Source of the DNA: Paenibacillus marchantiae
GTDB taxonomy: Bacteria > Bacillota > Bacilli > Paenibacillales > Paenibacillaceae
Assembly (NCBI RefSeq): GCF_028771845.1
Contig: NZ_CP118270.1
Location: 2,108,001 to 2,172,000 of the forward strand
DNA length: 64,000 nt
Direction: 5' to 3'
A program made the translations under genes and the position numbers. The stretch's first letter is position 1; each line of letters opens with the position of its first letter. This document shows, one piece after another, positions 1 through 64,000 of this stretch. The notes beneath the pieces were generated by a model that was not told the origin of the DNA, searched no databases, and worked only from the letters and a program-made list of their open reading frames with translations.

Positions 1-1
1 T

Positions 2-760
2 ATATTGGATCAGATCAAACCCCATACCAAACATATTTATTTACATGTCAAAGGTGAGCCGCTGCTTCATCCCAAAATTGATCTGTTACTGGATTCAGCG
101 CATGAGAAGGGATTCAAGGTCAACATTACGACGAACGGTACGCTGCTGCCCAAGACCCAGCACAAACTGCTCGGCAAACCGGCACTGCGTCAGATGAATT
201 TCTCCCTGCACAGCTTTGATGGTCACGAGGGTTCCACAGACCGTGAGGGCTACCTGGGTAATGTATTGTCATTTGTCCGGGAAGCAGTGAAGCACAATGT
301 CATTATTTCATTCCGACTCTGGAATCTGACACAGGATAACTTCACGAATGCGCAGATGAACCGAAACCGGGAGACGCTGGAGGTTCTTGAACGGGAGTTC
401 AATCTGGATTTCCGTATTGAGGAGAAAGTGGTGCCGGGGAGCGGTGTCAAAATTGCCCCGAATGTGTATCTGAATCAGGATCATGAATTCCAGTGGCCGA
501 GTCTGGATGCACCCGAAGATGATGGTAAAGGCTTCTGTCATGCGCTTCGCAGTCAGGCGGCTGTGCTAGTCGATGGAACTGTGGTTCCATGCTGTCTCGA
601 TGGTGAGGGTGTCATTAACTTGGGCAACGTTCATGAAAAATCGTTCTCGGAGATTGTGGATGGTGAACGAGCCAACAATCTGTTCTATGGTTTCTCCAAA
701 CGGGAAGCCGTGGAGGAATTATGTCGGAAGTGCGGATATCGTCAGCGGTTCGGCGCTTAA
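2..760 (+). CDS. Radical SAM/SPASM domain protein, 5' end outside window
   Basis: This is the C-terminal part of a radical SAM enzyme. The frame is open to the left edge, so the N-terminal CxxxCxxC cluster that binds the SAM [4Fe-4S] centre is not in the window. Visible are a barrel segment with GEPLLHP and NITTNGTLL, typical of strands 2-3 of the radical SAM fold, and a C-terminal SPASM-like cysteine region with FCHAL, VPCCLDGEG and CRKCGYRQ that would hold auxiliary Fe-S clusters. SPASM proteins often modify peptides or act as maturases, but no precursor peptide or partner is visible here, so the substrate is unknown. A weak hairpin with a T-rich tail follows the stop codon. Confidence 0.85.
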   Translation: MLDQIKPHTKHIYLHVKGEPLLHPKIDLLLDSAHEKGFKVNITTNGTLLPKTQHKLLGKPALRQMNFSLHSFDGHEGSTDREGYLGNVLSFVREAVKHNVIISFRLWNLTQDNFTNAQMNRNRETLEVLEREFNLDFRIEEKVVPGSGVKIAPNVYLNQDHEFQWPSLDAPEDDGKGFCHALRSQAAVLVDGTVVPCCLDGEGVINLGNVHEKSFSEIVDGERANNLFYGFSKREAVEELCRKCGYRQRFGA

Positions 761-798
761 AGCGTAATTTAATAAATAAAATGAGATTCAAAATAATA

Positions 799-845
799 GA
801 GATCACGTTGTCTGGAAACAGATGAGGTGGTCTTTCGTTTTTTCT
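799..845 (+). terminator. Probable terminator after the radical SAM gene
   Basis: AGATCAC (800-806) pairs with GTGGTCT (827-833) through one G-T pair and is followed by a T-rich stretch. The stem is short. Confidence 0.4.
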
Positions 846-1027
846 AGAACGATAAAGGAGCATATCGCCATAGATTACAAGTTGTAAAAGAAGCATACCC
901 GAAGTTGAGATCGGCACATTACACAATGAGTACGATGCAAAAAATGCCGAGAACACAGGCATAATGCTATCATTTCTATATCTAAGCTAATGATTATTAT
1001 CGTAACATCCCTTTTTTGGTAGGATCA

Positions 1028-1092
1028 GGGTAGGTTCCGAGCCAGAGGTGCACCTCTGATAGGTTCCTTGAGGACAAGCTTATGCTTGTACG
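1028..1092 (+). other. Structured leader upstream of the pectate lyase
   Basis: The 761-1124 gap carries no gene. Just before the pectate lyase it holds a 14-bp perfect palindrome AGAGGTGCACCTCT (1044-1057) flanked by two direct copies of TAGGTTCC (1031-1038 and 1060-1067). A second hairpin follows, ACAAGC/GCTTGT with a TTAT loop (1074-1089). No known riboswitch consensus was recognised. An mRNA leader structure or an operator are both possible. Confidence 0.4.
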
Positions 1093-1124
1093 CCAATTCA
1101 TCAGAATAAGGGAGGATTTAAATT

Positions 1125-1793
1125 ATGAAAAAAGTGTTGACGTTGCTGCTGTCTGCGGGTCTGGTCGCTTCATTATTAGGTGCAATTCCGGCTTTTGCTG
1201 CACCTACTGTTGTAAACTCAACGATTATTGTAGCCAAGGGAGAAACTTTTGATGGCAAAGGCCAAACGTATGTAGCCAACCCTTCCACCCTGGGAGATGG
1301 ATCTCAAGCGGAAGATCAGAAGCCGGTATTTCGGTTGGAGGCAGGCGCCACGCTCAAAAATGTGATTATCGGTTCACCTGCAGCTGACGGTGTTCATTGT
1401 TACGGTAACTGCACAATTTCAAATGTGATTTGGGAGGATGTCGGTGAGGACGCTCTGACTCTGAAATCAGCCGGAACGGTTAACATCACTGGTGGTGCAG
1501 CTTACAAGGCCTATGATAAAGTATTTCAAATGAATGCAGCCGGAACGATTAACATTAAAAATTTCCGTGCAGACGATATTGGCAAGCTGGTACGTCAGAA
1601 TGGCGGAACAACCTTCGCCGTGAACATGACGCTCGACAACTCAGACATTTCCAATGTCAAAGATTCTATTATGCGTACGGACAGCAGTACATCGCAAGGG
1701 AAAATTACAAATACCCGTTACTCCAAAGTACCGACCTTGTTTAAAGGCTTTGCATCGGGCAAAACAAGTCAATCCGGGAATACTCAATATTAA
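1125..1793 (+). CDS. Secreted pectate lyase, polysaccharide lyase family 3
   Basis: The 222-residue product starts with a classical signal peptide (MKK, a hydrophobic core, then AFA-A near residue 25) and continues as a compact right-handed beta-helix of the PL3 type. Typical PL3 sequence includes [52 protein letters not shown] and the late IMRTDS. The enzyme should cleave polygalacturonate by calcium-dependent beta-elimination outside the cell. Length matches the short Bacillus-type PL3 enzymes. The start is fixed by GGGAGG about 8 nt upstream. It is monocistronic, lying between a structured leader and a hairpin at 1851-1890. It fits functionally with the arabinofuranosidase at 52.5 kb, since both attack pectin-associated polymers, but the genes are not linked. 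Confidence 0.93.
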
Positions 1794-1850
1794 AACAGAG
1801 CTTACCGGTTCTCAATAATTTTCCTCTAAAGGATATGAAGCATAACAATT

Positions 1851-1892
1851 AAAGGGGATGTCCTCATGAATATGACGGGGACATCCCTTGTT
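1851..1892 (+). terminator. Terminator of the pectate lyase gene
   Basis: GGGATGTCC (1855-1863) pairs perfectly with GGACATCCC (1879-1887) and is followed by TTGTTC. The T tract is short. Confidence 0.5.
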
Positions 1893-2067
1893 CGCGTTAT
1901 CTTGGTCTAATGAACCTGGCACACATTATTCGCTCTCATTTGCACCTTTCTGAGATGTAACGAATTACAGAGACGTTATTTCTTGAAGCAGAGGTATATG
2001 ACGCATAAATGAGACATATAGTTAATCACTCTTTCTTCTAGTTTAAACTGATTTTTTCTTATCGGGA

Positions 2068-2096
2068 TTGTCACAAATACCCATGTGTTGTACAGT
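2068..2096 (+). promoter_or_regulatory. Sigma-A-type promoter for the TPP leader and ykoEDC
   Basis: TTGTCA (2068-2073), a 17-bp spacer and TACAGT (2091-2096). Transcription would begin near 2103, just ahead of the TPP aptamer. The rest of the 1892-2067 stretch shows nothing recognisable. Confidence 0.6.
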
Positions 2097-2113
2097 AGAA
2101 GCAATGAAATAAG

Positions 2114-2203
2114 TGAACCGGGTGCTCAATGAAGTTGGGCTGAGAGAGCGGCCTTGTGCTGCTGACCGTATATCTGATCTGGGTAATGCCAGCGTAGAGA
2201 ACA
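2114..2203 (+). ncRNA. TPP riboswitch (THI element)
   Basis: The conserved core of the TPP aptamer is present in order: CCGGGTGCTC, GGGCTGAGAG (2137-2146), then CTGATCTGGGTAATGCCAGC (2174-2193) and GTAGAGA. It lies between a promoter and an intrinsic terminator upstream of ykoEDC, so thiamine pyrophosphate should switch the operon off by premature termination. The expression platform is long: about 170 nt separate the aptamer from the terminator hairpin. Confidence 0.94.
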
Positions 2204-2371
2204 TGAATTTGCGATGAGCAATGGTAAGCGATAAGGGATAGAACATAAATGTCAGCGTTTCTTGGTTGCAACGGGATTTCTCTGATGTGACGGGGATGGT
2301 GTCGTTTGTTTTCTTCTTTCTCTATATCTGCCTAATGCGTTGCATCGTGAGAATTGTAAACTGTGCGTATG

Positions 2372-2412
2372 GCCTGCCTGTGAACCGGGGAGGCTTTTTT
2401 TGTTTGTTTTAT
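2372..2412 (+). terminator. Riboswitch-controlled terminator (attenuator)
   Basis: GCCT (2372-2375) and AGGC (2391-2394) close a roughly 9-bp stem with one mismatch, directly followed by a T run and a second T-rich tract. It sits between the TPP aptamer and ykoE. Confidence 0.65.
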
Positions 2413-2458
2413 TGTTTTTTTTATAAATCTAGGGAAACAGAGGAAGGAAGTAGAGAAC

Positions 2459-3052
2459 ATGTCAACAGCAGTAGGCAGCAACAGATTGAAGTTAACCGAT
2501 ATTTTGGTAACAATTGTGATTGCGGTAGTCTTTGGGGTGATCTACAAAATATGGGGACCTACATATGATCTGATGAAGCCATTCGGCGTTCATGCGGAGC
2601 AGATGATTTACGGCATGTGGTTTATGGCGGGCACCTTTGCCTTTGTAATCATTCGTAAGCCGGGTGTAGCCATTCTGGCTGAAGTTGCGGCATCCACGGT
2701 GAGTGCTTTTCTCGGAAGTGAGTGGGGCATGTCGACACTGGTATATGGGCTGCTGCAAGGGCTGGGTGCAGAGATCTTCTTCGCCGCATTTCTGTACCGG
2801 AGAAGCAATCTGTTCGTCACCTGCCTCGCGGCTATTGGTGCAGCAGCGGCTTCGCTTGTACTCGATTATCAGTATGGGTACATTGATTCCCTCACAGCTT
2901 GGAACTACACGCTGTTTATCGGATTCCGCTTCATTGGAAGTATTCTGATTGCGGGTGTATTCACCTATTATCTCGCCAAAGCGCTGGAGCTTACAGGTGT
3001 AACACGATCCCTTAGACCGGTGTCGAAGCAGGATTATGAGGCGTTGGACTAG
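2459..3052 (+). CDS. ykoE: ECF transporter substrate-binding (S) subunit, YkoE-like
   Basis: This integral membrane protein of 197 residues has about six hydrophobic segments and the YkoE family pattern (IYKIWGP near the N-terminus, AEQMIYGMWF, SEWGMSTLVYGLLQGLGAE). In the B. subtilis YkoEDC system the S subunit binds hydroxymethylpyrimidine or thiamine and docks on the energising module. Regulation by the upstream TPP riboswitch supports a thiamine-pathway substrate. The ATG is preceded by AGGAAGG. Its stop codon directly abuts the ATG of the ATPase gene, which suggests coupled translation. A fourth B. subtilis gene, ykoF, is not in this operon. Confidence 0.92.
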   Translation: MSTAVGSNRLKLTDILVTIVIAVVFGVIYKIWGPTYDLMKPFGVHAEQMIYGMWFMAGTFAFVIIRKPGVAILAEVAASTVSAFLGSEWGMSTLVYGLLQGLGAEIFFAAFLYRRSNLFVTCLAAIGAAAASLVLDYQYGYIDSLTAWNYTLFIGFRFIGSILIAGVFTYYLAKALELTGVTRSLRPVSKQDYEALD

Positions 3053-4561
3053 ATGAATGAAGTGGAGAATGTGCAAGCGGTAGGTGTTACGAATCTAAGA
3101 TGTAAGTTCCCTGGAGAGAAGGCCTTGGTGTTCCAAGGCTTGTCTCTCTCTGTGCGTCAAGGGGAGAAAGTGTTGTTGCTTGGACCAAGCGGCTCTGGCA
3201 AATCAACCTTGCTGCAAATTCTGAGCGGTCTGATTCCGCGATCTGTGGAGATTCCGATGAAATGTGATGACATTCAGGTGCCTGAGCAGCCCGGTATTGT
3301 TTTTCAAGATCCGGATACCCAGTTCTGTATGTCATATACGGATGAAGAGATTGCTTTTGTATTGGAAAACCGGAATATTCCACGCGAGCAGATGCCTGCT
3401 CTTATCCTTCGATATCTGGAACAGGTGGGGTTATGCTTTGAACATAATCGAACACTCATTCAATCCATGTCACAGGGCATGAAGCAGCGTCTTGCGATGG
3501 CTTCGATTCTGGCCATGGAGCCAGACGTACTCTTTTTGGATGAACCAACGGCACTGCTGGATGATGAAGGAACCTCTCAAGTATGGGAAACGGTGAAACA
3601 GATTGCACAGGACAAAACACTCATTATCGTAGAACATAAAATTAATGAAATCGTCGAGTGGGTAGACCGAATCATCGTATTGTCGCCTGAAGGAAAGATT
3701 GTGGCAGATGGCCCGGCGAATCAGGTGTTTACAGATGAGCGGAATATGCTCAGGGAATACGGAATCTGGTATCCAGGAGTTTGGGAAGAGCGAGGGCAGA
3801 CGAAAGCACAGACGTTGGTCACAGGAGAGTTTATTCGTTATGGGGCAACAGAAACTGAAAGTATGGATAACAAGGAGGAGCGAGCTTCTGCGCAGCCCCA
3901 ACCAGCCCTGGAAATGCAGCAATTCACCGGATGGCGCGGAAAAACACCTTTCATTCAGGTGGAACAGGCCAAGGTATGGCACGGAGATTGGGTGGGGATT
4001 GTCGGGGCTAACGGGGCAGGTAAAAGTTCGTTATTGCTATCCATGATGAATATTCTAAAAACGACAGGTCATTATGTTGTGGAAGGACAATCGGCCGGAA
4101 AAACCGAGCAGCTTGCAGATCACATTGCCTTTGTATTCCAGAATCCTGAATTTCAATTCGTGACCAATACAGTCCGGGATGAAGTGGGATTCTCCTTGCT
4201 GAGCGGCAAGTTAACTGCCGAAGAAAGAGGTATCAAAACCGATAATATGCTGGAGCAATTCGGACTGAGTGAGCTGTCCGGTAGGCATCCATACCAATTG
4301 TCGATGGGACAGAAACGACGACTGAGTGTAGCATCAGCTCTGGTACGGGAACAGCGTATTTTGTTACTGGATGAACCTACCTTTGGACAGGATGCGCGGA
4401 ATACTTTTGCCATGTTATCACAGCTGGAACGGCTGCGACGTGAAGGGACCGCCATTGTGATGGTTACACATGACCGTGAAATCGTGAAGCGTTATTGCAC
4501 CCGGATCTGGACGGTGCATGAGGGGAGGTTAACGGATGCAGCTCTCGTTTCCTCATCGTGA
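3053..4561 (+). CDS. ykoD: ECF transporter ATPase with two fused ABC domains, YkoD-like
   Basis: At 502 residues this is a tandem fusion of the two ATP-binding subunits that energise an ECF importer. The first half has Walker A GPSGSGKST (about 44-52), a Q-loop in FQDPDTQF, an altered signature SMSQGMKQR and Walker B VLFLDEPT. The second half has GANGAGKSS (about 318-326), FQNPEFQF, the signature LSMGQKRR and ILLLDEPT. A low-complexity, charged linker lies around residues 265-290. It would pair with YkoE and YkoC at the inner face of the membrane. The gene begins at the base after the ykoE stop and its 3' end overlaps ykoC by 26 nt, so the three genes form one transcriptional and translational unit. 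Confidence 0.93.
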   Translation: MNEVENVQAVGVTNLRCKFPGEKALVFQGLSLSVRQGEKVLLLGPSGSGKSTLLQILSGLIPRSVEIPMKCDDIQVPEQPGIVFQDPDTQFCMSYTDEEIAFVLENRNIPREQMPALILRYLEQVGLCFEHNRTLIQSMSQGMKQRLAMASILAMEPDVLFLDEPTALLDDEGTSQVWETVKQIAQDKTLIIVEHKINEIVEWVDRIIVLSPEGKIVADGPANQVFTDERNMLREYGIWYPGVWEERGQTKAQTLVTGEFIRYGATETESMDNKEERASAQPQPALEMQQFTGWRGKTPFIQVEQAKVWHGDWVGIVGANGAGKSSLLLSMMNILKTTGHYVVEGQSAGKTEQLADHIAFVFQNPEFQFVTNTVRDEVGFSLLSGKLTAEERGIKTDNMLEQFGLSELSGRHPYQLSMGQKRRLSVASALVREQRILLLDEPTFGQDARNTFAMLSQLERLRREGTAIVMVTHDREIVKRYCTRIWTVHEGRLTDAALVSSS

Positions 4562-5330
4562 GACTTGGCTTCACGCGGTGAATCCGGGGTTGAAAATGAT
4601 TTTCCTGACATTGCTGTTTATCTTCGTCATCCTTGTTCACAATCTGAATGTAATGGCTAATGTAGCAGTTGTCATGCTTTTACTGCTTGGCTGGACAGGT
4701 CACGCATGGCCCAGATTATTGCTGTATGCATCTCCGTTCATTCTGGTATTTATATCAACTTCCACAGGTATGATCATGTTTGGTAAAGGGGAGACCACCT
4801 GGTTTCAGTGGGGATTAATTCATATTACCGAAGAGAGCTTCTACCGCGGGTTGCACCTAGGATTTCGTTCTCTAAGTATGGCGGCAGCTGGATTGTTGTT
4901 CGGTCTGACGACCAAGCCTGTCCGTCTCTTTTATTCCCTCATGCAGCAGTGGAGGCTCCCACCCAAGTATGCCTATAGTTTTCTGGCGGCTATGCGTATG
5001 ATTCCGATTTTGCTGGATGAATTCCAGACGCTGCGTTATGCCATCCGCATTCGGGGAACGAGGCAGCATGGTTCCCGCTGGAATGTATACGGCATACTGA
5101 AACGATATGCAATTCCACTACTTGCCCAGAGTATTCGCCGTGCGCAACGTATGGCGGTGGCGATGGAAGCAAAAGGATTCAAGGAAGGCGGGAGCCGGAC
5201 CTATTACATTCAGATCGGGTATTCCCGAGCGGATGTATGGTTTATGGGGTATTTTATCATCATGTTAACGGCTGCTTATATATTGGGAACCACATTCCCT
5301 TATAATTCAACCCTATTGGATGTAAGGTGA
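4536..5330 (+). CDS. ykoC: ECF transporter transmembrane (T) subunit, YkoC-like
   Basis: This 264-residue membrane protein carries several transmembrane segments and two small coupling motifs of the EcfT family, RIRGTRQ in the middle and MEAKGF near the end. In EcfT proteins such XRG/KG motifs sit on cytoplasmic helices that contact the two ATPase domains. It completes the ykoEDC importer. Translation starts inside the ykoD coding region (26-nt overlap), with AGGGGAGG just upstream. No clear terminator follows, so some readthrough into the propeller-protein gene 110 nt downstream is possible. Confidence 0.92.
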   Translation: MQLSFPHRETWLHAVNPGLKMIFLTLLFIFVILVHNLNVMANVAVVMLLLLGWTGHAWPRLLLYASPFILVFISTSTGMIMFGKGETTWFQWGLIHITEESFYRGLHLGFRSLSMAAAGLLFGLTTKPVRLFYSLMQQWRLPPKYAYSFLAAMRMIPILLDEFQTLRYAIRIRGTRQHGSRWNVYGILKRYAIPLLAQSIRRAQRMAVAMEAKGFKEGGSRTYYIQIGYSRADVWFMGYFIIMLTAAYILGTTFPYNSTLLDVR

Positions 5331-5439
5331 GACCTGTAATTATTTCGTACCTTGTAAATATATTTGGGAGTAACAGTAACTTTTCCTAGTTCAAAACGTC
5401 TTAAATGGAAATAACTTCAAATGATTGGAGTGGACTGAC

Positions 5440-7722
5440 GTGAAGACGGGGCGTAAAAGGCAATGGACGGGCTACCCATGGAATATCGCTGCTGGTGTCT
5501 TAGTTGTGCTGGTTACGGGGGGACTGCTGTTGTACAACCATGCCAGGGCGCTGGAGGGGCAAGGTTCGGGTTCAGTAACGCAAGTGCTATCGGTGAAGCT
5601 TAATTATAAAAAGGGGGATAAGGTCACAGTTGCAAAGGGAGTACCTATTTACAGCCAAGTGGTCGAGAGCAGTGTTTCCCCTGATCGGATGGACATAGAC
5701 GGGTATAGCTCCGCTCAAGGGAGCTTGCAAATCGACGCTGTTCGCGGGGAATGGGTCAAACTAAAAGGTAGCGATTACACTGAATTCTGGATACCTGGCT
5801 GGTATACCTCCAAAGAAAGCCGAAGCCTGACGAAATCCATTCCACAAACGTTCAAGCTTCAATCGGGCAGCAAGCTGTACCTGTTTCCCGGAAGTCAGGC
5901 AACATGGTCTTCAGGGGCATTCCTGAAAGAGCAGGCGTTCATTGTTGCAGCGACGAAGGACTGGTATGGCGTGTCCATTGCCCCGCGCGTCTGGAACAAG
6001 GAATCGTCCACTTATCGTCCAGCATTGCTTTGGGTTAAGGCAAAGGATGTAGCACAGCATACCAAGGTAGCGGATGGCTGGTTCAGTAGACAATTGGCGA
6101 TGCCCACGTCCACTATACGTCATTTGATAGATATTGTGCTGAATTCAAAAACGACCTCAAAACAGGTGGCGCAGTGGCTTGGCGAACCGGATTGGCAAGA
6201 GCATTCCGGCAATTTAAACGATACGGGTTATGCCATGAGCATAGGAAAGACCTGGCGGTACGAGCGAGCAGATGCTCATTTTCTCGTGACATTTAACAAG
6301 AACGGCAGGCTGGTTCGTACGCGCTGGAATATACCCCAGGACGATCGAAACGGTGTAGTGTCTAATTGGGAATTTGGTGGTTCAGATGAATATCAGTTCA
6401 CGACTAAAATCTATGGCACAATGCTGCCTGCCACCTTACCCTGGAAATCGGTATGGACCAATCAGGGGGATATTAATTACACCTTTCTACAAGCAGCAAC
6501 GGAGGATGTGCTCCTGATGAAAGGGGATGACGGTGGATTTAGCGGGGGGTACTACGAAGGTTCCATATATGCTCTTGACCGACATTCCGGCCAGAAATTA
6601 TGGGCGATCAATGGTGGGTTTGGAAGACAGCAGGCAGAGGTGGATGCGGGACGCCAATACGTTACAATCTACACCGATTATGACCCTGACAAGAAAAAAT
6701 ACGTGGATCGTATACGCCATCTGGGCTTGAAGAACGGAAAGGTCGAGTGGGAGTATATCCCCAAGCAAAATTTCAGATTGAATGGGATCACGGCAGCGAA
6801 GAATGTCGTCATTGTGGACAGCGCGGTTGTTGAAGGCTCAAGCAATAGCTGGTTAACGGTGCTGGACAGTGCAAACGGAAAAACATTATGGAAGCGAAAA
6901 CTGACGACCGGTTATGAATTATTGAATAAGAGCGCGGAAGATCCTTATGTCATGTATTGGGAAAAGGATAAACTGATTGCAGCTGATCCGCGATCAGGCC
7001 GCACCGTGTGGAGCATTGCAGCAGGGAAGTCAACGATAGAGCATCCCGAACGGAATCCTTATTTTGACGGAATTGCTCGTATCGATCCGTTTGTGCCCGC
7101 ACAGCCAGAACGCTGGATGCTGCTGGATGACCAGTGGGTGCTGGTTGATCTGAACAACGGACAGAAGCTTGCACAATTTCCGGCCCGGGTTGGACAGCAA
7201 ATTGAGGTGCTGAATGACGGCATGGTGCTCATTCGAGAGAACAACAACGGGGAAATGTATGGTGAATACGAGGATTACATAACCACCTTGTATGATCCCA
7301 AGACCGAAAAAAAATGGTGGACGCAGAATAACAAGATCGAACGCGCACTTGTGGAGGGCGATCAATTATATGTAATCAAGAACGGTTATCCGGCAGCCCT
7401 TGCCTATGATACAGGGGAGACCCGCTGGACTGCACAAAACACGATTGCTGCCTTTCAATACCCTACCAATCAGGGGAGTTACGTGGTGATTGAAGATCAG
7501 CTTTTGCTACCGATGGGTGAGGATCTCCTGATCATGGATAAAAATGACGGTACCTTGATCGGCCGTGTGCATGACGTCGTGATGGGAAACCCGGAACATC
7601 GTGATCGGGATGCTAAGAATGGAACCATGAACCGGCTTGGAAATGAAGTCTATATTGGGTCGTCCAACGGACGGTTTAGTATATATGATGCTAATGATTT
7701 GCACACAGATATCTCACCTTAA
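5440..7722 (+). CDS. Membrane-anchored PQQ-like beta-propeller protein
   Basis: The product is about 760 residues with a short basic N-terminus, one transmembrane anchor (IAAGVLVVLVTGGLLL, about residues 15-30) and a large extracytoplasmic part. The N-terminal half (to about 290) contains SH3-like segments such as EWVKLKGSDYTEFWIPGW. The C-terminal half carries PQQ-propeller repeats recognised by YALDRHSGQKLWA, TVLDSANGKTLWKR, AADPRSGRTVWS, LAYDTGETRW and LIMDKNDGTLIG. Such propellers often act as scaffolds or sensors in the envelope rather than as true quinoproteins, and no PQQ dehydrogenase residues could be assigned. GTG at 5440 is preferred over TTG at 5425 because GGAG lies 9 nt upstream of the GTG. 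Function unknown. Confidence 0.8.
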   Translation: MKTGRKRQWTGYPWNIAAGVLVVLVTGGLLLYNHARALEGQGSGSVTQVLSVKLNYKKGDKVTVAKGVPIYSQVVESSVSPDRMDIDGYSSAQGSLQIDAVRGEWVKLKGSDYTEFWIPGWYTSKESRSLTKSIPQTFKLQSGSKLYLFPGSQATWSSGAFLKEQAFIVAATKDWYGVSIAPRVWNKESSTYRPALLWVKAKDVAQHTKVADGWFSRQLAMPTSTIRHLIDIVLNSKTTSKQVAQWLGEPDWQEHSGNLNDTGYAMSIGKTWRYERADAHFLVTFNKNGRLVRTRWNIPQDDRNGVVSNWEFGGSDEYQFTTKIYGTMLPATLPWKSVWTNQGDINYTFLQAATEDVLLMKGDDGGFSGGYYEGSIYALDRHSGQKLWAINGGFGRQQAEVDAGRQYVTIYTDYDPDKKKYVDRIRHLGLKNGKVEWEYIPKQNFRLNGITAAKNVVIVDSAVVEGSSNSWLTVLDSANGKTLWKRKLTTGYELLNKSAEDPYVMYWEKDKLIAADPRSGRTVWSIAAGKSTIEHPERNPYFDGIARIDPFVPAQPERWMLLDDQWVLVDLNNGQKLAQFPARVGQQIEVLNDGMVLIRENNNGEMYGEYEDYITTLYDPKTEKKWWTQNNKIERALVEGDQLYVIKNGYPAALAYDTGETRWTAQNTIAAFQYPTNQGSYVVIEDQLLLPMGEDLLIMDKNDGTLIGRVHDVVMGNPEHRDRDAKNGTMNRLGNEVYIGSSNGRFSIYDANDLHTDISP

Positions 7723-7768
7723 AGCTTGTTTCATGTCGAATGATGATTTATTATGAATAAACAGGATT

Positions 7769-7803
7769 GCTCGCGCTCCGGTTATCGGCTGTGCGGGCTT
7801 TCT
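7769..7803 (+). terminator. Possible weak terminator before metN
   Basis: GCTCGC (7769-7774) can pair with GTGCGGGC (7791-7798) through an imperfect stem followed by TTTCTT. It would separate the propeller gene from the transporter. Confidence 0.3.
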
Positions 7804-7853
7804 TCATGTGTTCTTGAAGGACCATGTACGATCAATCGCAGGAGGAATCTCCC

Positions 7854-8672
7854 ATGATTTCATTATACGGGGTAAGCAAGCGTTACAACGAGCGTGGGTC
7901 CCGTGAAGATCAGGGATTCGAAGCGTTAAGCTCGGTTTCTCTAGAAGTAGGCCAGGGAGAGATCCACGGCATTATCGGCTCTAGTGGTGCAGGGAAATCC
8001 ACACTTCTGCGCATGCTCAATGGATTGGAAAAGCCTGATGACGGCGAAGTCATTGTGAATGGGCAGCATTTGACCCGGATGAGTGAGCCGAGTCTGCGTC
8101 AGGTACGGAGGTCCATTGGCATGATTTTTCAGCACTTCAATCTCGTCAGCAATCGAACGGTAAGTGGCAATGTCTGCATGCCTCTGGAACTCGCTGGCGT
8201 CTCTCGGACAGAGCGGGTTGCACGAGGACTTGAGGTATTGAGATTTGTCGGACTTGAAGATAAGGCCAACCAGTATCCTGCGCAGTTAAGCGGAGGGCAA
8301 AAGCAACGTGTTGCCATCGCCAGAGCACTTGCCAGCCGCCCGGATGTGCTGCTCTGTGATGAACCAACATCTTCGCTTGATCCGCAGACCACGAGTGGAA
8401 TTCTGGATGTGCTGCGTCATGTCAATGAAACGCTGGGGGTAACTATTGTACTCGTTACACATGAGATGGAGGTTGCCCGAAAGCTCTGCGACCGGATATC
8501 GGTGATGAAAGAGGGACGGATCATCAAAACGCTGTCGGAAGCGGAAGTAAGAAGCATACCGGCACCGAAGCCTGATCTTTTAACATCCTTGTTGATGGGT
8601 GAAGATGTATCCATGAGCGGACGAAATACCTCTATTCATGGCGATCAGGAGGACCATAATGATGATACCTGA
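7854..8672 (+). CDS. metN: Methionine-type ABC importer ATPase (MetN-like, short form)
   Basis: The ATPase has Walker A GSSGAGKST (about 42-50), the MetN-like Q-loop IGMIFQHFNLVSNRTV, signature LSGGQKQR (from about 145), Walker B VLLCDEPTSSLDP and the H-loop LVTHEMEV. It is followed by metI and metQ in the usual gene order. ATG 7854 is chosen because AGGAGG sits 8 nt before it. At 272 residues it is much shorter than typical MetN (around 340): after the ABC core only a polar tail remains, so the C-terminal NIL domain used for methionine feedback is missing. No S-box riboswitch was seen upstream. The substrate could be methionine or a related compound. Confidence 0.88.
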   Translation: MISLYGVSKRYNERGSREDQGFEALSSVSLEVGQGEIHGIIGSSGAGKSTLLRMLNGLEKPDDGEVIVNGQHLTRMSEPSLRQVRRSIGMIFQHFNLVSNRTVSGNVCMPLELAGVSRTERVARGLEVLRFVGLEDKANQYPAQLSGGQKQRVAIARALASRPDVLLCDEPTSSLDPQTTSGILDVLRHVNETLGVTIVLVTHEMEVARKLCDRISVMKEGRIIKTLSEAEVRSIPAPKPDLLTSLLMGEDVSMSGRNTSIHGDQEDHNDDT

Positions 8673-9330
8673 GTCCGTTGTGAAGTATCAGCATGAAATT
8701 TGGCAGGCCATCGGAGAGACGTTTGTCATGGTGGGGATCTCTATCACGGCAGCCGTGTTAATCGGGCTGCCTCTGGGCACACTGCTGTATTTGTTCAGAA
8801 AAGGGCAACGTTATCAGAATCGACCTCTGTTCACGATTCTGGGAAGTCTCGTCAACATCATTCGTTCCTTCCCGTTTCTGCTGCTAGTGGTATTTATGAT
8901 TCCGTTCACACGTCTGATCGTTGGAACATCCATCGGGACGCTCGCAGCAACCGTGCCGCTCTCGGTCATCGCCATTGCGTATTACGCCAGACTGGTAGAA
9001 CAGGCCTTGCTTGATGTCCCGAAGGGTGTGGTTGAAGCTGCTTCTTCCATGGGTGCATCGACCATACAGCTTGTGGTGAAATTCCTGTATGTGGAGGCCC
9101 GCTCAAGTCTTGTACTCGGCTTAACAACGGCAACCATCAGCTTTATCTCTTACTCTACGGTCATGGGTATTGTCGGTGGTGGCGGTGTTGGTGATTTTGC
9201 GATTCGTTACGGTTATCAGCGATTCGAGACGGAGATCATGGTATTTACGATTATCATTATGATTATCCTGGTACAGATGATCCAATTTACTGGCAGCAGA
9301 CTGTCCCGCTGGCTCGATCGCAGATCCTGA
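8659..9330 (+). CDS. metI: Methionine-type ABC importer permease (MetI-like)
   Basis: This permease of 223 residues has five predicted transmembrane helices. The ABC permease EAA-type loop is seen in VEAASSMGAST, and other family sequence includes IIRSFPFLLLVV and GIVGGGGVGDFAIRYGYQRF, which are characteristic of MetI. The preferred start ATG (8659) has AGGAGG 6 nt upstream inside the end of metN, giving a 14-nt overlap and coupled translation. It should form a homodimeric channel with two MetN subunits and receive substrate from the lipoprotein encoded 76 nt downstream. Confidence 0.93.
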   Translation: MMIPESVVKYQHEIWQAIGETFVMVGISITAAVLIGLPLGTLLYLFRKGQRYQNRPLFTILGSLVNIIRSFPFLLLVVFMIPFTRLIVGTSIGTLAATVPLSVIAIAYYARLVEQALLDVPKGVVEAASSMGASTIQLVVKFLYVEARSSLVLGLTTATISFISYSTVMGIVGGGGVGDFAIRYGYQRFETEIMVFTIIIMIILVQMIQFTGSRLSRWLDRRS

Positions 9331-9406
9331 AGAAGGACAAGCAGTGCAGAAAGATTGAATTACAGCATGAACAATACAGATTACATGATGAAGGGGTTTA
9401 TATCAG

Positions 9407-10246
9407 ATGAAAGCAAAACTAATGCTCATGCTGCTGGCAGTGACGCTCGTAGCAGCCGGATGCGGCAAAAAAGAAGAAACACCTGCGGCGGAAGGAAATA
9501 AGGAAAGTACTCAAGCCGGACAAGAAGTGACGTTGAAAGTAGCTACTTTGATTCCGCCAATGACAGATGTGCTGGATATTGTGAAACCATTGCTGAAAGA
9601 AGATGGCGTTAATCTGGAAGTTGTTGTACTTTCCGATAACGTTCAACCGAATACTGCACTGGCGAACAAGGAAGTAGACGCAAACTTCTTCCAGCACGTC
9701 CCTTACATGAATCAGTACAATGAAGCAAATAACGCTAATCTGGTGGCTGTGCAGCCGATCTACAATGCCATCTACGGAGCATATTCCAAGAAGTATAAAT
9801 CCATTGAAGAATTGCCTGAAGGTGCAACGGTAGCGATTGCCAACGATCCGTCCAACATTGGACGCTCGCTGGTCATGATGGAACAGAACGGCCTGATCAA
9901 GCTGAAAGAAGGCGTCGGTTTTAATGCAACGCAAGCAGACATCACGGAGAACACGAAGAACTTCAAGTTCAAAGAAGTGGATCTGTTGATGCTGGCCCGC
10001 ATGCTGGATGATGCGGATCTGGTTGCCATGACGCCAGCCTATGCGAGTCCGCTGGGGCTTACACCCAAGAAGGATGCGCTGTTCACTGAGAAGGATGATT
10101 CCCATTTTGCCATTACCTTGGTTGCGCGTGAAGATAACAAGGATTCGGAAGCCATTCAGAAGCTGGCGAAGCGTATGGCGGGTCCAGAAGTGAAAGCCTT
10201 CTTTGAAGAGAAGTATGCAGATATTGCGATCCCGGCTTTTAAATAA
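9407..10246 (+). CDS. metQ: Methionine-type substrate-binding lipoprotein (MetQ-like, NlpA family)
   Basis: A lipoprotein signal peptide ends in the lipobox LVAAGC with the acylated cysteine at residue 19, followed by a charged linker. The mature protein shows NlpA/MetQ family sequence: LKVATLIPPMTDVLDIV, ANKEVDANFFQHVPYMNQYN, GATVAIANDPSNIGR and LARMLDDADLVAMTPAYA. It would be anchored to the outer face of the membrane and deliver substrate to MetI. The gene is last in the operon and is followed by a strong terminator. Family members bind methionine, but some bind other amino acids or peptides, so the exact ligand is inferred. Confidence 0.92.
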   Translation: MKAKLMLMLLAVTLVAAGCGKKEETPAAEGNKESTQAGQEVTLKVATLIPPMTDVLDIVKPLLKEDGVNLEVVVLSDNVQPNTALANKEVDANFFQHVPYMNQYNEANNANLVAVQPIYNAIYGAYSKKYKSIEELPEGATVAIANDPSNIGRSLVMMEQNGLIKLKEGVGFNATQADITENTKNFKFKEVDLLMLARMLDDADLVAMTPAYASPLGLTPKKDALFTEKDDSHFAITLVAREDNKDSEAIQKLAKRMAGPEVKAFFEEKYADIAIPAFK

Positions 10247-10308
10247 CATCCGTTAATCTGCAACTGAAATGATTGTACAGACAGGTTCAAAACAAACAAA
10301 CAAACATG

Positions 10309-10343
10309 AAGACCCAGGCCTCATCGCCCTGGGTCTTTTTTTG
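10309..10343 (+). terminator. Terminator of the metNIQ operon
   Basis: AGACCCAGG pairs with CCTGGGTCT (10310-10337 region) and is followed by seven T residues. This is a textbook intrinsic terminator. Confidence 0.92.
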
Positions 10344-10379
10344 TTCATTTGTATTACGGAGTAAAGGAGAAGATCAGCA

Positions 10380-11243
10380 TCAGCTTTTGTCTGAGTCGTG
10401 TTCTACCTTTGGCTCCATGAGGCGAATCAGTTTCCGCTCTGTAGCCGTGTCTGTTGCAGGTGTGTAGATACTGCACCGCAAATCGGCATTTCCCTGAACC
10501 TGGAGTGAGGTAAGATCAAAAAGCATTTTGCCAGCTCTGGAATGTCTGAATTCAATCAACACATCCGGGGCGCTGCTAACATTGCTTTGTTTCCAGAGGG
10601 GTTGAAAATCAGGATATCTGTCCATCATGTCATCCAAAAACAAGTTGTACCATTCATCATCGACATATTGACCGTAATAAGCACGGAAAATAGCCAGGAA
10701 TCCGCTGACAAAATCCTCCCAATTGACGGCCAGCCTCCGAAATTCCTTTCGTTCAAACAACAAGCTGATCATGTTCCGCTGTTCAGCCGGAATCTGTTCA
10801 AAGTCCATAAACACATGCCGTGCTGCGTCATTCCAGCCCACAATGTGACAGCGTCGGTCTGAGATGATTGTGGGACAATTGCGAAGTTCCTGCAATATTT
10901 TCTGCAAAGAGGGATGAACTTGGAGTGGCTTCTCATCCAGGATATGAAGTTCCGAATGGTAATCCAAGCCAAGGGAAAACAAATACTTCCGTTCATCTGC
11001 TGTCAGCCTGAGAGCTGAGGCGATGTTATCCAATACGGAATGAGATACCTGAATATCTCGGCCCTGTTCAAGCCAGGTGTACCATGTTGTGCTCACACCT
11101 GCCAATTGGGATACTTCTTCTCTTCTTAATCCAGGCGTTCTTCGCCGGGAGCCCGCGGGTAATCCGACGGATTCCGGAGAGATTTTGGAACGCTGGCTTT
11201 TCAGAAAAGCGGACAGTGCCTGCAGCCTGACATCATGGTTCAT
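10380..11243 (-). CDS. XRE-type transcription regulator with MmyB-like ligand domain
   Basis: The 287-residue protein has an N-terminal helix-turn-helix (about residues 5-75) with the MmyB-family pattern RRRTPGLRREEVSQLAGVSTTWYTWLEQGRD. The C-terminal ligand-binding part (about 100-275) contains TIISDRRCHIVGWNDAARHVF and a late RHSRAGKMLFDL. A structure from this family contained a bound fatty acid, to the best of general knowledge. The gene is divergent from the ketoacyl-ACP synthase at 11386, with 142 bp between them, so it probably regulates that gene and itself. A good sigma-A promoter lies just upstream on the minus strand. The effector is not known. Confidence 0.88.
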   Translation of the reverse strand: MNHDVRLQALSAFLKSQRSKISPESVGLPAGSRRRTPGLRREEVSQLAGVSTTWYTWLEQGRDIQVSHSVLDNIASALRLTADERKYLFSLGLDYHSELHILDEKPLQVHPSLQKILQELRNCPTIISDRRCHIVGWNDAARHVFMDFEQIPAEQRNMISLLFERKEFRRLAVNWEDFVSGFLAIFRAYYGQYVDDEWYNLFLDDMMDRYPDFQPLWKQSNVSSAPDVLIEFRHSRAGKMLFDLTSLQVQGNADLRCSIYTPATDTATERKLIRLMEPKVEHDSDKS

Positions 11244-11279
11244 TCCATCACCTTCGTTCCTGAGTTTATCATAGTAGTC

Positions 11280-11308
11280 ATTATACTATTATAATTGACA
11301 ACTTGTAA
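11280..11308 (-). promoter_or_regulatory. Promoter of the MmyB-type regulator
   Basis: Read on the minus strand: TTACAA (11308-11303), a 17-bp spacer and a perfect TATAAT (11285-11280). The start would lie about 30 nt upstream of the regulator's ATG. Confidence 0.62.
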
Positions 11309-11385
11309 TAGGATAATACGAATGGCAATATAAGTGCATAACTTAACTAAACAAGTATGGAAAGAGCACTAAAGGAGGATGCATT

Positions 11386-12624
11386 ATGGAGCGTGTTGTT
11401 ATTACAGGAATGGGGATTATCTCTCCTTTGGGGAATGATGTGCATACATTTTGGAATGGATTGGTGGAAGGCAAATCAGGAGTTTCGCCAATTGAAGCGT
11501 TTGATACAACGTCCTATAAAACGAAGATAGCAGGGATGGTCCGTGATTTTGACGGAGAAGAACGGTTTGGACGGAAGGAAGCACGGCGTATGGACCGGTT
11601 CGTGCAATTTGCTGTTGCGGCAGCAGATCAGGCTTTATCTGACTCCGGTCTCGAGATGGAGCATGTGGACAGGGAGCGCGTTGGCGTGTATATCGGTTCC
11701 GGCATCGGCGGAATCCAGACCCTGATGGAACAAGGCAAACTCCTGTCTGAACGCGGGCCTGCAAGAGTCAGTCCAACACTGGTGCCCATGATGATATCCA
11801 ATATGGCGGCGGCTATGGTGAGCATGAGATTTGGCTGTTGGGGACCTACTCTCTCGCCAGTGACAGCCTGTTCGATCGGCAACACCGCCATAGGTGAGGC
11901 TTTCCGGCTGATCCGTCACGGTGGAGCAGATGTGATTTTTGCTGGAGGGACGGAGGCAGCTGTCACCGAAGTATCACTGGCAAGCTTCGGCAATGCGACG
12001 GCGCTATCTACACGAAACGAAGCGTACGAAGGAGCGAGTCGACCATTTGATGCAGGCAGAGATGGTTTTGTCATGGCTGAGGGTGCCGGGGTCTTGGTTG
12101 TAGAGTCTTTGTCCCACGCCCTTGCGAGAGGTGCAAACATCCTTGCAGAGATCGTAGGTTATGGTGCCAGTTCAGACGCGTATCATATGGTAGCAACCCA
12201 TCCCGAAGGACGTGGTGCATACTTGGCCATGAAAGCCGCTCTGGCGGATGCACAGCTTCAGCCGCAAGACATTGATGTCATTAATGCTCATGCTACCAGT
12301 ACGGAAGCGGGTGATCTTTCCGAGACACGAGCAATCAAGCAGCTGTTTGGTGCGGAAGCCTATCATATTCCGGTAACAGCAAACAAATCGATGACCGGAC
12401 ATATGCTGGGGGCGGCTGGTGGTGCGGAAGCTATATCGCTCATTCAAAGCTTGCGTAGCGGCATCATTCCACCGACAATCAATCAAGAGCAGAGCGATCC
12501 GGAATGTGATCTCGATTATGTCCCCAATGTTGCAAGAGAAGCTGACCTGAAGATTGGCATGTCCAACTCATTTGGCTTCGGTGGTCATAATGCGGTCATT
12601 ATTTTGCAGAAATATTCATCGTAA
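11386..12624 (+). CDS. fabF: Beta-ketoacyl-ACP synthase II (FabF-type condensing enzyme)
   Basis: The 412-residue protein is a full-length thiolase-fold condensing enzyme. The catalytic triad is intact: Cys162 in VTACSIGN, His302 in NAHATSTEAGD and His339 in TGHMLGAAGG, matching the E. coli FabF positions within one residue. Other hallmarks are VVITGMGIISPLG at the start and SNSFGFGGHNAVIIL at the end. It should condense acyl groups with malonyl-ACP in fatty acid elongation. It stands alone, without acpP, fabG or fabD, and is divergent from an MmyB-type regulator, so it may be a second, conditionally expressed copy rather than the housekeeping enzyme. AAAGGAGG lies upstream of the ATG and a terminator follows. 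Confidence 0.94.
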   Translation: MERVVITGMGIISPLGNDVHTFWNGLVEGKSGVSPIEAFDTTSYKTKIAGMVRDFDGEERFGRKEARRMDRFVQFAVAAADQALSDSGLEMEHVDRERVGVYIGSGIGGIQTLMEQGKLLSERGPARVSPTLVPMMISNMAAAMVSMRFGCWGPTLSPVTACSIGNTAIGEAFRLIRHGGADVIFAGGTEAAVTEVSLASFGNATALSTRNEAYEGASRPFDAGRDGFVMAEGAGVLVVESLSHALARGANILAEIVGYGASSDAYHMVATHPEGRGAYLAMKAALADAQLQPQDIDVINAHATSTEAGDLSETRAIKQLFGAEAYHIPVTANKSMTGHMLGAAGGAEAISLIQSLRSGIIPPTINQEQSDPECDLDYVPNVAREADLKIGMSNSFGFGGHNAVIILQKYSS

Positions 12625-12629
12625 ACTTA

Positions 12630-12671
12630 CAGAGAGCAGTGACTGCCCAAAGGCGCACTGTTCTCTTTTTA
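12630..12671 (+). terminator. Terminator of the fabF-type gene
   Basis: GAGAGCAGTG (12632-12641) pairs with CACTGTTCTC (12656-12665), one G-T pair, then TTTTT. Nothing else recognisable was seen in the 12672-12931 gap. Confidence 0.78.
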
Positions 12672-12931
12672 TTTGCTGTGGGAAGACTGTTCCGACTGCG
12701 AAAGTGCAATATAGGCCATTAGTTCGCTGGTTGCATGTAAACATGAGAAATGGCCCATGAATATGGTCGGGATATTCGTTAAAATGTTCAATAGGGGCAC
12801 ATATGTACGCATAATTGAATGGATAACGAAATAGGCCGAAGTTTAAGTTTGGTCCGTTTTCCATGGTGGTATAGATATAAGGGCTGATAGAGGCTTCTTA
12901 TAACATAAAGCTATACATAGGAGGGTAAGCA

Positions 12932-13351
12932 GTGAATGTATGGATTACGGTGAAAAGTCTGGGTAAACGCAAGCCGGCACTTGCCAAACAGGCTGCCGAA
13001 CTTCCGGAAACAACCGATACGTTGAGACAGCTTATTAAGAACATGGTGGCTCAACAGCTCAAGGTTCTTCAGGACAAGAAGAATGAAGCAGAATGGCTTG
13101 CCTACCTGATGCCCGAGGACATTCAAGAGCAGGGAGCAGCAGGAAAAGTAGGCTTTGGCACGATATATAACGAAGGGGTTCCCGATGTAGAAGGCGCCAT
13201 GGATACAGCTGTAACCGCATATGAAGATGGATTATTTAAGGTGTTTCTCAATGATGAAGAGTTGCAGGCATTGGATGAGCCGTTGATTATACAGGAAGAC
13301 GATAATGTGGTGTTTATCCGCTTTACAATGCTTGCCGGACGTATGTGGTAG
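12932..13351 (+). CDS. Conserved-looking protein of unknown function, 139 aa
   Basis: This protein is not recognised. It is a soluble, acidic protein with no signal peptide or membrane segment. The start is GTG with AGGAGGG 6 nt upstream. The N-terminal half is helical and charged (residues about 15-65); the middle contains GAAGKVGFGTIYNEG, and the C-terminal part has FLNDEELQALDEPL and alternating hydrophobics ending in VVFIRFTML. It ends 23 nt before the start of the giant DUF4132 gene, whose SD overlaps the gap, so the two are almost certainly co-transcribed and may act together. It has no hallmark of an enzyme active site. Confidence 0.8.
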   Translation: MNVWITVKSLGKRKPALAKQAAELPETTDTLRQLIKNMVAQQLKVLQDKKNEAEWLAYLMPEDIQEQGAAGKVGFGTIYNEGVPDVEGAMDTAVTAYEDGLFKVFLNDEELQALDEPLIIQEDDNVVFIRFTMLAGRMW

Positions 13352-13374
13352 AGAGTGATGAGGAGGAGAATGGA

Positions 13375-16300
13375 ATGAATCAGGAAGATAAAGTTCAACA
13401 GTATCAACAAGAGTTGCAGGAAAAAGTGAAATCGCTGAAGGGTGTGGAGCAAGAACTCGCAGGCTATGTTGCAGAGATGGCTGGATTCACCTATTTGCGC
13501 GAAGACGAAAAGGCCTATTTGGATGCAGTGCAGCAATTGCAAGGTATGTCCGCTGAGACGAAAACGCCATTGTTCCGTCCATTGCTGGATGTGCTGGAGC
13601 AACTGGTCAGTGGATCCTTCCTGCCTCGATTCCGTTACATTGCAGAACGTGCCGTGAATTTTCCTTATAGCAAACATTATGAGCGCAGACCATTTCGTAC
13701 AACCGATCCCGAGCAGCATATTGGACAGGTTCTTCGTAAAATGATTGCCTTATTCCGTATGGAGATGCATGGCTTCTCTCTGAACGAATATGTATCCATG
13801 CGGGAGTACAAGTTTGATTATCTTCATGAGGTTAGAGCCGTTATACCGGATTGCATTGCCTATGAACTGGATCATGAAACCGGCGATATGAAGCAGGCGC
13901 TGCATGATATTATCTATGGCGACAATCAGAATGCATTGCTGACCACTGAAATGATCAAAGGTATCTTTATGAGCGATCAGGTGGATGCTTACCAGATGGT
14001 TGGAGAATTGCTGGTAGCAGCCAGACTGCAGGAGGGGTTGCGCCAGAGCATTGTAGAACGGATGGATGAAGGAACGCTTGAGGCGTATATATACATATTA
14101 AAAATAATCATCGACAACAACCTGATTCGGTTCAGTTCAGTGGTGAGAGCGCTCGCCGTATGGACAGGTATTGGAATTGAAGCGGCTAATCAGCGTGTTG
14201 CTGCGCAATTAATTACACAAGCGCATCAAGCATTGACTGATTCTGCGGTGCGAGAGGAATGGCAGCAAAGTGCCAATGCAAACCAATTATTCATTAGTCT
14301 TTGGGCAACCGCAGTCATCGAAGAGAATGAATTGGAGCGAAAAGTCATCCAAATCATGGATCACGGGCAAGTATATCAGCAGATTGTTGCACAATACGTA
14401 CTTGCTAACAGTCAGAACAGAGGGCTGCGCTTAAACATGGCACGTCAGTATCTTGAAGTACAGGATCTGGAGTTGCTGCATTGGGTGATTGAGAATTATG
14501 ATGCCATGTACATGTTTAACTGGAGCTTTGAAAATGGGGAGAATCAACGTAGTGTTCACGTCTGGCCCCTGCCTGTTTTTGGAGATAAAGCCGTGCGTCG
14601 TCGTGACTTTGATCTGTTTAAACAAATGCTGGCCTACATTCCGCAGGGAGGGACAGGTGGACCATCCGGTGTTCTTGAATTTGTTCAATATCGGATCGAT
14701 CCGGATGATGTAGTGAAAAAAATGCTGTACCTTGCTGCGTATGACATGGACCCGGAATGGATTGGCGAGGTCATTGCACTCAAGGACAAACTAAGCCCGG
14801 ATTTGCGAGGAGAATTGTTGTCCCAATTTGTCCATCATCCCGAGAACGAAGTACAAAGACAGTTTATTTTTGATAGTCTGTCGGATAAGAGCATGAACAA
14901 TCGTGAGAATGCTCTGCTCAAAGCCAAGCTGCTGACGCTTACGCTCGAAGAGATGCTGCAAATGGAGGCATTGCTCAAACTGAAAACGGGATCTTTGCGT
15001 CAGAAGACCATTCAGGTGTTACTGCTTCAGCCAACCGATCAGCTGATGGTATCCCTGAAACGACTTGTACAATCCAAAACTGAATTGCAACGATTGGGTG
15101 CGCTGGAACTGTTGACCGAGATCTCCGCAGATTCACAACGCATGGAGCAGCAGGAGCAGATGCAGCCAATCATAGCGTTAATCAAGACACCAACAGCCAA
15201 GGAGCAGAAGCTGCTGGACAAGCTTACAGAGCAGAGCAGCAGGTATACGGCGGCTAATGGATTCGGTTTGTATGATCCTTCATGGGAAAATCCATTGCTT
15301 CAGGAAGAACGTGATCTCGGCAGCTTCAAGCCGAAGGACATGTTTACCCTTTCCCTGGAAAAAGCGAAGCAGTTTCTTGATGGTTTGGATGCGTTGTTAC
15401 ATGAGCACAGAGACCATGAATATGAGGCAGAATATTATGCCGGTTACAAAGAAACCTTGCTTGTAGGTGCGACATTGCGTGCCATGGTCTTCATTCCTTA
15501 TGATCAGCGGCAAGATATAGCATTATTGGAGCAGTTCCCTCTCCATAACATATGGGGAGAATATGTTCAGAAGAGTGGTCTGGATAGTAAAGAACTGCTG
15601 CAAATTTTGTTTGTGATTCGTTTGGAGGATCTGAACAAGAAGCTGGATAGTTATTACCGTTACTATTCCAACATATACGAATATAGTGAATTGGAGAAAC
15701 ACTGGCTGCTGGAAGGATGGCGCAAGGAATTTGCCGAAGAGGTCTATCCGGTTCAGTATATCCAGGACATGAAAAAGATGGTCAGTGAGCTTCGTTACAC
15801 AGATCAGGTGAAAACGCTGATTGAGGCCGTTTATGAGGACAGTGATAAGTCAGATACATTTGAAATCGCTGAGCGGACATTGTATGCGTTGATGAAAATG
15901 ATGCCTGAGGAACAAATGGAAAAGGAATCGGGCATACTTGCTCTCTTGTCTGGTCCATGGTTCTATATTGTCCGGGATCGTGTATATGACGATGAGAGTT
16001 TCATGCGATACTTCCAGACGATAAGCCAATTCGACCGATTAAATAAGGAAAGTAACCGAGGCTCCTTCCTCACTCTGGACGATTACCTGCGTGCTTATGA
16101 ATTGGACTTCATTGATGCACAGGAAGTCTACAAGCAGCTGCTTGTGGGAGATTCTCGTGCCCAGTTTATTCGGGAATTGACATCAAGCCGGTCCGACTGG
16201 ATTACGGAGAAACCGGTATTGGCAGAACTGCGAAGAACAGTTGTTGAACGAATTTTGGAGATTGAGTTAACCCGAGGAGAGCTCTCAACAGAAGTAAGTA

Positions 16301-18360
16301 CGCTGGCCATGAAGCTTGAACGCATTGAAGGTATGGAGCATTGGGTGCATCTCGTTGCAGCCATGGATCAGGATACCTTTGTCCGTGGATATATCTACAG
16401 CTACGGTGACAATACGACACGTAAAGAAACGTTCAGCCATCTGATCCAGGTTTGCCATCCACGTGATGGAGAGGACGAAGTACTGTTGGGACAATTGCTG
16501 GCGAAGCATCCCATCCAGGAGAAGAAGCTCCTGGAAGCCGCAATGTACGCACCGCAATGGATGGAGATTGTTGCGAAGCATCTCGGATGGGAAGGACTGC
16601 GCAGTGCAGCCTGGTACTTCCATGCTCATATCAATGAACGGTTCACTGCTGAAAAGGAAACCATTGTGGCGCATTATTCTCCAATTTCACCTCAGGACTT
16701 TAACGAAGGTGCATTTGATATCGCCTGGTTCGAGGAGGCATATGAAGCCGTCGGTGAGGAACGGTTCAGTCTGTTGTACGATTGTGCCAAATATATCTCC
16801 GGGGGAGCCAATCACCGCAGATCACAGTTGTTCGCGGATGCGGCACTTGGGAAACTGAAACTTGAAGATATGCGTCAGTCCGTGGAAGATAAGCGTAATA
16901 AAGATCATTTGTTGACCTACAGCCTGATTCCATTTGCAGAAGAACGGGAACAGGACCTGCGTGAGCGGTACGACTTCATTCAGAAGTTTCTGATGCAGAG
17001 CAAACAGTTTGGTGCACAGCGCCGTGCCAGTGAAGGTCTGGTATCCCAGATAGCGCTGGGCAACCTTGCCCGTAATGCAGGATATGCCGATGTTACCCGG
17101 CTGATGTGGGATATGGAAGCTCGCAAGCTGGATGAGATGAAATCCTATTTTGAGCCGCATGAACTGGATGAGGCTACTACAGCCCAATTGGTCATTGATG
17201 AAGAAGGCCAGCCGGAACTACTCATCGTAAGCAAAGGCAAAACACTCAAATCTGTACCTGCTCGGTTCAAGAAAGATGGATACATCACCGAATTGAAGGA
17301 ATTAAAAACAGATCTGGTTGATCAGTATCGCCGGGCAAGACAGGAATTGGAGCGTTCCATGACGGCAGGAACATCCTTTACGAGTGAGGAAGTTTCAAGT
17401 CTACTGCAGAATCCGGTTCTTCGTCCACTGGTTCGCACGCTTGTGTTCCAAGCAGATGACAAGCTTGGAAGATTCGATGTAACGTCCGGTGGGTTGGTTA
17501 CTCCGGCTTCGGATGATTCGACAAGCACGATACAAACCTTGGCGGCACATGATCGCCTACTGATTGCGCATCCATTGCATCTGTTCCAGAGTGGAAGCTG
17601 GAGTGAATTCCAACGGGATCTGTTCAACCGTCAGGAACGTCAGCCATTCAAGCAGGTGTTCCGTGAACTCTATCTTCCAAATGAGGATGAGCTGGCTAAT
17701 GGAACGGTATCCCGTCGGTATGCAGGTTATCAGATTCAGCCGAAAAAAGCAGTTGCTCTGCTTAAAGGACGTCAATGGACAGTCAGCTATGAGGAAGGAC
17801 TGCAAAAGGTAAGCTATGAGCATAATCTGATTGCCAATCTCTATGCCATGGCAGACTGGTTCTCACCCGCAGATACAGAAGCGCCTACTCTGGAGACGGT
17901 GCAGTTCTATGATCGAAAAACGTATAAACCTGTTGCGTTGAAGGATGTACCGCCGGTCTTCTTCTCGGAAGTCATGCGTGAAATTGATTTGGTGGTTAGC
18001 GTTGCACATGTTGGCGGAATAGATCCGGAAGCCAGCTTGACCACGATTGAGATGCGTCATGTGATTGTGAATGAGTCACTGCGTCTGTTGAAGGTCGATA
18101 ACGTACGTCTCGATGGAAATTACGCTCGAATTGATGGTGAACTGGGCGAGTATGCTGTTCATCTTGGCAGCGGCAATGTGTTCAAACAGGCGACGGGCGC
18201 GCTTCATATCGTTCCTGTGCACAGTCAGCATCGAGGCAGAATATTCCTGCCATTCCTTGATGAAGATCCGAGAACGGCTGAAATCTTATCCAAAGTGATG
18301 TTATTGGCTGAAGACAAGAAGATCAAGGATCCGCAAATCCTTGCACAATTGCAGCATTGA
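13375..18360 (+). CDS. Giant DUF4132 (MolR/YehI-related) protein, 1661 aa
   Basis: The product is soluble and about 1661 residues long. Most of it is helical, repeat-like and rich in leucine and charged residues, as in HEAT/ARM-like scaffolds. The region at about 1285-1480 resembles DUF4132 (GKTLKSVPARFKKD, RRARQELERSM, LRPLVRTLVFQ, then HPLHLF). The C-terminal part has RQPFKQVFRELY, SRRYAGYQI and HVIVNESLRLL. DUF4132 proteins include E. coli YehI/MolR; their molecular role is not established. ATG 13375 is chosen over an upstream GTG because AGGAGG lies 8 nt before it. The gene follows the 139-residue gene and ends before a strong terminator. No AAA ATPase or VWA partner is adjacent. Confidence 0.85.
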   Translation: MNQEDKVQQYQQELQEKVKSLKGVEQELAGYVAEMAGFTYLREDEKAYLDAVQQLQGMSAETKTPLFRPLLDVLEQLVSGSFLPRFRYIAERAVNFPYSKHYERRPFRTTDPEQHIGQVLRKMIALFRMEMHGFSLNEYVSMREYKFDYLHEVRAVIPDCIAYELDHETGDMKQALHDIIYGDNQNALLTTEMIKGIFMSDQVDAYQMVGELLVAARLQEGLRQSIVERMDEGTLEAYIYILKIIIDNNLIRFSSVVRALAVWTGIGIEAANQRVAAQLITQAHQALTDSAVREEWQQSANANQLFISLWATAVIEENELERKVIQIMDHGQVYQQIVAQYVLANSQNRGLRLNMARQYLEVQDLELLHWVIENYDAMYMFNWSFENGENQRSVHVWPLPVFGDKAVRRRDFDLFKQMLAYIPQGGTGGPSGVLEFVQYRIDPDDVVKKMLYLAAYDMDPEWIGEVIALKDKLSPDLRGELLSQFVHHPENEVQRQFIFDSLSDKSMNNRENALLKAKLLTLTLEEMLQMEALLKLKTGSLRQKTIQVLLLQPTDQLMVSLKRLVQSKTELQRLGALELLTEISADSQRMEQQEQMQPIIALIKTPTAKEQKLLDKLTEQSSRYTAANGFGLYDPSWENPLLQEERDLGSFKPKDMFTLSLEKAKQFLDGLDALLHEHRDHEYEAEYYAGYKETLLVGATLRAMVFIPYDQRQDIALLEQFPLHNIWGEYVQKSGLDSKELLQILFVIRLEDLNKKLDSYYRYYSNIYEYSELEKHWLLEGWRKEFAEEVYPVQYIQDMKKMVSELRYTDQVKTLIEAVYEDSDKSDTFEIAERTLYALMKMMPEEQMEKESGILALLSGPWFYIVRDRVYDDESFMRYFQTISQFDRLNKESNRGSFLTLDDYLRAYELDFIDAQEVYKQLLVGDSRAQFIRELTSSRSDWITEKPVLAELRRTVVERILEIELTRGELSTEVSTLAMKLERIEGMEHWVHLVAAMDQDTFVRGYIYSYGDNTTRKETFSHLIQVCHPRDGEDEVLLGQLLAKHPIQEKKLLEAAMYAPQWMEIVAKHLGWEGLRSAAWYFHAHINERFTAEKETIVAHYSPISPQDFNEGAFDIAWFEEAYEAVGEERFSLLYDCAKYISGGANHRRSQLFADAALGKLKLEDMRQSVEDKRNKDHLLTYSLIPFAEEREQDLRERYDFIQKFLMQSKQFGAQRRASEGLVSQIALGNLARNAGYADVTRLMWDMEARKLDEMKSYFEPHELDEATTAQLVIDEEGQPELLIVSKGKTLKSVPARFKKDGYITELKELKTDLVDQYRRARQELERSMTAGTSFTSEEVSSLLQNPVLRPLVRTLVFQADDKLGRFDVTSGGLVTPASDDSTSTIQTLAAHDRLLIAHPLHLFQSGSWSEFQRDLFNRQERQPFKQVFRELYLPNEDELANGTVSRRYAGYQIQPKKAVALLKGRQWTVSYEEGLQKVSYEHNLIANLYAMADWFSPADTEAPTLETVQFYDRKTYKPVALKDVPPVFFSEVMREIDLVVSVAHVGGIDPEASLTTIEMRHVIVNESLRLLKVDNVRLDGNYARIDGELGEYAVHLGSGNVFKQATGALHIVPVHSQHRGRIFLPFLDEDPRTAEILSKVMLLAEDKKIKDPQILAQLQH

Positions 18361-18430
18361 TTAGTAATGTTGAATGATGCTGCAGCCAAGCGGCATTAGA
18401 TTGACGATGCCGAGTGAACTTATCGAATAT

Positions 18431-18482
18431 CAGGCAGCTAGAGCACCAGGGTCAAGGTGACTTTAGCTGCCTTTTATTTTCT
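18431..18482 (+). terminator. Terminator of the DUF4132 operon
   Basis: GGCAGCTA (18433-18440) pairs exactly with TAGCTGCC (18464-18471), followed by TTTTATTTT. Confidence 0.82.
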
Positions 18483-18550
18483 GTTTTTTTGGTAAGGAAT
18501 CCTTAAATAGCAGTAAAATTTGGCTCAAGATTGGTAATGGTGGGTACAGA

Positions 18551-18578
18551 TTGAGTATTGGGCATGGTAAAATATAAA
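18551..18578 (+). promoter_or_regulatory. Candidate promoter for the GNAT and WXG100-fusion genes
   Basis: TTGAGT (18551-18556), a 16-bp spacer and TATAAA (18573-18578), about 90 nt upstream of the GNAT start. Confidence 0.42.
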
Positions 18579-18666
18579 TAGAGTTATATAAAATTTCATG
18601 TATTAACCAAGTCCAATCGCAGGATCGGATGTTTACATAATTGTTTTCTAGGAAAAGGAGAATACG

Positions 18667-19131
18667 TTGGACATGTTAATCACTTCATATCGTGAACAGG
18701 ATCATGACAAGTTGGTCGAGATTTGGGAGAGAGCCGTTCGGGCAACACATACGTTTTTAGAAGAGCATCACATCCAGTTCTATAAAAAAGTAGTGAGCGA
18801 CGTGTTGCAGCAAAGGCAAGTCGAGGTATGGGAAGCGCTGGATGCTGGCAATGAACCCGTTGGTTTTATCGGTTTGGATGATAACTTTATTGAGATGTTG
18901 TTTGTAGATGTCAGTCAGCACGGGCAGGGCCTGGGGCGTCTTCTGATCAACCATACCCTTAACATCAAAGGTCGTCACCTCAAGGTGGATGTCAATGAGC
19001 AGAATGCTGGAGCAGCCCGATTCTACGAGAAAATGGGATTTGTACAAATGGGTCGTTCCGAGTTGGATGGTTCCGGTAATCCGTTTCCGCTGCTGCATCT
19101 GGAGATCAAGGCAGATCAGGCTGCAAGATAA
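18667..19131 (+). CDS. GNAT-family N-acetyltransferase
   Basis: The 154-residue GNAT protein resembles the small YjaB-type acetyltransferases: YREQDHDKLVEIWERAVRATH at the N-terminus, FIEMLFVDVSQHGQGLGRLL with the acetyl-CoA pyrophosphate loop (QHGQGLG), and VDVNEQNAGAARFYEKMGF for the conserved fourth motif. The substrate cannot be told from sequence. Translation begins at TTG 18667 (GGAG 6 nt upstream) or at ATG 18673 in the same frame. The gene is 51 nt upstream of the WXG100-fusion gene and probably shares its transcript. Confidence 0.88.
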   Translation: MDMLITSYREQDHDKLVEIWERAVRATHTFLEEHHIQFYKKVVSDVLQQRQVEVWEALDAGNEPVGFIGLDDNFIEMLFVDVSQHGQGLGRLLINHTLNIKGRHLKVDVNEQNAGAARFYEKMGFVQMGRSELDGSGNPFPLLHLEIKADQAAR

Positions 19132-19182
19132 AGAACGGTGGACCACGAAATAGGAGGAATATGACGAAGAGGAGCGTGCAGG

Positions 19183-20169
19183 ATGACACAGATTAAGGTA
19201 ACACCGGAACAACTGGATACAGTCAGTGGGCAATTCGCCCAGGCACATCAGCAATTGTCGGAGTTTATGTCCACATTGGATAGCCAGATCCGTGTCATGC
19301 GCAGCAATTGGGACGGAATGGAGCGGGAGCGCTTTTATAACGATTATGCAACGGCCCAAGCAACAATGAAGTCTGTTCTTGAGCTGGTCTTGTCCATCCA
19401 ATCCGAACTCAAGAAAATTGCCGAGCGTTTCCGCACCACGGATGAAGATGTTGTGAACAAGGCTCTTATGGTGGCTTTGGCTGCGGCACAGACTCTTACG
19501 TCCCTCGGTAAACATAAAGGTGATGGCTCGGGCAAAACGTCAGGTCCTCCGGAGAATATGGAGGATTGGGATAAGAAGGACGCCGAGGATTACAAAAACT
19601 ATGAGGAAATGTTGAAGAAAGCCGAGGAAATGGGTGACGAGAAACTGGCGCAGCAGCTTCAGGCCAGCATGAACGTTATTCGGCTTCAATATGAGGACGA
19701 AATCTATCAAACCGATCCGAACACAGGCAAGACGGTGAAAATTACCGAGGATTCGATTGTAGGTACGTATCAGGTTAAAAGCGACAAGGGTGAAACGACC
19801 AGCATCAGCTTGGATAAACAGGGTAACGTCGTGGATTACAACAAGGATACGAAAAAATACGAGTATTGGGAACAAACCCATACGACCAGTCAAGGGGAGC
19901 ATCTCTTTGGCAAAGGAGCACAAACGGCTACAGCTTATGGAATCGGCCTGCTGTTGACCAGCAAGAGCGGATCTGCCTTTACAGAACATGCGACAGGGCT
20001 CGGTTCCTCCTTTGTTGCGGACAAGTTCCTGTTCTCCGTGCCGGAAGAAGGCGAGACGCGTACGATGATCTACCGAACCAACAAGGATACAGGCAAAATC
20101 GAGAATATGATTGTGGTCACGCGTGGCGACAACGATATTGAATATATTCCGTGGCGTGAGTATAACTAA
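19183..20169 (+). CDS. WXG100-domain fusion protein, possible type VII secretion substrate
   Basis: The first 100 residues form a WXG100-like helical hairpin: the turn motif is W43-D-G45 (NWDGMERERF) between two long helices. A Gly/Pro-rich, charged linker (about 105-135) leads to a C-terminal region (about 140-328) with a beta-rich stretch (ITEDSIVGTYQVKSDKGETTSISLDKQGNV), an alanine/glycine-rich hydrophobic stretch near 245-270 and a final DNDIEYIPWREYN. WXG100 proteins are exported by ESX/Yuk type VII systems, and longer fusions often carry effectors. No T7SS machinery gene is in the window and no known toxin motif was seen, so the role of the C-terminal part is unknown. An SD (GGAGCGTGCAGG) precedes the ATG. 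Confidence 0.78.
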   Translation: MTQIKVTPEQLDTVSGQFAQAHQQLSEFMSTLDSQIRVMRSNWDGMERERFYNDYATAQATMKSVLELVLSIQSELKKIAERFRTTDEDVVNKALMVALAAAQTLTSLGKHKGDGSGKTSGPPENMEDWDKKDAEDYKNYEEMLKKAEEMGDEKLAQQLQASMNVIRLQYEDEIYQTDPNTGKTVKITEDSIVGTYQVKSDKGETTSISLDKQGNVVDYNKDTKKYEYWEQTHTTSQGEHLFGKGAQTATAYGIGLLLTSKSGSAFTEHATGLGSSFVADKFLFSVPEEGETRTMIYRTNKDTGKIENMIVVTRGDNDIEYIPWREYN

Positions 20170-20182
20170 GCTACGGAGCCAA

Positions 20183-20210
20183 GCCTTGTAGCCCCATTCG
20201 GGTACAAGGC
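20183..20210. repeat. Hairpin in the convergent intergenic region
   Basis: GCCTTGTA (20183-20190) and TACAAGGC (20203-20210) form a perfect 8-bp inverted repeat just after the WXG100-fusion stop codon. No T tract follows. Confidence 0.5.
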
Positions 20211-20252
20211 GGGTAGAACCGAGGGCAGATATATAGGGAACCTGCCCATAAA

Positions 20253-20304
20253 CAAACACCCGCGCAACCTTCATCACAGGATGGAAAGGTTGCGCGGGTG
20301 TTTG
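20253..20304. terminator. Long inverted repeat, probable bidirectional terminator
   Basis: A 19-bp perfect stem (20253-20271 with 20286-20304; core CACCCGCGCAACCTT) lies between two convergent genes. The long GC-rich stem suits transcription termination from both sides, although neither flank has a long T run. Confidence 0.6.
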
Positions 20305-20372
20305 TGGTCTGGCTTACCGTCCAGCCAAGGTCAGGTGACCGGGCCAGTAAGGGGGCTTTTTTTGCCCAAAGA

Positions 20373-21161
20373 TTAGTGTGTCTCTTCGTCCAGAAACGGT
20401 TTGTTCACCGCATAATACATGAAGCCCATCAACAGCACGCCGCCCACCAGATTGCCGAGCGTGACCGGAATCAGGTTATGAATAACCCCGCCGAATGAGA
20501 TCGTCCCTGGATGGTTCAGTACCAGCGCAATCGCAAACGTACACATATTGGCGACGCTGTGCTCATATCCCGAGATGAAGAAACAGAAGACAAAGAGCAT
20601 CATGGCGAACATTTTCGCACCATTCTCCTTCATGAACATTGGCACAAAGAACGCCAAACATACGAGCCAGTTACACAGAATGCCCCGGAAGAAGAGCTGC
20701 ATGGCTGGTGCCTCCATCTTGTGCTCTACGACACTCAGCAGAAAACCATTCACCTGAGATGAATCGAACAGACCCGTCAGGTAGATTAACAGGGCAAATA
20801 CCGCTGCACCCATCAGATTCCCACTGTAACTCGCGATCCACAGCTTCACCACTTCGAACCATTTCAGTTTTTTGCGTAAGGCAGCATAAGTGTAGTAAAA
20901 CGTATTTCCAGTGAACAGATCACCGCCACCATAGGCAATCAGAATAATTGCCGCGCCGAACGTGAGGGCAGCCATAGGGTATGTAAAAGGGGAATCCTCC
21001 ATATAAAAGAAGTTACCCGTCTTGAACGCCACGATGACGCCAAACCCGATAAACATGCTGGCGAGCATGGAGCGTGCAAGGTACCTGATCAAGCTTTGTT
21101 TGTAAATCTTGTGTTTCTTCAGCGCCAACTTCTCAACGTTGCGTAAACCTTCCGTTTCCAT
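20373..21161 (-). CDS. Formate/nitrite transporter family channel (FocA/NirC-like)
   Basis: The 262-residue membrane protein has six hydrophobic segments and the FNT signatures: GVIVAFKTG, GGDLFTGNTFYYTYA, GNLMGAAVFALLIY, CNWLVCLAFFVP and ISGYEHSVANM, where the histidine is the pore residue of the family. Members are pentameric channels for formate, nitrite or hydrosulfide, and the substrate is not predictable here because no formate lyase or nitrite reductase gene is nearby. GGGAGGAG lies 7 nt ahead of the ATG on the minus strand, and TATAAT occurs about 40 nt upstream of the start. Confidence 0.93.
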   Translation of the reverse strand: METEGLRNVEKLALKKHKIYKQSLIRYLARSMLASMFIGFGVIVAFKTGNFFYMEDSPFTYPMAALTFGAAIILIAYGGGDLFTGNTFYYTYAALRKKLKWFEVVKLWIASYSGNLMGAAVFALLIYLTGLFDSSQVNGFLLSVVEHKMEAPAMQLFFRGILCNWLVCLAFFVPMFMKENGAKMFAMMLFVFCFFISGYEHSVANMCTFAIALVLNHPGTISFGGVIHNLIPVTLGNLVGGVLLMGFMYYAVNKPFLDEETH

Positions 21162-21265
21162 AATTCTCCTCCCGTTTTCCTGATGTCTTGTTTACATTAT
21201 AACGAAAATATGGAAGTTGGGGAGGGTTGGCCTGGATTTGTGATGTTTATTTAATAGGATAAGAA

Positions 21266-21484
21266 CTAAGGGCTGGGCGGAAGAATGATTGGACGAGCAG
21301 CTAGCGCCTCCTCCACAATCTGTTCGGGTGTCAGGTCTCGATCATCCCAGAAAATCAGATTGCTGATCTCCGCGTAAGGCATCTCTTGCTCTAACTCGGT
21401 TAGCATCTCATCCAGTTCATCTTCGGTTCCTTCGGCATTCATCAGCTTGCGAACCCTTTCTACCAAATGCAAATGGTTAGACAT
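21266..21484 (-). CDS. Colicin-immunity (Im9)-like small acidic protein
   Basis: The 72-residue acidic protein matches the pattern of the colicin E-type DNase immunity family: an N-terminal helix with LVERVRKLMNAEGTEDELDEML, then PYAEISNLIFW in place of the HPSGSDLIYYP motif of Im proteins, then LTPEQIVEEALAARP. These proteins bind and neutralise HNH-type nuclease bacteriocins. The start is ATG 21484 with a perfect AGGAGGT upstream; an earlier in-frame ATG lacks an SD. No nuclease toxin gene is next to it, so it is an orphan immunity gene or protects against a competitor's toxin. The family call rests on a short similarity seen by eye. Confidence 0.6.
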   Translation of the reverse strand: MSNHLHLVERVRKLMNAEGTEDELDEMLTELEQEMPYAEISNLIFWDDRDLTPEQIVEEALAARPIILPPSP

Positions 21485-21520
21485 ATCGATACCTCCTGAA
21501 TGATTCATAGAGTGAACAAA

Positions 21521-21811
21521 CTAGTCTTTCATGGGTTGATCCAATGGATCATACGTAATGATCACCGGTAAAAATTTGGGCTCAAGCATCAGGCTAATGA
21601 GTTGTCCGTTTTGATCAGCATAAGAAATGAGATAGCTTCCAAAATGAGATTCATAGATGAAATCCCTGTATTGAAAGGATCGTTCGGGGTACTTTATGTT
21701 CACATATAGCGTAGTTACCCCGCGGGCAAAGGTTGCTTTCAACATCGGAATTTGGGCCAAAAGTATAATCGCGACAAGAACAATTACTGTACGTTTAGCG
21801 AGACGGGTCAG
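21521..21811 (-). CDS. Small membrane-anchored protein, unknown; probable CTG start
   Basis: Read from CTG 21811 the product is 96 residues: a basic N-terminus (TRLAKR), one hydrophobic segment TVIVLVAIILLAQIP, then an extracytoplasmic domain of about 70 residues with many aromatic residues (KYPERSFQYRDFIYESHF). With an ATG, GTG or TTG start only TTG 21760 is available, which would cut through the membrane segment and has no SD. The CTG is preceded on the minus strand by ATGGGGTGA (7 of 9 matches to AGGAGGTGA) with 6 nt spacing. Function unknown. It lies between the immunity-like gene and a dehydrogenase on the same strand. Confidence 0.55.
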   Translation of the reverse strand: MTRLAKRTVIVLVAIILLAQIPMLKATFARGVTTLYVNIKYPERSFQYRDFIYESHFGSYLISYADQNGQLISLMLEPKFLPVIITYDPLDQPMKD

Positions 21812-21877
21812 ATGGCTTCACCCCATTATCGTAAAATGATTTTACCTAATTAATGAAGGTCCATCTAAAACCAGATG

Positions 21878-22867
21878 TCACTCCACGAGTATAGCAAGAT
21901 TGCCAAACTGCTCTCCCTTTTCCATACGTTCGAATGCTTTCGCTGTGTCCTGTAGCGGATATATACCATCGATCACAGGATGTATATCATGCTTCTCCAC
22001 CCATTGCAGCATCTGGACAAACTCTTCACGGCTGCCCATGGAGGTGCCAATCAGGCTAACTTGCGGGAAAAAGATCGAGCGGATTGGAACAGCCAGATCA
22101 TCTCCCGAGCTTGCGCCATACATCACGATACGGCCACCTGGTCTAATTATATCAAAATATTTTGGGAACATGCTTTGTCCGATGCTATCCAAGATGAGAT
22201 CAACAGGATCAAGATCATTCTGCAAACTCCAGTCTGCATGACTGTCCAGAGCTTGGAAAGCGCCCAGACGCAGAGCCTCGTGTCTCTTGGCTTCGCTTCT
22301 GGATGTAACGGTCACTTTGGCACCAGCGGCTACGGCGATAAGCAAAGCATAGGTCGCTACACCACCACCAATGCCGGGAATGAGAATGTGTTCAGCCTGC
22401 TTAAGTCCGCCACGAGTGAATAGGGCACGGTATGCAGTCAAAGCCGAAAGGGACAACACCCCTGCTTCCGTCCATGATAGATGAGAGGGTTTGGGTAAGG
22501 CATTTCTAGCAGGCAACGTAATATATTGTGCGAGAGTTCCATCCGTAGGGCCCCCTACAATTTCGGGCACAATGGGTATGTCTACTGCGTGGTCCCAACC
22601 GAGAGTAGGGTGGATAATGACCTCATCACCTACAGATAAGTTCTCTACATCATCTCCAATTGCTATGATTACACCTGCTCCATCGGAACCAAGAATGAGT
22701 GGTGTGTCCTGGAATGTACGTCCTGCCATGATGAACAGATCACGATGATTAATTCCAGCAGATTTTAGTTGGATCTGTACTTCACCGGCTTCTGGGGCCC
22801 GAGATGTTGACTCTGTATATTGAAGACCTTCAAGGCCGCTATGGCCGGAATGTATAATAGCTTTCAT
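21878..22867 (-). CDS. Zinc-type MDR oxidoreductase (quinone oxidoreductase-like)
   Basis: The 329-residue protein belongs to the medium-chain dehydrogenase/reductase superfamily. The N-terminal GroES-like part contains GINHRDLFIMAGR and GSDGAGVI; the nucleotide-binding part has IPGIGGGVATYALLIAVAAGAKVTVTSRS, a Rossmann glycine motif for NAD(P)H; late motifs are DLILDSIG and RPGGRIVMYGASSG. The usual catalytic zinc cysteine/histidine set is not complete, so it probably acts as a quinone oxidoreductase-like reductase. ATG 22867 is preferred because AGGAGG precedes it on the minus strand. It is divergent from the LysR gene at 23005, which probably controls it. Confidence 0.88.
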   Translation of the reverse strand: MKAIIHSGHSGLEGLQYTESTSRAPEAGEVQIQLKSAGINHRDLFIMAGRTFQDTPLILGSDGAGVIIAIGDDVENLSVGDEVIIHPTLGWDHAVDIPIVPEIVGGPTDGTLAQYITLPARNALPKPSHLSWTEAGVLSLSALTAYRALFTRGGLKQAEHILIPGIGGGVATYALLIAVAAGAKVTVTSRSEAKRHEALRLGAFQALDSHADWSLQNDLDPVDLILDSIGQSMFPKYFDIIRPGGRIVMYGASSGDDLAVPIRSIFFPQVSLIGTSMGSREEFVQMLQWVEKHDIHPVIDGIYPLQDTAKAFERMEKGEQFGNLAILVE

Positions 22868-23004
22868 TTTCAAAATTCCTCCTTGTGTATATAAAAACTT
22901 CACTACTGAGCCTCATTGTACAGATGGGGCAGATTCACGTAAAATGAACAAAAATGAATGTCAGTATCAATTCAGATAATAGATAACAAGCAGGTGATCA
23001 GGGC

Positions 23005-23880
23005 ATGGATGCAGGAGATTTAAAAATATTTCAGGCGGTTGCCCGCGAAGGCAGTATCAGCAAAGCAGCATTAGCGCTGAATTATGTGCAATCCAATGTA
23101 ACAACACGAATTAAACAGTTGGAAGATCAGCTGCAAGTACCGCTGTTTCATCGCTCCAACCGGGGCATGTTGCTCACACCAGCGGGTGAGAATTTGCTGG
23201 GATATGCGGATAAAATATTACATTTATTATATGAAGCGGAGCAGGCAACGCAGATCGGAAATCCACCTGCAGGGATGCTTCGTCTTGGTGCGATTGAGAC
23301 CGCTGCCTCCAGTTATCTGACGCCGCTGCTCGCTGAATATCGTTTATGTTACCCCGAGGTTCAGCATTCGTTAATTACAGGGGGGACACATGAACTCAAT
23401 CAGAAGGTCATTCAACATGAGCTGCATGGAGCTTTGGTATATGGCCCGATCGACCACCCTGAGCTGAACTATATGAAAGTGTACGACGAAGAGTTGGTAC
23501 TGATTGCAGAACCCGGAACCCATGAAATGCATGCTCTATTGTGCAAACCGATGTTGTTTTTTGAAGTAGGCTGTACCCATCGCGCGCAGGCAGAAGCCTT
23601 TTTGAAAGATCAAGGCGTGCACACCCTCAACGTTACGGAATATGGAACACTGGACACCATTATGAATGGCGTATCTGCGGGAATAGGTGTGTCATTGCTC
23701 CCACGATCCTCGGTTACGAAAGCCGAAAGGAGAGGCGAGGTTACAGTGTTATCTTTGCCTGATCCGTATCGCAGGTTGGAAGTAGGATTTGTGCATTCCC
23801 GGAGTGAGCATCAATACGGAGCGCTGGGTGCACTGGTGCAGATGATAACGAACCAAAAAACCAGAACAATAAAGGAGTAA
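23005..23880 (+). CDS. LysR-family transcription regulator
   Basis: The 291-residue regulator has an N-terminal winged helix (DLKIFQAVAREGSISKAALALNYVQSNVTTRIKQLE) followed by the LysR substrate-binding domain, starting near LRLGAIETAASSYLTPLLAEY. It lies 137 bp from the divergent MDR dehydrogenase and 6 nt upstream of the threonine-aldolase-like gene with which it is co-transcribed. The arrangement suggests that it regulates one or both. The effector is unknown. Confidence 0.93.
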   Translation: MDAGDLKIFQAVAREGSISKAALALNYVQSNVTTRIKQLEDQLQVPLFHRSNRGMLLTPAGENLLGYADKILHLLYEAEQATQIGNPPAGMLRLGAIETAASSYLTPLLAEYRLCYPEVQHSLITGGTHELNQKVIQHELHGALVYGPIDHPELNYMKVYDEELVLIAEPGTHEMHALLCKPMLFFEVGCTHRAQAEAFLKDQGVHTLNVTEYGTLDTIMNGVSAGIGVSLLPRSSVTKAERRGEVTVLSLPDPYRRLEVGFVHSRSEHQYGALGALVQMITNQKTRTIKE

Positions 23881-23886
23881 ATAACC

Positions 23887-24987
23887 TTGAAGAATACAGA
23901 GTTAACATTAGCGGAAGCTTTTAATCAGGCAGAGTTTATTATAGGCGGCCACGGAAGTCGTAAAGTCAAAGTACTTCAGGAAGCGCTGGAGCAGGTGGAT
24001 GGGGAACAATATAGTGATCATTATGGCAACGGCAAAATCATTGATCAATTCCAGCAGCAGATGGCTGACGTTCTGGGCAAGGAATCCGCTGTATTTTTCC
24101 CCAGTGGTACGATGGCGCAGCAAATTGCGCTACGTATCTGGTGTGACCGCAAAGGCATCAAGCGGGTAGCTTATCATCCTTTATCTCATCTGGAAATTCA
24201 TGAAGAGGACGGACTGAAGGAACTACATCACATTGAATCCATTTTGCTGGCGGATAAGGACCGATTGATTCGATTGGAAGATGTGGAGGGGATGAATGAA
24301 GAGATTTCCTGCCTGCTGCTTGAACTGCCCCAACGCGAGATTGGTGGACAATTGCCTGCCTATGAAGAGTTGGAAGCAATCTCGGCTTATTGCCGTGAAC
24401 GTGGAATCAAGCTTCATCTGGACGGGGCACGTTTGTTCGAAATCACGCCATACTATCAGAAGACACCAGCCGAGATTTGCAGTCTGTTCGATAGTGTCTA
24501 CGTGTCTTTTTACAAAGGCATTGGAGGAATCGCTGGGGCTATATTGGCAGGAGATACGGATGTTATGCAAGAATCGAAAATATGGAAGCGTCGGCACGGC
24601 GGCGATCTGATCGGCCTATATCCATATATTCTTAGTTCTCAATATTATTTCAATGAACGGATTGGCAAAATGGGGCTTTATTATGAGCAGGCGAAGGAAC
24701 TTGCTTCCTTGTTAAATGCGTGTCACGGTATACGTACATTGCCAGAAGTACCCGTCTCCAATATGTTTCACGTACATTTTCCCTTGGCCCAAGCCGAGGT
24801 GGAGCGTATTCTGGCATCCATGACTCAGCAATTTGGCCTAGGGATTACTTCATACTTGCAGCAGACCAGTGCGCATAGCTGTGCCTTTGAATTGTCAACG
24901 GGGGATCGTTATCAGAATGTACCCAAGGACAAGCTGCGTTCAGCGCTGGAATGGCTGGATGAAGAACTGCGGAAACATGTGAACTAA
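23887..24987 (+). CDS. Threonine aldolase/beta-eliminating lyase family PLP enzyme
   Basis: The 366-residue fold-type I PLP enzyme resembles low-specificity L-threonine aldolase: FFPSGTMAQQIALRIW, HLEIHEEDG, KLHLDGARLFE with the PLP-binding aspartate, and the Schiff-base lysine in SVYVSFYKGIGGIAGA. It should cleave beta-hydroxy amino acids to glycine plus an aldehyde, although the exact substrate is uncertain. The start is TTG 23887, supported by AAAGGAG 9 nt upstream. It directly follows the LysR gene and ends before a hairpin terminator. Confidence 0.87.
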   Translation: MKNTELTLAEAFNQAEFIIGGHGSRKVKVLQEALEQVDGEQYSDHYGNGKIIDQFQQQMADVLGKESAVFFPSGTMAQQIALRIWCDRKGIKRVAYHPLSHLEIHEEDGLKELHHIESILLADKDRLIRLEDVEGMNEEISCLLLELPQREIGGQLPAYEELEAISAYCRERGIKLHLDGARLFEITPYYQKTPAEICSLFDSVYVSFYKGIGGIAGAILAGDTDVMQESKIWKRRHGGDLIGLYPYILSSQYYFNERIGKMGLYYEQAKELASLLNACHGIRTLPEVPVSNMFHVHFPLAQAEVERILASMTQQFGLGITSYLQQTSAHSCAFELSTGDRYQNVPKDKLRSALEWLDEELRKHVN

Positions 24988-25016
24988 AATATGCCATGGT
25001 TATTATGTTTTATTCT

Positions 25017-25047
25017 GCCTTATCCACTTGCTGGATAGGGTATTTTT
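25017..25047 (+). terminator. Terminator after the threonine-aldolase-like gene
   Basis: CCTTATCCA pairs with TGGATAGGG (stem 25018-25040, one T-G pair), then TATTTTTGTT. Confidence 0.65.
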
Positions 25048-25196
25048 GTTGCAGGAAAAGAAAGATAGGTGACGAAAGGTACTTTAATGCAGCAATAACA
25101 GTAATAATGTAGCTTCTGGTATCATCGTGTCGTTAATAGTGAACATATTTTTGGACCAAAATTTCATTGATTTTCATTTATAGAGGAGGAGTTCAA

Positions 25197-25667
25197 GTGG
25201 AGTCGAAAGAATTGGAACCCATTCGTGATCTTTTGGTTGAAGCTTACAATACAACAATGGGAGAAGGGTGTACTCCTGAAACGCAACAGAGCATTGAGGA
25301 TTTTGAGCAAAAGTATAACGTGAAATTGCCCGCAGTGTATCGTGAGCTCTTGCTTGAATTTGGTGCATGCAACTTCGGCGATCCTGCCTTGTATTCGGTG
25401 AAAGAATTGAATTGGGCATATCCCGAGTTCCTGGATGTATATCGTGAATATGAGAAGGAATACGAGTTGCCCGCTGATCTGCAACCATTTCCAATTGGTG
25501 GGTTTGGCGAAGGAAGCATTGCTATACTGGATCAAAATTCTGGCAAGGTCCTGATGTTAATCCACGATGCGGGAGAACTGCCTCTTCGTGAGATTGCCGT
25601 GGACTTTAATGAATTAATGACGATGCTGGCTGAATCAGCTGTTTGGGTTCAGGAACAGATGAAGTAA
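25197..25667 (+). CDS. SMI1/KNR4 family protein
   Basis: The 156-residue soluble, acidic protein has the SMI1/KNR4 (SUKH) pattern: an N-terminal helix IEDFEQKYNVKLPAVYRELLLEFGACNFGDPALYSV, then the beta core FPIGGFGEGSIAILDQNSGKV and a C-terminal helix. SUKH proteins in bacteria frequently act as immunity proteins against contact-dependent or polymorphic toxins, but many are of unknown role. GTG 25197 is chosen since AGGAGG lies 7 nt upstream. No toxin gene is adjacent; the neighbours are metabolic and regulatory genes. Confidence 0.82.
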   Translation: MESKELEPIRDLLVEAYNTTMGEGCTPETQQSIEDFEQKYNVKLPAVYRELLLEFGACNFGDPALYSVKELNWAYPEFLDVYREYEKEYELPADLQPFPIGGFGEGSIAILDQNSGKVLMLIHDAGELPLREIAVDFNELMTMLAESAVWVQEQMK

Positions 25668-25699
25668 CAGGCTAGTCGGAAGGGAAGTACACCAGACGT

Positions 25700-26593
25700 A
25701 TGGATATTCGAAAACTACGATACTTTATCACCGTGGCGGAGGAGCTTCATTTCCACCGTGCGGCTGAGAAATTAAATATGACGCAACCGCCGCTGAGCCA
25801 GCAGATTCAGAATCTGGAAGAAGAGCTCGGCGTGAAGCTGTTGGAACGCACAAAAAAAATGGTTCGTCTCACGGCAGCCGGTGCCGTGTTTCTGGAACAG
25901 GCGAGGCTGATCATGGCCCAACTTGAGCGATCCATCCAGCTTACGCAGAAGGCTGACCAGGGGATCATTGGACATTTAACGGTTGCTTTTGTGGATTCGG
26001 CTTCAGGGAGTATTATGGTCGATGTGTTGAGAAAATTCCGTGCGGCGTACCCGCAGATTGAACTTACGTTGCGTGAGATGACCTCGTCCCAACAATTGCA
26101 GGCACTAGCAGATGGACAGATCCATATTGGATTTTTGCGGTATCAGGATCACAACGGAGATTTGTCGTTCCGGGTCTGTCAGACGGAAACATTACTCGCA
26201 GTGCTGCCAGACCATCACCCTTTAGCTTCACAGACTCAGGTGTCCATAACAGAGCTGGCAGACGAAGATTTTATTTTATTCCCACGGCATCTGGGTTCTC
26301 CGTTCCATCGTCTCGTTCTGGATTATTGCAGGGAGCATGGTGTAGATCCTCGTATTACACAGGAAGCCATTCAGATGTACACGATTGTGAATCTCGTTGC
26401 AGCGGGTATGGGTATATCCATCGTTCCTTCTTCAGTAGATGTGTTCGAGCGGAGGGGGGTGGTATTTCTACCATTAGCAGAAAGTCCGCCCTCCGTACCG
26501 TTGTACACGGCATGGCGGACGGACATGAATCAGGAAGTGATTTCCCGTTTTATGAATATTGTAGATGAAATCGTTGATGGGAATATAAGTTGA
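25700..26593 (+). CDS. LysR-family transcription regulator
   Basis: The 297-residue regulator has the DNA-binding domain MDIRKLRYFITVAEELHFHRAAEKLNMTQPPLSQQIQNLEEELG and a LysR ligand domain beginning near GHLTVAFVDSASGSIM. The N-terminal sequence resembles the BenM/CatM/CynR-type branch (ELHFHRAAEKLNMTQPPLSQ), whose members often respond to aromatic or small carbon compounds. The SD is weak (GGAAGGGA, about 14 nt upstream). It is convergent with the aldo/keto reductase gene, only 45 bp away, with no obvious terminator between them. Target unknown. Confidence 0.92.
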   Translation: MDIRKLRYFITVAEELHFHRAAEKLNMTQPPLSQQIQNLEEELGVKLLERTKKMVRLTAAGAVFLEQARLIMAQLERSIQLTQKADQGIIGHLTVAFVDSASGSIMVDVLRKFRAAYPQIELTLREMTSSQQLQALADGQIHIGFLRYQDHNGDLSFRVCQTETLLAVLPDHHPLASQTQVSITELADEDFILFPRHLGSPFHRLVLDYCREHGVDPRITQEAIQMYTIVNLVAAGMGISIVPSSVDVFERRGVVFLPLAESPPSVPLYTAWRTDMNQEVISRFMNIVDEIVDGNIS

Positions 26594-26638
26594 GCTAAAG
26601 ATTATTACACTTGCACTACGATGACCGAACAACCTGTT

Positions 26639-27628
26639 CTAACCCGTCTTGGCAGGATCTCTTTCAATCCACTCACCCAATATTTCATCAATGCGGGACA
26701 GGATGTCCCGATCCAGTTGAACACCAGAGGCTTTCACATTCTCAAGGACTTGCTCTGGACGGGATGCCCCAATAATGACGGATGACACATACGGATGCTG
26801 AAGAACCCAGGCGACGGCAAGTTGAGGGAGCGTCAGCCCGATGTCTTTCGCGAGTGGAATAAGCTGCTGAACAGCAGTCAGAACGTCGTCACGTAACCAC
26901 CGACCAGCAAGATTATTGAAAAAGGGTGCTCCAGCCTCGGCAGCTGCACGTGATCCGGCTGGCAGCGCTTCGTGCGGAATATATTTACCAGATAGTATGC
27001 CCTGAGCCAGGGGAGACCATGTAATGTGGCCCAGACCTGCTTGTGTACTTGCTGGTACAACTTCCTGCTCAATAACCCGCCATAACATGGAATACTGTGG
27101 TTGGCTCGCAATAAAAGGCACGCGAAGCTCCTTAGCTAATGCGGAACCTTCTTCAATCTGAGCCGCAGTCCATTCGCTAACTCCAATATAGTGAACCTTG
27201 CCCTGACGAACCAGATCGGCAAACGCAAGGAATGTTTCCTCCAGCGGCGTATTTGGATCATAACGATGAGCATAATAGACATCGATATAATCAGTTTGCA
27301 ATCTTTGCAATGAAGCGTTGCAGGCCTCCATGATATGTTTGCGGGAAAGTCCTCTGTCGTTGCGACCCGAGCCGGTTGGATGACAGACTTTGGTACACAG
27401 CTCAATACTTTCTCTTCGAGTCTCCTTTAGAGCATGTCCTAACACCGTTTCTGCCTTGGTGTTGGAATAGACGTCTGCCGTATCAAATGTCGTGATGCCT
27501 GCCTCCAAAGCAGCCTGGACACAAGCTTTTGCGGTTCCATCATCCACTTGTGCTCCATGCGTAATCCAGTTGCCCAGTGAAATCTCACTGACGGTTAAAC
27601 CGCTGTTTCCCAATTTGCGATATTCCAT
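26639..27628 (-). CDS. Aldo/keto reductase (KCNAB/YghZ-like subgroup)
   Basis: The 329-residue TIM-barrel oxidoreductase has the aldo/keto reductase tetrad: Asp and Tyr in TFDTADVYSN, Lys in ELCTKVCHP and His in VYYAHRYDP. It also has the NADPH-binding C-terminal IIGASRPEQVLEN. MEYRKLGNSGLTVSEISLG at the N-terminus is typical of the Kv-beta/YghZ subgroup that reduces aldehydes such as methylglyoxal. ATG 27628 has GGGAGG about 8 nt upstream. A nested hairpin (27647-27679) lies just upstream of the start on the same strand. Confidence 0.92.
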   Translation of the reverse strand: MEYRKLGNSGLTVSEISLGNWITHGAQVDDGTAKACVQAALEAGITTFDTADVYSNTKAETVLGHALKETRRESIELCTKVCHPTGSGRNDRGLSRKHIMEACNASLQRLQTDYIDVYYAHRYDPNTPLEETFLAFADLVRQGKVHYIGVSEWTAAQIEEGSALAKELRVPFIASQPQYSMLWRVIEQEVVPASTQAGLGHITWSPLAQGILSGKYIPHEALPAGSRAAAEAGAPFFNNLAGRWLRDDVLTAVQQLIPLAKDIGLTLPQLAVAWVLQHPYVSSVIIGASRPEQVLENVKASGVQLDRDILSRIDEILGEWIERDPAKTG

Positions 27629-27646
27629 TCGTGACGCCTCCCTAAG

Positions 27647-27679
27647 TAATCTGGACTCCATTGTAGCAATGGCAGATTA
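27647..27679 (-). repeat. Nested inverted repeat upstream of the aldo/keto reductase
   Basis: Outer arms TAATCTG (27647-27653) and CAGATTA (27673-27679) enclose inner arms CCATTG (27658-27663) and CAATGG (27667-27672), giving a 13-bp compound hairpin with one 4-nt bulge. It may be an operator or a 5' UTR structure. Confidence 0.5.
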
Positions 27680-27768
27680 ATAGGTGAAATATCTTTTAAC
27701 CCCATCTTTGATATGAAAAAGATATCACTGAGTTTTCTCTTGTAACGAAAACGTATGGTTAAACGCGC

Positions 27769-28800
27769 TCATTGTTCTTGCATGTATTTGCGATATAAGG
27801 CTGGCGTAATCTCCTCGAATTTCTTAAATATTTTGATAAAATAACCCGATTCATTGAACCCCAGTTCATCACTGATCTGTGACACGGGCATGTCCGTAAC
27901 TTCCAGCAATTGCTTGGCCCATTTGATTTTGAGTCGTGCAATATAAGTCGTGAAGTTCTCACCTGTTTCCTTAGCAAACAGCCTGCTGAAATAACTTGGA
28001 CTCAGGTGGCACAGATCGGCCATTTGTTTAAGCGAGACTTGCTCACTCTTGTGACTGTGAATATATTCAAAAGCAGGTTGGAGCACCGGGCTGGAGCTCT
28101 CTGTATCACTTGCACTATTTTTAAGATAGGCATCCGCAATCGCATTGGTCATTTCTTTTTTGATCGACTCAATATTACGAATGGAGTATCCGGGCAGAAT
28201 AGTGGACAGATTCAGAGACTCCTGATGACCCGAAGCTTTCTCGAACATTTCCACCAGTAAATTTTTGTTTAGTGCTTCCTCCACGATGTAGTTACAGAGT
28301 AAAGAAAGCATGTTGGAAATTTTCACAACCTCTTCATAGGTCATGACAGGCAACTGGTCATAATCGTCCTGTAATTCCTTTAGCTTTGCAGCATGCATAG
28401 GCACGTTCTTGGACGTGACGATCTGTTCCAGTTCCGTCCCTTTCTCCGGGTCAGCGAGCTTCACCTGTCCTGCCATTACCGCACCGATATATTTTCCATC
28501 AATGGTGATTGGAATCGCGATATCCACGATATTAAAATGACACAGATATACATAAGGTTCGTTCAATCGAACGGCTTCCAGACCACCACGAGAATCACAT
28601 TTCTGGCAGTAGGGGAGCAGTTCGGGATCTTTGCGAACATTTTGGCAAAAGGCCTGACAGCTGCTATGGCTGGTTACGGGAATGCCTTTATAATCAACGG
28701 TTAGAATAGCCAGCTTGGTCACAGTGGCAAGAGAATCCTGTAGACGCTTCCATTTATTCAGGTCGAGGATTTTATTGATGTGCAGATATTCTTTAATCAT
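27769..28800 (-). CDS. PocR-sensor AraC-family regulator of glycerol genes
   Basis: The 343-residue regulator joins an N-terminal PocR ligand domain (about residues 8-175, with cysteine-containing segments HSSCQAFCQNVR, LPYCQKCDSRGG and YLCHFN) to a C-terminal AraC helix-turn-helix pair (about 245-343; SLKQMADLCHLSPSYFSRLFAKETG and VSQISDELGFNESGYFIKIFKKFEEITP). PocR domains sense small polyols such as propanediol or glycerol in several systems. The gene is divergent from gldA-dhaKL with 370 bp between them, so it is very likely the glycerol-responsive activator of that operon. Confidence 0.92.
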   Translation of the reverse strand: MIKEYLHINKILDLNKWKRLQDSLATVTKLAILTVDYKGIPVTSHSSCQAFCQNVRKDPELLPYCQKCDSRGGLEAVRLNEPYVYLCHFNIVDIAIPITIDGKYIGAVMAGQVKLADPEKGTELEQIVTSKNVPMHAAKLKELQDDYDQLPVMTYEEVVKISNMLSLLCNYIVEEALNKNLLVEMFEKASGHQESLNLSTILPGYSIRNIESIKKEMTNAIADAYLKNSASDTESSSPVLQPAFEYIHSHKSEQVSLKQMADLCHLSPSYFSRLFAKETGENFTTYIARLKIKWAKQLLEVTDMPVSQISDELGFNESGYFIKIFKKFEEITPALYRKYMQEQ

Positions 28801-28909
28801 GGGTGGAACCCTCCATAGCTAACCTGATGAATGATTTCGTTCGTTAAAAGTTAGCAAGTTGTACATATTAAGATGAGTTAATGACGGGTAATGTATAGAT
28901 GATGTCAAA

Positions 28910-29041
28910 AATTAACCTATCGCATGACAATAAGATACCATGATTCCGTTGAAAAGCAAAAAATTACGATTGCAAATTATAATAATTTGTTATCAAAGTC
29001 CACTGTAAACCTCACATGCATGGTATATATTTAGGTTAATT
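28910..29041. promoter_or_regulatory. Inverted 10-mer pair in the divergent regulator/gldA promoter region
   Basis: AATTAACCTA (28910-28919) recurs inverted as TAGGTTAATT (29032-29041), 112 bp apart. A shorter AT-rich palindrome CAAATTA/TAATTTG lies between them. AraC regulators often use spaced half-sites. The rest of the 28801-29170 gap shows no clear feature. Confidence 0.35.
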
Positions 29042-29170
29042 GTGAGTATTTAAAATTTAATGTTTAAGTTCATCTAAGAATTACATCAGATAGCCTTGTT
29101 GAAGGTTTGCAGGACATTTATGCAGTAAACGAAAACGAACTTATATCATCCATAGGAGGTTTATATCATT

Positions 29171-30313
29171 ATGAGAAAAGCATTTATTAGTCCAACGAAA
29201 TATGTGCAAGGCGAAGACGAATTGTTGAACCTCGGTTACTTTGTGAAATCCTTTGGTGAATCTGCATTGCTGATCGCACATCCGGATGATGTACAGCGTG
29301 TAAAGGCGAAGCTCGATGCAACGGCACAAAAATTCAATATTACGTTTGTTGAAAGCGGTTTTAGAGGGGAATGTTCCCGCGAGGAAGTTGCTCGTCTCCA
29401 GGAAATTGCGAAAGAAAAAGGATGCACATGTACAATTGGCCTCGGTGGCGGTAAAGCGATCGATGCAGCCAAATGTGTGGCAGAAGGCGAAGCGCTAATC
29501 ATCTGTCCTACCATCGCAGCAACGGATGCGCCAACAAGTCACTCTGCTGTGTTGTATACGCCGGAAGGTGCTTTTGATGACTATGCGTATTTCAAACAAA
29601 GCCCTAGTGTTGTTCTCGTGGACACAACGGTTATTGCAAACGCACCAACACGTTTCCTTGTATCGGGTATGGGTGACGCGTTGTCTACGTACTTCGAAGC
29701 AAGAGCTACAGCAAAGTCGTACTCTCGTGTTAACGCAAGTCTGCCGATGGGTTCCCGTGAAGGATACACGCCATCCGCAGTAGGTACGAATGCAGCACTT
29801 GCTCTCGCAAAACTTTGTTATGAAATGCTGCTGACGGATGGATTGAAAGCAAAAGTAGCCAGTGACAGCAACGTCGTGACTCAAGCGCTGGAAAACATCG
29901 TTGAGACAAACATTCTCTTGTCTGGACTTGGATTTGAAAGTGGCGGTCTGGCTGCAGCCCATGCGATCCACAACGGTTTGACTGTTCTGGAGGGTACACA
30001 TCACTTCTTCCACGGTGAAAAAGTATCATTCGGTACGATTGCACAACTCGTCCTTGAAAATGCACCAACCGAAGAGCTGCATGAAGTCATGGACTTCTGT
30101 CTCACAGTGGGACTGCCTGTAAGCTTGGCGGATATCGGTGTAGATACCATTAGTCAGGAAGAGTTGTTGAAGGTGGCCGAGATCGCATGTATTCCGGAGG
30201 AATCCATTCACGCTATGCCGTTCCCGATAACTGTTCCTGAAGTGGCTGCTGCCATTGCGGCGGCTGACCGTATGGGACGGGACTACAAAGCAGCTCGCCG
30301 GGAGGCGAAATAA
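29171..30313 (+). CDS. gldA: Glycerol dehydrogenase (NAD+, zinc-dependent)
   Basis: The 380-residue protein is a group III iron/zinc-type alcohol dehydrogenase of the GldA family. It has the NAD-binding GLGGGKAIDAAKC and the metal ligands expected for GldA: Asp in GMGDALSTYFEA, His in AAHAIHNGL and His in HHFFHGEKVSFGT. It oxidises glycerol to dihydroxyacetone in the cytoplasm, which the kinase encoded next phosphorylates. AGGAGG lies about 11 nt upstream of the ATG. The next gene begins at the base following its stop codon, giving a tight two-gene operon divergent from the PocR regulator. Confidence 0.96.
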   Translation: MRKAFISPTKYVQGEDELLNLGYFVKSFGESALLIAHPDDVQRVKAKLDATAQKFNITFVESGFRGECSREEVARLQEIAKEKGCTCTIGLGGGKAIDAAKCVAEGEALIICPTIAATDAPTSHSAVLYTPEGAFDDYAYFKQSPSVVLVDTTVIANAPTRFLVSGMGDALSTYFEARATAKSYSRVNASLPMGSREGYTPSAVGTNAALALAKLCYEMLLTDGLKAKVASDSNVVTQALENIVETNILLSGLGFESGGLAAAHAIHNGLTVLEGTHHFFHGEKVSFGTIAQLVLENAPTEELHEVMDFCLTVGLPVSLADIGVDTISQEELLKVAEIACIPEESIHAMPFPITVPEVAAAIAAADRMGRDYKAARREAK

Positions 30314-32083
30314 ATGAAGAAAATCATCAATCAGGCTGAAAATGTTGTCATGGAAATGTGCAACGGCATTGCGCTGGCGCACCCGGAGCTTGAATTTTTG
30401 AAAAAATATAAAGTCATTAAACGCAGAGAGATTAATGGGGATAAAGTTAGCCTCATCAGCGGCGGTGGTAGTGGTCATGAACCTGCCCATGCAGGTTACG
30501 TTGGCAAAGGCATGCTGGATGCTGCGGTCTGTGGAGATGTATTCGCATCTCCTTCCCAGATTCAGGTATATCAGGCGATCAAGTCCACAGCCAGCAAGAA
30601 GGGCACGCTGCTAATCATTAAGAACTACAGCGGCGACATGATGAACTTCAAGAACGCGGCGCATCTTGCCGAGGAAGATGGCATTGACGTGCAATATGTA
30701 CGGGTTGAGGATGACATTGCTGTTCAAGACAGTCTGTATACGGTAGGGCGCCGCGGCGTTGCCGGAACCGTACTGGTACACAAAATCGCTGGAGCTGCAG
30801 CCGAAGAAGGCCGCAGTCTGGCAGAGGTGAAATCCGTTGCTGAGAAAGCAGCCCAGAACGTTCGCAGCATCGGATTTGGATTCACATCCTGTACCGTGCC
30901 TGCCAAAGGAACACCGACATTTGAAATCGCTGAAGATGAGATGGAATTCGGTGTGGGAATTCATGGTGAGCCCGGCATTCGCCGCGAGAAATTGGTATCT
31001 GCGGATGAGCTTGCAGGACGTATGGTTGAAGCACTGCTTGCAGACATGAAGCTGGACAACGATGCTTCCGCTGAGATTGCTGTGCTTGTCAACGGATTTG
31101 GTGCTACACCTTTACAGGAGCTCTATCTGCTCAACAACTCGGTTCAGCGTGAGCTGGCACAGCGTTCAGGACTGGGTGTAGCCACTACGTTTGTTGGCAA
31201 TTACATGACGAGCATCGATATGGCAGGCGCATCGGTAACCATCCTGAAAATGGACGATGAATTGAAAACATTGTTGTTTAAGGAAAGTGATACACCTGCT
31301 TTCAAAGTATCTGGCCCTCCAGTAGCGCAAGTGGCATATTCCGAAGCATTGGAAGCCGTCGTAACTGAAGATGCGCCAGTATCCTATGAAGTGGAAACAC
31401 CTGCAACGTCTGCGGTGATCAACAACAATCAATTCTCCCTGGATAATATCGTCTACCTGATCGATAAGATGAGTGAAATCATTATCAAGAACGAAGTACC
31501 ATTCTGTGAACTGGATTCCCATGCGGGTGACGGCGACTTTGGTATGAGCGTAGCGAAGGGCTTCAGACAGCTCAAGCGCGAATGGAACCATATCGGGAAC
31601 GAAGAGAACAAGAATATCGGTTCATTCCTCGATGCATGCTCTCTTGTCATTATGGAATACTGTGGCGGTGCATCCGGCCCAATCTGGGGTTCGGCATTCC
31701 GGGCAGCAGGCAAAGCCGTTGGTGACAAGCAGCAATTGAACGTTGCAGAGTTCGCTGACATGATGCAGGCGGCAGTACAAGGGATTCAATCTACAGGTGA
31801 ACGTTCCTTCGGACGTGGTGCCGTTGTAGGTGACAAGACATTAATTGACGCACTTGTCCCTTGTGCAGACTCATGGACGCAAAGTTCGAAGTCTGGAGCT
31901 GACTTCAAAACGGCGTTTGCCAAAGGTGCCGAAGCGGCAGTAGAAGGCGCGAAGAAAACAGAAGACATCGTGGCACGTATGGGCCGCGCGGGTGCTGTTG
32001 GCGATCGCAGTCTGGGCTACCCGGATGCTGGAGCGTATGCGCTGGGTGTTATTTTCACAGAGCTATCCCAGGCAATGAAATAA
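30314..32083 (+). CDS. dhaKL: Fused dihydroxyacetone kinase, DhaK-DhaL
   Basis: The 589-residue protein fuses the substrate-binding DhaK part (about 1-330; GGGSGHEPAHAGYVGKGMLDAAVCGDVFASPS, and the covalent substrate histidine at about 217 in GIHGEPG) to the nucleotide-binding DhaL part (about 375-589; DSHAGDGDFGMSVAKGF with the Mg-binding aspartates, and GDRSLGYPDAGA). A linker of about 45 residues joins them. Fused K-L enzymes are usually ATP-dependent, and no DhaM phosphotransferase subunit gene is present, which agrees. It makes dihydroxyacetone phosphate from the GldA product, feeding glycolysis. It abuts gldA with no gap. Confidence 0.94.
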   Translation: MKKIINQAENVVMEMCNGIALAHPELEFLKKYKVIKRREINGDKVSLISGGGSGHEPAHAGYVGKGMLDAAVCGDVFASPSQIQVYQAIKSTASKKGTLLIIKNYSGDMMNFKNAAHLAEEDGIDVQYVRVEDDIAVQDSLYTVGRRGVAGTVLVHKIAGAAAEEGRSLAEVKSVAEKAAQNVRSIGFGFTSCTVPAKGTPTFEIAEDEMEFGVGIHGEPGIRREKLVSADELAGRMVEALLADMKLDNDASAEIAVLVNGFGATPLQELYLLNNSVQRELAQRSGLGVATTFVGNYMTSIDMAGASVTILKMDDELKTLLFKESDTPAFKVSGPPVAQVAYSEALEAVVTEDAPVSYEVETPATSAVINNNQFSLDNIVYLIDKMSEIIIKNEVPFCELDSHAGDGDFGMSVAKGFRQLKREWNHIGNEENKNIGSFLDACSLVIMEYCGGASGPIWGSAFRAAGKAVGDKQQLNVAEFADMMQAAVQGIQSTGERSFGRGAVVGDKTLIDALVPCADSWTQSSKSGADFKTAFAKGAEAAVEGAKKTEDIVARMGRAGAVGDRSLGYPDAGAYALGVIFTELSQAMK

Positions 32084-32157
32084 ATATGGAGTGCAACGAG
32101 ATTACACTTGGTCACTCCGATTGCAGACCATACTTGATTTAGACACTCAGGAACTAC

Positions 32158-32272
32158 ACAGACAGAAAACCTTTCGATCTCTCTTACCCCCGGATTTCAA
32201 TGATTTTCCCCTGAAGGGAGAAATCCGGTGATAAAGGAGTACGCTCCGCTTCTTCAGGTCCTTTCTGTCTGT
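32158..32272. repeat. 115-nt structured element with 11-bp terminal inverted repeats
   Basis: ACAGACAGAAA (32158-32168) is repeated inverted as TTTCTGTCTGT (32262-32272). Inside, CCGGATTTC (32190-32198) pairs with GAAATCCGG (32220-32228) around a TCCC/GGGA apex, and GGAG/CTCC forms a second arm near 32237-32248. The layout suits a branched RNA or a small non-coding mobile element. The gap 32084-32533 otherwise holds one terminator. Confidence 0.5.
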
Positions 32273-32384
32273 TTCGCTCTTGTGTCTATACCAAATTAAT
32301 ATGACTGCATCTCGTTTTTGTGTAATTATAAGGTTCAATCCATATCCAACGTTTCATTAACGTGGATAGTGGATATAAGTATGG

Positions 32385-32424
32385 AGACCGATCTGTAGCT
32401 TGGCTTACAGAGCGGTCTTTTTTG
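32385..32424 (+). terminator. Intrinsic terminator upstream of the AlaX-like gene
   Basis: GACCG-TCTGTA pairs with TACAGA-CGGTC (32386-32417), followed by six T residues. It ends the gldA-dhaKL transcript or acts as an attenuator; no T-box motif was seen. Confidence 0.75.
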
Positions 32425-32533
32425 ATATGGAAAAGCGAAGATGTGAGTCGGAAAATTTGGCTTGGAGGTTCCAGATAGTGTAATCTGGAGAGTATGGACA
32501 GCCATTTGAACGAGAAGGGATCGGGATGATTCG

Positions 32534-33709
32534 ATGACGCAAAAAATCTATTATGACTCCGCGTACACACGGGAGTGGCATACACAAATTACAGGCAGAG
32601 TGGACAAAGAAGATGGTATATATGTCACGCTGGCGGAGACGGCTTTTTATCCGCATGGGGGTGGACAGCCTTGTGATCTGGGGCAGATCGGCGGCATTGA
32701 TGTGTTGGATGTGATTAGTGAAGATGGTGAGGTGCTGCACAAACTGGAGCGTGCGACGGAGCAGAATGACGTGGATTGCCATATCGACTGGCAGCGCAGA
32801 TTCGATCATATGCAGCAGCATAGCGGGCAGCATTTGCTGTCGGCTATTACGCTGAAGCTGGCAGATGCGATGACGCTCAGCTTTCATCTGGGCACAGATT
32901 ACATCACGATCGATGTGGCAGCCGAACTGGGAGCGAATCAACTGGCTGCAATTGAAATGGAAGTTAATCAGCAGATATACCGGAATGCCAGAATCAGCAG
33001 TTCATGGGTCACTGCGGAAGAGGCGGCACGTCTGCCGCTGGTGAAGCAGCCTTCCGTAACCGAAGATATTCGCATCGTGGAGATCGAGGGCGTGGAATAT
33101 AACGCTTGTGGTGGAACACATGTGTCAGCCACAGGAGAGATCGGAATTATTAAACTGTTGAAAACCGAGAAAGTGAAGGGCGGCACCCGGATTTATTTTA
33201 AATGCGGATACCGTGCACTGAATGAATTCAGCGCCGCGCAAAGCGTGCTGACCGGAATTACAGCCAAATTGAAGACCAGCCGGGAAGAGCTTGCGGATCG
33301 GATCGACAAAATGGAAGCAGAGCAAAAGCAGCTGCAAGCAGAGCTGAACGCTGTGAAATCTTCCAATGACGCTTATTATGCACAAGAGCTTTTATCTGCA
33401 CGGGAAGGGCTTGTCATTGCCCAAATCTTTGAAGACAAATCGCTCAAGGATATGCAGAGTCTAGCGACCAAGCTGACATTAGAACATGAGGGACTTGTAC
33501 TCTTTGCGAGCATCTCGGAGGCCAAAGTTGTATTAGCACAGAACGGGCAGCCGCCGGAGTGGGCTTGTGGACCTTTCTTCAAGGGCAATCTCGGAGCCTA
33601 CCAGGGCAAAGGTGGCGGCAGCGAAAAAATGGCTCAGGCGGGTTTTGCCAGCAGCGAAGATGCGCTCGCATTTTATGAATTTACGAAGGACCAACTGGGA
33701 CATCACTAA
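32534..33709 (+). CDS. AlaX-type alanyl-tRNA editing protein with DHHA1 domain
   Basis: The 391-residue protein has the alanyl-tRNA synthetase editing domain without the aminoacylation domain. The zinc/catalytic residues are the HxxxH motif (His96 and His100 in QQHSGQH) and CGGTH (Cys192, His196). After a coiled-coil (about 235-280) a DHHA1-like C-terminal domain contains FFKGNLGAYQGKGGGSEKMAQAGF. Such long AlaX proteins hydrolyse mischarged Ser- or Gly-tRNA(Ala) in trans. The N-terminal AETAFYPHGGGQPCDLG is typical. It is monocistronic behind a terminator. No alaS gene lies in the window. Confidence 0.9.
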   Translation: MTQKIYYDSAYTREWHTQITGRVDKEDGIYVTLAETAFYPHGGGQPCDLGQIGGIDVLDVISEDGEVLHKLERATEQNDVDCHIDWQRRFDHMQQHSGQHLLSAITLKLADAMTLSFHLGTDYITIDVAAELGANQLAAIEMEVNQQIYRNARISSSWVTAEEAARLPLVKQPSVTEDIRIVEIEGVEYNACGGTHVSATGEIGIIKLLKTEKVKGGTRIYFKCGYRALNEFSAAQSVLTGITAKLKTSREELADRIDKMEAEQKQLQAELNAVKSSNDAYYAQELLSAREGLVIAQIFEDKSLKDMQSLATKLTLEHEGLVLFASISEAKVVLAQNGQPPEWACGPFFKGNLGAYQGKGGGSEKMAQAGFASSEDALAFYEFTKDQLGHH

Positions 33710-33785
33710 TCTACCATCCCACTGATCGACATGATGGAGCTTGTAGAACGTGAAGAAGGATCAAAAACATAGGGGGTACCCATAG

Positions 33786-35090
33786 ATGACAGAACGCATT
33801 CCGTGCATACGAGAGGGGTGCCCAAATACGATTTTGCCAGCAACGGCTGCCAGAACAGGTGGGTACTGCATGCCTTGCAAGCAAGAGATGGAGCGCGAGG
33901 CACATCAGAGATACATTGAAGCCAATCGGCGCGACGTGGACTTGTATGAGGGAATCATGGACCCTGTGGAGATTTTGAAAATCATGCATACACGTCAGGA
34001 TCATGATCCACTAATCCGTTATGTGGCATACGAGCATTCCAAAGAACAGGTGTATCTGTCCTTGTCTACGGAGCAGCAAGCCCTCATGATCGATTATGCG
34101 ATGCAACTGATTCGTACGGGGGATGACGATACAGGTAAAGATATTTTGGTGTATCTGGTCTGTTACCATGATACGTCGTTGTCTGCACAGATTCCTGAGC
34201 TGTTGGAGCACGAAATCTATTATCCTGTCATTTTGTATAAGAGCGCCTCGGCTGAAGTACGTGATCAACTGTTGCAGCGGGTGAACACCGATGATGAGAA
34301 TCGGAATAATCTGTTGCTCATGCTCGCCTATATTGGAGATGAAGTGGTTGTACGTCAGTTCCAGCAATGGAGGCAGTCTCCGCCTCGCTGGGCAGATCAG
34401 CTGCATGTCGCACCTGAGCACTATACTACCGAAGCCGGTTGGGAGTTATCGAATGAAGGCCAGCGCAGGGATTTATTTATCACTCCAAGTTATTCACTCT
34501 ATAAAGTAAAAGAGAATGAAGGGGCTGACGACACATCTATTGGCAATTCGATCTCCATGCTGTTGACCAGTACCGATAACTGTGAGTGGTGTGGCGGTCC
34601 GTTAACGACCTTAATTGATCTGGATGTACAGCATCCAGCACTGCAGGATGTTGCATGGAATAGTGAGCGGCTTCAAGTGCAGACTTGCGTTATATGCAGT
34701 TGTTATGGCGTCGTTTATATGGAGATGGATTCAGTAGGTGAACCGTGCTGGAGTGCGCATAATGTGATGCCGATGGGAGCGGATGATCTTGACCCGGACG
34801 ACTATGTTCAGCTTGCACCGGATGCAGGCCGGCAGTTTTGGATTGCGACTGCACCACGTCATGCGTTCCATGGCAGTGAGTGGGCGATGGAGCCTTCTAC
34901 ATCCCAGATTGGGGGCCATCCCGGATGGGTTCAGGATGCGGAGTATCCGAATTGTCCATGCTGCTCTTCTAGGATGAGGGCCGTTGGACAAATGGACTGG
35001 AACGAGGTTGAGGAATACGGGGATGGCATGTATTACATGTTCATTTGCGAGCCGTGTCAGATGACGGCGGTAACTTATCAACAATCCTGA
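33786..35090 (+). CDS. Unknown protein with zinc-binding cysteine clusters at both ends
   Basis: This 434-residue soluble protein is not recognised. The N-terminal 35 residues carry four cysteines (CIREGC...GYCMPCK) that look like a small zinc knuckle. The centre (about 60-230) is helical and acidic. The C-terminal part has three further pairs, CEWCGGP (about 266), CVICSCYG (about 300) and CPCCSSRM plus FICEPC near the end, enough for two more zinc sites. The ATG follows AGGGGG by 10 nt. It is 76 nt downstream of the AlaX-like gene and could share its transcript. A terminator follows at 35210. Cysteine placement suggests a binding role, but no function can be given. Confidence 0.75.
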   Translation: MTERIPCIREGCPNTILPATAARTGGYCMPCKQEMEREAHQRYIEANRRDVDLYEGIMDPVEILKIMHTRQDHDPLIRYVAYEHSKEQVYLSLSTEQQALMIDYAMQLIRTGDDDTGKDILVYLVCYHDTSLSAQIPELLEHEIYYPVILYKSASAEVRDQLLQRVNTDDENRNNLLLMLAYIGDEVVVRQFQQWRQSPPRWADQLHVAPEHYTTEAGWELSNEGQRRDLFITPSYSLYKVKENEGADDTSIGNSISMLLTSTDNCEWCGGPLTTLIDLDVQHPALQDVAWNSERLQVQTCVICSCYGVVYMEMDSVGEPCWSAHNVMPMGADDLDPDDYVQLAPDAGRQFWIATAPRHAFHGSEWAMEPSTSQIGGHPGWVQDAEYPNCPCCSSRMRAVGQMDWNEVEEYGDGMYYMFICEPCQMTAVTYQQS

Positions 35091-35209
35091 TGAGGGAACT
35101 CTAATGATCTGTTATTGCATAGATGCGATTTAAATTTGTATTGACAGCTGCATACCCAAAAGGGGCTATCCCATATGTATTAACATTCTAGGAAGCCCCC
35201 TCGTATGAT

Positions 35210-35242
35210 TAGGTCAACCAGATATGCTGGTTGGCCTTTTTG
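35210..35242 (+). terminator. Terminator after the zinc-cluster protein gene
   Basis: GGTCAACCAG (35212-35221) pairs with CTGGTTGGCC (35227-35236, one T-G pair) with an ATATG loop, then TTTTTG. Confidence 0.82.
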
Positions 35243-35293
35243 TTGCTATAGTCGGTTGAAAGAAACTGAGACACCTTATATCTCAATTCCAGC

Positions 35294-35641
35294 TTAAAGT
35301 TCTGCGGATGCTTGTGTCAGAAGTGCAGCCAGCCACTCATAGTCAGGCGTATCTTTTTCCTTAATCTTAATTGTTTTACGTTCCGCTGGGCCTTCAAATA
35401 TCCCATCTGGCAGCTCAAGTCCGGTTGCATTGAAGATCGTGAAGGATACTGCCGGCTTGGAAGGGGAGATGACCGCTGCATATTTACCGTTTTTCAGGAA
35501 ATGCGGTTTCTTATATTGCACACGTTCCTCTACTTCAGGGATGGATTCATGTACCAACTCCCGCAGTTTACTTGCAACCTCGGCTTGCCAGGGAACCGGG
35601 ATCTGTTCGATAAATTCAGTGACTTCCGCATTCATATTCAT
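35294..35641 (-). CDS. DUF1801 domain protein
   Basis: The 115-residue protein matches the DUF1801 fold (YdhG-like): residues in ELVHESIPEVEERVQYKKPHFLKNGKYAAVISPSKPAVSFTIFNATGLEL are the usual core, with an RKTIKIKEKD strand near the end. Function of the family is unclear; members are related to frataxin-like small domains. The start (ATG 35641) overlaps the stop of the upstream GNAT gene by 4 nt (ATGA), which suggests coupled translation of the two. Confidence 0.85.
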   Translation of the reverse strand: MNMNAEVTEFIEQIPVPWQAEVASKLRELVHESIPEVEERVQYKKPHFLKNGKYAAVISPSKPAVSFTIFNATGLELPDGIFEGPAERKTIKIKEKDTPDYEWLAALLTQASAEL

Positions 35642-36213
35642 GCTTGTCCACCCTCCACATTGATCTGATTGTGTATTTCCCATTCCGGTCTTAGAATTCC
35701 CATCAATAAGCGATCAAAGCGTTTTCCATCACGATAAACGGCTGATCTAGCACGACCTTCCAACTGAAAGCCGACCTTCTCATAGGCACGGATGCCCTTG
35801 GCATTATAGGCGATGACATCAAGACCGACCCGGTCCAGATTCAATTCATGGAAGGCGTACCGCAAAATAAGATTCAACGCTTCCGTGCCGTATCCCTTGT
35901 TGCGATGCTCTGCGAGTCCAATGCCAATGGCAAGTTGTCCGCATCGGTTGTTCCATTCAATGCTGTGAATGACAACGAATCCGATCAGTCGTTCATCCTC
36001 AAGCGTTCGAAGCCGAAAGTAAACTTCCTTGTCCTTCGTCTCGCCTTCATCTTCAAGCTGCTTTTCCGAAAATGGAATGGCAATATCCGTATCCACATTT
36101 CGCAAATATTCGGGATCTTCATTCCATTGCAGCATGGTCTGCACATCTTCTGCACGGGGCGGAGTCATTTTCAATCGTTTGCTATAAAACAGATTTTCAG
36201 TCGATAGTGTCAT
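35638..36213 (-). CDS. GNAT-family acetyltransferase, RimJ/RimL-like
   Basis: The 191-residue protein has the RimJ/RimL-type GNAT pattern: LKMTPPRAEDVQTMLQWNEDPEYLRNVD at the start, GIGLAEHRNKGYGTEALNLILRYAF with the acetyl-CoA loop (HRNKGYG), and LDVIAYNAKGIRAYEKVGFQLEGRAR. This subgroup often acetylates N-terminal amines of ribosomal proteins or small molecules; the substrate here is not known. It is the first gene of a two-gene operon with the DUF1801 gene, divergent from another GNAT at 36470. Confidence 0.9.
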   Translation of the reverse strand: MTLSTENLFYSKRLKMTPPRAEDVQTMLQWNEDPEYLRNVDTDIAIPFSEKQLEDEGETKDKEVYFRLRTLEDERLIGFVVIHSIEWNNRCGQLAIGIGLAEHRNKGYGTEALNLILRYAFHELNLDRVGLDVIAYNAKGIRAYEKVGFQLEGRARSAVYRDGKRFDRLLMGILRPEWEIHNQINVEGGQA

Positions 36214-36469
36214 GATGGTCTCCTTTTCACAAATTAAGTTTGCTTCACCTCAGTACGACAATTAGCTATATGCTTTCTACGCAATATTCCTCGCTCCTTT
36301 GTAATCAGATAGCCTCACTATAATGGAAATTTAAGGGTATCACAATAGACATTTCATTTGTGTTTTTGAAGCTGTTGTCAGAAAACCTGCCATGGTAGTA
36401 CTATATAATCATTGGACATGTATTCAGTGTAAACAACACACAACAAAATTGTCGGCAGGAGTGGTAGAT

Positions 36470-36925
36470 ATGGAGATCAAAGTAGACGATTTGAGCGGTC
36501 ATCAAGTCATTGGATTAATTGCAGAACATTTGCAGGGTATGGCAGCAGATTCGCCGCCGGAAAGCATTCACGCTCTGGATCTGGATGGGTTAAAGAAACC
36601 TGAGATTACATTCTGGTGCGCATGGGAAGCGGAAGAGCTGCTGGGCTGCGGGGCCATGAAGGAATTGAATTCGGAGCATGCAGAATTGAAATCGATGCGT
36701 ACAGCATCAGCCCACCTGAGAAAAGGCGTAGCAAGACAAATTCTTGCCCATATTATTGAGGTTGCCAAGAATCGGGGATATAAACGAATCAGTCTGGAGA
36801 CAGGTTCGATGGATTCTTTTATTCCGGCGCGTAAGCTGTATGAGGACTTTGGGTTTGTATACTGTGAGCCATTCGCAGATTATAGTTTGGACCCGAACAG
36901 CGCTTTTATGACGAAGGAATTATAA
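36470..36925 (+). CDS. GNAT-family acetyltransferase
   Basis: The 151-residue GNAT protein has EITFWCAWEAEELLGCGAMKEL, the CoA-binding segment MRTASAHLRKGVARQILAHIIEVAKNRGYKRISLETG and FIPARKLYEDFGFVYCEPF, which is close to YitI/PhnO-like acetyltransferases. ATG 36470 is chosen because AGGAG lies 8 nt upstream; the longest frame starts 78 nt earlier without an SD. It is monocistronic, ending before a strong terminator. Substrate unknown. Confidence 0.9.
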   Translation: MEIKVDDLSGHQVIGLIAEHLQGMAADSPPESIHALDLDGLKKPEITFWCAWEAEELLGCGAMKELNSEHAELKSMRTASAHLRKGVARQILAHIIEVAKNRGYKRISLETGSMDSFIPARKLYEDFGFVYCEPFADYSLDPNSAFMTKEL

Positions 36926-36960
36926 ATTACACGATAGGCAGTAAACATAGCAGGAACACA

Positions 36961-37002
36961 GAAAACCAGCATTCTGTTGCATACAGACCGCTGGTTTTTT
37001 TG
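36961..37002 (+). terminator. Terminator after the GNAT gene
   Basis: AAACCAGC (36963-36970) pairs with GCTGGTTT (36990-36997), then a T run. Confidence 0.82.
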
Positions 37003-37211
37003 CGTTTAATGATTGTTTCGCGAAGTGCTAGACTGCAACAAATCATACATATTGGAGATCGTAAGAAGAGTAGAATGTATTCAAATGAACGGATTGAATT
37101 GCATACAGATTGCTTTGTATCATTGTGGGGTATAAAACATAGGTCATGTCAGCATTCGTTTGGGATGAATTGGCCGTACGGAACTGCTGGGCTGATCCAT
37201 GAACAATAGGG

Positions 37212-37243
37212 TATACTGGAAGTTATGTTTCAGAAAACATAAC
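37212..37243 (+). promoter_or_regulatory. TATACT box and palindromic operator-like site before the permease
   Basis: GTTATGTTT (37222-37230) and AAACATAAC (37235-37243) form a perfect 9-bp inverted repeat with a 4-nt spacer. TATACT (37212-37217) lies just upstream, so the palindrome would cover the transcription start. No good -35 box is visible. The rest of the 36926-37282 gap holds only the terminator. Confidence 0.42.
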
Positions 37244-37282
37244 AGAAGATTACAGACGTTTTTTACATCAGGAGGACTTGAA

Positions 37283-38635
37283 TTGGCTCAGACAGAAGGA
37301 ACATTGCAGAAGAAACTTAAACCAAGGCATATTAGCTTTATGGCTATGGGCGGTGTCATTGGAACCGGAATTTTCAAAGGAAGCGCCGAAACGATTGGAC
37401 TTGCAGGTCCAGGAGTCATTGTAACGTACATTTTTGCAGGCTTATTGTTACTGGTTGTCATGGCTGCGATGGCGGAAATGGCTACAGTGTACAAGAACAA
37501 AAATATGAAAGACTTTGTGCAGGAAGCGTTCGGCAGCAGAGTCTCCTTTATCATGGGATGGATGTATTGTTTCCTCTGGTTGTCGGTTTGTGTAATTGAG
37601 GTCATCGCAGCAGGGAGCTTTTTGCAGTACTGGTTCTCGGAAGTACCGCTGTGGATGCTGAGCTTGGCATGTGCGGTGTTTATTATACTGATTAATCTGC
37701 TGAGTGTAGGGGTATTTGGGGAATTTGAATTTTGGTTGGCTGGTATTAAAATCGCCATGATTATTATTTTTATTATCCTTGGGGCGGGTCTGATCTTCGG
37801 GATCATTCCAAGTGACAATACGCCTTATCTGCATAATTACACGCAAGCAGGCGGTTTCTTCCCTAATGGATGGTCATCGATCTTCTCAGCATTATTGGTT
37901 GTCATGTTCTCGTATGGAGGATCTGAGCTGATTGGCTTAACCTTAACGGAGACGGAAAATGCGGACAAGGTGATGCCCAAAATTGTAGGGAACTTTATGC
38001 TGAGAATCATTTTATTTTTTACGCTGCCGATTCTCATCATCTGTGGGCTCATTCCGTGGAATGAGCTGGGGCCTGAAAGCAGTCCGTTTGTACAGGTGCT
38101 GGCTTCCACGGGACTTCCGGGTGCAGCACATATTATGAACTTTATTCTGGTGACCGCCGTTCTGTCTGCTGCGAATTCGGGCATTTACGGCGCATCCCGT
38201 ATGATGCATTCCATGGCGGTAGGTGGTGAAGCTCCCAAGGCATTATCACATACGAATCGCAACGGCAGTCCGGTAAATACACTGCTGGTATGTGCTGTGA
38301 TTCTGCTTGGGGGCTCCATGCTGGGGCTATTCGCACAAGATCAGCTCTTCCGCGTGCTGCTGGCGGTTCCGGGGTTTGTCGTGATGCTCGTATGGATCTG
38401 TATTGCCACCTCACAGCTGAAGCTGCGGAAAAAATATCCGGTGCAACCGACATTTAAAGTTTGGGGATTTCCTTACGTAACTGGAGCTGCTGTGCTGTGT
38501 CTCGGCGTTATTGCAGTCATGTTCGTGTTTGATGAAGGCAACCGTTTCAGCATAAGCATCTGTCTAACTGTACTCGTATTACTGATTCTCTGGTCTCTGA
38601 TTCGATTCCGGAAGACAAAGGGACGGGTTTTATAA
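37283..38635 (+). CDS. Amino-acid permease, APC superfamily
   Basis: The 450-residue protein has about 12 transmembrane segments and the AAT-family N-terminal signature: KPRHISFMAMGGVIGTGIFKGSAETIGLAGPGVI. Further family sequence is WMYCFLWLSVCVIEVIAAG, SYGGSELIGLTLTE and ANSGIYGASRMMHSMA. It should import an amino acid with protons; the specificity is not predictable. TTG 37283 is preferred to an earlier ATG because AGGAGG sits 7 nt before it. The gene is flanked by a palindromic site and a strong terminator. Confidence 0.92.
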   Translation: MAQTEGTLQKKLKPRHISFMAMGGVIGTGIFKGSAETIGLAGPGVIVTYIFAGLLLLVVMAAMAEMATVYKNKNMKDFVQEAFGSRVSFIMGWMYCFLWLSVCVIEVIAAGSFLQYWFSEVPLWMLSLACAVFIILINLLSVGVFGEFEFWLAGIKIAMIIIFIILGAGLIFGIIPSDNTPYLHNYTQAGGFFPNGWSSIFSALLVVMFSYGGSELIGLTLTETENADKVMPKIVGNFMLRIILFFTLPILIICGLIPWNELGPESSPFVQVLASTGLPGAAHIMNFILVTAVLSAANSGIYGASRMMHSMAVGGEAPKALSHTNRNGSPVNTLLVCAVILLGGSMLGLFAQDQLFRVLLAVPGFVVMLVWICIATSQLKLRKKYPVQPTFKVWGFPYVTGAAVLCLGVIAVMFVFDEGNRFSISICLTVLVLLILWSLIRFRKTKGRVL

Positions 38636-38666
38636 TCCTGTAAGAGTATAATATTTGTACAATATC

Positions 38667-38702
38667 AAAACATCCTGGCGCTTGCGTCAGGATGTTTTTT
38701 TG
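38667..38702 (+). terminator. Terminator of the permease gene
   Basis: AACATCCTG (38669-38677) pairs exactly with CAGGATGTT (38688-38696), followed by five further T residues. Confidence 0.88.
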
Positions 38703-38888
38703 TCGAAAACGAGAAGCAGACAGCTCATTTGAGTTGGGTGAGATGTTTAATTCATACAATCAGCGGACGATCGATATCAAAATTGTTATGATAATGTCGA
38801 AGGCTTTTTAATAGTTTTTTTTGAAATACTTCGATATGATAAATCTATTTCGAATCTTTTCTCCGATGACAGGAAGGAATACGCAGTC

Positions 38889-41800
38889 ATGAGAAGACAA
38901 TTACTTGTTCTAATTGGTATGGTCGGCGTTTTTGCTGGAGCGACCTCAATCTTTATCTATGAATGGCTTCATCCCAACGTGCACTATCCGGAGGCGAGGG
39001 AAGGCGTACTGGATGCCAGACAGTGGGATTTTGCTGAACAGGGGATCATCCCGCTTCGCGGGGAATGGGAATTCTACAAGGATCAACTGCTGACACCCAG
39101 CGACTTCGCCAATCGGGGCGCGAATCAGCAACTAAAACCGCACATTCTTCCTGTTCCCGGAGGATGGAAGGGAGAAGTGTCGGAAAGCGGCTATGGTGCG
39201 GGGACGTACCGTCTGCGACTGTTGGTAAACGATCCCGAGGATTATGGACTTAGAGCCAAAAAGATTCGGATGGCGAGTCGTATTTATATGGAAGACGAGG
39301 AGCTTGGCGGTACTGGACAACCCGGATTATCGGCAGCCGAATTTGTGCCCAGCAATTTTCCGTTCTTTGGAATGATCAAGTCCGAAGACCGGACCATTGA
39401 GATTCTTGTCCAGGTGTCGAGCTATCGGTACTTGCAAGGTGGACTTGTGCAAGCACCTGAGTTTGGACTGGCAACGGATGTTATGACCCGGCGGGACAAT
39501 GCCCGAATGGCTGACGTCATCGTTATCACCACGTTGTTCGTTTTTGGCATTTATTTTGCAGGCATGTTCAGGCAATGGCGGCGGGAGCCTTATCTAATTT
39601 TCTTTAGCTTGTTCTGTCTGACACTAGGATTGTTTTTCAGCATCGACAACGAGATCGTTATGGCGACTCTGTTTCCCTCGATGTCGTTTCTGCTGCTGCA
39701 GAAGCTGCTCTTCATTCTTCCGTATCTGGCGATCATGTTCTTCATTCACTATGTACGCATTTATCTAAACGAGAGAAGCGGATATTTGTTCAGGGGAGTT
39801 CGCTGGTTTTCCTATGTGTATCTGGTTTTACTGATTGGGTTTCCCAATGATCACCTTTTGTATCTGTTGTGGCCTGGCGTATTTTTGCAGATAGTGGCCT
39901 TCGGGTTTATCTTTGCTTCAATTTTTCGCAATCGCCATCACGGGGTCAGAATTTACTATATTTTGCTTGGTGTGTTCTTTTTGATTATTAGTTGGATTTT
40001 CGCACTGACCCGTTATCAATTGGCGCTGGACAGCCCGTATTACATCATCGTTACGCTACTGCTAGTCGTGTTGTCACAATCATTCCTGATGGGGGACCGG
40101 ATTCGTGAGGCTCTCCTGCGCAGTGAACGCCTGGCTGATCAATTGCTTATCTATGACCGGCAAAAAGATGAGTTTCTGGCCAAAACGTCGCATGAGCTTC
40201 GCACGCCTTTACATGGTATCATCAATCTGTCTGAAGCCCTGCTGGAGAATAAAGAAGCACCGCTTGCAGCGGAGCATCGTGAGAACGTCAGGTTGCTTCA
40301 CCTGATCGGAAGGCGACTTGCCGGACTGGTGAATGACATCCTTGATATGAATCGGATTCGGTACGGTCAACTCTCCGTGCAAACGAAACCTGTAGACCTT
40401 TACATATCAACCGATTTTGTTATGGAGACCTTATCGATCTCGCCCGTTAAGAGCGGAGTCAGGCTTGTAAATGAGCTGCCTCCCAATCTACCTCTTATCA
40501 TGGCTGATGAGAACCGGCTTCGGCAGATTTTGCATAATTTGTTGGAGAACGGATTGAAGTATACGGATCGTGGAACGGTCTCCATCTCAGCGGAGAGAAG
40601 GGCTAATATGCTGGCGATATCCGTTAGCGACACCGGAAGGGGTATTCCTCCGGAGATCATGGACGACCTGTTTCAGACGTTCTTTCAATATAATGAGCAG
40701 GGTGCGCATTCGCGGGGCGGTATTGGACTGGGGCTTGGCATATCGAAGCAACTTGTCGAGTTGCAGAGCGGACATATGCAGATAGAGTCTGAGGTCGGCA
40801 AAGGTTCCAGGTTTACATTCATGTTGCCAATTGCACGGCGCGGGGAGAACCAGGTGGCGGCCACTATTGAATACGCTGGACATAACGAGTATAAGAATTA
40901 TACGGAGTGTGAGGCACATATCAAGCCTGAAGAGAACCCAGCGCTGCTCCCTAGGGTTCAGCTAGCTGTGGAGGTGCCAGATGAGGCGCTCCATATTCTG
41001 ATTGTCGACGATGAACCCTCCAATCTGAAGGTCGCCATGGACGTGGCAGCTTCCATGGGGTACACGTATACGGCTGTGGGAGGCGGCGAAGAGGCACTGG
41101 GGGTGTTAAGGCGCAAGAAGCCGGACCTTGTTCTACTCGACCTGATGATGCCCGGCGTATCGGGATTGGACATCTGTAAGGACATCCGGTCGATTCACGG
41201 GCTGGCTGAGCTTCCGGTGCTGATGCTGACCGCTTCGGGGCAGACGGGGGATATTCTGGCAGCCTTTGCAGCAGGGGCCAATGATATTGTGCAGAAGCCT
41301 TTTGAGCTGGCAGAACTTAGAGCACGAGTGCAATCGCTTCTGGCGATGAAAAGCTCCTCTGAGCAGGCGGTACGCCGGGAGATGGACTTTTTGCAGGCCC
41401 AGATTCCGCCGCATTTTCTGTACAATAGCCTAAATGCACTAGTTGGGCTCAGCTATAAGGACGTGGACAAGCTGCGGGAAACGATCCACCATTTGACCAC
41501 CTATCTCCGCTCCAAGTTCACATTTATCTTCCAGGGTGATGCAGTACCGTTAGAGAGGGAACTGGAATTGGTACGCGCCTACCTTGCCATTGAGCAGCTT
41601 CGCTTCGGTCAACGGCTGAACGTGAGCTACACAATCGATGAAGATGCGCACGGTATGGTGCCCCCACTTACCCTCCAGCCTATAGTCGAAAATGCCGTCC
41701 GTCACGGGATCGGACAGAAGCCTGAAGGAGGGACCGTGAACATTATTGTCACCCGTAGCATTAACGGTGTGGAGATCGTTGTCGAGGATGACGGGGGTGG

Positions 41801-41990
41801 AATGGACGAACAAACGCTAAGATTACTGGAGCAAGGCAAGACTGGGGGAATCGGCATTGGTAATGTGAACCGCAGGCTACAAATGAGATACGGGCGGACT
41901 CTGGAGATTCATAGTCGCTTGGGCGAAGGAACCCGAATTACAATTTACTTGACGGAGGAGCCTTATGTGGAAAGCCATTCTGATCGATGA
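38889..41990 (+). CDS. Hybrid sensor kinase with two kinase modules and a REC domain
   Basis: The 1033-residue membrane protein contains, in order: an N-terminal anchor, an extracytoplasmic 7TMR-DISM-like sensor part (about 30-200), seven transmembrane helices (about 205-400), HisKA with His435 (SHELRTPLHG), an HATPase with Asn554 (ENGLKYTD) and DTGRGIPPE, a receiver domain (VDDEPSN about 705, phospho-acceptor Asp751 in LLDLMMPG, KPF), and a second LytS-type kinase with His842 (IPPHFLYNSL) and a second HATPase (ENAVRHG about 935, DDGGGM). The second kinase probably phosphorylates the response regulator encoded next, whose gene overlaps by 26 nt. The signal sensed is unknown; carbohydrate-like ligands are possible for DISM sensors. 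Confidence 0.93.
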   Translation: MRRQLLVLIGMVGVFAGATSIFIYEWLHPNVHYPEAREGVLDARQWDFAEQGIIPLRGEWEFYKDQLLTPSDFANRGANQQLKPHILPVPGGWKGEVSESGYGAGTYRLRLLVNDPEDYGLRAKKIRMASRIYMEDEELGGTGQPGLSAAEFVPSNFPFFGMIKSEDRTIEILVQVSSYRYLQGGLVQAPEFGLATDVMTRRDNARMADVIVITTLFVFGIYFAGMFRQWRREPYLIFFSLFCLTLGLFFSIDNEIVMATLFPSMSFLLLQKLLFILPYLAIMFFIHYVRIYLNERSGYLFRGVRWFSYVYLVLLIGFPNDHLLYLLWPGVFLQIVAFGFIFASIFRNRHHGVRIYYILLGVFFLIISWIFALTRYQLALDSPYYIIVTLLLVVLSQSFLMGDRIREALLRSERLADQLLIYDRQKDEFLAKTSHELRTPLHGIINLSEALLENKEAPLAAEHRENVRLLHLIGRRLAGLVNDILDMNRIRYGQLSVQTKPVDLYISTDFVMETLSISPVKSGVRLVNELPPNLPLIMADENRLRQILHNLLENGLKYTDRGTVSISAERRANMLAISVSDTGRGIPPEIMDDLFQTFFQYNEQGAHSRGGIGLGLGISKQLVELQSGHMQIESEVGKGSRFTFMLPIARRGENQVAATIEYAGHNEYKNYTECEAHIKPEENPALLPRVQLAVEVPDEALHILIVDDEPSNLKVAMDVAASMGYTYTAVGGGEEALGVLRRKKPDLVLLDLMMPGVSGLDICKDIRSIHGLAELPVLMLTASGQTGDILAAFAAGANDIVQKPFELAELRARVQSLLAMKSSSEQAVRREMDFLQAQIPPHFLYNSLNALVGLSYKDVDKLRETIHHLTTYLRSKFTFIFQGDAVPLERELELVRAYLAIEQLRFGQRLNVSYTIDEDAHGMVPPLTLQPIVENAVRHGIGQKPEGGTVNIIVTRSINGVEIVVEDDGGGMDEQTLRLLEQGKTGGIGIGNVNRRLQMRYGRTLEIHSRLGEGTRITIYLTEEPYVESHSDR

Positions 41991-43068
41991 TGAAGAGATC
42001 GCGCTTGACGTCATGGATATTATGCTGGCCGAAGTTGGCGGTGTGAAGGTTGTCGGCAGGTTTCAGCTGGTCGCCGAAGCGCTCGAACAATGTGGCGCGC
42101 TGCAGCCGGATTTAATCTTTTTGGATATCGAAATGCCTGGAGTAAGCGGGCTGGAGGTTGCGGAGGAGATCACTGCGTGCTTTCCCTTTGCTAAGATCGT
42201 TTTTGTAACGGCACATGATCAGTATGCGATTGATGCGTATGACACCGACGCCATCGGATATTTGCTTAAACCGGTCGCCAAGGACAAGCTGGCCAGGACA
42301 CTGCACCGTTATTCCAATCTCCAGGCCAAAAATCGGATTCTAAGTAGCAGTCCTCTAGATCTTGACAGGGGAGTTGCCAACGTTGGTTCAAGCGAATTGG
42401 ACACTGTCGTTGAAGGTAAGGTATTGCTTTCGCTTAAAGTACTAGGCAGCATGGAGCTGTATGCTGCAAACGGAAGGCTATTAACGTGGAGGACCAAGAA
42501 AACGAAGGAGTTATTCGCATTCCTCTGGCATCATCGCGGACAGCCCGTTTACAAATACGCCATATTGGAAAACTTATGGCCGAATGATGCGCCGGAGCGC
42601 GGGCAAAAATTGTTGCACACTTCCCTGTATTATTTGCGGAGTCTGTTTAAGTCGGTGGGCTATGGCGAAGTAGTAAGGTACGGCGACGAGCGCTACTGGA
42701 TTAATCCGGTGTTTATCCGAAGCGATCTTGAAGAGTTGCTTGGTCGAATGAAGAGGGGAGTTGCCGGAACCGAAGCCAAGGACATGCTTCATCTATATAG
42801 CGGCAATTACTTCGAGATGGAGCATTATGAATGGGCGGATACTTACCGAATCGAGTTGCGTTCCATCCTGATGTCCTACTTGACGAATGCTCTGAATGGG
42901 GCGACGAACGAGCCACGGATAGCGATGCTTCGAAAGCTGATCGATCTGGAGCCCAGTCGGGAGGGTTACTACGATCTACTCATTGACTCCTTGAGGCATG
43001 CGGGAGATCTGGGCGGAGTCGGAAATGTGCAGGCTTTGAAGAAGCGAATGCTGCTGGAGGAAAATTAG
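41965..43068 (+). CDS. Response regulator with REC, winged helix and BTAD domain
   Basis: The 367-residue protein has an N-terminal receiver domain (IDDEE, phospho-acceptor Asp54 in FLDIEMPG, Lys in LKPVAKD), a winged-helix DNA-binding part (about 145-225; RTKKTKELFAFLWHHRGQPVYKYAILENLWPND) and a bacterial transcriptional activation (BTAD) domain rich in TPR-like helices (about 235-365). This SARP/AfsR-like layout is an activator design. It overlaps the hybrid kinase gene and is the last gene before a terminator. Its likely targets include the dockerin and cohesin genes downstream and its own operon, which is an inference from position only. Confidence 0.92.
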   Translation: MWKAILIDDEEIALDVMDIMLAEVGGVKVVGRFQLVAEALEQCGALQPDLIFLDIEMPGVSGLEVAEEITACFPFAKIVFVTAHDQYAIDAYDTDAIGYLLKPVAKDKLARTLHRYSNLQAKNRILSSSPLDLDRGVANVGSSELDTVVEGKVLLSLKVLGSMELYAANGRLLTWRTKKTKELFAFLWHHRGQPVYKYAILENLWPNDAPERGQKLLHTSLYYLRSLFKSVGYGEVVRYGDERYWINPVFIRSDLEELLGRMKRGVAGTEAKDMLHLYSGNYFEMEHYEWADTYRIELRSILMSYLTNALNGATNEPRIAMLRKLIDLEPSREGYYDLLIDSLRHAGDLGGVGNVQALKKRMLLEEN

Positions 43069-43097
43069 AGTGTGACAAAACCGATCACAAAAAAAGT

Positions 43098-43136
43098 ATG
43101 GGTCTTAAGGTTTACGCCTTTAGACCCTTTTTTTGT
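43098..43136 (+). terminator. Terminator after the two-component system
   Basis: GGGTCTTAAGG (from 43100) pairs with CCTTTAGACCC around a short loop, followed by seven T residues. Confidence 0.82.
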
Positions 43137-43266
43137 CGTTTTATGGGTGGAATGTTGTGAAAATGTTGAGAAGTAATTTGCTAGACTAATGCTGTTGATT
43201 GATAGATATCGGACAGCGGTCAACGGATTTGGGATGGGAGCAAAATGAGGGGGAGTGAAAGAAAAG

Positions 43267-45720
43267 ATGATGACATTCAGAAAATGGATCTCGGTGATAT
43301 TAGCGTTCCTAATAGTAGGAATGCTGGTTCCGCAGTATGCAATAGCCGAGTCGTCCGCATGGGAACTTCGAAGTCCTCTGCCGACGTCTCAGACGATGAA
43401 CACGGTGGCCTATGGAAATAACATCTTCGTGGCAGTGGGCGAGTATGGAACGATTGTTACTTCCACAGACGGTGTAAGCTGGGCGAGTCCCAAGAGCAAT
43501 ACGTTATTCACTTTGTATAGCGTTGTATATGGCAATGGGAGATTTGTGGCAGTGGGAAGCAGTGGAACGGTTCTCACCTCAACCGATGGAGTGACCTGGC
43601 AAAGTCAAAAGGTGGGGAATACCAATATGTTGAGTGTTACTTTTGGTGCCGGCAAATTTGTGGCAGTAGGAGAAGCGGGATTAATACTGCTGTCAAGTGA
43701 TGGTTCCACCTGGGTTAGCCAAACCAGTAGCGCAACGGGCTATCTCTGGGACGTAACCTATGGTGGAAACTGGTTTGTTGCTGTTGGTTTATCTGGTACG
43801 AGGATTGTCTCGAAAGATGGAGTGTCCTGGAAGGCGTACAACAGCACCAATGGAGATTCATATATCGGCGTGACTTATGGGAACAACCGCTTCGTGGCAG
43901 TTGATAACCAGGGAGCTATCGTATATTCGCAATCTATCTCGGATTCATCATGGACCTGGGCAATAGGCAAAAATAAAGGTAGTTCCGCTTCAGAGGGCTT
44001 TTCTGATGTCAGCTATGGCAACGGAAAGTTCGTGGCGGTAGGACATGGTGGTAAGGTGTACACTTCTTCCGATTCAGCCAGTAGCTGGCAAGTGCAGACT
44101 AGCGGCACGGGCAATAATCTTAACGGTGTTGTCTATGGCAGCAACAAATTTGTGGCAGTGGGCATTCGGGGAGCCCTCTTTAGCTCGGCAGATGGGACGA
44201 TATGGACGAATCGGCTTCAAGGCTCCAGGCAAGCCATCAGAGAAATTAGTTTCATTAATAACCATTTTGTAGCGGTCGGTCCTTACGGAGAGTTGTTTTC
44301 CTCTACAGACGGTACATTCTGGGACAGAAAATTGATCGACTCCTCCGTTGGTTTAACAAATATCGAGTATGGTAATGACACTTACGTAGGGGTGGGGTTT
44401 AATGGGGCACTCCTTACTTCGACGGACGGAACAGTCTGGGCAAACAGGGCGTCAACCTGGACAGATGCTATATATGGCTTGAGTTATGGGGCTGGGAAGT
44501 TTGTAGCGACAGGTAATGCCGGTAAAGTTTGGACTTCGGCTGACGGAGTAATCTGGGCCTCCATTACGAGTCCTACATCGAATACGCTAAATGATACGAT
44601 ATACGCACATGATCGGTTTGTGGCGGTGGGGGTGGGAGGAACGATTATAACTTCGCCTGACGGGGAGAACTGGACGCTCCAAACGAGCGGTTCCCAGGTG
44701 AATCTGAAAAAATTAAGCTACGGAAGTGGAAAGTTTGTGGCAGTTGGTGAGTCCGGGACAATCCTGACTTCTGTCAACGGAATGGATTGGGTCGTGCAAG
44801 CAAGCGGGACAGCGAACACGCTTAATGGCGTGGGTTACGGCAATGGAACTTTTATAGCGGCAGGAAAAAGTGGGTTACTCTTAACATCAACGAATGGTAC
44901 GAATTGGACAACTCAAGCGAGCGACAGGCAGGAAGAGCTTAACAGTGTAGGCTATGGTAACAATACCTTTGTGGTGGTTGGGCAAGATGGCATTATATTA
45001 AAGAAAATAGTGGAAGCAAACAGCATGATCAATCCGTTGGAGGAAAACTTCGACAAAAATACTACATCAGCGGGTTATGTCAATGTGAATGTTACGCTGA
45101 CGTTGAACGGAAACATGTTAACCGGTATTGATAATCAGGCATCCTTATTGACTGCAGGCGAGGACTACACAGTTAGCGGTAATATAGTTACCATCAAAAA
45201 GGCGTATCTAGCGACACAAGTAGTAGGGACGACAAGTCTGAATTTCACGTTCAGCGCAGGAACATCCCAGACGCTGGACATTTCAATTCGTGATACGACA
45301 CCGCAAGTTGCTACTGTCAGCTACGGATCAGGCGCTCATGGCACGATCAGCGGAACGAGTGAACAGGTGACAATTGGTGGGCATCCGGTGGCAGTTCCAA
45401 CAGTGACGCCTGCAAGCGGCTACCGATTTGCAGGATGGAGCAGTGACGGTGGAGTTACGAAGTTCAGCAGTCAGCAGGTAGCGGCTACTAAGATAACTGC
45501 GGATGTTACCTACACGGCGCATTACACGTCGTTTGTCATGGGTGACGCGGATGGGGATGGTGTAGTTACGCCTGCTGATGCGCTGTTGTTGACAATGCAT
45601 ATTAAGGGCAAGATCACGCTGACGCCGGAGCAGTTGCAAGCGCTCGATATGAATGGCGACGGACAATGGGACGAAGCGGATATAAAAGCGATTCTCGCCA
45701 TTGCCGCAGGAAAGGGCTGA
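43267..45720 (+). CDS. Secreted propeller-repeat protein with X2 module and C-terminal dockerin
   Basis: After a signal peptide (about residues 1-27) come 14 repeats of about 40 residues (about 46-580) with the recurring motif FVAVG-xxG-xxxTSxDGxxW, consistent with two seven-bladed propellers. They are followed by an X2-like Ig module (about 581-675), a bacterial repeat of the InlB/Listeria-Bacteroides type (RFAGWSSDGG, about 682-754), and a dockerin (about 757-817) with two EF-hand-like loops, DADGDGVVTPAD and DMNGDGQWDEAD. Dockerins bind cohesins, and the next gene encodes an SLH-anchored cohesin protein, so this one is probably displayed on the cell surface. No catalytic domain was recognised. 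ATG 43267 is preferred over GTG 43255, with a G-rich SD (GGGGGAGTGA) about 8 nt upstream. Confidence 0.85.
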   Translation: MMTFRKWISVILAFLIVGMLVPQYAIAESSAWELRSPLPTSQTMNTVAYGNNIFVAVGEYGTIVTSTDGVSWASPKSNTLFTLYSVVYGNGRFVAVGSSGTVLTSTDGVTWQSQKVGNTNMLSVTFGAGKFVAVGEAGLILLSSDGSTWVSQTSSATGYLWDVTYGGNWFVAVGLSGTRIVSKDGVSWKAYNSTNGDSYIGVTYGNNRFVAVDNQGAIVYSQSISDSSWTWAIGKNKGSSASEGFSDVSYGNGKFVAVGHGGKVYTSSDSASSWQVQTSGTGNNLNGVVYGSNKFVAVGIRGALFSSADGTIWTNRLQGSRQAIREISFINNHFVAVGPYGELFSSTDGTFWDRKLIDSSVGLTNIEYGNDTYVGVGFNGALLTSTDGTVWANRASTWTDAIYGLSYGAGKFVATGNAGKVWTSADGVIWASITSPTSNTLNDTIYAHDRFVAVGVGGTIITSPDGENWTLQTSGSQVNLKKLSYGSGKFVAVGESGTILTSVNGMDWVVQASGTANTLNGVGYGNGTFIAAGKSGLLLTSTNGTNWTTQASDRQEELNSVGYGNNTFVVVGQDGIILKKIVEANSMINPLEENFDKNTTSAGYVNVNVTLTLNGNMLTGIDNQASLLTAGEDYTVSGNIVTIKKAYLATQVVGTTSLNFTFSAGTSQTLDISIRDTTPQVATVSYGSGAHGTISGTSEQVTIGGHPVAVPTVTPASGYRFAGWSSDGGVTKFSSQQVAATKITADVTYTAHYTSFVMGDADGDGVVTPADALLLTMHIKGKITLTPEQLQALDMNGDGQWDEADIKAILAIAAGKG

Positions 45721-45724
45721 TTTT

Positions 45725-48637
45725 ATGCTTTGGAAGAGATTAATATCGATTTTACTGACGGTTAGTATGATCTTGCCTTTTGGTACGTTTGTCAGCGCTG
45801 GTGCACCAGCTTCTAACTCGATGAAGGTGAGTGGTGGTGAAGGCTACCCTGGAGATACCGTTGACGTGGAGGTATACCTGATACCGAATCTTATCATCAA
45901 CGAATACGATATTTCGATTGGTTTTGACACTTCTTCGTTGGAACTTGTGACTGGAAATGAAATTACGAATAATCTAGGTGTGAGTTCAAATGGAGATAGC
46001 TTCAATTCGGATTTCTCCAGTGATGGGACTATCAATGTACAAGCTGATCTGGTGAACTACTCGATTTTTGATGAAGCGAAGGTATTCACTCTTCATTTCA
46101 AGATCAAGGATACCGCACAGCCTGGGGAACTGACGCTGAGTGTACCTACGCACAATCTCTATGAAGGGGGGACACTTTCGTCGACAACGGTTGAAATGGG
46201 CAAAATTCAGGTTAATGCTGTAAAGCATACTGTGGCGTTTGATGCACAGGGAGGTAGCGCCGTTGGCAGCATTACAGATGTAAGCAGCGGCACAACGATC
46301 AGTGAGCCGCCAGCGCCGACAAAGGCCGGTTATACCTTCGCAGGCTGGTTCAAGGAGGAAGCAGGCACGAATGTCTGGAACTTCGCAACAGATAGGGTAA
46401 CGTCCGATGTGACGCTATACGCAACATGGACGGCTGTTCAGTTGGCACAATATACCGTTACGTTCGATTCAAAGGGAGGCAGCGTTATTGACAGCACTGC
46501 CAATGTGAGTAGTGGAACGACGATTAGCGAACCGCCAGCGCCGACGAAGGCCGGTTATACCTTTGCAGGCTGGTTCAAAGAAGAAGCAGGCACAAATTCC
46601 TGGAACTTCGAAACGGATATGGTAACGTCCGATGTGATGCTATACGCAACATGGAAGCGTCATGCAGCAGAGATTCAGATCGGCTCGGTGAGCGGAACGC
46701 CCGGAACTACGGTAAAAGTACCTGTCTCCGTAGCCAACTCAACATATGGAATCGGAGCCTATGGAATACAAATTGATTTTGATACAGAAGCGTTGGAAGT
46801 AACGAAGATTGAAGGGGAAACGGGCAATAACTTCGACTCCAACTTCGATAACGTAGCAGGTTGGTTGAAAGCGATGTGGGCAGACAGCGATGCAGGTGAC
46901 ACACCGATTGCATCGGGAGAAAAACTGTTCACCGTCAGCTTCAAGATCAAAAGTGGAGCAACAACAGGGAGCAAGAAATTAACAGTAGAAACGGAAGAAT
47001 TGAGCCATTTCTCCATAGCTAACTCGTTCGCGGTTGGAATGGAAAAAACACTGATGCCTGGTAAGGTTACGGTTAATGATGGACCGGTGCAATACACAGT
47101 GACGTATGATTCGCAGGGAGGTAGCACAGTTCCTGGGCTTACCCAGGTGAACAGTGGCACCACGATAAGTGCTCCGACAGAACCAACAAAGGTTGGCTTT
47201 ATGTTTGCGGGATGGTATAAGGAAGTAGCGGTAACGAATGTGTGGAACTTCGCAACGGATAAAGTAATATCTGATGTGACGTTATACGCAAAGTGGACGA
47301 GTAGTACTTCCAACAATTCAAATAACTCTGGTGCGCCTTCAACAAACTCAAGCACAACAACAGTTGAGAAACCTGCTGGTCTGCAAATCATCGTCGATGG
47401 TGTCTTGAAAGATCAGATTGCGACAGGTTCCCTCACTAAAGAGAACGGTAAGACTGTACTGAGGGTCACAGTCGATCAAGCCAAACTGGTTGATCAGCTG
47501 AAGCAAGCAGCAGACAAGTCCACCGTAGTCATTCCCGTGACTACTAATGTGGAAAAGGTATCGGTGGTATTGACTGGCGATGCTGTGAAGAGCATGGAAA
47601 CCAAGCAAGCCGTTTTGGAGGTTCAAACGCCAGGCGGAATCTACAAACTTCCTGCAGGGCAAATAGCCATCGACAAGATTTCCTCGACACTTGGGATACA
47701 GGTCAAACTGTCCGACATTGTCGTTCGTGTAGAGATTGCCAAGAGTGATGAGGCTACGGTCCTTCTTGCAGAGAAGGCAGCTGTTCAAGGAAACTATGCT
47801 GTTGTAGCTCCACCAGTCACTTTTAATGTAACGGCTTCCTACAATGGCAAAACGGTAAACGTAGAACAATTCAGCAGTTATGTGGAACGAGAAATTCCAC
47901 TTCCCGCAGGTCTTAATCCAAGCAGGGTGACAACGGCTACGGTGCTCAATCCAGACGGCAGTGTTCGTCATGTGCCTACGTTCATCACGACTAGAGAAGG
48001 GAAATATTATGCGGTCGTGAACAGCCTTACCAATAGCGACTACTCGCTGATTTGGCATCCAAAGACATTCGCGGATGTAGAAGGTCATTGGTCGAAACAG
48101 GCTGTAAACGATATGGCTTCACGAATGATCATCAAGGGGATAGATGAGAATCATTACAATCCGAATGCGGTCATTACACGGGCGGAATTCGCAGCGATTA
48201 TGGTGCGCGCGCTGGGATTGGCCGACAATGGAAGCCAAACCACATTCATAGATGTGAAGTCCAGCGAATGGTATGCAGGAGCTGTTGCGAAGGCTGTGGA
48301 ATACGGTTTGATCGAAGGCTACCAGAACCAGACATTTGCGCCTGCTCAGACGATTAGTCGTCAGGAAGCATTGGTGATTATGTCCCGGGCAATGAAACTC
48401 ACATCGATTGAAACGGAAGGGGCAGATGTGGAGTCTGTGCTATCTCCGTTTGCAGATCAGACGGCGATTTCTTCTTGGGCCAAGTCGGCAGTAGCCTCAG
48501 CTGTGAATAACGGACTTGTGGAGGGCTCAGAAGAAGGTTTGATGCCGACAGGCAAGCTTACTCGGGCCGAAACTGCGGCGATTGTTCAGAGACTTTTGAT
48601 CAAGGCCAAGTTGATCAATAACGGCGATTCTATCTAA
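45725..48637 (+). CDS. SLH-anchored scaffold with two cohesin-like modules and B-repeats
   Basis: The 970-residue protein begins with a signal peptide. Modules in order: cohesin-like domain 1 (about 33-160; SGGEGYPGDTVDVEVYL, FDTSSLELV), two InlB-type B-repeats (about 167-235 and 243-310; KAGYTFAGWFKEE), cohesin-like domain 2 (about 316-452; SVSGTPGTTVKVPVSV, IDFDTEALEV), a third B-repeat (about 457-523), a Ser/Asn-rich linker, a beta-rich region (545-780), and three SLH domains at the end with ITRAE, ISRQE and LTRAE motifs that bind pyruvylated wall polymer. It is thus a wall-bound receptor for dockerin proteins. It begins 4 nt after the dockerin gene stop, with SD AGGAAAGGG, so both are co-translated in one operon. 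Confidence 0.86.
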   Translation: MLWKRLISILLTVSMILPFGTFVSAGAPASNSMKVSGGEGYPGDTVDVEVYLIPNLIINEYDISIGFDTSSLELVTGNEITNNLGVSSNGDSFNSDFSSDGTINVQADLVNYSIFDEAKVFTLHFKIKDTAQPGELTLSVPTHNLYEGGTLSSTTVEMGKIQVNAVKHTVAFDAQGGSAVGSITDVSSGTTISEPPAPTKAGYTFAGWFKEEAGTNVWNFATDRVTSDVTLYATWTAVQLAQYTVTFDSKGGSVIDSTANVSSGTTISEPPAPTKAGYTFAGWFKEEAGTNSWNFETDMVTSDVMLYATWKRHAAEIQIGSVSGTPGTTVKVPVSVANSTYGIGAYGIQIDFDTEALEVTKIEGETGNNFDSNFDNVAGWLKAMWADSDAGDTPIASGEKLFTVSFKIKSGATTGSKKLTVETEELSHFSIANSFAVGMEKTLMPGKVTVNDGPVQYTVTYDSQGGSTVPGLTQVNSGTTISAPTEPTKVGFMFAGWYKEVAVTNVWNFATDKVISDVTLYAKWTSSTSNNSNNSGAPSTNSSTTTVEKPAGLQIIVDGVLKDQIATGSLTKENGKTVLRVTVDQAKLVDQLKQAADKSTVVIPVTTNVEKVSVVLTGDAVKSMETKQAVLEVQTPGGIYKLPAGQIAIDKISSTLGIQVKLSDIVVRVEIAKSDEATVLLAEKAAVQGNYAVVAPPVTFNVTASYNGKTVNVEQFSSYVEREIPLPAGLNPSRVTTATVLNPDGSVRHVPTFITTREGKYYAVVNSLTNSDYSLIWHPKTFADVEGHWSKQAVNDMASRMIIKGIDENHYNPNAVITRAEFAAIMVRALGLADNGSQTTFIDVKSSEWYAGAVAKAVEYGLIEGYQNQTFAPAQTISRQEALVIMSRAMKLTSIETEGADVESVLSPFADQTAISSWAKSAVASAVNNGLVEGSEEGLMPTGKLTRAETAAIVQRLLIKAKLINNGDSI
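46226..46658 (+). repeat. Tandem B-repeat DNA, 225-bp period
   Basis: Copies at about 46226-46433 and 46451-46658 encode adjacent B-repeats and are near-identical over long stretches (for example the CCAGCGCCGAC-AAGGCCGGTT region). The preserved DNA identity points to a recent in-frame duplication inside the gene. A third copy, more diverged, lies near 47085-47295. Confidence 0.7.
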
Positions 48638-48662
48638 AGTTAATCGAAAAAATTAAGACAGT

Positions 48663-48712
48663 TCAAAACCAGCCTCTTTTCCGATTAAGGTGGAAGTGAG
48701 AGCTGGTTTTGT
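48663..48712 (+). terminator. Probable terminator after the cohesin/SLH gene
   Basis: AAAACCAGC (48665-48673) pairs with GCTGGTTTT (48702-48710), stem extended by CTCT/AGAG with one bulge. The T tract is interrupted. Confidence 0.55.
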
Positions 48713-48935
48713 CTGTTTATCGATGAATGGCATTCTGATTAGGAAAGGGACAAAGCATTAGACTCGGAGAAGGCCGTTATCTGGAAATCATCTTCCTGTG
48801 GGTGACCCGATATTTTCTTGCCTAATTCGACAACTTCATATACTATTTTCACATTACATAGTGCTTCAAGCATGTAGTTTTTGGGTAGTCGTAGTCGAAA
48901 AGGCTTACATACAGGTGTGAGAGGAAGAGGATTGG

Positions 48936-50690
48936 ATGGTCGTTTTTTTCAAGAAACGTTTGGTTGTTCGCATTGTTGCCATTGTTACATTGGTCATTGT
49001 GATTATATCTGCGGGAAGCATGCTGCTTCAGCTGGCGAATATGAAGCTAGCCGCGCAGGAGGCCATATCGAGTTATAATATTCAAATTGCCGAGAGTTAT
49101 GTGAAACAGCTGGATGCAGAGCCGTATGTGGAATTTGCCAAAGATCCCAAGGAAAATGACGCATTCTTGAAGATTTGTAATGAGCTGGATGATTTTCGTG
49201 TGAGCATCGGTGCGATGTATGTGTATTTTGTAAAAATAGATGATACAGGCACACCTCTCATTATGGTGGACGGCATGAAAGATGCAGATAAAGCATCACC
49301 GATCAATGAAGTGACGGATATCCCAGGTGATGCAGTCCAAAAGCTCCTGCAAGGGAAAACAGCCAGTTCCCCTATCATTCATAATGAGGAGTATGGTGAA
49401 TATATTTCCTCATACGCTCCGATTTTGGACAGTAATGGAGCTTTGACAGGTGTGATTGGAATTGATACGGCTGTGTCGGTCATTGGAAGTATTGAGTCAG
49501 ATATTATGAAATCCAGCATTCCGCTGTATGCCCTGTTATTATTCATTACGCTTGCAGGCATCGCGGTTGTATTGTGGTTCATCGTAAGAGGCCTGCGACC
49601 GCTGAAACCGTTGAAGGCAAGCGTCGAACAAATGGCGCAAGGTGAGCTGGCGGAAGCTAACCGAATCCTGACAGCCTATCGGCTGCAGAGTGAGGATGAG
49701 ATTGGCAGCACATTCAAGGCGATGATTCATATGTCTGGGGACTTAAATAAAATGATCGGCGACATGGTCGAGGGTGTTTCGGTAACCACTGATATTCTCG
49801 CGGAATCAACGGAGCAATTCAATCGTGATGCAGAAGACATGCTTGAGATGAATAAGAGCGTTGACCAGTCCGTGCAGCAGATCAGACAGGGAGCACATAC
49901 CCAGAAGCAAGGTGCTAGCGACAGCGCTAATGCGATGGAAGAGATCGCAAAAGGCATTACCGATATTTCAGAGTCCTCTACAGCCGTGTCCGACGCTGCA
50001 ACAACTGCACTTGCTACGGCACAATCAGGTAAGCAGAGCATGACGCAAATGAAGAAACAGATGGAGAGCATTTCGGCTGTATCTGCTGAAGTTGTAGCCA
50101 TGGTCCAAGTGCTTAACAACTTCTCGCAGCAAATCGGTGGTGCGCTTCATACGGTGCGGGATTTTGCGAGTCAGACCAAGCTGCTGGCGCTGAATGCTTC
50201 AATTGAAGCCGCTCATGCAGGGGAGCATGGGAAGGGATTTGCCGTTGTAGCGGATGAAGTACGAAAATTGGCGGAGGCTTCAAGCACATCTGTGCAGACG
50301 ATATCCGATTTGTTGCTCGGTATTCAGAAGGAGTCCCAGCATATCGGATCACAGATGGATGTTACCTCGCAAGAGATCGGCCAGGGGGTGACGAGCACAG
50401 CAGAAGCAGAGCTTGCCTTCACGCATATGGTTGAGGCGTTTCGTGTGGTGACACGCCGTATCCAGGAGGTTTCCGCAGCAGCGGAAGAGATATCGGCGGG
50501 TTCCGAGGAAGCGGCAGCATCGGTCAACACCATCTCGCAAATTTCATCCGGCGTTTCAGATCATTCAGATGACATTTATCGCTTAACAGGGGAGCAGTCG
50601 AGCATGTTCCAGAAGGTGGCACAAACGTCCACGCTGCTGAGGCAGCAAACGATTGAGATGAGCGAAGCTGTAAGAAAAGTAAAGGTATGA
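48936..50690 (+). CDS. Methyl-accepting chemotaxis protein with Cache-type sensor
   Basis: The 584-residue chemoreceptor has a first transmembrane helix (about 8-30), an extracytoplasmic Cache-like domain (about 35-190; [27 protein letters not shown] and [18 protein letters not shown]), a second transmembrane helix (about 192-215), HAMP (about 215-270) and a long cytoplasmic signalling coiled coil with the hairpin tip [34 protein letters not shown]. It reports ligands to CheA/CheW. AGGAAGAGG precedes the ATG by 5-6 nt. It follows the surface-protein operon but is separated by a terminator; a functional link, such as sensing polysaccharide products, is speculative. Confidence 0.94.
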
Positions 50691-50799
50691 CCGACAAGAG
50701 CCATGCAAAAATTCTGTTGGAAATCGGCTGTTAATAGTGTGGAAAATGGAGCGAATAGCATTTGCTGCTCGATTCCAATTCTTTAGATTAGAATAACGC

Positions 50800-50850
50800 T
50801 AAAAAGGGATACCCTCGGTCGTATTAATGACTTATGGGCAACCCTTTTTG
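50800..50850. terminator. Bidirectional terminator between the MCP and GNAT genes
   Basis: AAAAAGGG (50801-50808) pairs with CCCTTTTT (50842-50849) across a long loop, giving A/T tracts on both flanks of two convergent genes. Confidence 0.6.
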
Positions 50851-50881
50851 TGTTATCCACGCTTATTACCATTTGCGAGAA

Positions 50882-51391
50882 TTATGAATCATAACGGTAG
50901 CAAATTGCTTTGCCTCCACCACTCTCGGAACTGAATTCCGGGTCTTCTACAAAACCGAAACGTTCGTATAATCGGATCGCGTTGACCATCTGGCCGCCCG
51001 TATATAAATACACCGTATTTTTGCCCATGTCTTTGGCAGATTCAACACATTGTTGAAGCAGTTCTCTGGCAATGCCGTGACCTCTCCATTTGGGATCAAC
51101 ACCCAACAGTCGAATAAACGGATAATCAATAGGCAACTCGAAGTTCGGGTAAGCCTTATGCGCTGTCTCAAACAATTGCACCGTTCCGACAATCTGATTA
51201 TCAATTTTGGCAATCCATAATTGCTTGATATAAGGATTGCTCGGCGATTCCCGAATGTCCTTCAAATAATGTTCCCATTGTTCCTGTGTTTGGAACGTGT
51301 CCCGGTACTCGGAGTAACTTTCAATGAGAATATGTACAATTTCTTCATGGTCAGCTTCTGTAGCGGGATGAATCTTTACTGCCGTTGTCAT
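50882..51391 (-). CDS. GNAT-family acetyltransferase
   Basis: The 169-residue protein has a GNAT core: KIHPATEADHEEIVHILIESYSEY, IDNQIVGTVQLFE, IRLLGVDPKWRGHGIARELLQQCVESA with the CoA loop (KWRGHGIA) and NAIRLYERFGFVEDPEF. Substrate unknown. ATG 51391 is preferred to an earlier in-frame start because AAGGAG lies just upstream on the minus strand. It stands alone, convergent with the chemoreceptor gene across a bidirectional terminator. Confidence 0.9.
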   Translation of the reverse strand: MTTAVKIHPATEADHEEIVHILIESYSEYRDTFQTQEQWEHYLKDIRESPSNPYIKQLWIAKIDNQIVGTVQLFETAHKAYPNFELPIDYPFIRLLGVDPKWRGHGIARELLQQCVESAKDMGKNTVYLYTGGQMVNAIRLYERFGFVEDPEFSSESGGGKAICYRYDS

Positions 51392-51558
51392 CTCAAGTTC
51401 TCCTTCTGATCTTGGTTTGATAAGAGATATAGTTGACTTGAATTGTATCACACCCAATGGTACTGGATTAATTCAAATTTTCTATATATGACTCATGAAA
51501 TTCTATGAGTTGGTATAATCCGCACAAGCACATCCAAGGTTCGCACGTATAAGGTTCA

Positions 51559-52326
51559 TTATAGGCGATTGAGCTGTGTGGAATACAAATTATTGCGATA
51601 TTCGGTGGGTGTATTGCCTTCGTATTGTTTGAACATGCGCAGGAAAAGTTTGTAATCCGAAAAACCGCATTGCCCCGCAATTTCTTTCACACTGGCATTG
51701 GTATTGAGCAGCATCTGCTTGGCCCGGCGAATCCGTTCCGTGAGGATATAGGTTTTGAGCCCAATGCCTTTCTCACGTTTTACCATTTTGGAGATATAGT
51801 CCTTGTTAAAATTAAAAGTCTCGGCAATCTTACCAACCGTAATGTCGGTATGCAGATGAATATCCACCCACTTGCAGATGTGGTCAACGATCGCATTGTG
51901 CGGTCGATAACCCGCCTGTGTATTGCGTTCCAGTTCTTTGAGCAGCAGCAGCAATGCCGCGTCTGCTTCTTCCGGTGAGAACGATGAACTATGCAGCAAT
52001 TGCTTGAACAGCTGATTGGCGGTGGACGGAACCTGAATAGTCGCATGGGTGGGATACTGGTCGAACTCTTTCTCAATCGAATCATAATGAACCCAGTAGA
52101 AGCTGACGGGAGCATCGCTAACCTGATAGCCGTAATGGGTGCGTCCAGCTCTCAGAAACAGCAGATCATTTGCACGAATCACGAACTGCTCGTCCTCCTC
52201 CGCAATGTACATCTCGCCTTCCAACATCAAAATGACCTCGTGAACAGGCATGCTGCGCTTCATGTGGCTCCAATTACCTTCGGTTATGAACTTGCCGCAC
52301 AGGTAATGTTCCAATGGCTTTTGCAT
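51559..52326 (-). CDS. AraC-family regulator, likely controls the arabinofuranosidase gene
   Basis: The 255-residue regulator has an N-terminal cupin-like effector domain (about 10-140; VHEVILMLEGEMYIAEEDEQFVIRANDLLFLRAGRTHYGY) and a C-terminal AraC helix-turn-helix pair (about 155-250; TVGKIAETFNFNKDYISKMVKREKGIGLKTYI, then NASVKEIAGQCGFSDYKLFLRMFKQYEGNTPTEYR). It is divergent from the GH127 gene with 194 bp between them, the usual layout for a local sugar-responsive activator. ATG 52326 has AAGGTGGAG upstream on the minus strand; a longer frame upstream lacks an SD. Confidence 0.91.
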   Translation of the reverse strand: MQKPLEHYLCGKFITEGNWSHMKRSMPVHEVILMLEGEMYIAEEDEQFVIRANDLLFLRAGRTHYGYQVSDAPVSFYWVHYDSIEKEFDQYPTHATIQVPSTANQLFKQLLHSSSFSPEEADAALLLLLKELERNTQAGYRPHNAIVDHICKWVDIHLHTDITVGKIAETFNFNKDYISKMVKREKGIGLKTYILTERIRRAKQMLLNTNASVKEIAGQCGFSDYKLFLRMFKQYEGNTPTEYRNNLYSTQLNRL

Positions 52327-52441
52327 AGGACGGATTTCTCCACCTTTTCTTGGATTATGAGTCTGATGTAGTTGTATTTTATTTGATAATATGAGGATAT
52401 TCAAGGCCTGTATGAAGAAAGTTCGTAAGGGACACATGAAT

Positions 52442-52470
52442 TTCAACACGGATTTTACCCTTTGTACAAT
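52442..52470 (+). promoter_or_regulatory. Promoter of the GH127 gene
   Basis: TTCAAC (52442-52447), a 17-bp spacer and TACAAT (52465-52470), about 50 nt upstream of the ATG. The weak -35 box suits activator control. Confidence 0.5.
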
Positions 52471-52520
52471 TATATAAGTACTTCTAAATATCCACTACAT
52501 ACCGAGGAGGAGCTAGTAGA

Positions 52521-54842
52521 ATGATTGAAACCAAAACGGGATTTCTGGGACCGGAGCATGTAGATCTGTTAAATGGCGTTTTTCAAACGTCACAGGAAGT
52601 TGGAGAAAAGTATTTGTTATCACTGGACATTGATCGTTTTCTGGCACCATGTTTTGAGGCCCATGGGTTATCGGCGAAAAAGGAACGATACGCGGGTTGG
52701 GAGGCACGCTCGATTAGCGGACATTCCCTCGGACACTATCTGTCTGCCCTGGCTGTGACCTATCAGGCGACAGGTAATGAAACGTTAAAGCAAACGCTGG
52801 ACTATGCCATCAACGAGCTTGCATCCATTCAGCTGACAACGGGCAGCGGGTATGTCGGCGGCTTGTCCGAAGAAGCTTTCCGTATTGCATTTCGGGCAGA
52901 GCATATTGGTGGTTTTAACATCGGCGAATACTGGGTGCCTTGGTACAGCGTGCACAAAATCTATCGTGGTCTGACTGATGCCTACAAATTAACGGGCAAT
53001 CAACAAGCCCTTGAGGTGGTAACACGGTTTGCTGATTGGGCGGTGGACGGTCTAAGCCCGATGACAGAAGAACAGATGCAGGTCATGCTTCTATGTGAAC
53101 ACGGCGGTATGAACGAAGTGTTTGCACATTTGTATGGAATCACCGGGAAATCTTTATATCTTGAGATAGCCAACAAATTCACACATCAATTGATCCTCGA
53201 ACCGTTGGAACACAAGCAGGACGATCTTCAGGGCAAACATGCGAATACGCAGATTCCCAAAGTCATCGGTGCAGCCGAAATCTATAACCAGGATCATAAC
53301 CACGAGAGCTACCGGACAGCGGCGGAGTTTTTCTGGGATACCACGATCCATCATCGGTCTTATGTATTTGGTGCAACGAGCATTTCGGAGCATTATGAAG
53401 CGAAAGGCATGGAGAGTCTGGGCATTAAAACCGGAGAGAGTTGCTGTACCCACAACATGATGCATCTGACGAAGCAGCTCTACACCTGGAATCCCGACAG
53501 CGCATACATGGACTATTATGAAAATGCGATCTACAACCATATCCTGGGCACACAGGACCCGGACACAGGCAACAAAACGTATTTTGCATCAACACTGCAA
53601 GGCCACTACAAAATCTACGGTACTCACGATACCGCCTGGTGGTGCTGTACAGGATCTGGCATGGAGAACCCGGGCAAATACGCCGAGGCGATCTATTTCG
53701 AGGATGAGCAGGATCTGTACGTTAACCTGTATATTGCTTCCCAGTTGGACTGGAGATCCCAAGGCATATCGCTGAAGCTCGAAACCGACTTTCCTTATTC
53801 GGAAAAGGTAACCCTTACGATCACCGAAGGCAGCGCCTCGGCCAATCTTAGACTACGTGTGCCCTCATGGCTGCAGGAGCCAATGACGGCAACGGTCAAC
53901 GGGGATACGGCCCATCCGCATACCCGGATGGAACCCGGATACCTCGACATCGAGCGTACATGGACCGCTGGCGATGTCATCACCATCACGCTGCCGATGT
54001 CGCTCCACCAATACACGTCCAGGGACGATGCACACAAGGTGGCATTCCAGTACGGCCCAATTGTACTGGCAGGGGCTCTGGGAAGCGAAGGGCTGCCCGA
54101 GGATACCATCGTGGACGAAACGGCACTGAACCCCAAAACCGCACCTGTACCTGTAATTTGGACAGAGCAGGAGGATGTGCGTGAATGGATCAAGGTTGTA
54201 GACGCAAGTACGTTAACGTTTGAGATCAGCAAGGATGTCACCTCGGACGGCAATCCGGTGAGGCTGATCCCGTTCTATGATGTGCATCATGAGTTCTATA
54301 CGGTCTATTGGCCGTTCAACGATGAAGGGAATGCACTGGAGAAGGAATTGAATGATATCACCATCGACAGGGTGCAACCTGACGGTCAGCAGGATGAGAT
54401 TGGACATCAACTGGATAGCAATTGCCGTGCAGAACAGCATAACGGTTCATATACAGACAGCCGCAACAAGCTGCATATGTGGCGAGAAGCATATGGTGTC
54501 AGCGGGGCTTACTTCAGCTACCAGCTGGCGGTGGATGGTTCTGCACCGAACTATGTATGCGTGGCATACTGGGGCGGGGATCATTCTCCTTTTGAACGGG
54601 AAGGAACACGGCATGAAAGAATATTTAGTATCGCCGTCGATGGAAATGTGATCGGTGAACAGCGGATTCATATGAACAAGATCGGTGAAGTGTTCTTCGT
54701 TACCTATGACATCCCTCAGACGGTTACGTCAGGTAAAGACAGTGTGCGAGTTGCATTCCAAGCGTTGGACGACAACGGATGTGCCGGAAAAGTGGTGGAG
54801 GTACGTACAACGCGCAGCAAACCGGAATCTATCTTTTCGTAA
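52521..54842 (+). CDS. GH127 beta-L-arabinofuranosidase
   Basis: The 773-residue protein belongs to family GH127 (formerly DUF1680). It has an N-terminal (alpha/alpha)6-like barrel with GHSLGHYLSALA, GEYWVPWYSVHKIYRGL and LLCEHGGMNEVF, then the active-site cysteine region: Glu306 and Cys308-Cys309 in GESCCTHNMM and Cys375-Cys376 in WWCCTGSGMEN, corresponding to the zinc-thiolate centre and nucleophilic cysteine of HypBA1-type enzymes. C-terminal beta domains follow. There is no signal peptide, so it acts in the cytoplasm on imported arabino-oligosaccharides. AGGAGGAG lies upstream of the ATG. The AraC gene opposite is the likely regulator. No arabinose transporter is adjacent. Confidence 0.93.
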   Translation: MIETKTGFLGPEHVDLLNGVFQTSQEVGEKYLLSLDIDRFLAPCFEAHGLSAKKERYAGWEARSISGHSLGHYLSALAVTYQATGNETLKQTLDYAINELASIQLTTGSGYVGGLSEEAFRIAFRAEHIGGFNIGEYWVPWYSVHKIYRGLTDAYKLTGNQQALEVVTRFADWAVDGLSPMTEEQMQVMLLCEHGGMNEVFAHLYGITGKSLYLEIANKFTHQLILEPLEHKQDDLQGKHANTQIPKVIGAAEIYNQDHNHESYRTAAEFFWDTTIHHRSYVFGATSISEHYEAKGMESLGIKTGESCCTHNMMHLTKQLYTWNPDSAYMDYYENAIYNHILGTQDPDTGNKTYFASTLQGHYKIYGTHDTAWWCCTGSGMENPGKYAEAIYFEDEQDLYVNLYIASQLDWRSQGISLKLETDFPYSEKVTLTITEGSASANLRLRVPSWLQEPMTATVNGDTAHPHTRMEPGYLDIERTWTAGDVITITLPMSLHQYTSRDDAHKVAFQYGPIVLAGALGSEGLPEDTIVDETALNPKTAPVPVIWTEQEDVREWIKVVDASTLTFEISKDVTSDGNPVRLIPFYDVHHEFYTVYWPFNDEGNALEKELNDITIDRVQPDGQQDEIGHQLDSNCRAEQHNGSYTDSRNKLHMWREAYGVSGAYFSYQLAVDGSAPNYVCVAYWGGDHSPFEREGTRHERIFSIAVDGNVIGEQRIHMNKIGEVFFVTYDIPQTVTSGKDSVRVAFQALDDNGCAGKVVEVRTTRSKPESIFS

Positions 54843-54875
54843 AAGAGGCATTGTATGAAATTGGGCAAACACAAT

Positions 54876-54884
54876 GGTATAATA
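54876..54884 (+). promoter_or_regulatory. Extended -10 promoter for the Uma2-family gene
   Basis: TGGTATAAT (54876-54884) is an extended -10 element (TGnTATAAT) in the 82-bp gap after the GH127 gene. No good -35 box was found. Confidence 0.4.
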
Positions 54885-54924
54885 ATAGTAAAATGCTGAT
54901 TAGGTAAAAGAGGAGGATGGAAGT

Positions 54925-55488
54925 GTGGCAAAACCTGATAATAAAGGCATCTATAGTTTTCAGGATTGGTTAACTTGGGAGGGGAATTGGGAGTTAATTA
55001 ACGGCAAAGCTTTCAATATGTCTCCAGCCCCCACCTCATTACACCAGTTTATTGTGGGTGAGCTGCACTTCTCCTTGCGTACTTTTTTTCAGAGGAAATG
55101 TATCGTCTTTGTTGCTCCCTTTGACGTGTATTTCAGCGAGAATGAACAGTATGACGTACCTGATCATGTTGTCCAACCGGATTTATCGGTGGTCTGTTCC
55201 AAAGACCAAATAACCAAAAACGGCTGTCAAGGTGCACCGTCTCTAATCATAGAAGTATTGTCTCCATCAACTGCGCTGAAGGATTTTAACGAGAAGTTTA
55301 ATCTGTATCAGAAATATGGTGTGAATGAATATTGGATTGTAGACCCTGGCAATCAGACCGTTCATGTGTACACATTGGAAGAAGGCAGTTACCAGAACCG
55401 TCATCTGTACACGGAGCAAGAAACGATTCAATCGGTGTTATATCCGGAACTGGAAATTCCGCTTCGGAATTTATTCAAGCTGAATTAG
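54925..55488 (+). CDS. Uma2-family (DUF820) PD-(D/E)XK protein
   Basis: The 187-residue protein has the Uma2 restriction-endonuclease-like fold: LTWEGNWELINGKAFNMSPAPTSLHQFIVGEL at the start, the catalytic elements QPDLSVVC and LIIEVLSPST, and KYGVNEYWIVDPGNQTVHVYTLEEGSY. Uma2 proteins are abundant in cyanobacteria and in some Bacillota; most have no proven substrate. The start is GTG 54925 with AGGAGG about 9 nt upstream and its own extended -10 promoter. A terminator follows. No restriction-modification partner is adjacent. Confidence 0.92.
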   Translation: MAKPDNKGIYSFQDWLTWEGNWELINGKAFNMSPAPTSLHQFIVGELHFSLRTFFQRKCIVFVAPFDVYFSENEQYDVPDHVVQPDLSVVCSKDQITKNGCQGAPSLIIEVLSPSTALKDFNEKFNLYQKYGVNEYWIVDPGNQTVHVYTLEEGSYQNRHLYTEQETIQSVLYPELEIPLRNLFKLN

Positions 55489-55504
55489 ATTAGACAACAA
55501 CATC

Positions 55505-55545
55505 ATCACTCCGGCGCAGGCGTCGGGGTGTTTTTGTTTTTTATC
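55505..55545 (+). terminator. Terminator of the Uma2-family gene
   Basis: CACTCCGGCG pairs with CGTCGGGGTG (two G-T pairs) around a short loop, followed by TTTTTGTTTTTT. Confidence 0.78.
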
Positions 55546-55696
55546 GTATCGAATAAGCCCTATATAAAAAATGACACGCACTGCAAATTTCCACGTATTA
55601 CCTGATAACATTTCTTTTTCCGCCACCGATTGTTCAAGGGTACCAGGCTCATTTCCCAGAGGTTACAAAATCTTATCCACGTTGTCCCTCTAAAGA

Positions 55697-55725
55697 TGAA
55701 ATGGGATAAGCCCAAGCCACGTATA
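55697..55725 (+). promoter_or_regulatory. Sigma-W-like promoter candidate for the TelA operon
   Basis: TGAAAT (55697-55702), a 17-bp spacer and CGTATA (55720-55725) resemble the ECF sigma-W pattern TGAAAC-N16/17-CGTA. It is about 115 nt upstream of the first gene. Nothing else recognisable was seen in the 55546-55839 gap. Confidence 0.35.
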
Positions 55726-55839
55726 TTATGAATATCCATATAAATCCACCCGAATGCGGCAACATCATGTACAATGAAATAAAGTTCCAATGGTAAATAT
55801 CGACATAAAGGTCCAGCACATAGCGCGAAAGGAGGTCTG

Positions 55840-56580
55840 ATGATTTACATGATAAAGTACATAAAACTGCTGGGGCTGATCTTCGGCGTTGTGGTCATGA
55901 ATGTTCTATTGTTCTCACCAGGATTCATCGGACTGGAGTTTGGCGGGGGAGCATTTACAACAGCGCTCTCGGTGACATTTCTGTTCGGCAGCGTGATGGC
56001 CCTCTTCTATGGAAGCTACACCTTGTTGTTCAGACAGCCTGTAGTCTTGCCCGTGAAGAATATCGAAACCCATGAAGATTATGTGGAAGCGTTATCCTTT
56101 TATCGACGCATTAAAGTACTTGAGGAAGATATCACACTGGGATTGTCTCAACTAAGCCGCATGAAGAAAAAGAAAGAAACCCTCCTGAACGTGTTGAATC
56201 AGCGATTTGATCCGGGGGAACTGAGTTACAAGAAATTTGCTTCGGTCACCCTCGAGGTGGAGAAGCTGTTATACCTCAACATCCGAAGTGTACTTAACCG
56301 ACTCAATGTGTTCGATGAAGCGGAGTACGCCAGCCTGATGAAGTCCAAATCCGCTACACTTCCCCAAAAGCTCTTTCAGGAAAAGACCAAAGTATATAAC
56401 GACTATCTGAGCTATGTGAAAAACTCGCTTCATACCAATGAGGAAATTCTTTTGAAGCTTGACCAATTGATGCTGGAAATCTCCCGCTTGGACAGCTTTG
56501 AAGCAGGAGATATTGAACAAATGCCATGTATGCAAGAAATTGACCAATTAATCAAGCACACCAAATTATACAGACAGTGA
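55840..56580 (+). CDS. Two-TM coiled-coil membrane protein of a TelA operon
   Basis: The 246-residue protein has two N-terminal transmembrane segments (about 5-30 and 40-62) and then a long, mostly helical cytoplasmic part (about 80-246) with coiled-coil character (FYRRIKVLEEDITLGLSQLSRMKKKKETLLNVLNQ). The position before a TelA-family gene recalls the XpaC-YaaN pair of B. subtilis, but XpaC identity is not certain. AAAGGAGGT lies 4 nt upstream of ATG 55840; an in-frame ATG at 55849 is an alternative. Its stop is 12 nt before the VWA gene start, so the genes form one operon. Function unknown. Confidence 0.72.
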   Translation: MIYMIKYIKLLGLIFGVVVMNVLLFSPGFIGLEFGGGAFTTALSVTFLFGSVMALFYGSYTLLFRQPVVLPVKNIETHEDYVEALSFYRRIKVLEEDITLGLSQLSRMKKKKETLLNVLNQRFDPGELSYKKFASVTLEVEKLLYLNIRSVLNRLNVFDEAEYASLMKSKSATLPQKLFQEKTKVYNDYLSYVKNSLHTNEEILLKLDQLMLEISRLDSFEAGDIEQMPCMQEIDQLIKHTKLYRQ

Positions 56581-56592
56581 GGGGTTGTACGT

Positions 56593-58281
56593 ATGGCTAA
56601 GAAGGGAAAGTTTTTTTTTATATCGATCGTGATGCTGGTACTCGTGTTTGGCCTCGTATATGCAGGGATTACGCTGACGTCGAACGTTGGTAAATCCAGT
56701 ACACAGGTAACGACAGAGAATGCAGGCAAAGAGTTAGGCAAGTTGTATGCGGACATTGCGCCGGCAACGGCTGAACCTGTGAAGGGACAGATTGATCTCG
56801 ATCCGGTGGATGTGGCTGAATCACTGCCGGACATCTCCAAATTTCCGATCACGGTCGAGAATACAACGAATGATTATGTAGAGATCTTTTCTTCCATTGA
56901 AAAGGCGGGAACCGGAGCAGATGGCTGGTTGACCGAGGTCACCGAAGAGTTCAACAAGGCTAACATTACCGTTGGCGGCAAACAGGTTTCAGTGAAATTA
57001 CGTAATATCGCATCCGGTACGGCTGCTGATTATATTAAGTCTGGTAAATATGTGCCTGATGCGTACACTCCCTCGAATGAGTTATGGGGCGAGATGGTAG
57101 CTGCAAGCGGAGTAAAGACAGACCTGGTATCCAAAAGACTGGTGGGGAACGTTCCTGGTATCGTCATCTCGAAAGCCAAATATGATGCGCTGGTCGACAC
57201 GTACGGATCGGTTAATGTAAAAACCGTGACCGAAGCGATTGCCAACAATGAGCTCGCGATGGGGTACACCGATCCGTTCGCCAGTTCCACGGGCCTAAAC
57301 TTTCTCGTGACGGCACTCAACACATATGACAGCTCCAATCCGCTTGGTGAGAAAGCGATTGAGGGTTTTGAGAAGTTCCAAGCGAACGTACCGTTTACGG
57401 CGTCCACAACCATTCAGATGCGTGAGGCAGCCAAGTCAGGGCGACTGGACGCATTTGTACTGGAGTACCAGACTTACGTAAACACCGCAGATCTGAAAAG
57501 TGGATATGTCTTTACCCCTTTTGGCGTAAGACATGACAGCCCGCTGTATGCACTGGGGCAACTGCCGCAGAACAAGCAAGAGATCATTAAGAAGTATGCA
57601 GAATTCGTAACCCAAGCGAAGTATCAGCAATCGGCTGAGGAATTCGGCTTCAACGGCTTGCAAGACTACAAGTCTGAATTGAACACAGTGGATGGTGGCA
57701 CCTTGTTGTCCGCTCAGAAAGTATGGAAAGAGAAAAAGAACGGCAGTAAACCGATTGCCGCCGTATTTGTAACCGACGTATCCGGGAGTATGGACGGCGA
57801 ACCGCTGAACCGACTCAAGGAATCATTGCGCAAAGGCCAGAAGTTCCTTGGCACAGATAACAGCATCGGCCTCGTCTCCTACTCTAGTGGAGTAACGGTG
57901 AATCTGCCAATTGCCAAGTATGATACGAATCAGCAGTCGATGTTTGTTGGTACGGTGGATAGCCTGCAAGCGGGTGGCGGTACGGCAACCTTTGATGGGA
58001 TCGTCGTGGCGATGAAGATGCTTGAAGATTATATGGCTACCAATCCAAATGTGAAACCACTGATCTTTGTCCTAAGTGATGGAGAGACCAACGAAGGTCA
58101 TACACTGAAGGATATTCGTGATCTGGTTGAGACGTACAAAGTGCCAATCTACACGATTGGTTATAACGCCGACATCAAAGCTTTGGAGAGCATCTCCAGC
58201 ATTAACGAAGCGGCAAGCATTAACGCGGATACAGACGATGTTGTATACAAAATCGGTAACCTGTTCAACGTGCAGATGTAG
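56593..58281 (+). CDS. Membrane-anchored solute-binding/VWA fusion protein
   Basis: The 562-residue protein has an N-terminal transmembrane anchor (about 7-27) and then an extracytoplasmic part resembling a type II periplasmic binding protein (about 80-375; VPDAYTPSNELW, LAMGYTDPFASSTGLNFL and SPLYALGQL). A C-terminal von Willebrand A domain (about 388-562) follows, with an intact MIDAS: D395-V-S397-G-S399, the GGGTATFDG threonine and the LSDGETNEG aspartate. It should bind a divalent metal and a partner protein outside the cell. The operon context with a coiled-coil membrane protein and TelA suggests an envelope-stress complex. No ABC permease is nearby, so import of a bound solute is unlikely. 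Confidence 0.83.
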   Translation: MAKKGKFFFISIVMLVLVFGLVYAGITLTSNVGKSSTQVTTENAGKELGKLYADIAPATAEPVKGQIDLDPVDVAESLPDISKFPITVENTTNDYVEIFSSIEKAGTGADGWLTEVTEEFNKANITVGGKQVSVKLRNIASGTAADYIKSGKYVPDAYTPSNELWGEMVAASGVKTDLVSKRLVGNVPGIVISKAKYDALVDTYGSVNVKTVTEAIANNELAMGYTDPFASSTGLNFLVTALNTYDSSNPLGEKAIEGFEKFQANVPFTASTTIQMREAAKSGRLDAFVLEYQTYVNTADLKSGYVFTPFGVRHDSPLYALGQLPQNKQEIIKKYAEFVTQAKYQQSAEEFGFNGLQDYKSELNTVDGGTLLSAQKVWKEKKNGSKPIAAVFVTDVSGSMDGEPLNRLKESLRKGQKFLGTDNSIGLVSYSSGVTVNLPIAKYDTNQQSMFVGTVDSLQAGGGTATFDGIVVAMKMLEDYMATNPNVKPLIFVLSDGETNEGHTLKDIRDLVETYKVPIYTIGYNADIKALESISSINEAASINADTDDVVYKIGNLFNVQM

Positions 58282-58362
58282 CACGGGGATTGCACTCAAA
58301 TTGACCTAATGTAAGGTACATTATTCCATTTTATATAGCACGTAATTGAAGGGGGAACTTGG

Positions 58363-59502
58363 ATGTCGTTTTCGATGGAGATACCTAGCCAGAAGGAAAT
58401 TCAGAAGGTAATAGAGGAGGAAATAAAGCCCGTACCTGCCGAGGTGGCGGAACTGCAGCAAGTCGCAAATGCCAATGTGGAGATGATCATGACACTGGAT
58501 CTCGAATCGTTGGAGAAACGAAAGGAGATTCTGCAATCCATTGATGGCTTTGGCATGAATACGATGAGATCCTCTTCCGAGAAAAACGCGTTGCTTCAAG
58601 TCTCCGTTGGACATCTGTCCAAGACGGGAGACGAGGGCGGTCAGGTCGCCAAAGGCTTGACCGAGCTGCATATGCAACTGAAGGATCTAGACCCCAGCGT
58701 GGTCGATTTCGCCAAGACCGGATTCCTTGGCAAATTGTTCAATCCGCTACGGGCTTATTTTCTCAAATACCAGAAGGCTGACGCGGTCATCGCCGATATT
58801 GTGACCTCGCTGGATAAAGGCAGAGCGACCTTGAGAAACGACAATACAACACTGGAAATTGAACAGCAAAATCTTCGGGAGCTCACCAAACGACTGCAAA
58901 AGGAAATTCAGCTTGGGGTGCTGATGGATGAGTCGATTGACGCACAGATCGAAGCCGCCAAGGTGCGTAATGAGGACCCGGAGAAAGTTCGCTTCATTAC
59001 CGAAGAAGTGCTGTTCCCGCTACGTCAGCGGGTCATGGATTTACAGCAAATGCTGGTGGTGAACCAGCAGGGCATCATGGCGATTGAAGTTGTCATTCGC
59101 AACAACAAGGAATTGATCCGCGGTGTGGATCGGGCCAAAAATGTAACGATCTCGGCATTGAAAATTGCCGTCACTGTTGCGAGTGCACTGTACAATCAGA
59201 AGATTGTATTGCAGAAAATTGAACTGCTTAACCGGACGACCAACGACCTGATCGCAGGTACGTCCAAAATGCTGAAAGATCAGGGCATTGCCATCCAGAA
59301 GCAAGCTTATGAGGCCAGCATTTCCGTGGATACGATGAAGCAGGCCTTCACAGATGTGCTTTCCGCGCTCGACTCTATCAGTCTCTATAAGCAGGAGGCT
59401 TTGCCACGGATGCGGGAGACCATTAATCAGTTCCGTGAACTGGCGGATACCGGAGAGCAGCAGATTCAGCGGTTGGAGAAAGGGCAGAAGCTGGGGCTGT
59501 AG
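58363..59502 (+). CDS. TelA-family protein (toxic anion resistance family)
   Basis: The 379-residue soluble, helical protein matches the TelA/YaaN family: LRAYFLKYQKADAVIADIVTSLDKGRATLRNDNTTLEIEQQNLRELTKRLQ in the middle, LGVLMDESIDAQI, and GVDRAKNVTISALKIAVTVASALYNQKIVLQKIELLN with the hallmark C-terminal coil TNDLIAGTSKMLKDQG. The family was named for tellurite resistance and members also affect tolerance of cell-envelope-active agents; the mechanism is unknown. AAGGGGGA lies about 8 nt before the ATG. It ends the three-gene operon before a strong bidirectional terminator. Confidence 0.92.
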   Translation: MSFSMEIPSQKEIQKVIEEEIKPVPAEVAELQQVANANVEMIMTLDLESLEKRKEILQSIDGFGMNTMRSSSEKNALLQVSVGHLSKTGDEGGQVAKGLTELHMQLKDLDPSVVDFAKTGFLGKLFNPLRAYFLKYQKADAVIADIVTSLDKGRATLRNDNTTLEIEQQNLRELTKRLQKEIQLGVLMDESIDAQIEAAKVRNEDPEKVRFITEEVLFPLRQRVMDLQQMLVVNQQGIMAIEVVIRNNKELIRGVDRAKNVTISALKIAVTVASALYNQKIVLQKIELLNRTTNDLIAGTSKMLKDQGIAIQKQAYEASISVDTMKQAFTDVLSALDSISLYKQEALPRMRETINQFRELADTGEQQIQRLEKGQKLGL

Positions 59503-59549
59503 TTTGAAAGGTAGTCAGAGGGGTATAGTGGAAGTTCGTACATGAGATC

Positions 59550-59600
59550 AAAAAACGGTTGAACACAGAAAAGATCTGGTTCAACCGTTTTTTTTTTGCC
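59550..59600. terminator. Bidirectional terminator between TelA and DUF1275 genes
   Basis: AAAACGGTTGAAC (59553-59564) pairs with GTTCAACCGTTTT, with a long T run on the plus side and an A run on the other. Confidence 0.88.
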
Positions 59601-59610
59601 TTTCTGCTGC

Positions 59611-60318
59611 TTAGGTCAAATCACGTTGAACATGGAGGACGTAGGGGATCAGCAGAAGAAGCAGAGCCAGTGAAGCTATCAGGGCAAGCAGCAGGCTTCC
59701 TTGGGTTAATAGCAATGCTCCCAGAGCTGCACCGATCACAAAAATAACCCAGGACAGGGCGAGTACTGCCCATTCGGAAGCAGGAGCCTTACCCCGAACG
59801 GCTTTGGCCAGTGCCTGTCCAATACCGAATAATGTGCCTGTCACAAATCCTTTGCCCACATCAGCATGAGCAACCATCTGGTGCATGGTGTTTTGCATGC
59901 CCATGGCGATGGCAATCGGGAAAAGCACACTCTGGGTATGGAGGAATAGCAAAAATACAATGCCGCCGGCAAACAGCAGGGATTCAAAGCCCAAGATGCC
60001 CGCCAGTCTCCATTTTCCCGATCGATCTGTGATCAACGTACCGATAAAGGCGCCTACAACGAATAAAAAAATGACCAGACCTATATTCGTTAATACAGCG
60101 GAGTCTCCTTCAAATAGCGCGATACCAAGCTTGGTACTGTTACCACTCATGAAAGAAAGATAGATTTTCCCCAGCTGCAGATAGCCGACGGCATCAATGA
60201 AACCGGAGATCAGCACAAGTACACATGACAGTAGAAGCCGGGAAAGACCCGGCTCCAGTCGTTCTACGGTATGTCCCACACGTTTGCGATCACTGGTCGA
60301 ATCGGAAGCAGAAGCCAT
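59611..60318 (-). CDS. DUF1275 (YoaK-like) membrane protein
   Basis: The 235-residue protein has six or seven hydrophobic segments and the DUF1275 pattern: SGFIDAVGYLQLGKIYLSFMSGNSTKLGI, GAFIGTLITDR, GMQNTMHQM and GFVTGTLFGIGQALAKAVRG. The family is widespread, membrane-embedded and without a proven activity. ATG 60318 has AAGGGG upstream on the minus strand, while an earlier ATG at 60339 lacks one. It is convergent with the TelA operon over a shared terminator and lies downstream of, and on the same strand as, the bicupin gene, about 100 nt away. Confidence 0.9.
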   Translation of the reverse strand: MASASDSTSDRKRVGHTVERLEPGLSRLLLSCVLVLISGFIDAVGYLQLGKIYLSFMSGNSTKLGIALFEGDSAVLTNIGLVIFLFVVGAFIGTLITDRSGKWRLAGILGFESLLFAGGIVFLLFLHTQSVLFPIAIAMGMQNTMHQMVAHADVGKGFVTGTLFGIGQALAKAVRGKAPASEWAVLALSWVIFVIGAALGALLLTQGSLLLALIASLALLLLLIPYVLHVQRDLT

Positions 60319-60420
60319 GATGTCCAACCCCTTTTCCATGATACTGGAGTGGTTTCGTGATATATGACAGAAGGATCACTAACCCAAACCTATATTCAAT
60401 AGGTACCGGTAGTGGTTGGA

Positions 60421-61461
60421 CTATGACTTCGATTTATTCGGGTCCGGTGCGATAAAAAGAGTGTCATCCGGAAGTTGTGCGGCTTCCTCTTTGGACATTT
60501 CCAGATTAGTGGACAGCACATCATCCGGGTTGCCTGCGAGCCACTCGCTCAGATCAATAGCTTCATAGTGTCCGCTGTTGAACCCAATTAACACACGGCA
60601 GACCTCATCTCCCGTATTTTTGATATAGTGACCTGCACCCATCGGTGCATAGCCCACATCGCCTGCTTCGAATTGCTCTGTCACCGCATGACCTTCTGCC
60701 AGAAATACCGTCATTTCGGCAGTGCCGCTAATGTAATACTGCCATTCGTCGGCGTTGGGATGCCAATGCATTTCTCGTAATGCGCCTGGTTGCAGCTCGA
60801 TCAATGATCCGGCCATCGTGGTGGAGATGGGGAAATCTTCGACAGTAACCGTGCGCTGGGTTCCGCCGCCTGGTGCACGTCTGGGCTGTTTGGCATGCAG
60901 CGGGTATCGGTGGGGAGTCGTCAGCTCCGAATTGCGGCGATAAGTTCCGGAAGAGGAGCTGTCATTAGGGACAGGCCCTTTGACGAAATAGGCTTCTCCC
61001 TGAGGCAATTTCGCTGCACGCTCTGGGGTAATTCCAAGATTCTGGGCAACAATGTTGTTCGGTGTATGAGACAGGAAATCGGTAATGCTGAACGTATGAT
61101 CTTCCGAGAAATCACCATTATCAAATATCAGAATAAAATGGCATTCGTCCGGTCCCAATCCCTGAATGGAGTGTCCGTAACCACGTGGAAAATACCATAC
61201 ATCTCCTGGCTCAAATGTATCGGTGTACGCATGTCCGTCCGGGTGAATGACAGTGGTGCGACAGGAGCCGCTGATCACATAAGCCCATTCTGCCGCATTG
61301 GCATGCCAGTGCAATTCACGCATGCCTCCCGGTTCGAGGCGCATGGATACGCCCGCTATTCCAATGGACGCAGGAAAATCCCGAACGGAAGCACCGCGGG
61401 TAATACCGCCTGGGCCCGTACGGGGTTCTTTTTGTTCAAGCCGATATTTGAAAGATGTCAT
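60421..61461 (-). CDS. Bicupin of the oxalate decarboxylase family
   Basis: The 346-residue protein holds two cupin domains, each with a full Mn-binding set. Domain 1 has ELHWHANAAEWAY and GHS; domain 2 has EMHWHPNADEWQYYISG and AGHYI. Sequence is close to B. subtilis OxdC. The flexible lid that sets decarboxylase against oxidase activity reads SEDH here, against SENS in OxdC; the proton-donor glutamate is kept, so decarboxylation of oxalate to formate and CO2 is likely. It is about 40 residues shorter than OxdC at the N-terminus. No signal peptide. ATG 61461 is 7 nt after AGGAGG. An FNT-type channel (20.4 kb) could handle the formate but is far away. Confidence 0.9.
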   Translation of the reverse strand: MTSFKYRLEQKEPRTGPGGITRGASVRDFPASIGIAGVSMRLEPGGMRELHWHANAAEWAYVISGSCRTTVIHPDGHAYTDTFEPGDVWYFPRGYGHSIQGLGPDECHFILIFDNGDFSEDHTFSITDFLSHTPNNIVAQNLGITPERAAKLPQGEAYFVKGPVPNDSSSSGTYRRNSELTTPHRYPLHAKQPRRAPGGGTQRTVTVEDFPISTTMAGSLIELQPGALREMHWHPNADEWQYYISGTAEMTVFLAEGHAVTEQFEAGDVGYAPMGAGHYIKNTGDEVCRVLIGFNSGHYEAIDLSEWLAGNPDDVLSTNLEMSKEEAAQLPDDTLFIAPDPNKSKS

Positions 61462-61628
61462 CATGATTCCTCCTCATATTATATTAGGTACACATGTAAA
61501 TAGTTAAATATGGCGTTCATATCTTTTACCCATATTTTGCGAAACTATTCAATTGATTCCTGATTAATATGAGGCAAAAGAGAGACTTTCATTCAAACTT
61601 TATGCTGATTTGTGTGTACATATTGTAC

Positions 61629-62237
61629 TTAGGGTGCCTTATACGAGGTGTGATACGCTACATTTCCAGGTTTGTAATTAATGATTTTAAATAACTCATC
61701 TGCCATATAAGTGGGACTATGCTTGAATTCCTGCCGAATCCATTCAATAATCATGCCAAAGATCGCATGGGATTGATAACTTGCCAGCAGCTCGCGATTG
61801 ATATGGGACGGAAATATTTCGTTGAGGTCCTGAAGAGCAAGGTCACGCAGAACATCGCAGATCATTTGCTGAAAATTGGACGATGCCTCCGATTTAACGA
61901 CAAGGGTGTAGAATTGCGCATGCTGATGCACATGTTCAAAAATTTTGATTGCAGAAGAGGGCATATGACTTACTTCAAATATTTCTTTATCCAGATAGGG
62001 CTCACGATAGGATAAGACCAGATCCTTAATGATGTCATCAATAATCTCATTGAACAGGTCTTCTTTGTATTGATAGTGTCTGTAAAAGGTGCCCCGATTC
62101 AGATCTGCCAGCTGCACAATATCGGTAATGGATATTTCTTTGAATGACTGCTTTTGCATTAATTGAATGAGGGCATCCTTCAGGGCCGCTTTGGATTTCT
62201 TGATTCTTCGATCCATGGAACTCGGAATTTCGGTCAT
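61629..62237 (-). CDS. TetR-family regulator
   Basis: The 202-residue protein has a TetR helix-turn-helix near residues 15-60 (KSKAALKDALIQLMQKQSFKEISITDIVQLADLNRGTFYRHYQYKEDLF) and a helical ligand/dimer domain ending with FGMIIEWIRQEF. The C-terminal part resembles the TetR_C_7-type branch. Its ATG has GAGGAG 8 nt upstream on the minus strand. It is divergent from the SDR gene, separated by 190 bp that contain a promoter and a 24-bp quasi-palindrome, so it probably represses that gene. Confidence 0.93.
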   Translation of the reverse strand: MTEIPSSMDRRIKKSKAALKDALIQLMQKQSFKEISITDIVQLADLNRGTFYRHYQYKEDLFNEIIDDIIKDLVLSYREPYLDKEIFEVSHMPSSAIKIFEHVHQHAQFYTLVVKSEASSNFQQMICDVLRDLALQDLNEIFPSHINRELLASYQSHAIFGMIIEWIRQEFKHSPTYMADELFKIINYKPGNVAYHTSYKAP

Positions 62238-62329
62238 ATGCAGTACTCCTCGTAAATAGGTATTTTAAGATATAGTACATTCGGAATTAGAAGTGTTGAT
62301 TAACGTACAATTGGGCAAGCTTTTACTGA

Positions 62330-62359
62330 TTGAACAGGAATGCTATGACTTATTATACT
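62330..62359 (+). promoter_or_regulatory. Promoter of the SDR gene
   Basis: TTGAAC (62330-62335), an 18-bp spacer and TATACT (62354-62359); transcription would begin near 62366. Confidence 0.58.
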
Positions 62360-62369
62360 AAGGATAAGA

Positions 62370-62393
62370 GTTAATGAACATTTGTTTGTTAAC
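62370..62393. promoter_or_regulatory. Candidate TetR-type operator
   Basis: A 24-bp quasi-palindrome with ends GTTAA and TTAAC (9 of 12 positions symmetric) covers the expected start region of the SDR transcript, just downstream of its -10 box. Confidence 0.42.
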
Positions 62394-62427
62394 TTATTGT
62401 GAACGAATACATGGAGGATGATACAAC

Positions 62428-63186
62428 ATGAGACTTCAAGATAAAGTGGCTGTAGTAACAGGTGCGGGTTCTGGTATGGGCAAAGCAATTGCAACACTGT
62501 ACGCGCAAGAAGGTGCTAAGGTGGTTGTATCGGATATCAATGAAGCTTCAGCGAAGGCGGTTGCAGAGGATATCAAGGCAAATGGTGGAGAAGCGACGTT
62601 TGTGGTTGCGAATGTGGCGAAGGAAGAAGATATTCAGAACCTGATCGATACGACAGTTAACACATATGGAACCGTGGACATTCTGGTCAATAATGCAGGC
62701 ATTATGGACAGTATGGAACCAGCTGGTGACATTGTGGATGACAAGTGGGAGCGTATCTTTGCAATCAACACAACAAGTGTCATGCGTGCTACCCGCAAAG
62801 TGCTGCCAATCTTCCTGGAAAAACAAAAAGGCGTTATCGTCAACATCGCTTCAGCCGGCGGATTGCATGGTGCACGTGCAGGCGCGGCTTACACGGCTTC
62901 CAAACATGCAGTTGTGGGATTCACTAAAAATACAGGCTTCATGTATGCTCAACAAGGTATTCGCTGTAATGCAATTGCTCCGGGTGGGGTTGAAACCAAT
63001 ATTGCTTCCACAATGACAAACATTAACCACTTCGGTGCCAGCAGACAACAGCTGGGAATGGCGATCAATCCGCGTGCAGGTAAAAGTGAAGAAATTGCAC
63101 AGGTGGCCCTGTTCCTTGGATCGGACGAATCCAGCTTCGTGAACGGAACAGTCGTAACGGCAGATGCAGGATGGAGTTCATACTAA
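62428..63186 (+). CDS. Short-chain dehydrogenase/reductase (SDR)
   Basis: The 252-residue classical SDR has TGAGSGMGKAIA (the NAD(P)-binding glycine motif), VVSDIN (acidic residue after beta-2, favouring NAD), NNAGIMD, the catalytic serine in NIASAGG and the YxxxK in AAYTASKHAV, and GTVVTADAGWSSY at the C-terminus. Substrate unknown. GGAGG lies 10 nt before the ATG. It is divergent from a TetR regulator, with a promoter and quasi-palindromic operator between. A terminator follows. Confidence 0.94.
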   Translation: MRLQDKVAVVTGAGSGMGKAIATLYAQEGAKVVVSDINEASAKAVAEDIKANGGEATFVVANVAKEEDIQNLIDTTVNTYGTVDILVNNAGIMDSMEPAGDIVDDKWERIFAINTTSVMRATRKVLPIFLEKQKGVIVNIASAGGLHGARAGAAYTASKHAVVGFTKNTGFMYAQQGIRCNAIAPGGVETNIASTMTNINHFGASRQQLGMAINPRAGKSEEIAQVALFLGSDESSFVNGTVVTADAGWSSY

Positions 63187-63211
63187 TCCGTCGTCCATAA
63201 CTGAAATATGC

Positions 63212-63248
63212 AAAGAAGCTCATACCAGTGTATGGGCTTCTTTTTGCA
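63212..63248. terminator. Terminator between the SDR and LacI-type genes
   Basis: GAAGCTCATA pairs with TATGGGCTTC (one T-G pair), then TTTTT; A residues on the other flank allow use by the convergent gene as well. Confidence 0.75.
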
Positions 63249-63288
63249 TGTCCGTAACAGGCGAGAATGTGGAGCATTAGGCAATAGG

Positions 63289-63300
63289 ACAAACGTTTGC
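63289..63300. promoter_or_regulatory. LacI-family operator-like palindrome
   Basis: CAAACGTTTG (63290-63299) is a perfect 10-bp palindrome with the central CG typical of LacI/CcpA-family operators. It lies near the 3' ends of two convergent genes, not at a promoter. Confidence 0.3.
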
Positions 63301-63310
63301 ACAAACATGT

Positions 63311-64000
63311 CTACGCGTTCCCGGATAACGTAAATAGGGAAGAATCCCGAACAATCAAGCGGTGCGGAATAATCACTGGATTCTGAGGCAGGTGTTCACC
63401 GTTTAGAATTTTTAACAATACCTGAACCGCAGTATAGCCCAGCTGATAAGTTCCGATATCAATGGAACTAAGCGGCGGCGAAGCAAGTTCCGATAAAGCA
63501 ATATTGTTAAAGCTCACAACACTTATATCTTCAGGAACGTTATATCCCAGCTCGGCCAGAGCACGAAGCACGCCAAAGGCAACATTGTCGTCGATGACAA
63601 CGAGGGCGGTTGGTCTGTCGGGTAGCGACATGAACAGGGACATCGCCCGGAAGCCGCTTTCCTGTAGGAATTCTCCTTCCACGATCCAGTCATTGTTAGC
63701 ATTAAGACCGGCTTTTTCAAGCGCATTTTTGTATCCGAGCAGGCGATCATGAGACAACGTCAAATCTGGTGGTCCGCTAACAAATCCCACTCGTTTATGC
63801 CCTTGGGCAATCAGATGTGTGGTTGCATCGAATGCTGTCTGTACATTGTTATTGTCCACCATCGGTGCATCGGGATGCGTTTCACTGCGGCCAATCAGCA
63901 CAAAAGGAAACTTTTCCGCCTCCAAAAACGAAATAATCGGATCTTCCCTTTTGGAGCCAAGCAGCAAAATACCATCCACGCGTCGCCCATGTACCAGGCG
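63311..64000 (-). CDS. LacI-family regulator, N-terminus outside window
   Basis: The frame is open to the right edge, so the DNA-binding helix-turn-helix lies beyond the window. The visible part is the C-terminal periplasmic-binding-protein-like effector domain: VDGILLLGSKREDP, PFVLIGRS, MVDNNNVQTAFDATTHLIAQGHKRVGFVSGPPDLTLSHDRLLGYKNAL, FMSLPDRPTALVVIDDNVAFGVLRALAELGYNVPEDISVVSFNN and SPPLSSIDIGTYQLGYTAVQVLL. This is typical of sugar-responsive repressors of the GalR/LacI family. The effector and target genes cannot be seen. It is convergent with the SDR gene. Confidence 0.92.
   Translation of the reverse strand, partial: RLVHGRRVDGILLLGSKREDPIISFLEAEKFPFVLIGRSETHPDAPMVDNNNVQTAFDATTHLIAQGHKRVGFVSGPPDLTLSHDRLLGYKNALEKAGLNANNDWIVEGEFLQESGFRAMSLFMSLPDRPTALVVIDDNVAFGVLRALAELGYNVPEDISVVSFNNIALSELASPPLSSIDIGTYQLGYTAVQVLLKILNGEHLPQNPVIIPHRLIVRDSSLFTLSGNA

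Follow-up and report, generated by a model that had tools for sequence, protein, structure and literature searches.

The window (the whole stretch of Paenibacillus marchantiae DNA that was analysed, 64,000 nucleotides long) contains four genes, all on the forward strand, that encode a sensor kinase, a response regulator, a secreted dockerin-bearing passenger and a cohesin-bearing cell-wall anchor. The kinase gene (38889-41990) specifies a 1033-aa 7TMR-DISM hybrid histidine kinase, assigned from Pfam, an ectodomain model and its place in a cohesin-linked kinase clade. Pfam gives its architecture as an ectodomain (~aa 30-200), a 7TM region, HisKA + HATPase, REC, and His_kinase with a second ATPase; the 7TMR-DISM module scores 41.8 bits against a cut-off of 29, which identifies a 7TMR-DISM receptor. 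This genome has two 7TMR-DISM genes, one of which adjoins the passenger/anchor pair. The ectodomain has no Pfam (DISMED) match, and its model, with a mean pLDDT of only 62, resembles GH2 sugar-binding jelly rolls (1.9e-4), which makes a carbohydrate cue plausible for this kinase. The response regulator (41965-43068) combines REC (Pfam, 7.7e-21) with a predicted OmpR-like winged helix and BTAD/SARP-like C-terminus; its Trans_reg_C match (0.0012, 19.3 bits) lies below the cut-off of 26.2, and a paralogue at locus L074 matches BTAD at 1.8e-14.

A hairpin resembling an intrinsic terminator occurs in the sequence between the regulator and passenger genes (43100-43134) and is retained in relatives with different stem sequences. 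Downstream of it lie an 11-bp direct repeat, AATGTTGTGAA-AATGTTGAGAA (43151-43172), which is a putative regulator site conserved at L075, L076, L088, L097 and L156, and a -10-like hexamer, TAGACT (43182-43187), which follows the repeat at a near-constant distance in an alignment of upstream regions and is a consensus assignment only. The exact repeat occurs once in the genome; the next best sites have 3 mismatches and are no more numerous than in the control. A sigma-70 promoter scan gave no signal above shuffles, and an Rfam search of the window matched nothing. Direct repeats of this kind are typical of OmpR/SARP regulators, so the 11-bp repeats fit the predicted output domain of the regulator, itself a weak match, and the passenger promoter has the form of a SARP/OmpR-type target to which the regulator putatively binds.

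The passenger gene (43267-45720; ORF and Pfam) is best started at ATG 43267 because GTG 43255 overlaps its ribosome-binding site. A signal-peptide-like N-terminus is followed by a head of 14 blade-like repeats of ~39 aa (43396-45024), a CBM_X2 module (45028-45282; Pfam 1.2e-23), a B-repeat (Flg_new_2, 45313-45528; Pfam 1.3e-8) and a C-terminal type I dockerin (45541-45687; Pfam Dockerin_1 4e-10), which scores 40.2 bits against a cut-off of 22.9 and has both calcium loops of this duplicated calcium-loop module. The propeller family DUF6242 matches the passenger above its Pfam cut-off (6.1e-12). AlphaFold2, run with eight relatives, predicts 14 four-stranded blades with pLDDT mostly 70-95, which correspond to two seven-bladed propellers, as do the blade list and Foldseek; the model is poor over the X2, B-repeat and dockerin parts.

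Four nucleotides separate the passenger stop (45720) from the ATG of the anchor gene (45725-48637; ORF and Pfam). Pfam matches the anchor to Cohesin (1.9e-22, two stretches), Flg_new (2.3e-61, three) and SLH (6.7e-32, three), and finds no CBM3 in it. Its cohesins (45821-46144 and 46670-46993) were recovered in a genome search at 1.6e-9 and 1.4e-16, respectively, the second also through PDB cohesins; they reach 80.4 bits against a cut-off of 24.1 and match the solved cohesins 6kg8, 6kgc and 4uyp. Three Flg_new B-repeats (46226-46432, 46451-46660 and 47093-47302) are supported by Pfam and by a profile built in this analysis. The three SLH motifs (48056-48610), which also resemble structures of the S-layer protein Sap, identify an SLH-anchored surface protein. 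Directly before them lies a 240-aa module (47336-48055) that has no Pfam family; a profile built here shows it to be conserved in most anchors (L065-L100) and also elsewhere among the family's SLH proteins.

Dockerin-cohesin pairing and the passenger head

Throughout the genome (6.98 Mb, one contig) there are one Dockerin_1 match and two Cohesin matches, all at 43267-48637. The original prediction had described a passenger with propeller repeats, X2, B-repeat and dockerin next to an SLH-anchored protein with two cohesin-like modules, and had proposed profile searches for the dockerin, cohesin, X2 and SLH families together with a genome-wide search for other dockerin genes. Both ORFs are in place, every family was recovered above its Pfam cut-off, and the only Dockerin_1 in the genome is the passenger's own. 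A cellulosome is ruled out because passenger and anchor carry the genome's only dockerin and cohesins: a single dockerin, on a protein without an enzyme family, and two cohesins with no CBM3. On its domain content, the pair at 43267-48637 is a genuine non-cellulosomal cohesin-dockerin system with a putative internal pairing. Cohesins occur in 191 of 297 sampled genomes of the family and in 33 of 250 of the class.

Passenger dockerin and anchor cohesins correspond to opposite halves of the same solved complexes (6kgc, chains A/B, and 4uyp, chains A/B). Pairing between them has indirect support from gene adjacency, from Rosetta-stone fusions and from head swaps in which dockerin and anchor stay together. 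Dockerin and cohesin distances correlate in a mirror-tree comparison (r 0.83-0.85), with a partial r of 0.55 that is slightly above the 0.46 of the SLH control; mirror-tree was dropped as proof of pairing because the correlation barely exceeds that control.

Sequence searches, Pfam among them, assign no enzyme family to the passenger. In none of 20 dockerin proteins of related loci is a catalytic family the best assignment; the enzymatic-sounding names above cut-off are SGL (L081, under a much stronger NHL) and DPPIV_N (L099), both propeller-shaped families. A propeller family is matched directly in 11 of the 20, in some weakly, and 3 more are sequence relatives of such proteins; the remainder have Ig-like or beta-helix modules. 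The head is most likely an exchangeable, non-catalytic binding module for a glycan or protein ligand.

Foldseek of the head returns tandem propellers generally, with the highly repetitive propeller 2ymu and AIP1 as best matches. The GH74 xyloglucanases 2cn3 and 6p2l, which likewise have two seven-bladed propellers, appear lower among the matches, and CBM_X2 is a frequent neighbour of glycoside hydrolases; the head could thus be an unrecognised enzyme, such as a GH74-like tandem propeller, that would turn the pair into a one-enzyme mini-cellulosome. We regard this as improbable. GH74 enzymes and the predicted head have the tandem-propeller shape in common, but the head does not match the GH74 sequence family, identity to 2cn3 and 6p2l is just 12%, and many non-enzymatic tandem propellers outscore them. 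The lack of an enzyme family in sequence searches also argues against catalysis, as do the occupation of equivalent head positions by NHL, Rax2/Kelch-like or Ig proteins and the uniformity of the blades, which have no evident special pair. A further alternative is that the anchor works as a general socket, capturing the dockerin proteins that other bacteria make, with its own passenger being incidental. Two cohesins for one dockerin gene would suit such scavenging, which has been proposed for P. guangzhouensis (PMC11557425), but the dockerin gene lies next to the cohesin gene, the two are apparently co-transcribed, and both are conserved along with the promoter repeat; we give a scavenging socket very little credence. 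A passenger held by its own anchor, with a probably non-catalytic head, is the preferred reading.

Recurrence of the four genes and exchange of heads

Across 60 genomes of the genus there are 54 cohesin genes, and 42 of them have a dockerin within 2.5 kb. A 7TMR-DISM kinase lies within 9 kb of a cohesin gene in 15 of the 54 cases, against 0.54 expected from uniform placement in these genomes. Two-cohesin pairs, at loci read with a profile built in this analysis, have the kinase in 14 of 18 cases; the exceptions are L070, L077, L224 and L225, and it is also missing from the swapped-head locus L086. Two of these kinase-less loci have an OmpR-type pair instead. One-cohesin pairs with an internal dockerin have no such kinase. 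The genes occur in two orders, kinase-regulator-dockerin-cohesin as in P. marchantiae and dockerin-cohesin-kinase-regulator. In a tree of 53 kinases, built by a quick method and with long branches flagged, the cohesin side has 26 members, of which 22 are cohesin-linked, and the other clade has 27, none of which is. Three of the four unlinked kinases on the cohesin side adjoin an SLH surface protein, which at L234 carries a propeller in the same chain. Kinase, regulator, passenger and anchor are a recurring unit in Paenibacillaceae.

Repeats with an 11-bp period recur in the corresponding promoters. This period is present in 15 of the 34 upstream regions, compared with 0 to 3 for other periods and 0.9 (maximum 4) in Markov shuffles. 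Such repeats lie upstream of 22 of 39 dockerin genes, as against 26 of 677 other genes. The corresponding Fisher p (2e-18) overstates the significance, since related loci cannot count as independent samples, but at least five sequence classes agree. Other promoter classes have the same period with other sequences (GTTCAGAATnG, TTTTTAAGGTT, TGTTcAGTGAT/TGTTaAGAG and CTGAAATGATA).

Heads are exchanged while the remainder of the unit is kept. The P. dokdonensis locus L156 matches ours in kinase (78%), regulator (67%) and anchor (69%) and retains the B-repeat and dockerin, with an unrelated head. At L086, from another genus, anchor (67-77%) and dockerin (83-87%) are similar to ours and the head is at chance level (24-26%). 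The swap junction lies at the B-repeat. X2 was ruled out as an essential part of the unit, being missing from L086, L088 and L156. Our propeller family is also joined to SLH in a single chain in P. qinlingensis, P. flagellatus, P. baekrokdamisoli, P. endophyticus and P. turicensis, with Pfam support for two of these chains (L135 and L142), and L078 and L231 have cohesin, NHL propeller and SLH in one chain beside a kinase-regulator pair without a dockerin gene. Docking thus appears to replace a covalent link, for which the fusions are the best evidence in this analysis.

A second class of pairs (L065-L069, L072, L073, L085 and L223) combines an internal-dockerin protein of 340-470 aa with a one-cohesin SLH anchor. 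An 11-bp repeat of the GTTCAGAAT type lies upstream in all nine, none has a 7TMR-DISM kinase, and a separate regulator/kinase pair lies downstream in five. Cohesin-free 7TMR-DISM hybrid kinase/regulator pairs occur near large SLH proteins at L222, L233, L234, L240, L242, L244, L245 and L246. Because many such pairs adjoin large SLH surface proteins, these kinases may be coupled to surface proteins beyond the cohesin-bearing ones. A methyl-accepting chemotaxis protein is encoded directly downstream of the anchor (48936-50690); it is 93% identical in L075 and is not shared with the other loci compared. It was rejected as a unit member, since only L075, the nearest relative, has the orthologue in place.

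Proposed mechanism and relation to known systems

The original prediction read the pair as a small complex on the cell surface whose passenger is not an enzyme. This much stands, given the sole dockerin/cohesin set in the genome, the absence of a catalytic family and the predicted two-propeller head; the adhesive or substrate-sensing role that it also put forward is a possible one. What it missed is the adjacent kinase and regulator, the promoter with its 11-bp repeat and the recurrence across the family. These three features suggest that sensing lies in the kinase and that the passenger-anchor pair is its output or a co-receptor. We think it fairly likely that the four genes make up one unit, a regulated surface-display device with an exchangeable, probably non-catalytic head and one cohesin-dockerin joint; the unit is probably a self-regulated form of surface display. 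The proposal draws on the observed domains, genome-wide uniqueness, unit recurrence, head swapping, fusions and repeat promoter, and from it we infer dockerin-cohesin binding, kinase-to-operon control and a ligand for the head. SLH motifs of the anchor would bind the cell wall, and the secreted passenger would be held through its dockerin by the anchor cohesins. Its propeller head would then be exposed outside the cell, in the place that enzymes fill in a cellulosome. The 7TMR-DISM kinase would sense an extracellular cue via its sugar-binding-like ectodomain and phosphorylate the SARP-like regulator, which would bind the direct repeat of 11-bp period before the passenger gene and turn on the passenger-anchor operon.

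Linkage of kinase and displayed head can be read in other ways. The docked propeller may be a ligand-presenting co-receptor, with head, dockerin, anchor and kinase ectodomain in one sensing complex, so that head exchange would reprogram what the kinase reports. This is possible though clearly not favoured: kinase and head are genetically linked in two gene orders, also where heads are covalently anchored (L078, L231 and L234), but the linkage is explained just as simply if the displayed head is the kinase's output. The kinase ectodomain is 72% identical to ours both in L156, with a swapped head, and in L076, with the same head, so it does not follow head type and a head-specific contact is not indicated. 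Equal similarity whichever head is present weakly suggests that the kinase is a controller rather than the head's partner. An extended version, in which interchangeable heads, one dockerin-cohesin joint and an anchor serving as kinase co-receptor form a modular extracellular sensing system, with the kinase setting the number of displayed heads through the repeat promoter, seems to us possible but not favoured; if true, a swap of nothing but the head segment could alter what a lineage senses. It is also conceivable that shared ancestry alone keeps kinase and regulator next to the passenger-anchor operon and that they exert no control over it, as the lack of the kinase at some pairs (L070, L077 and L086) and the unrelated genes beside other kinase paralogues would allow. 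This is unlikely, because the genes occur in two orders, the arrangement has persisted across deep lineages of the kinase and a conserved repeat stands immediately before the passenger; regulated display remains the preferred reading.

Cohesin and dockerin modules occur outside cellulosomes; the present case differs from such known modules in that the genes form a conserved unit, come with a regulatory pair of their own and occur with swappable heads and in fused versions. Cellulosomes with SLH-anchoring scaffoldins, for example in Clostridium thermocellum, likewise place a dockerin on the secreted passenger and cohesins on an SLH wall scaffold, whereas here the genome has a single dockerin, the passenger is a propeller without a glycoside hydrolase, there is no CBM3 scaffold, and the pair is linked to a 7TMR-DISM kinase. 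The cohesin-dockerin adaptors of P. guangzhouensis (PMC11557425) come from the same bacterial group and also involve SLH-anchoring scaffoldins; many proteins there combine cohesin, dockerin and enzyme, whereas our locus has one passenger and one anchor, a type that the adaptor-rich relative G041 also has (L097). XydS/R of Clostridium cellulolyticum (PMC3572039) is a two-component system that controls dockerin genes in a hemicellulase cluster. Control is likewise proposed here, with the difference that the candidate targets are a non-enzymatic passenger and an anchor and that a 7TMR-DISM hybrid kinase would act with a SARP-like regulator. No published description of a kinase-regulator-passenger-anchor unit was found in the literature searched, which covered few subscription papers.

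In Paenibacillaceae the cohesin-dockerin joint apparently serves as a general plug for binding heads that are not enzymes, and sister loci make the link covalently. This natural series of docked, half-fused and fused forms, together with a built-in regulatory pair, opens two questions to experiment in a tractable genus: what non-cellulosomal cohesins are for, and which signals 7TMR-DISM kinases receive. In genome G041 (L097/L098), at least 13 matches to cohesin and 21 to dockerin, some of them on one protein, accompany our propeller-type pair and kinase. A 236-aa dockerin protein with an RHS-like tail lies beside a 2076-aa RHS-repeat protein in G212 (L064:1037-8043), with no cohesin nearby. 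Within the window, a large ORF at 52521-54842, which we take to be a beta-L-arabinofuranosidase-type enzyme, adjoins a presumed AraC-type regulator (51559-52449).
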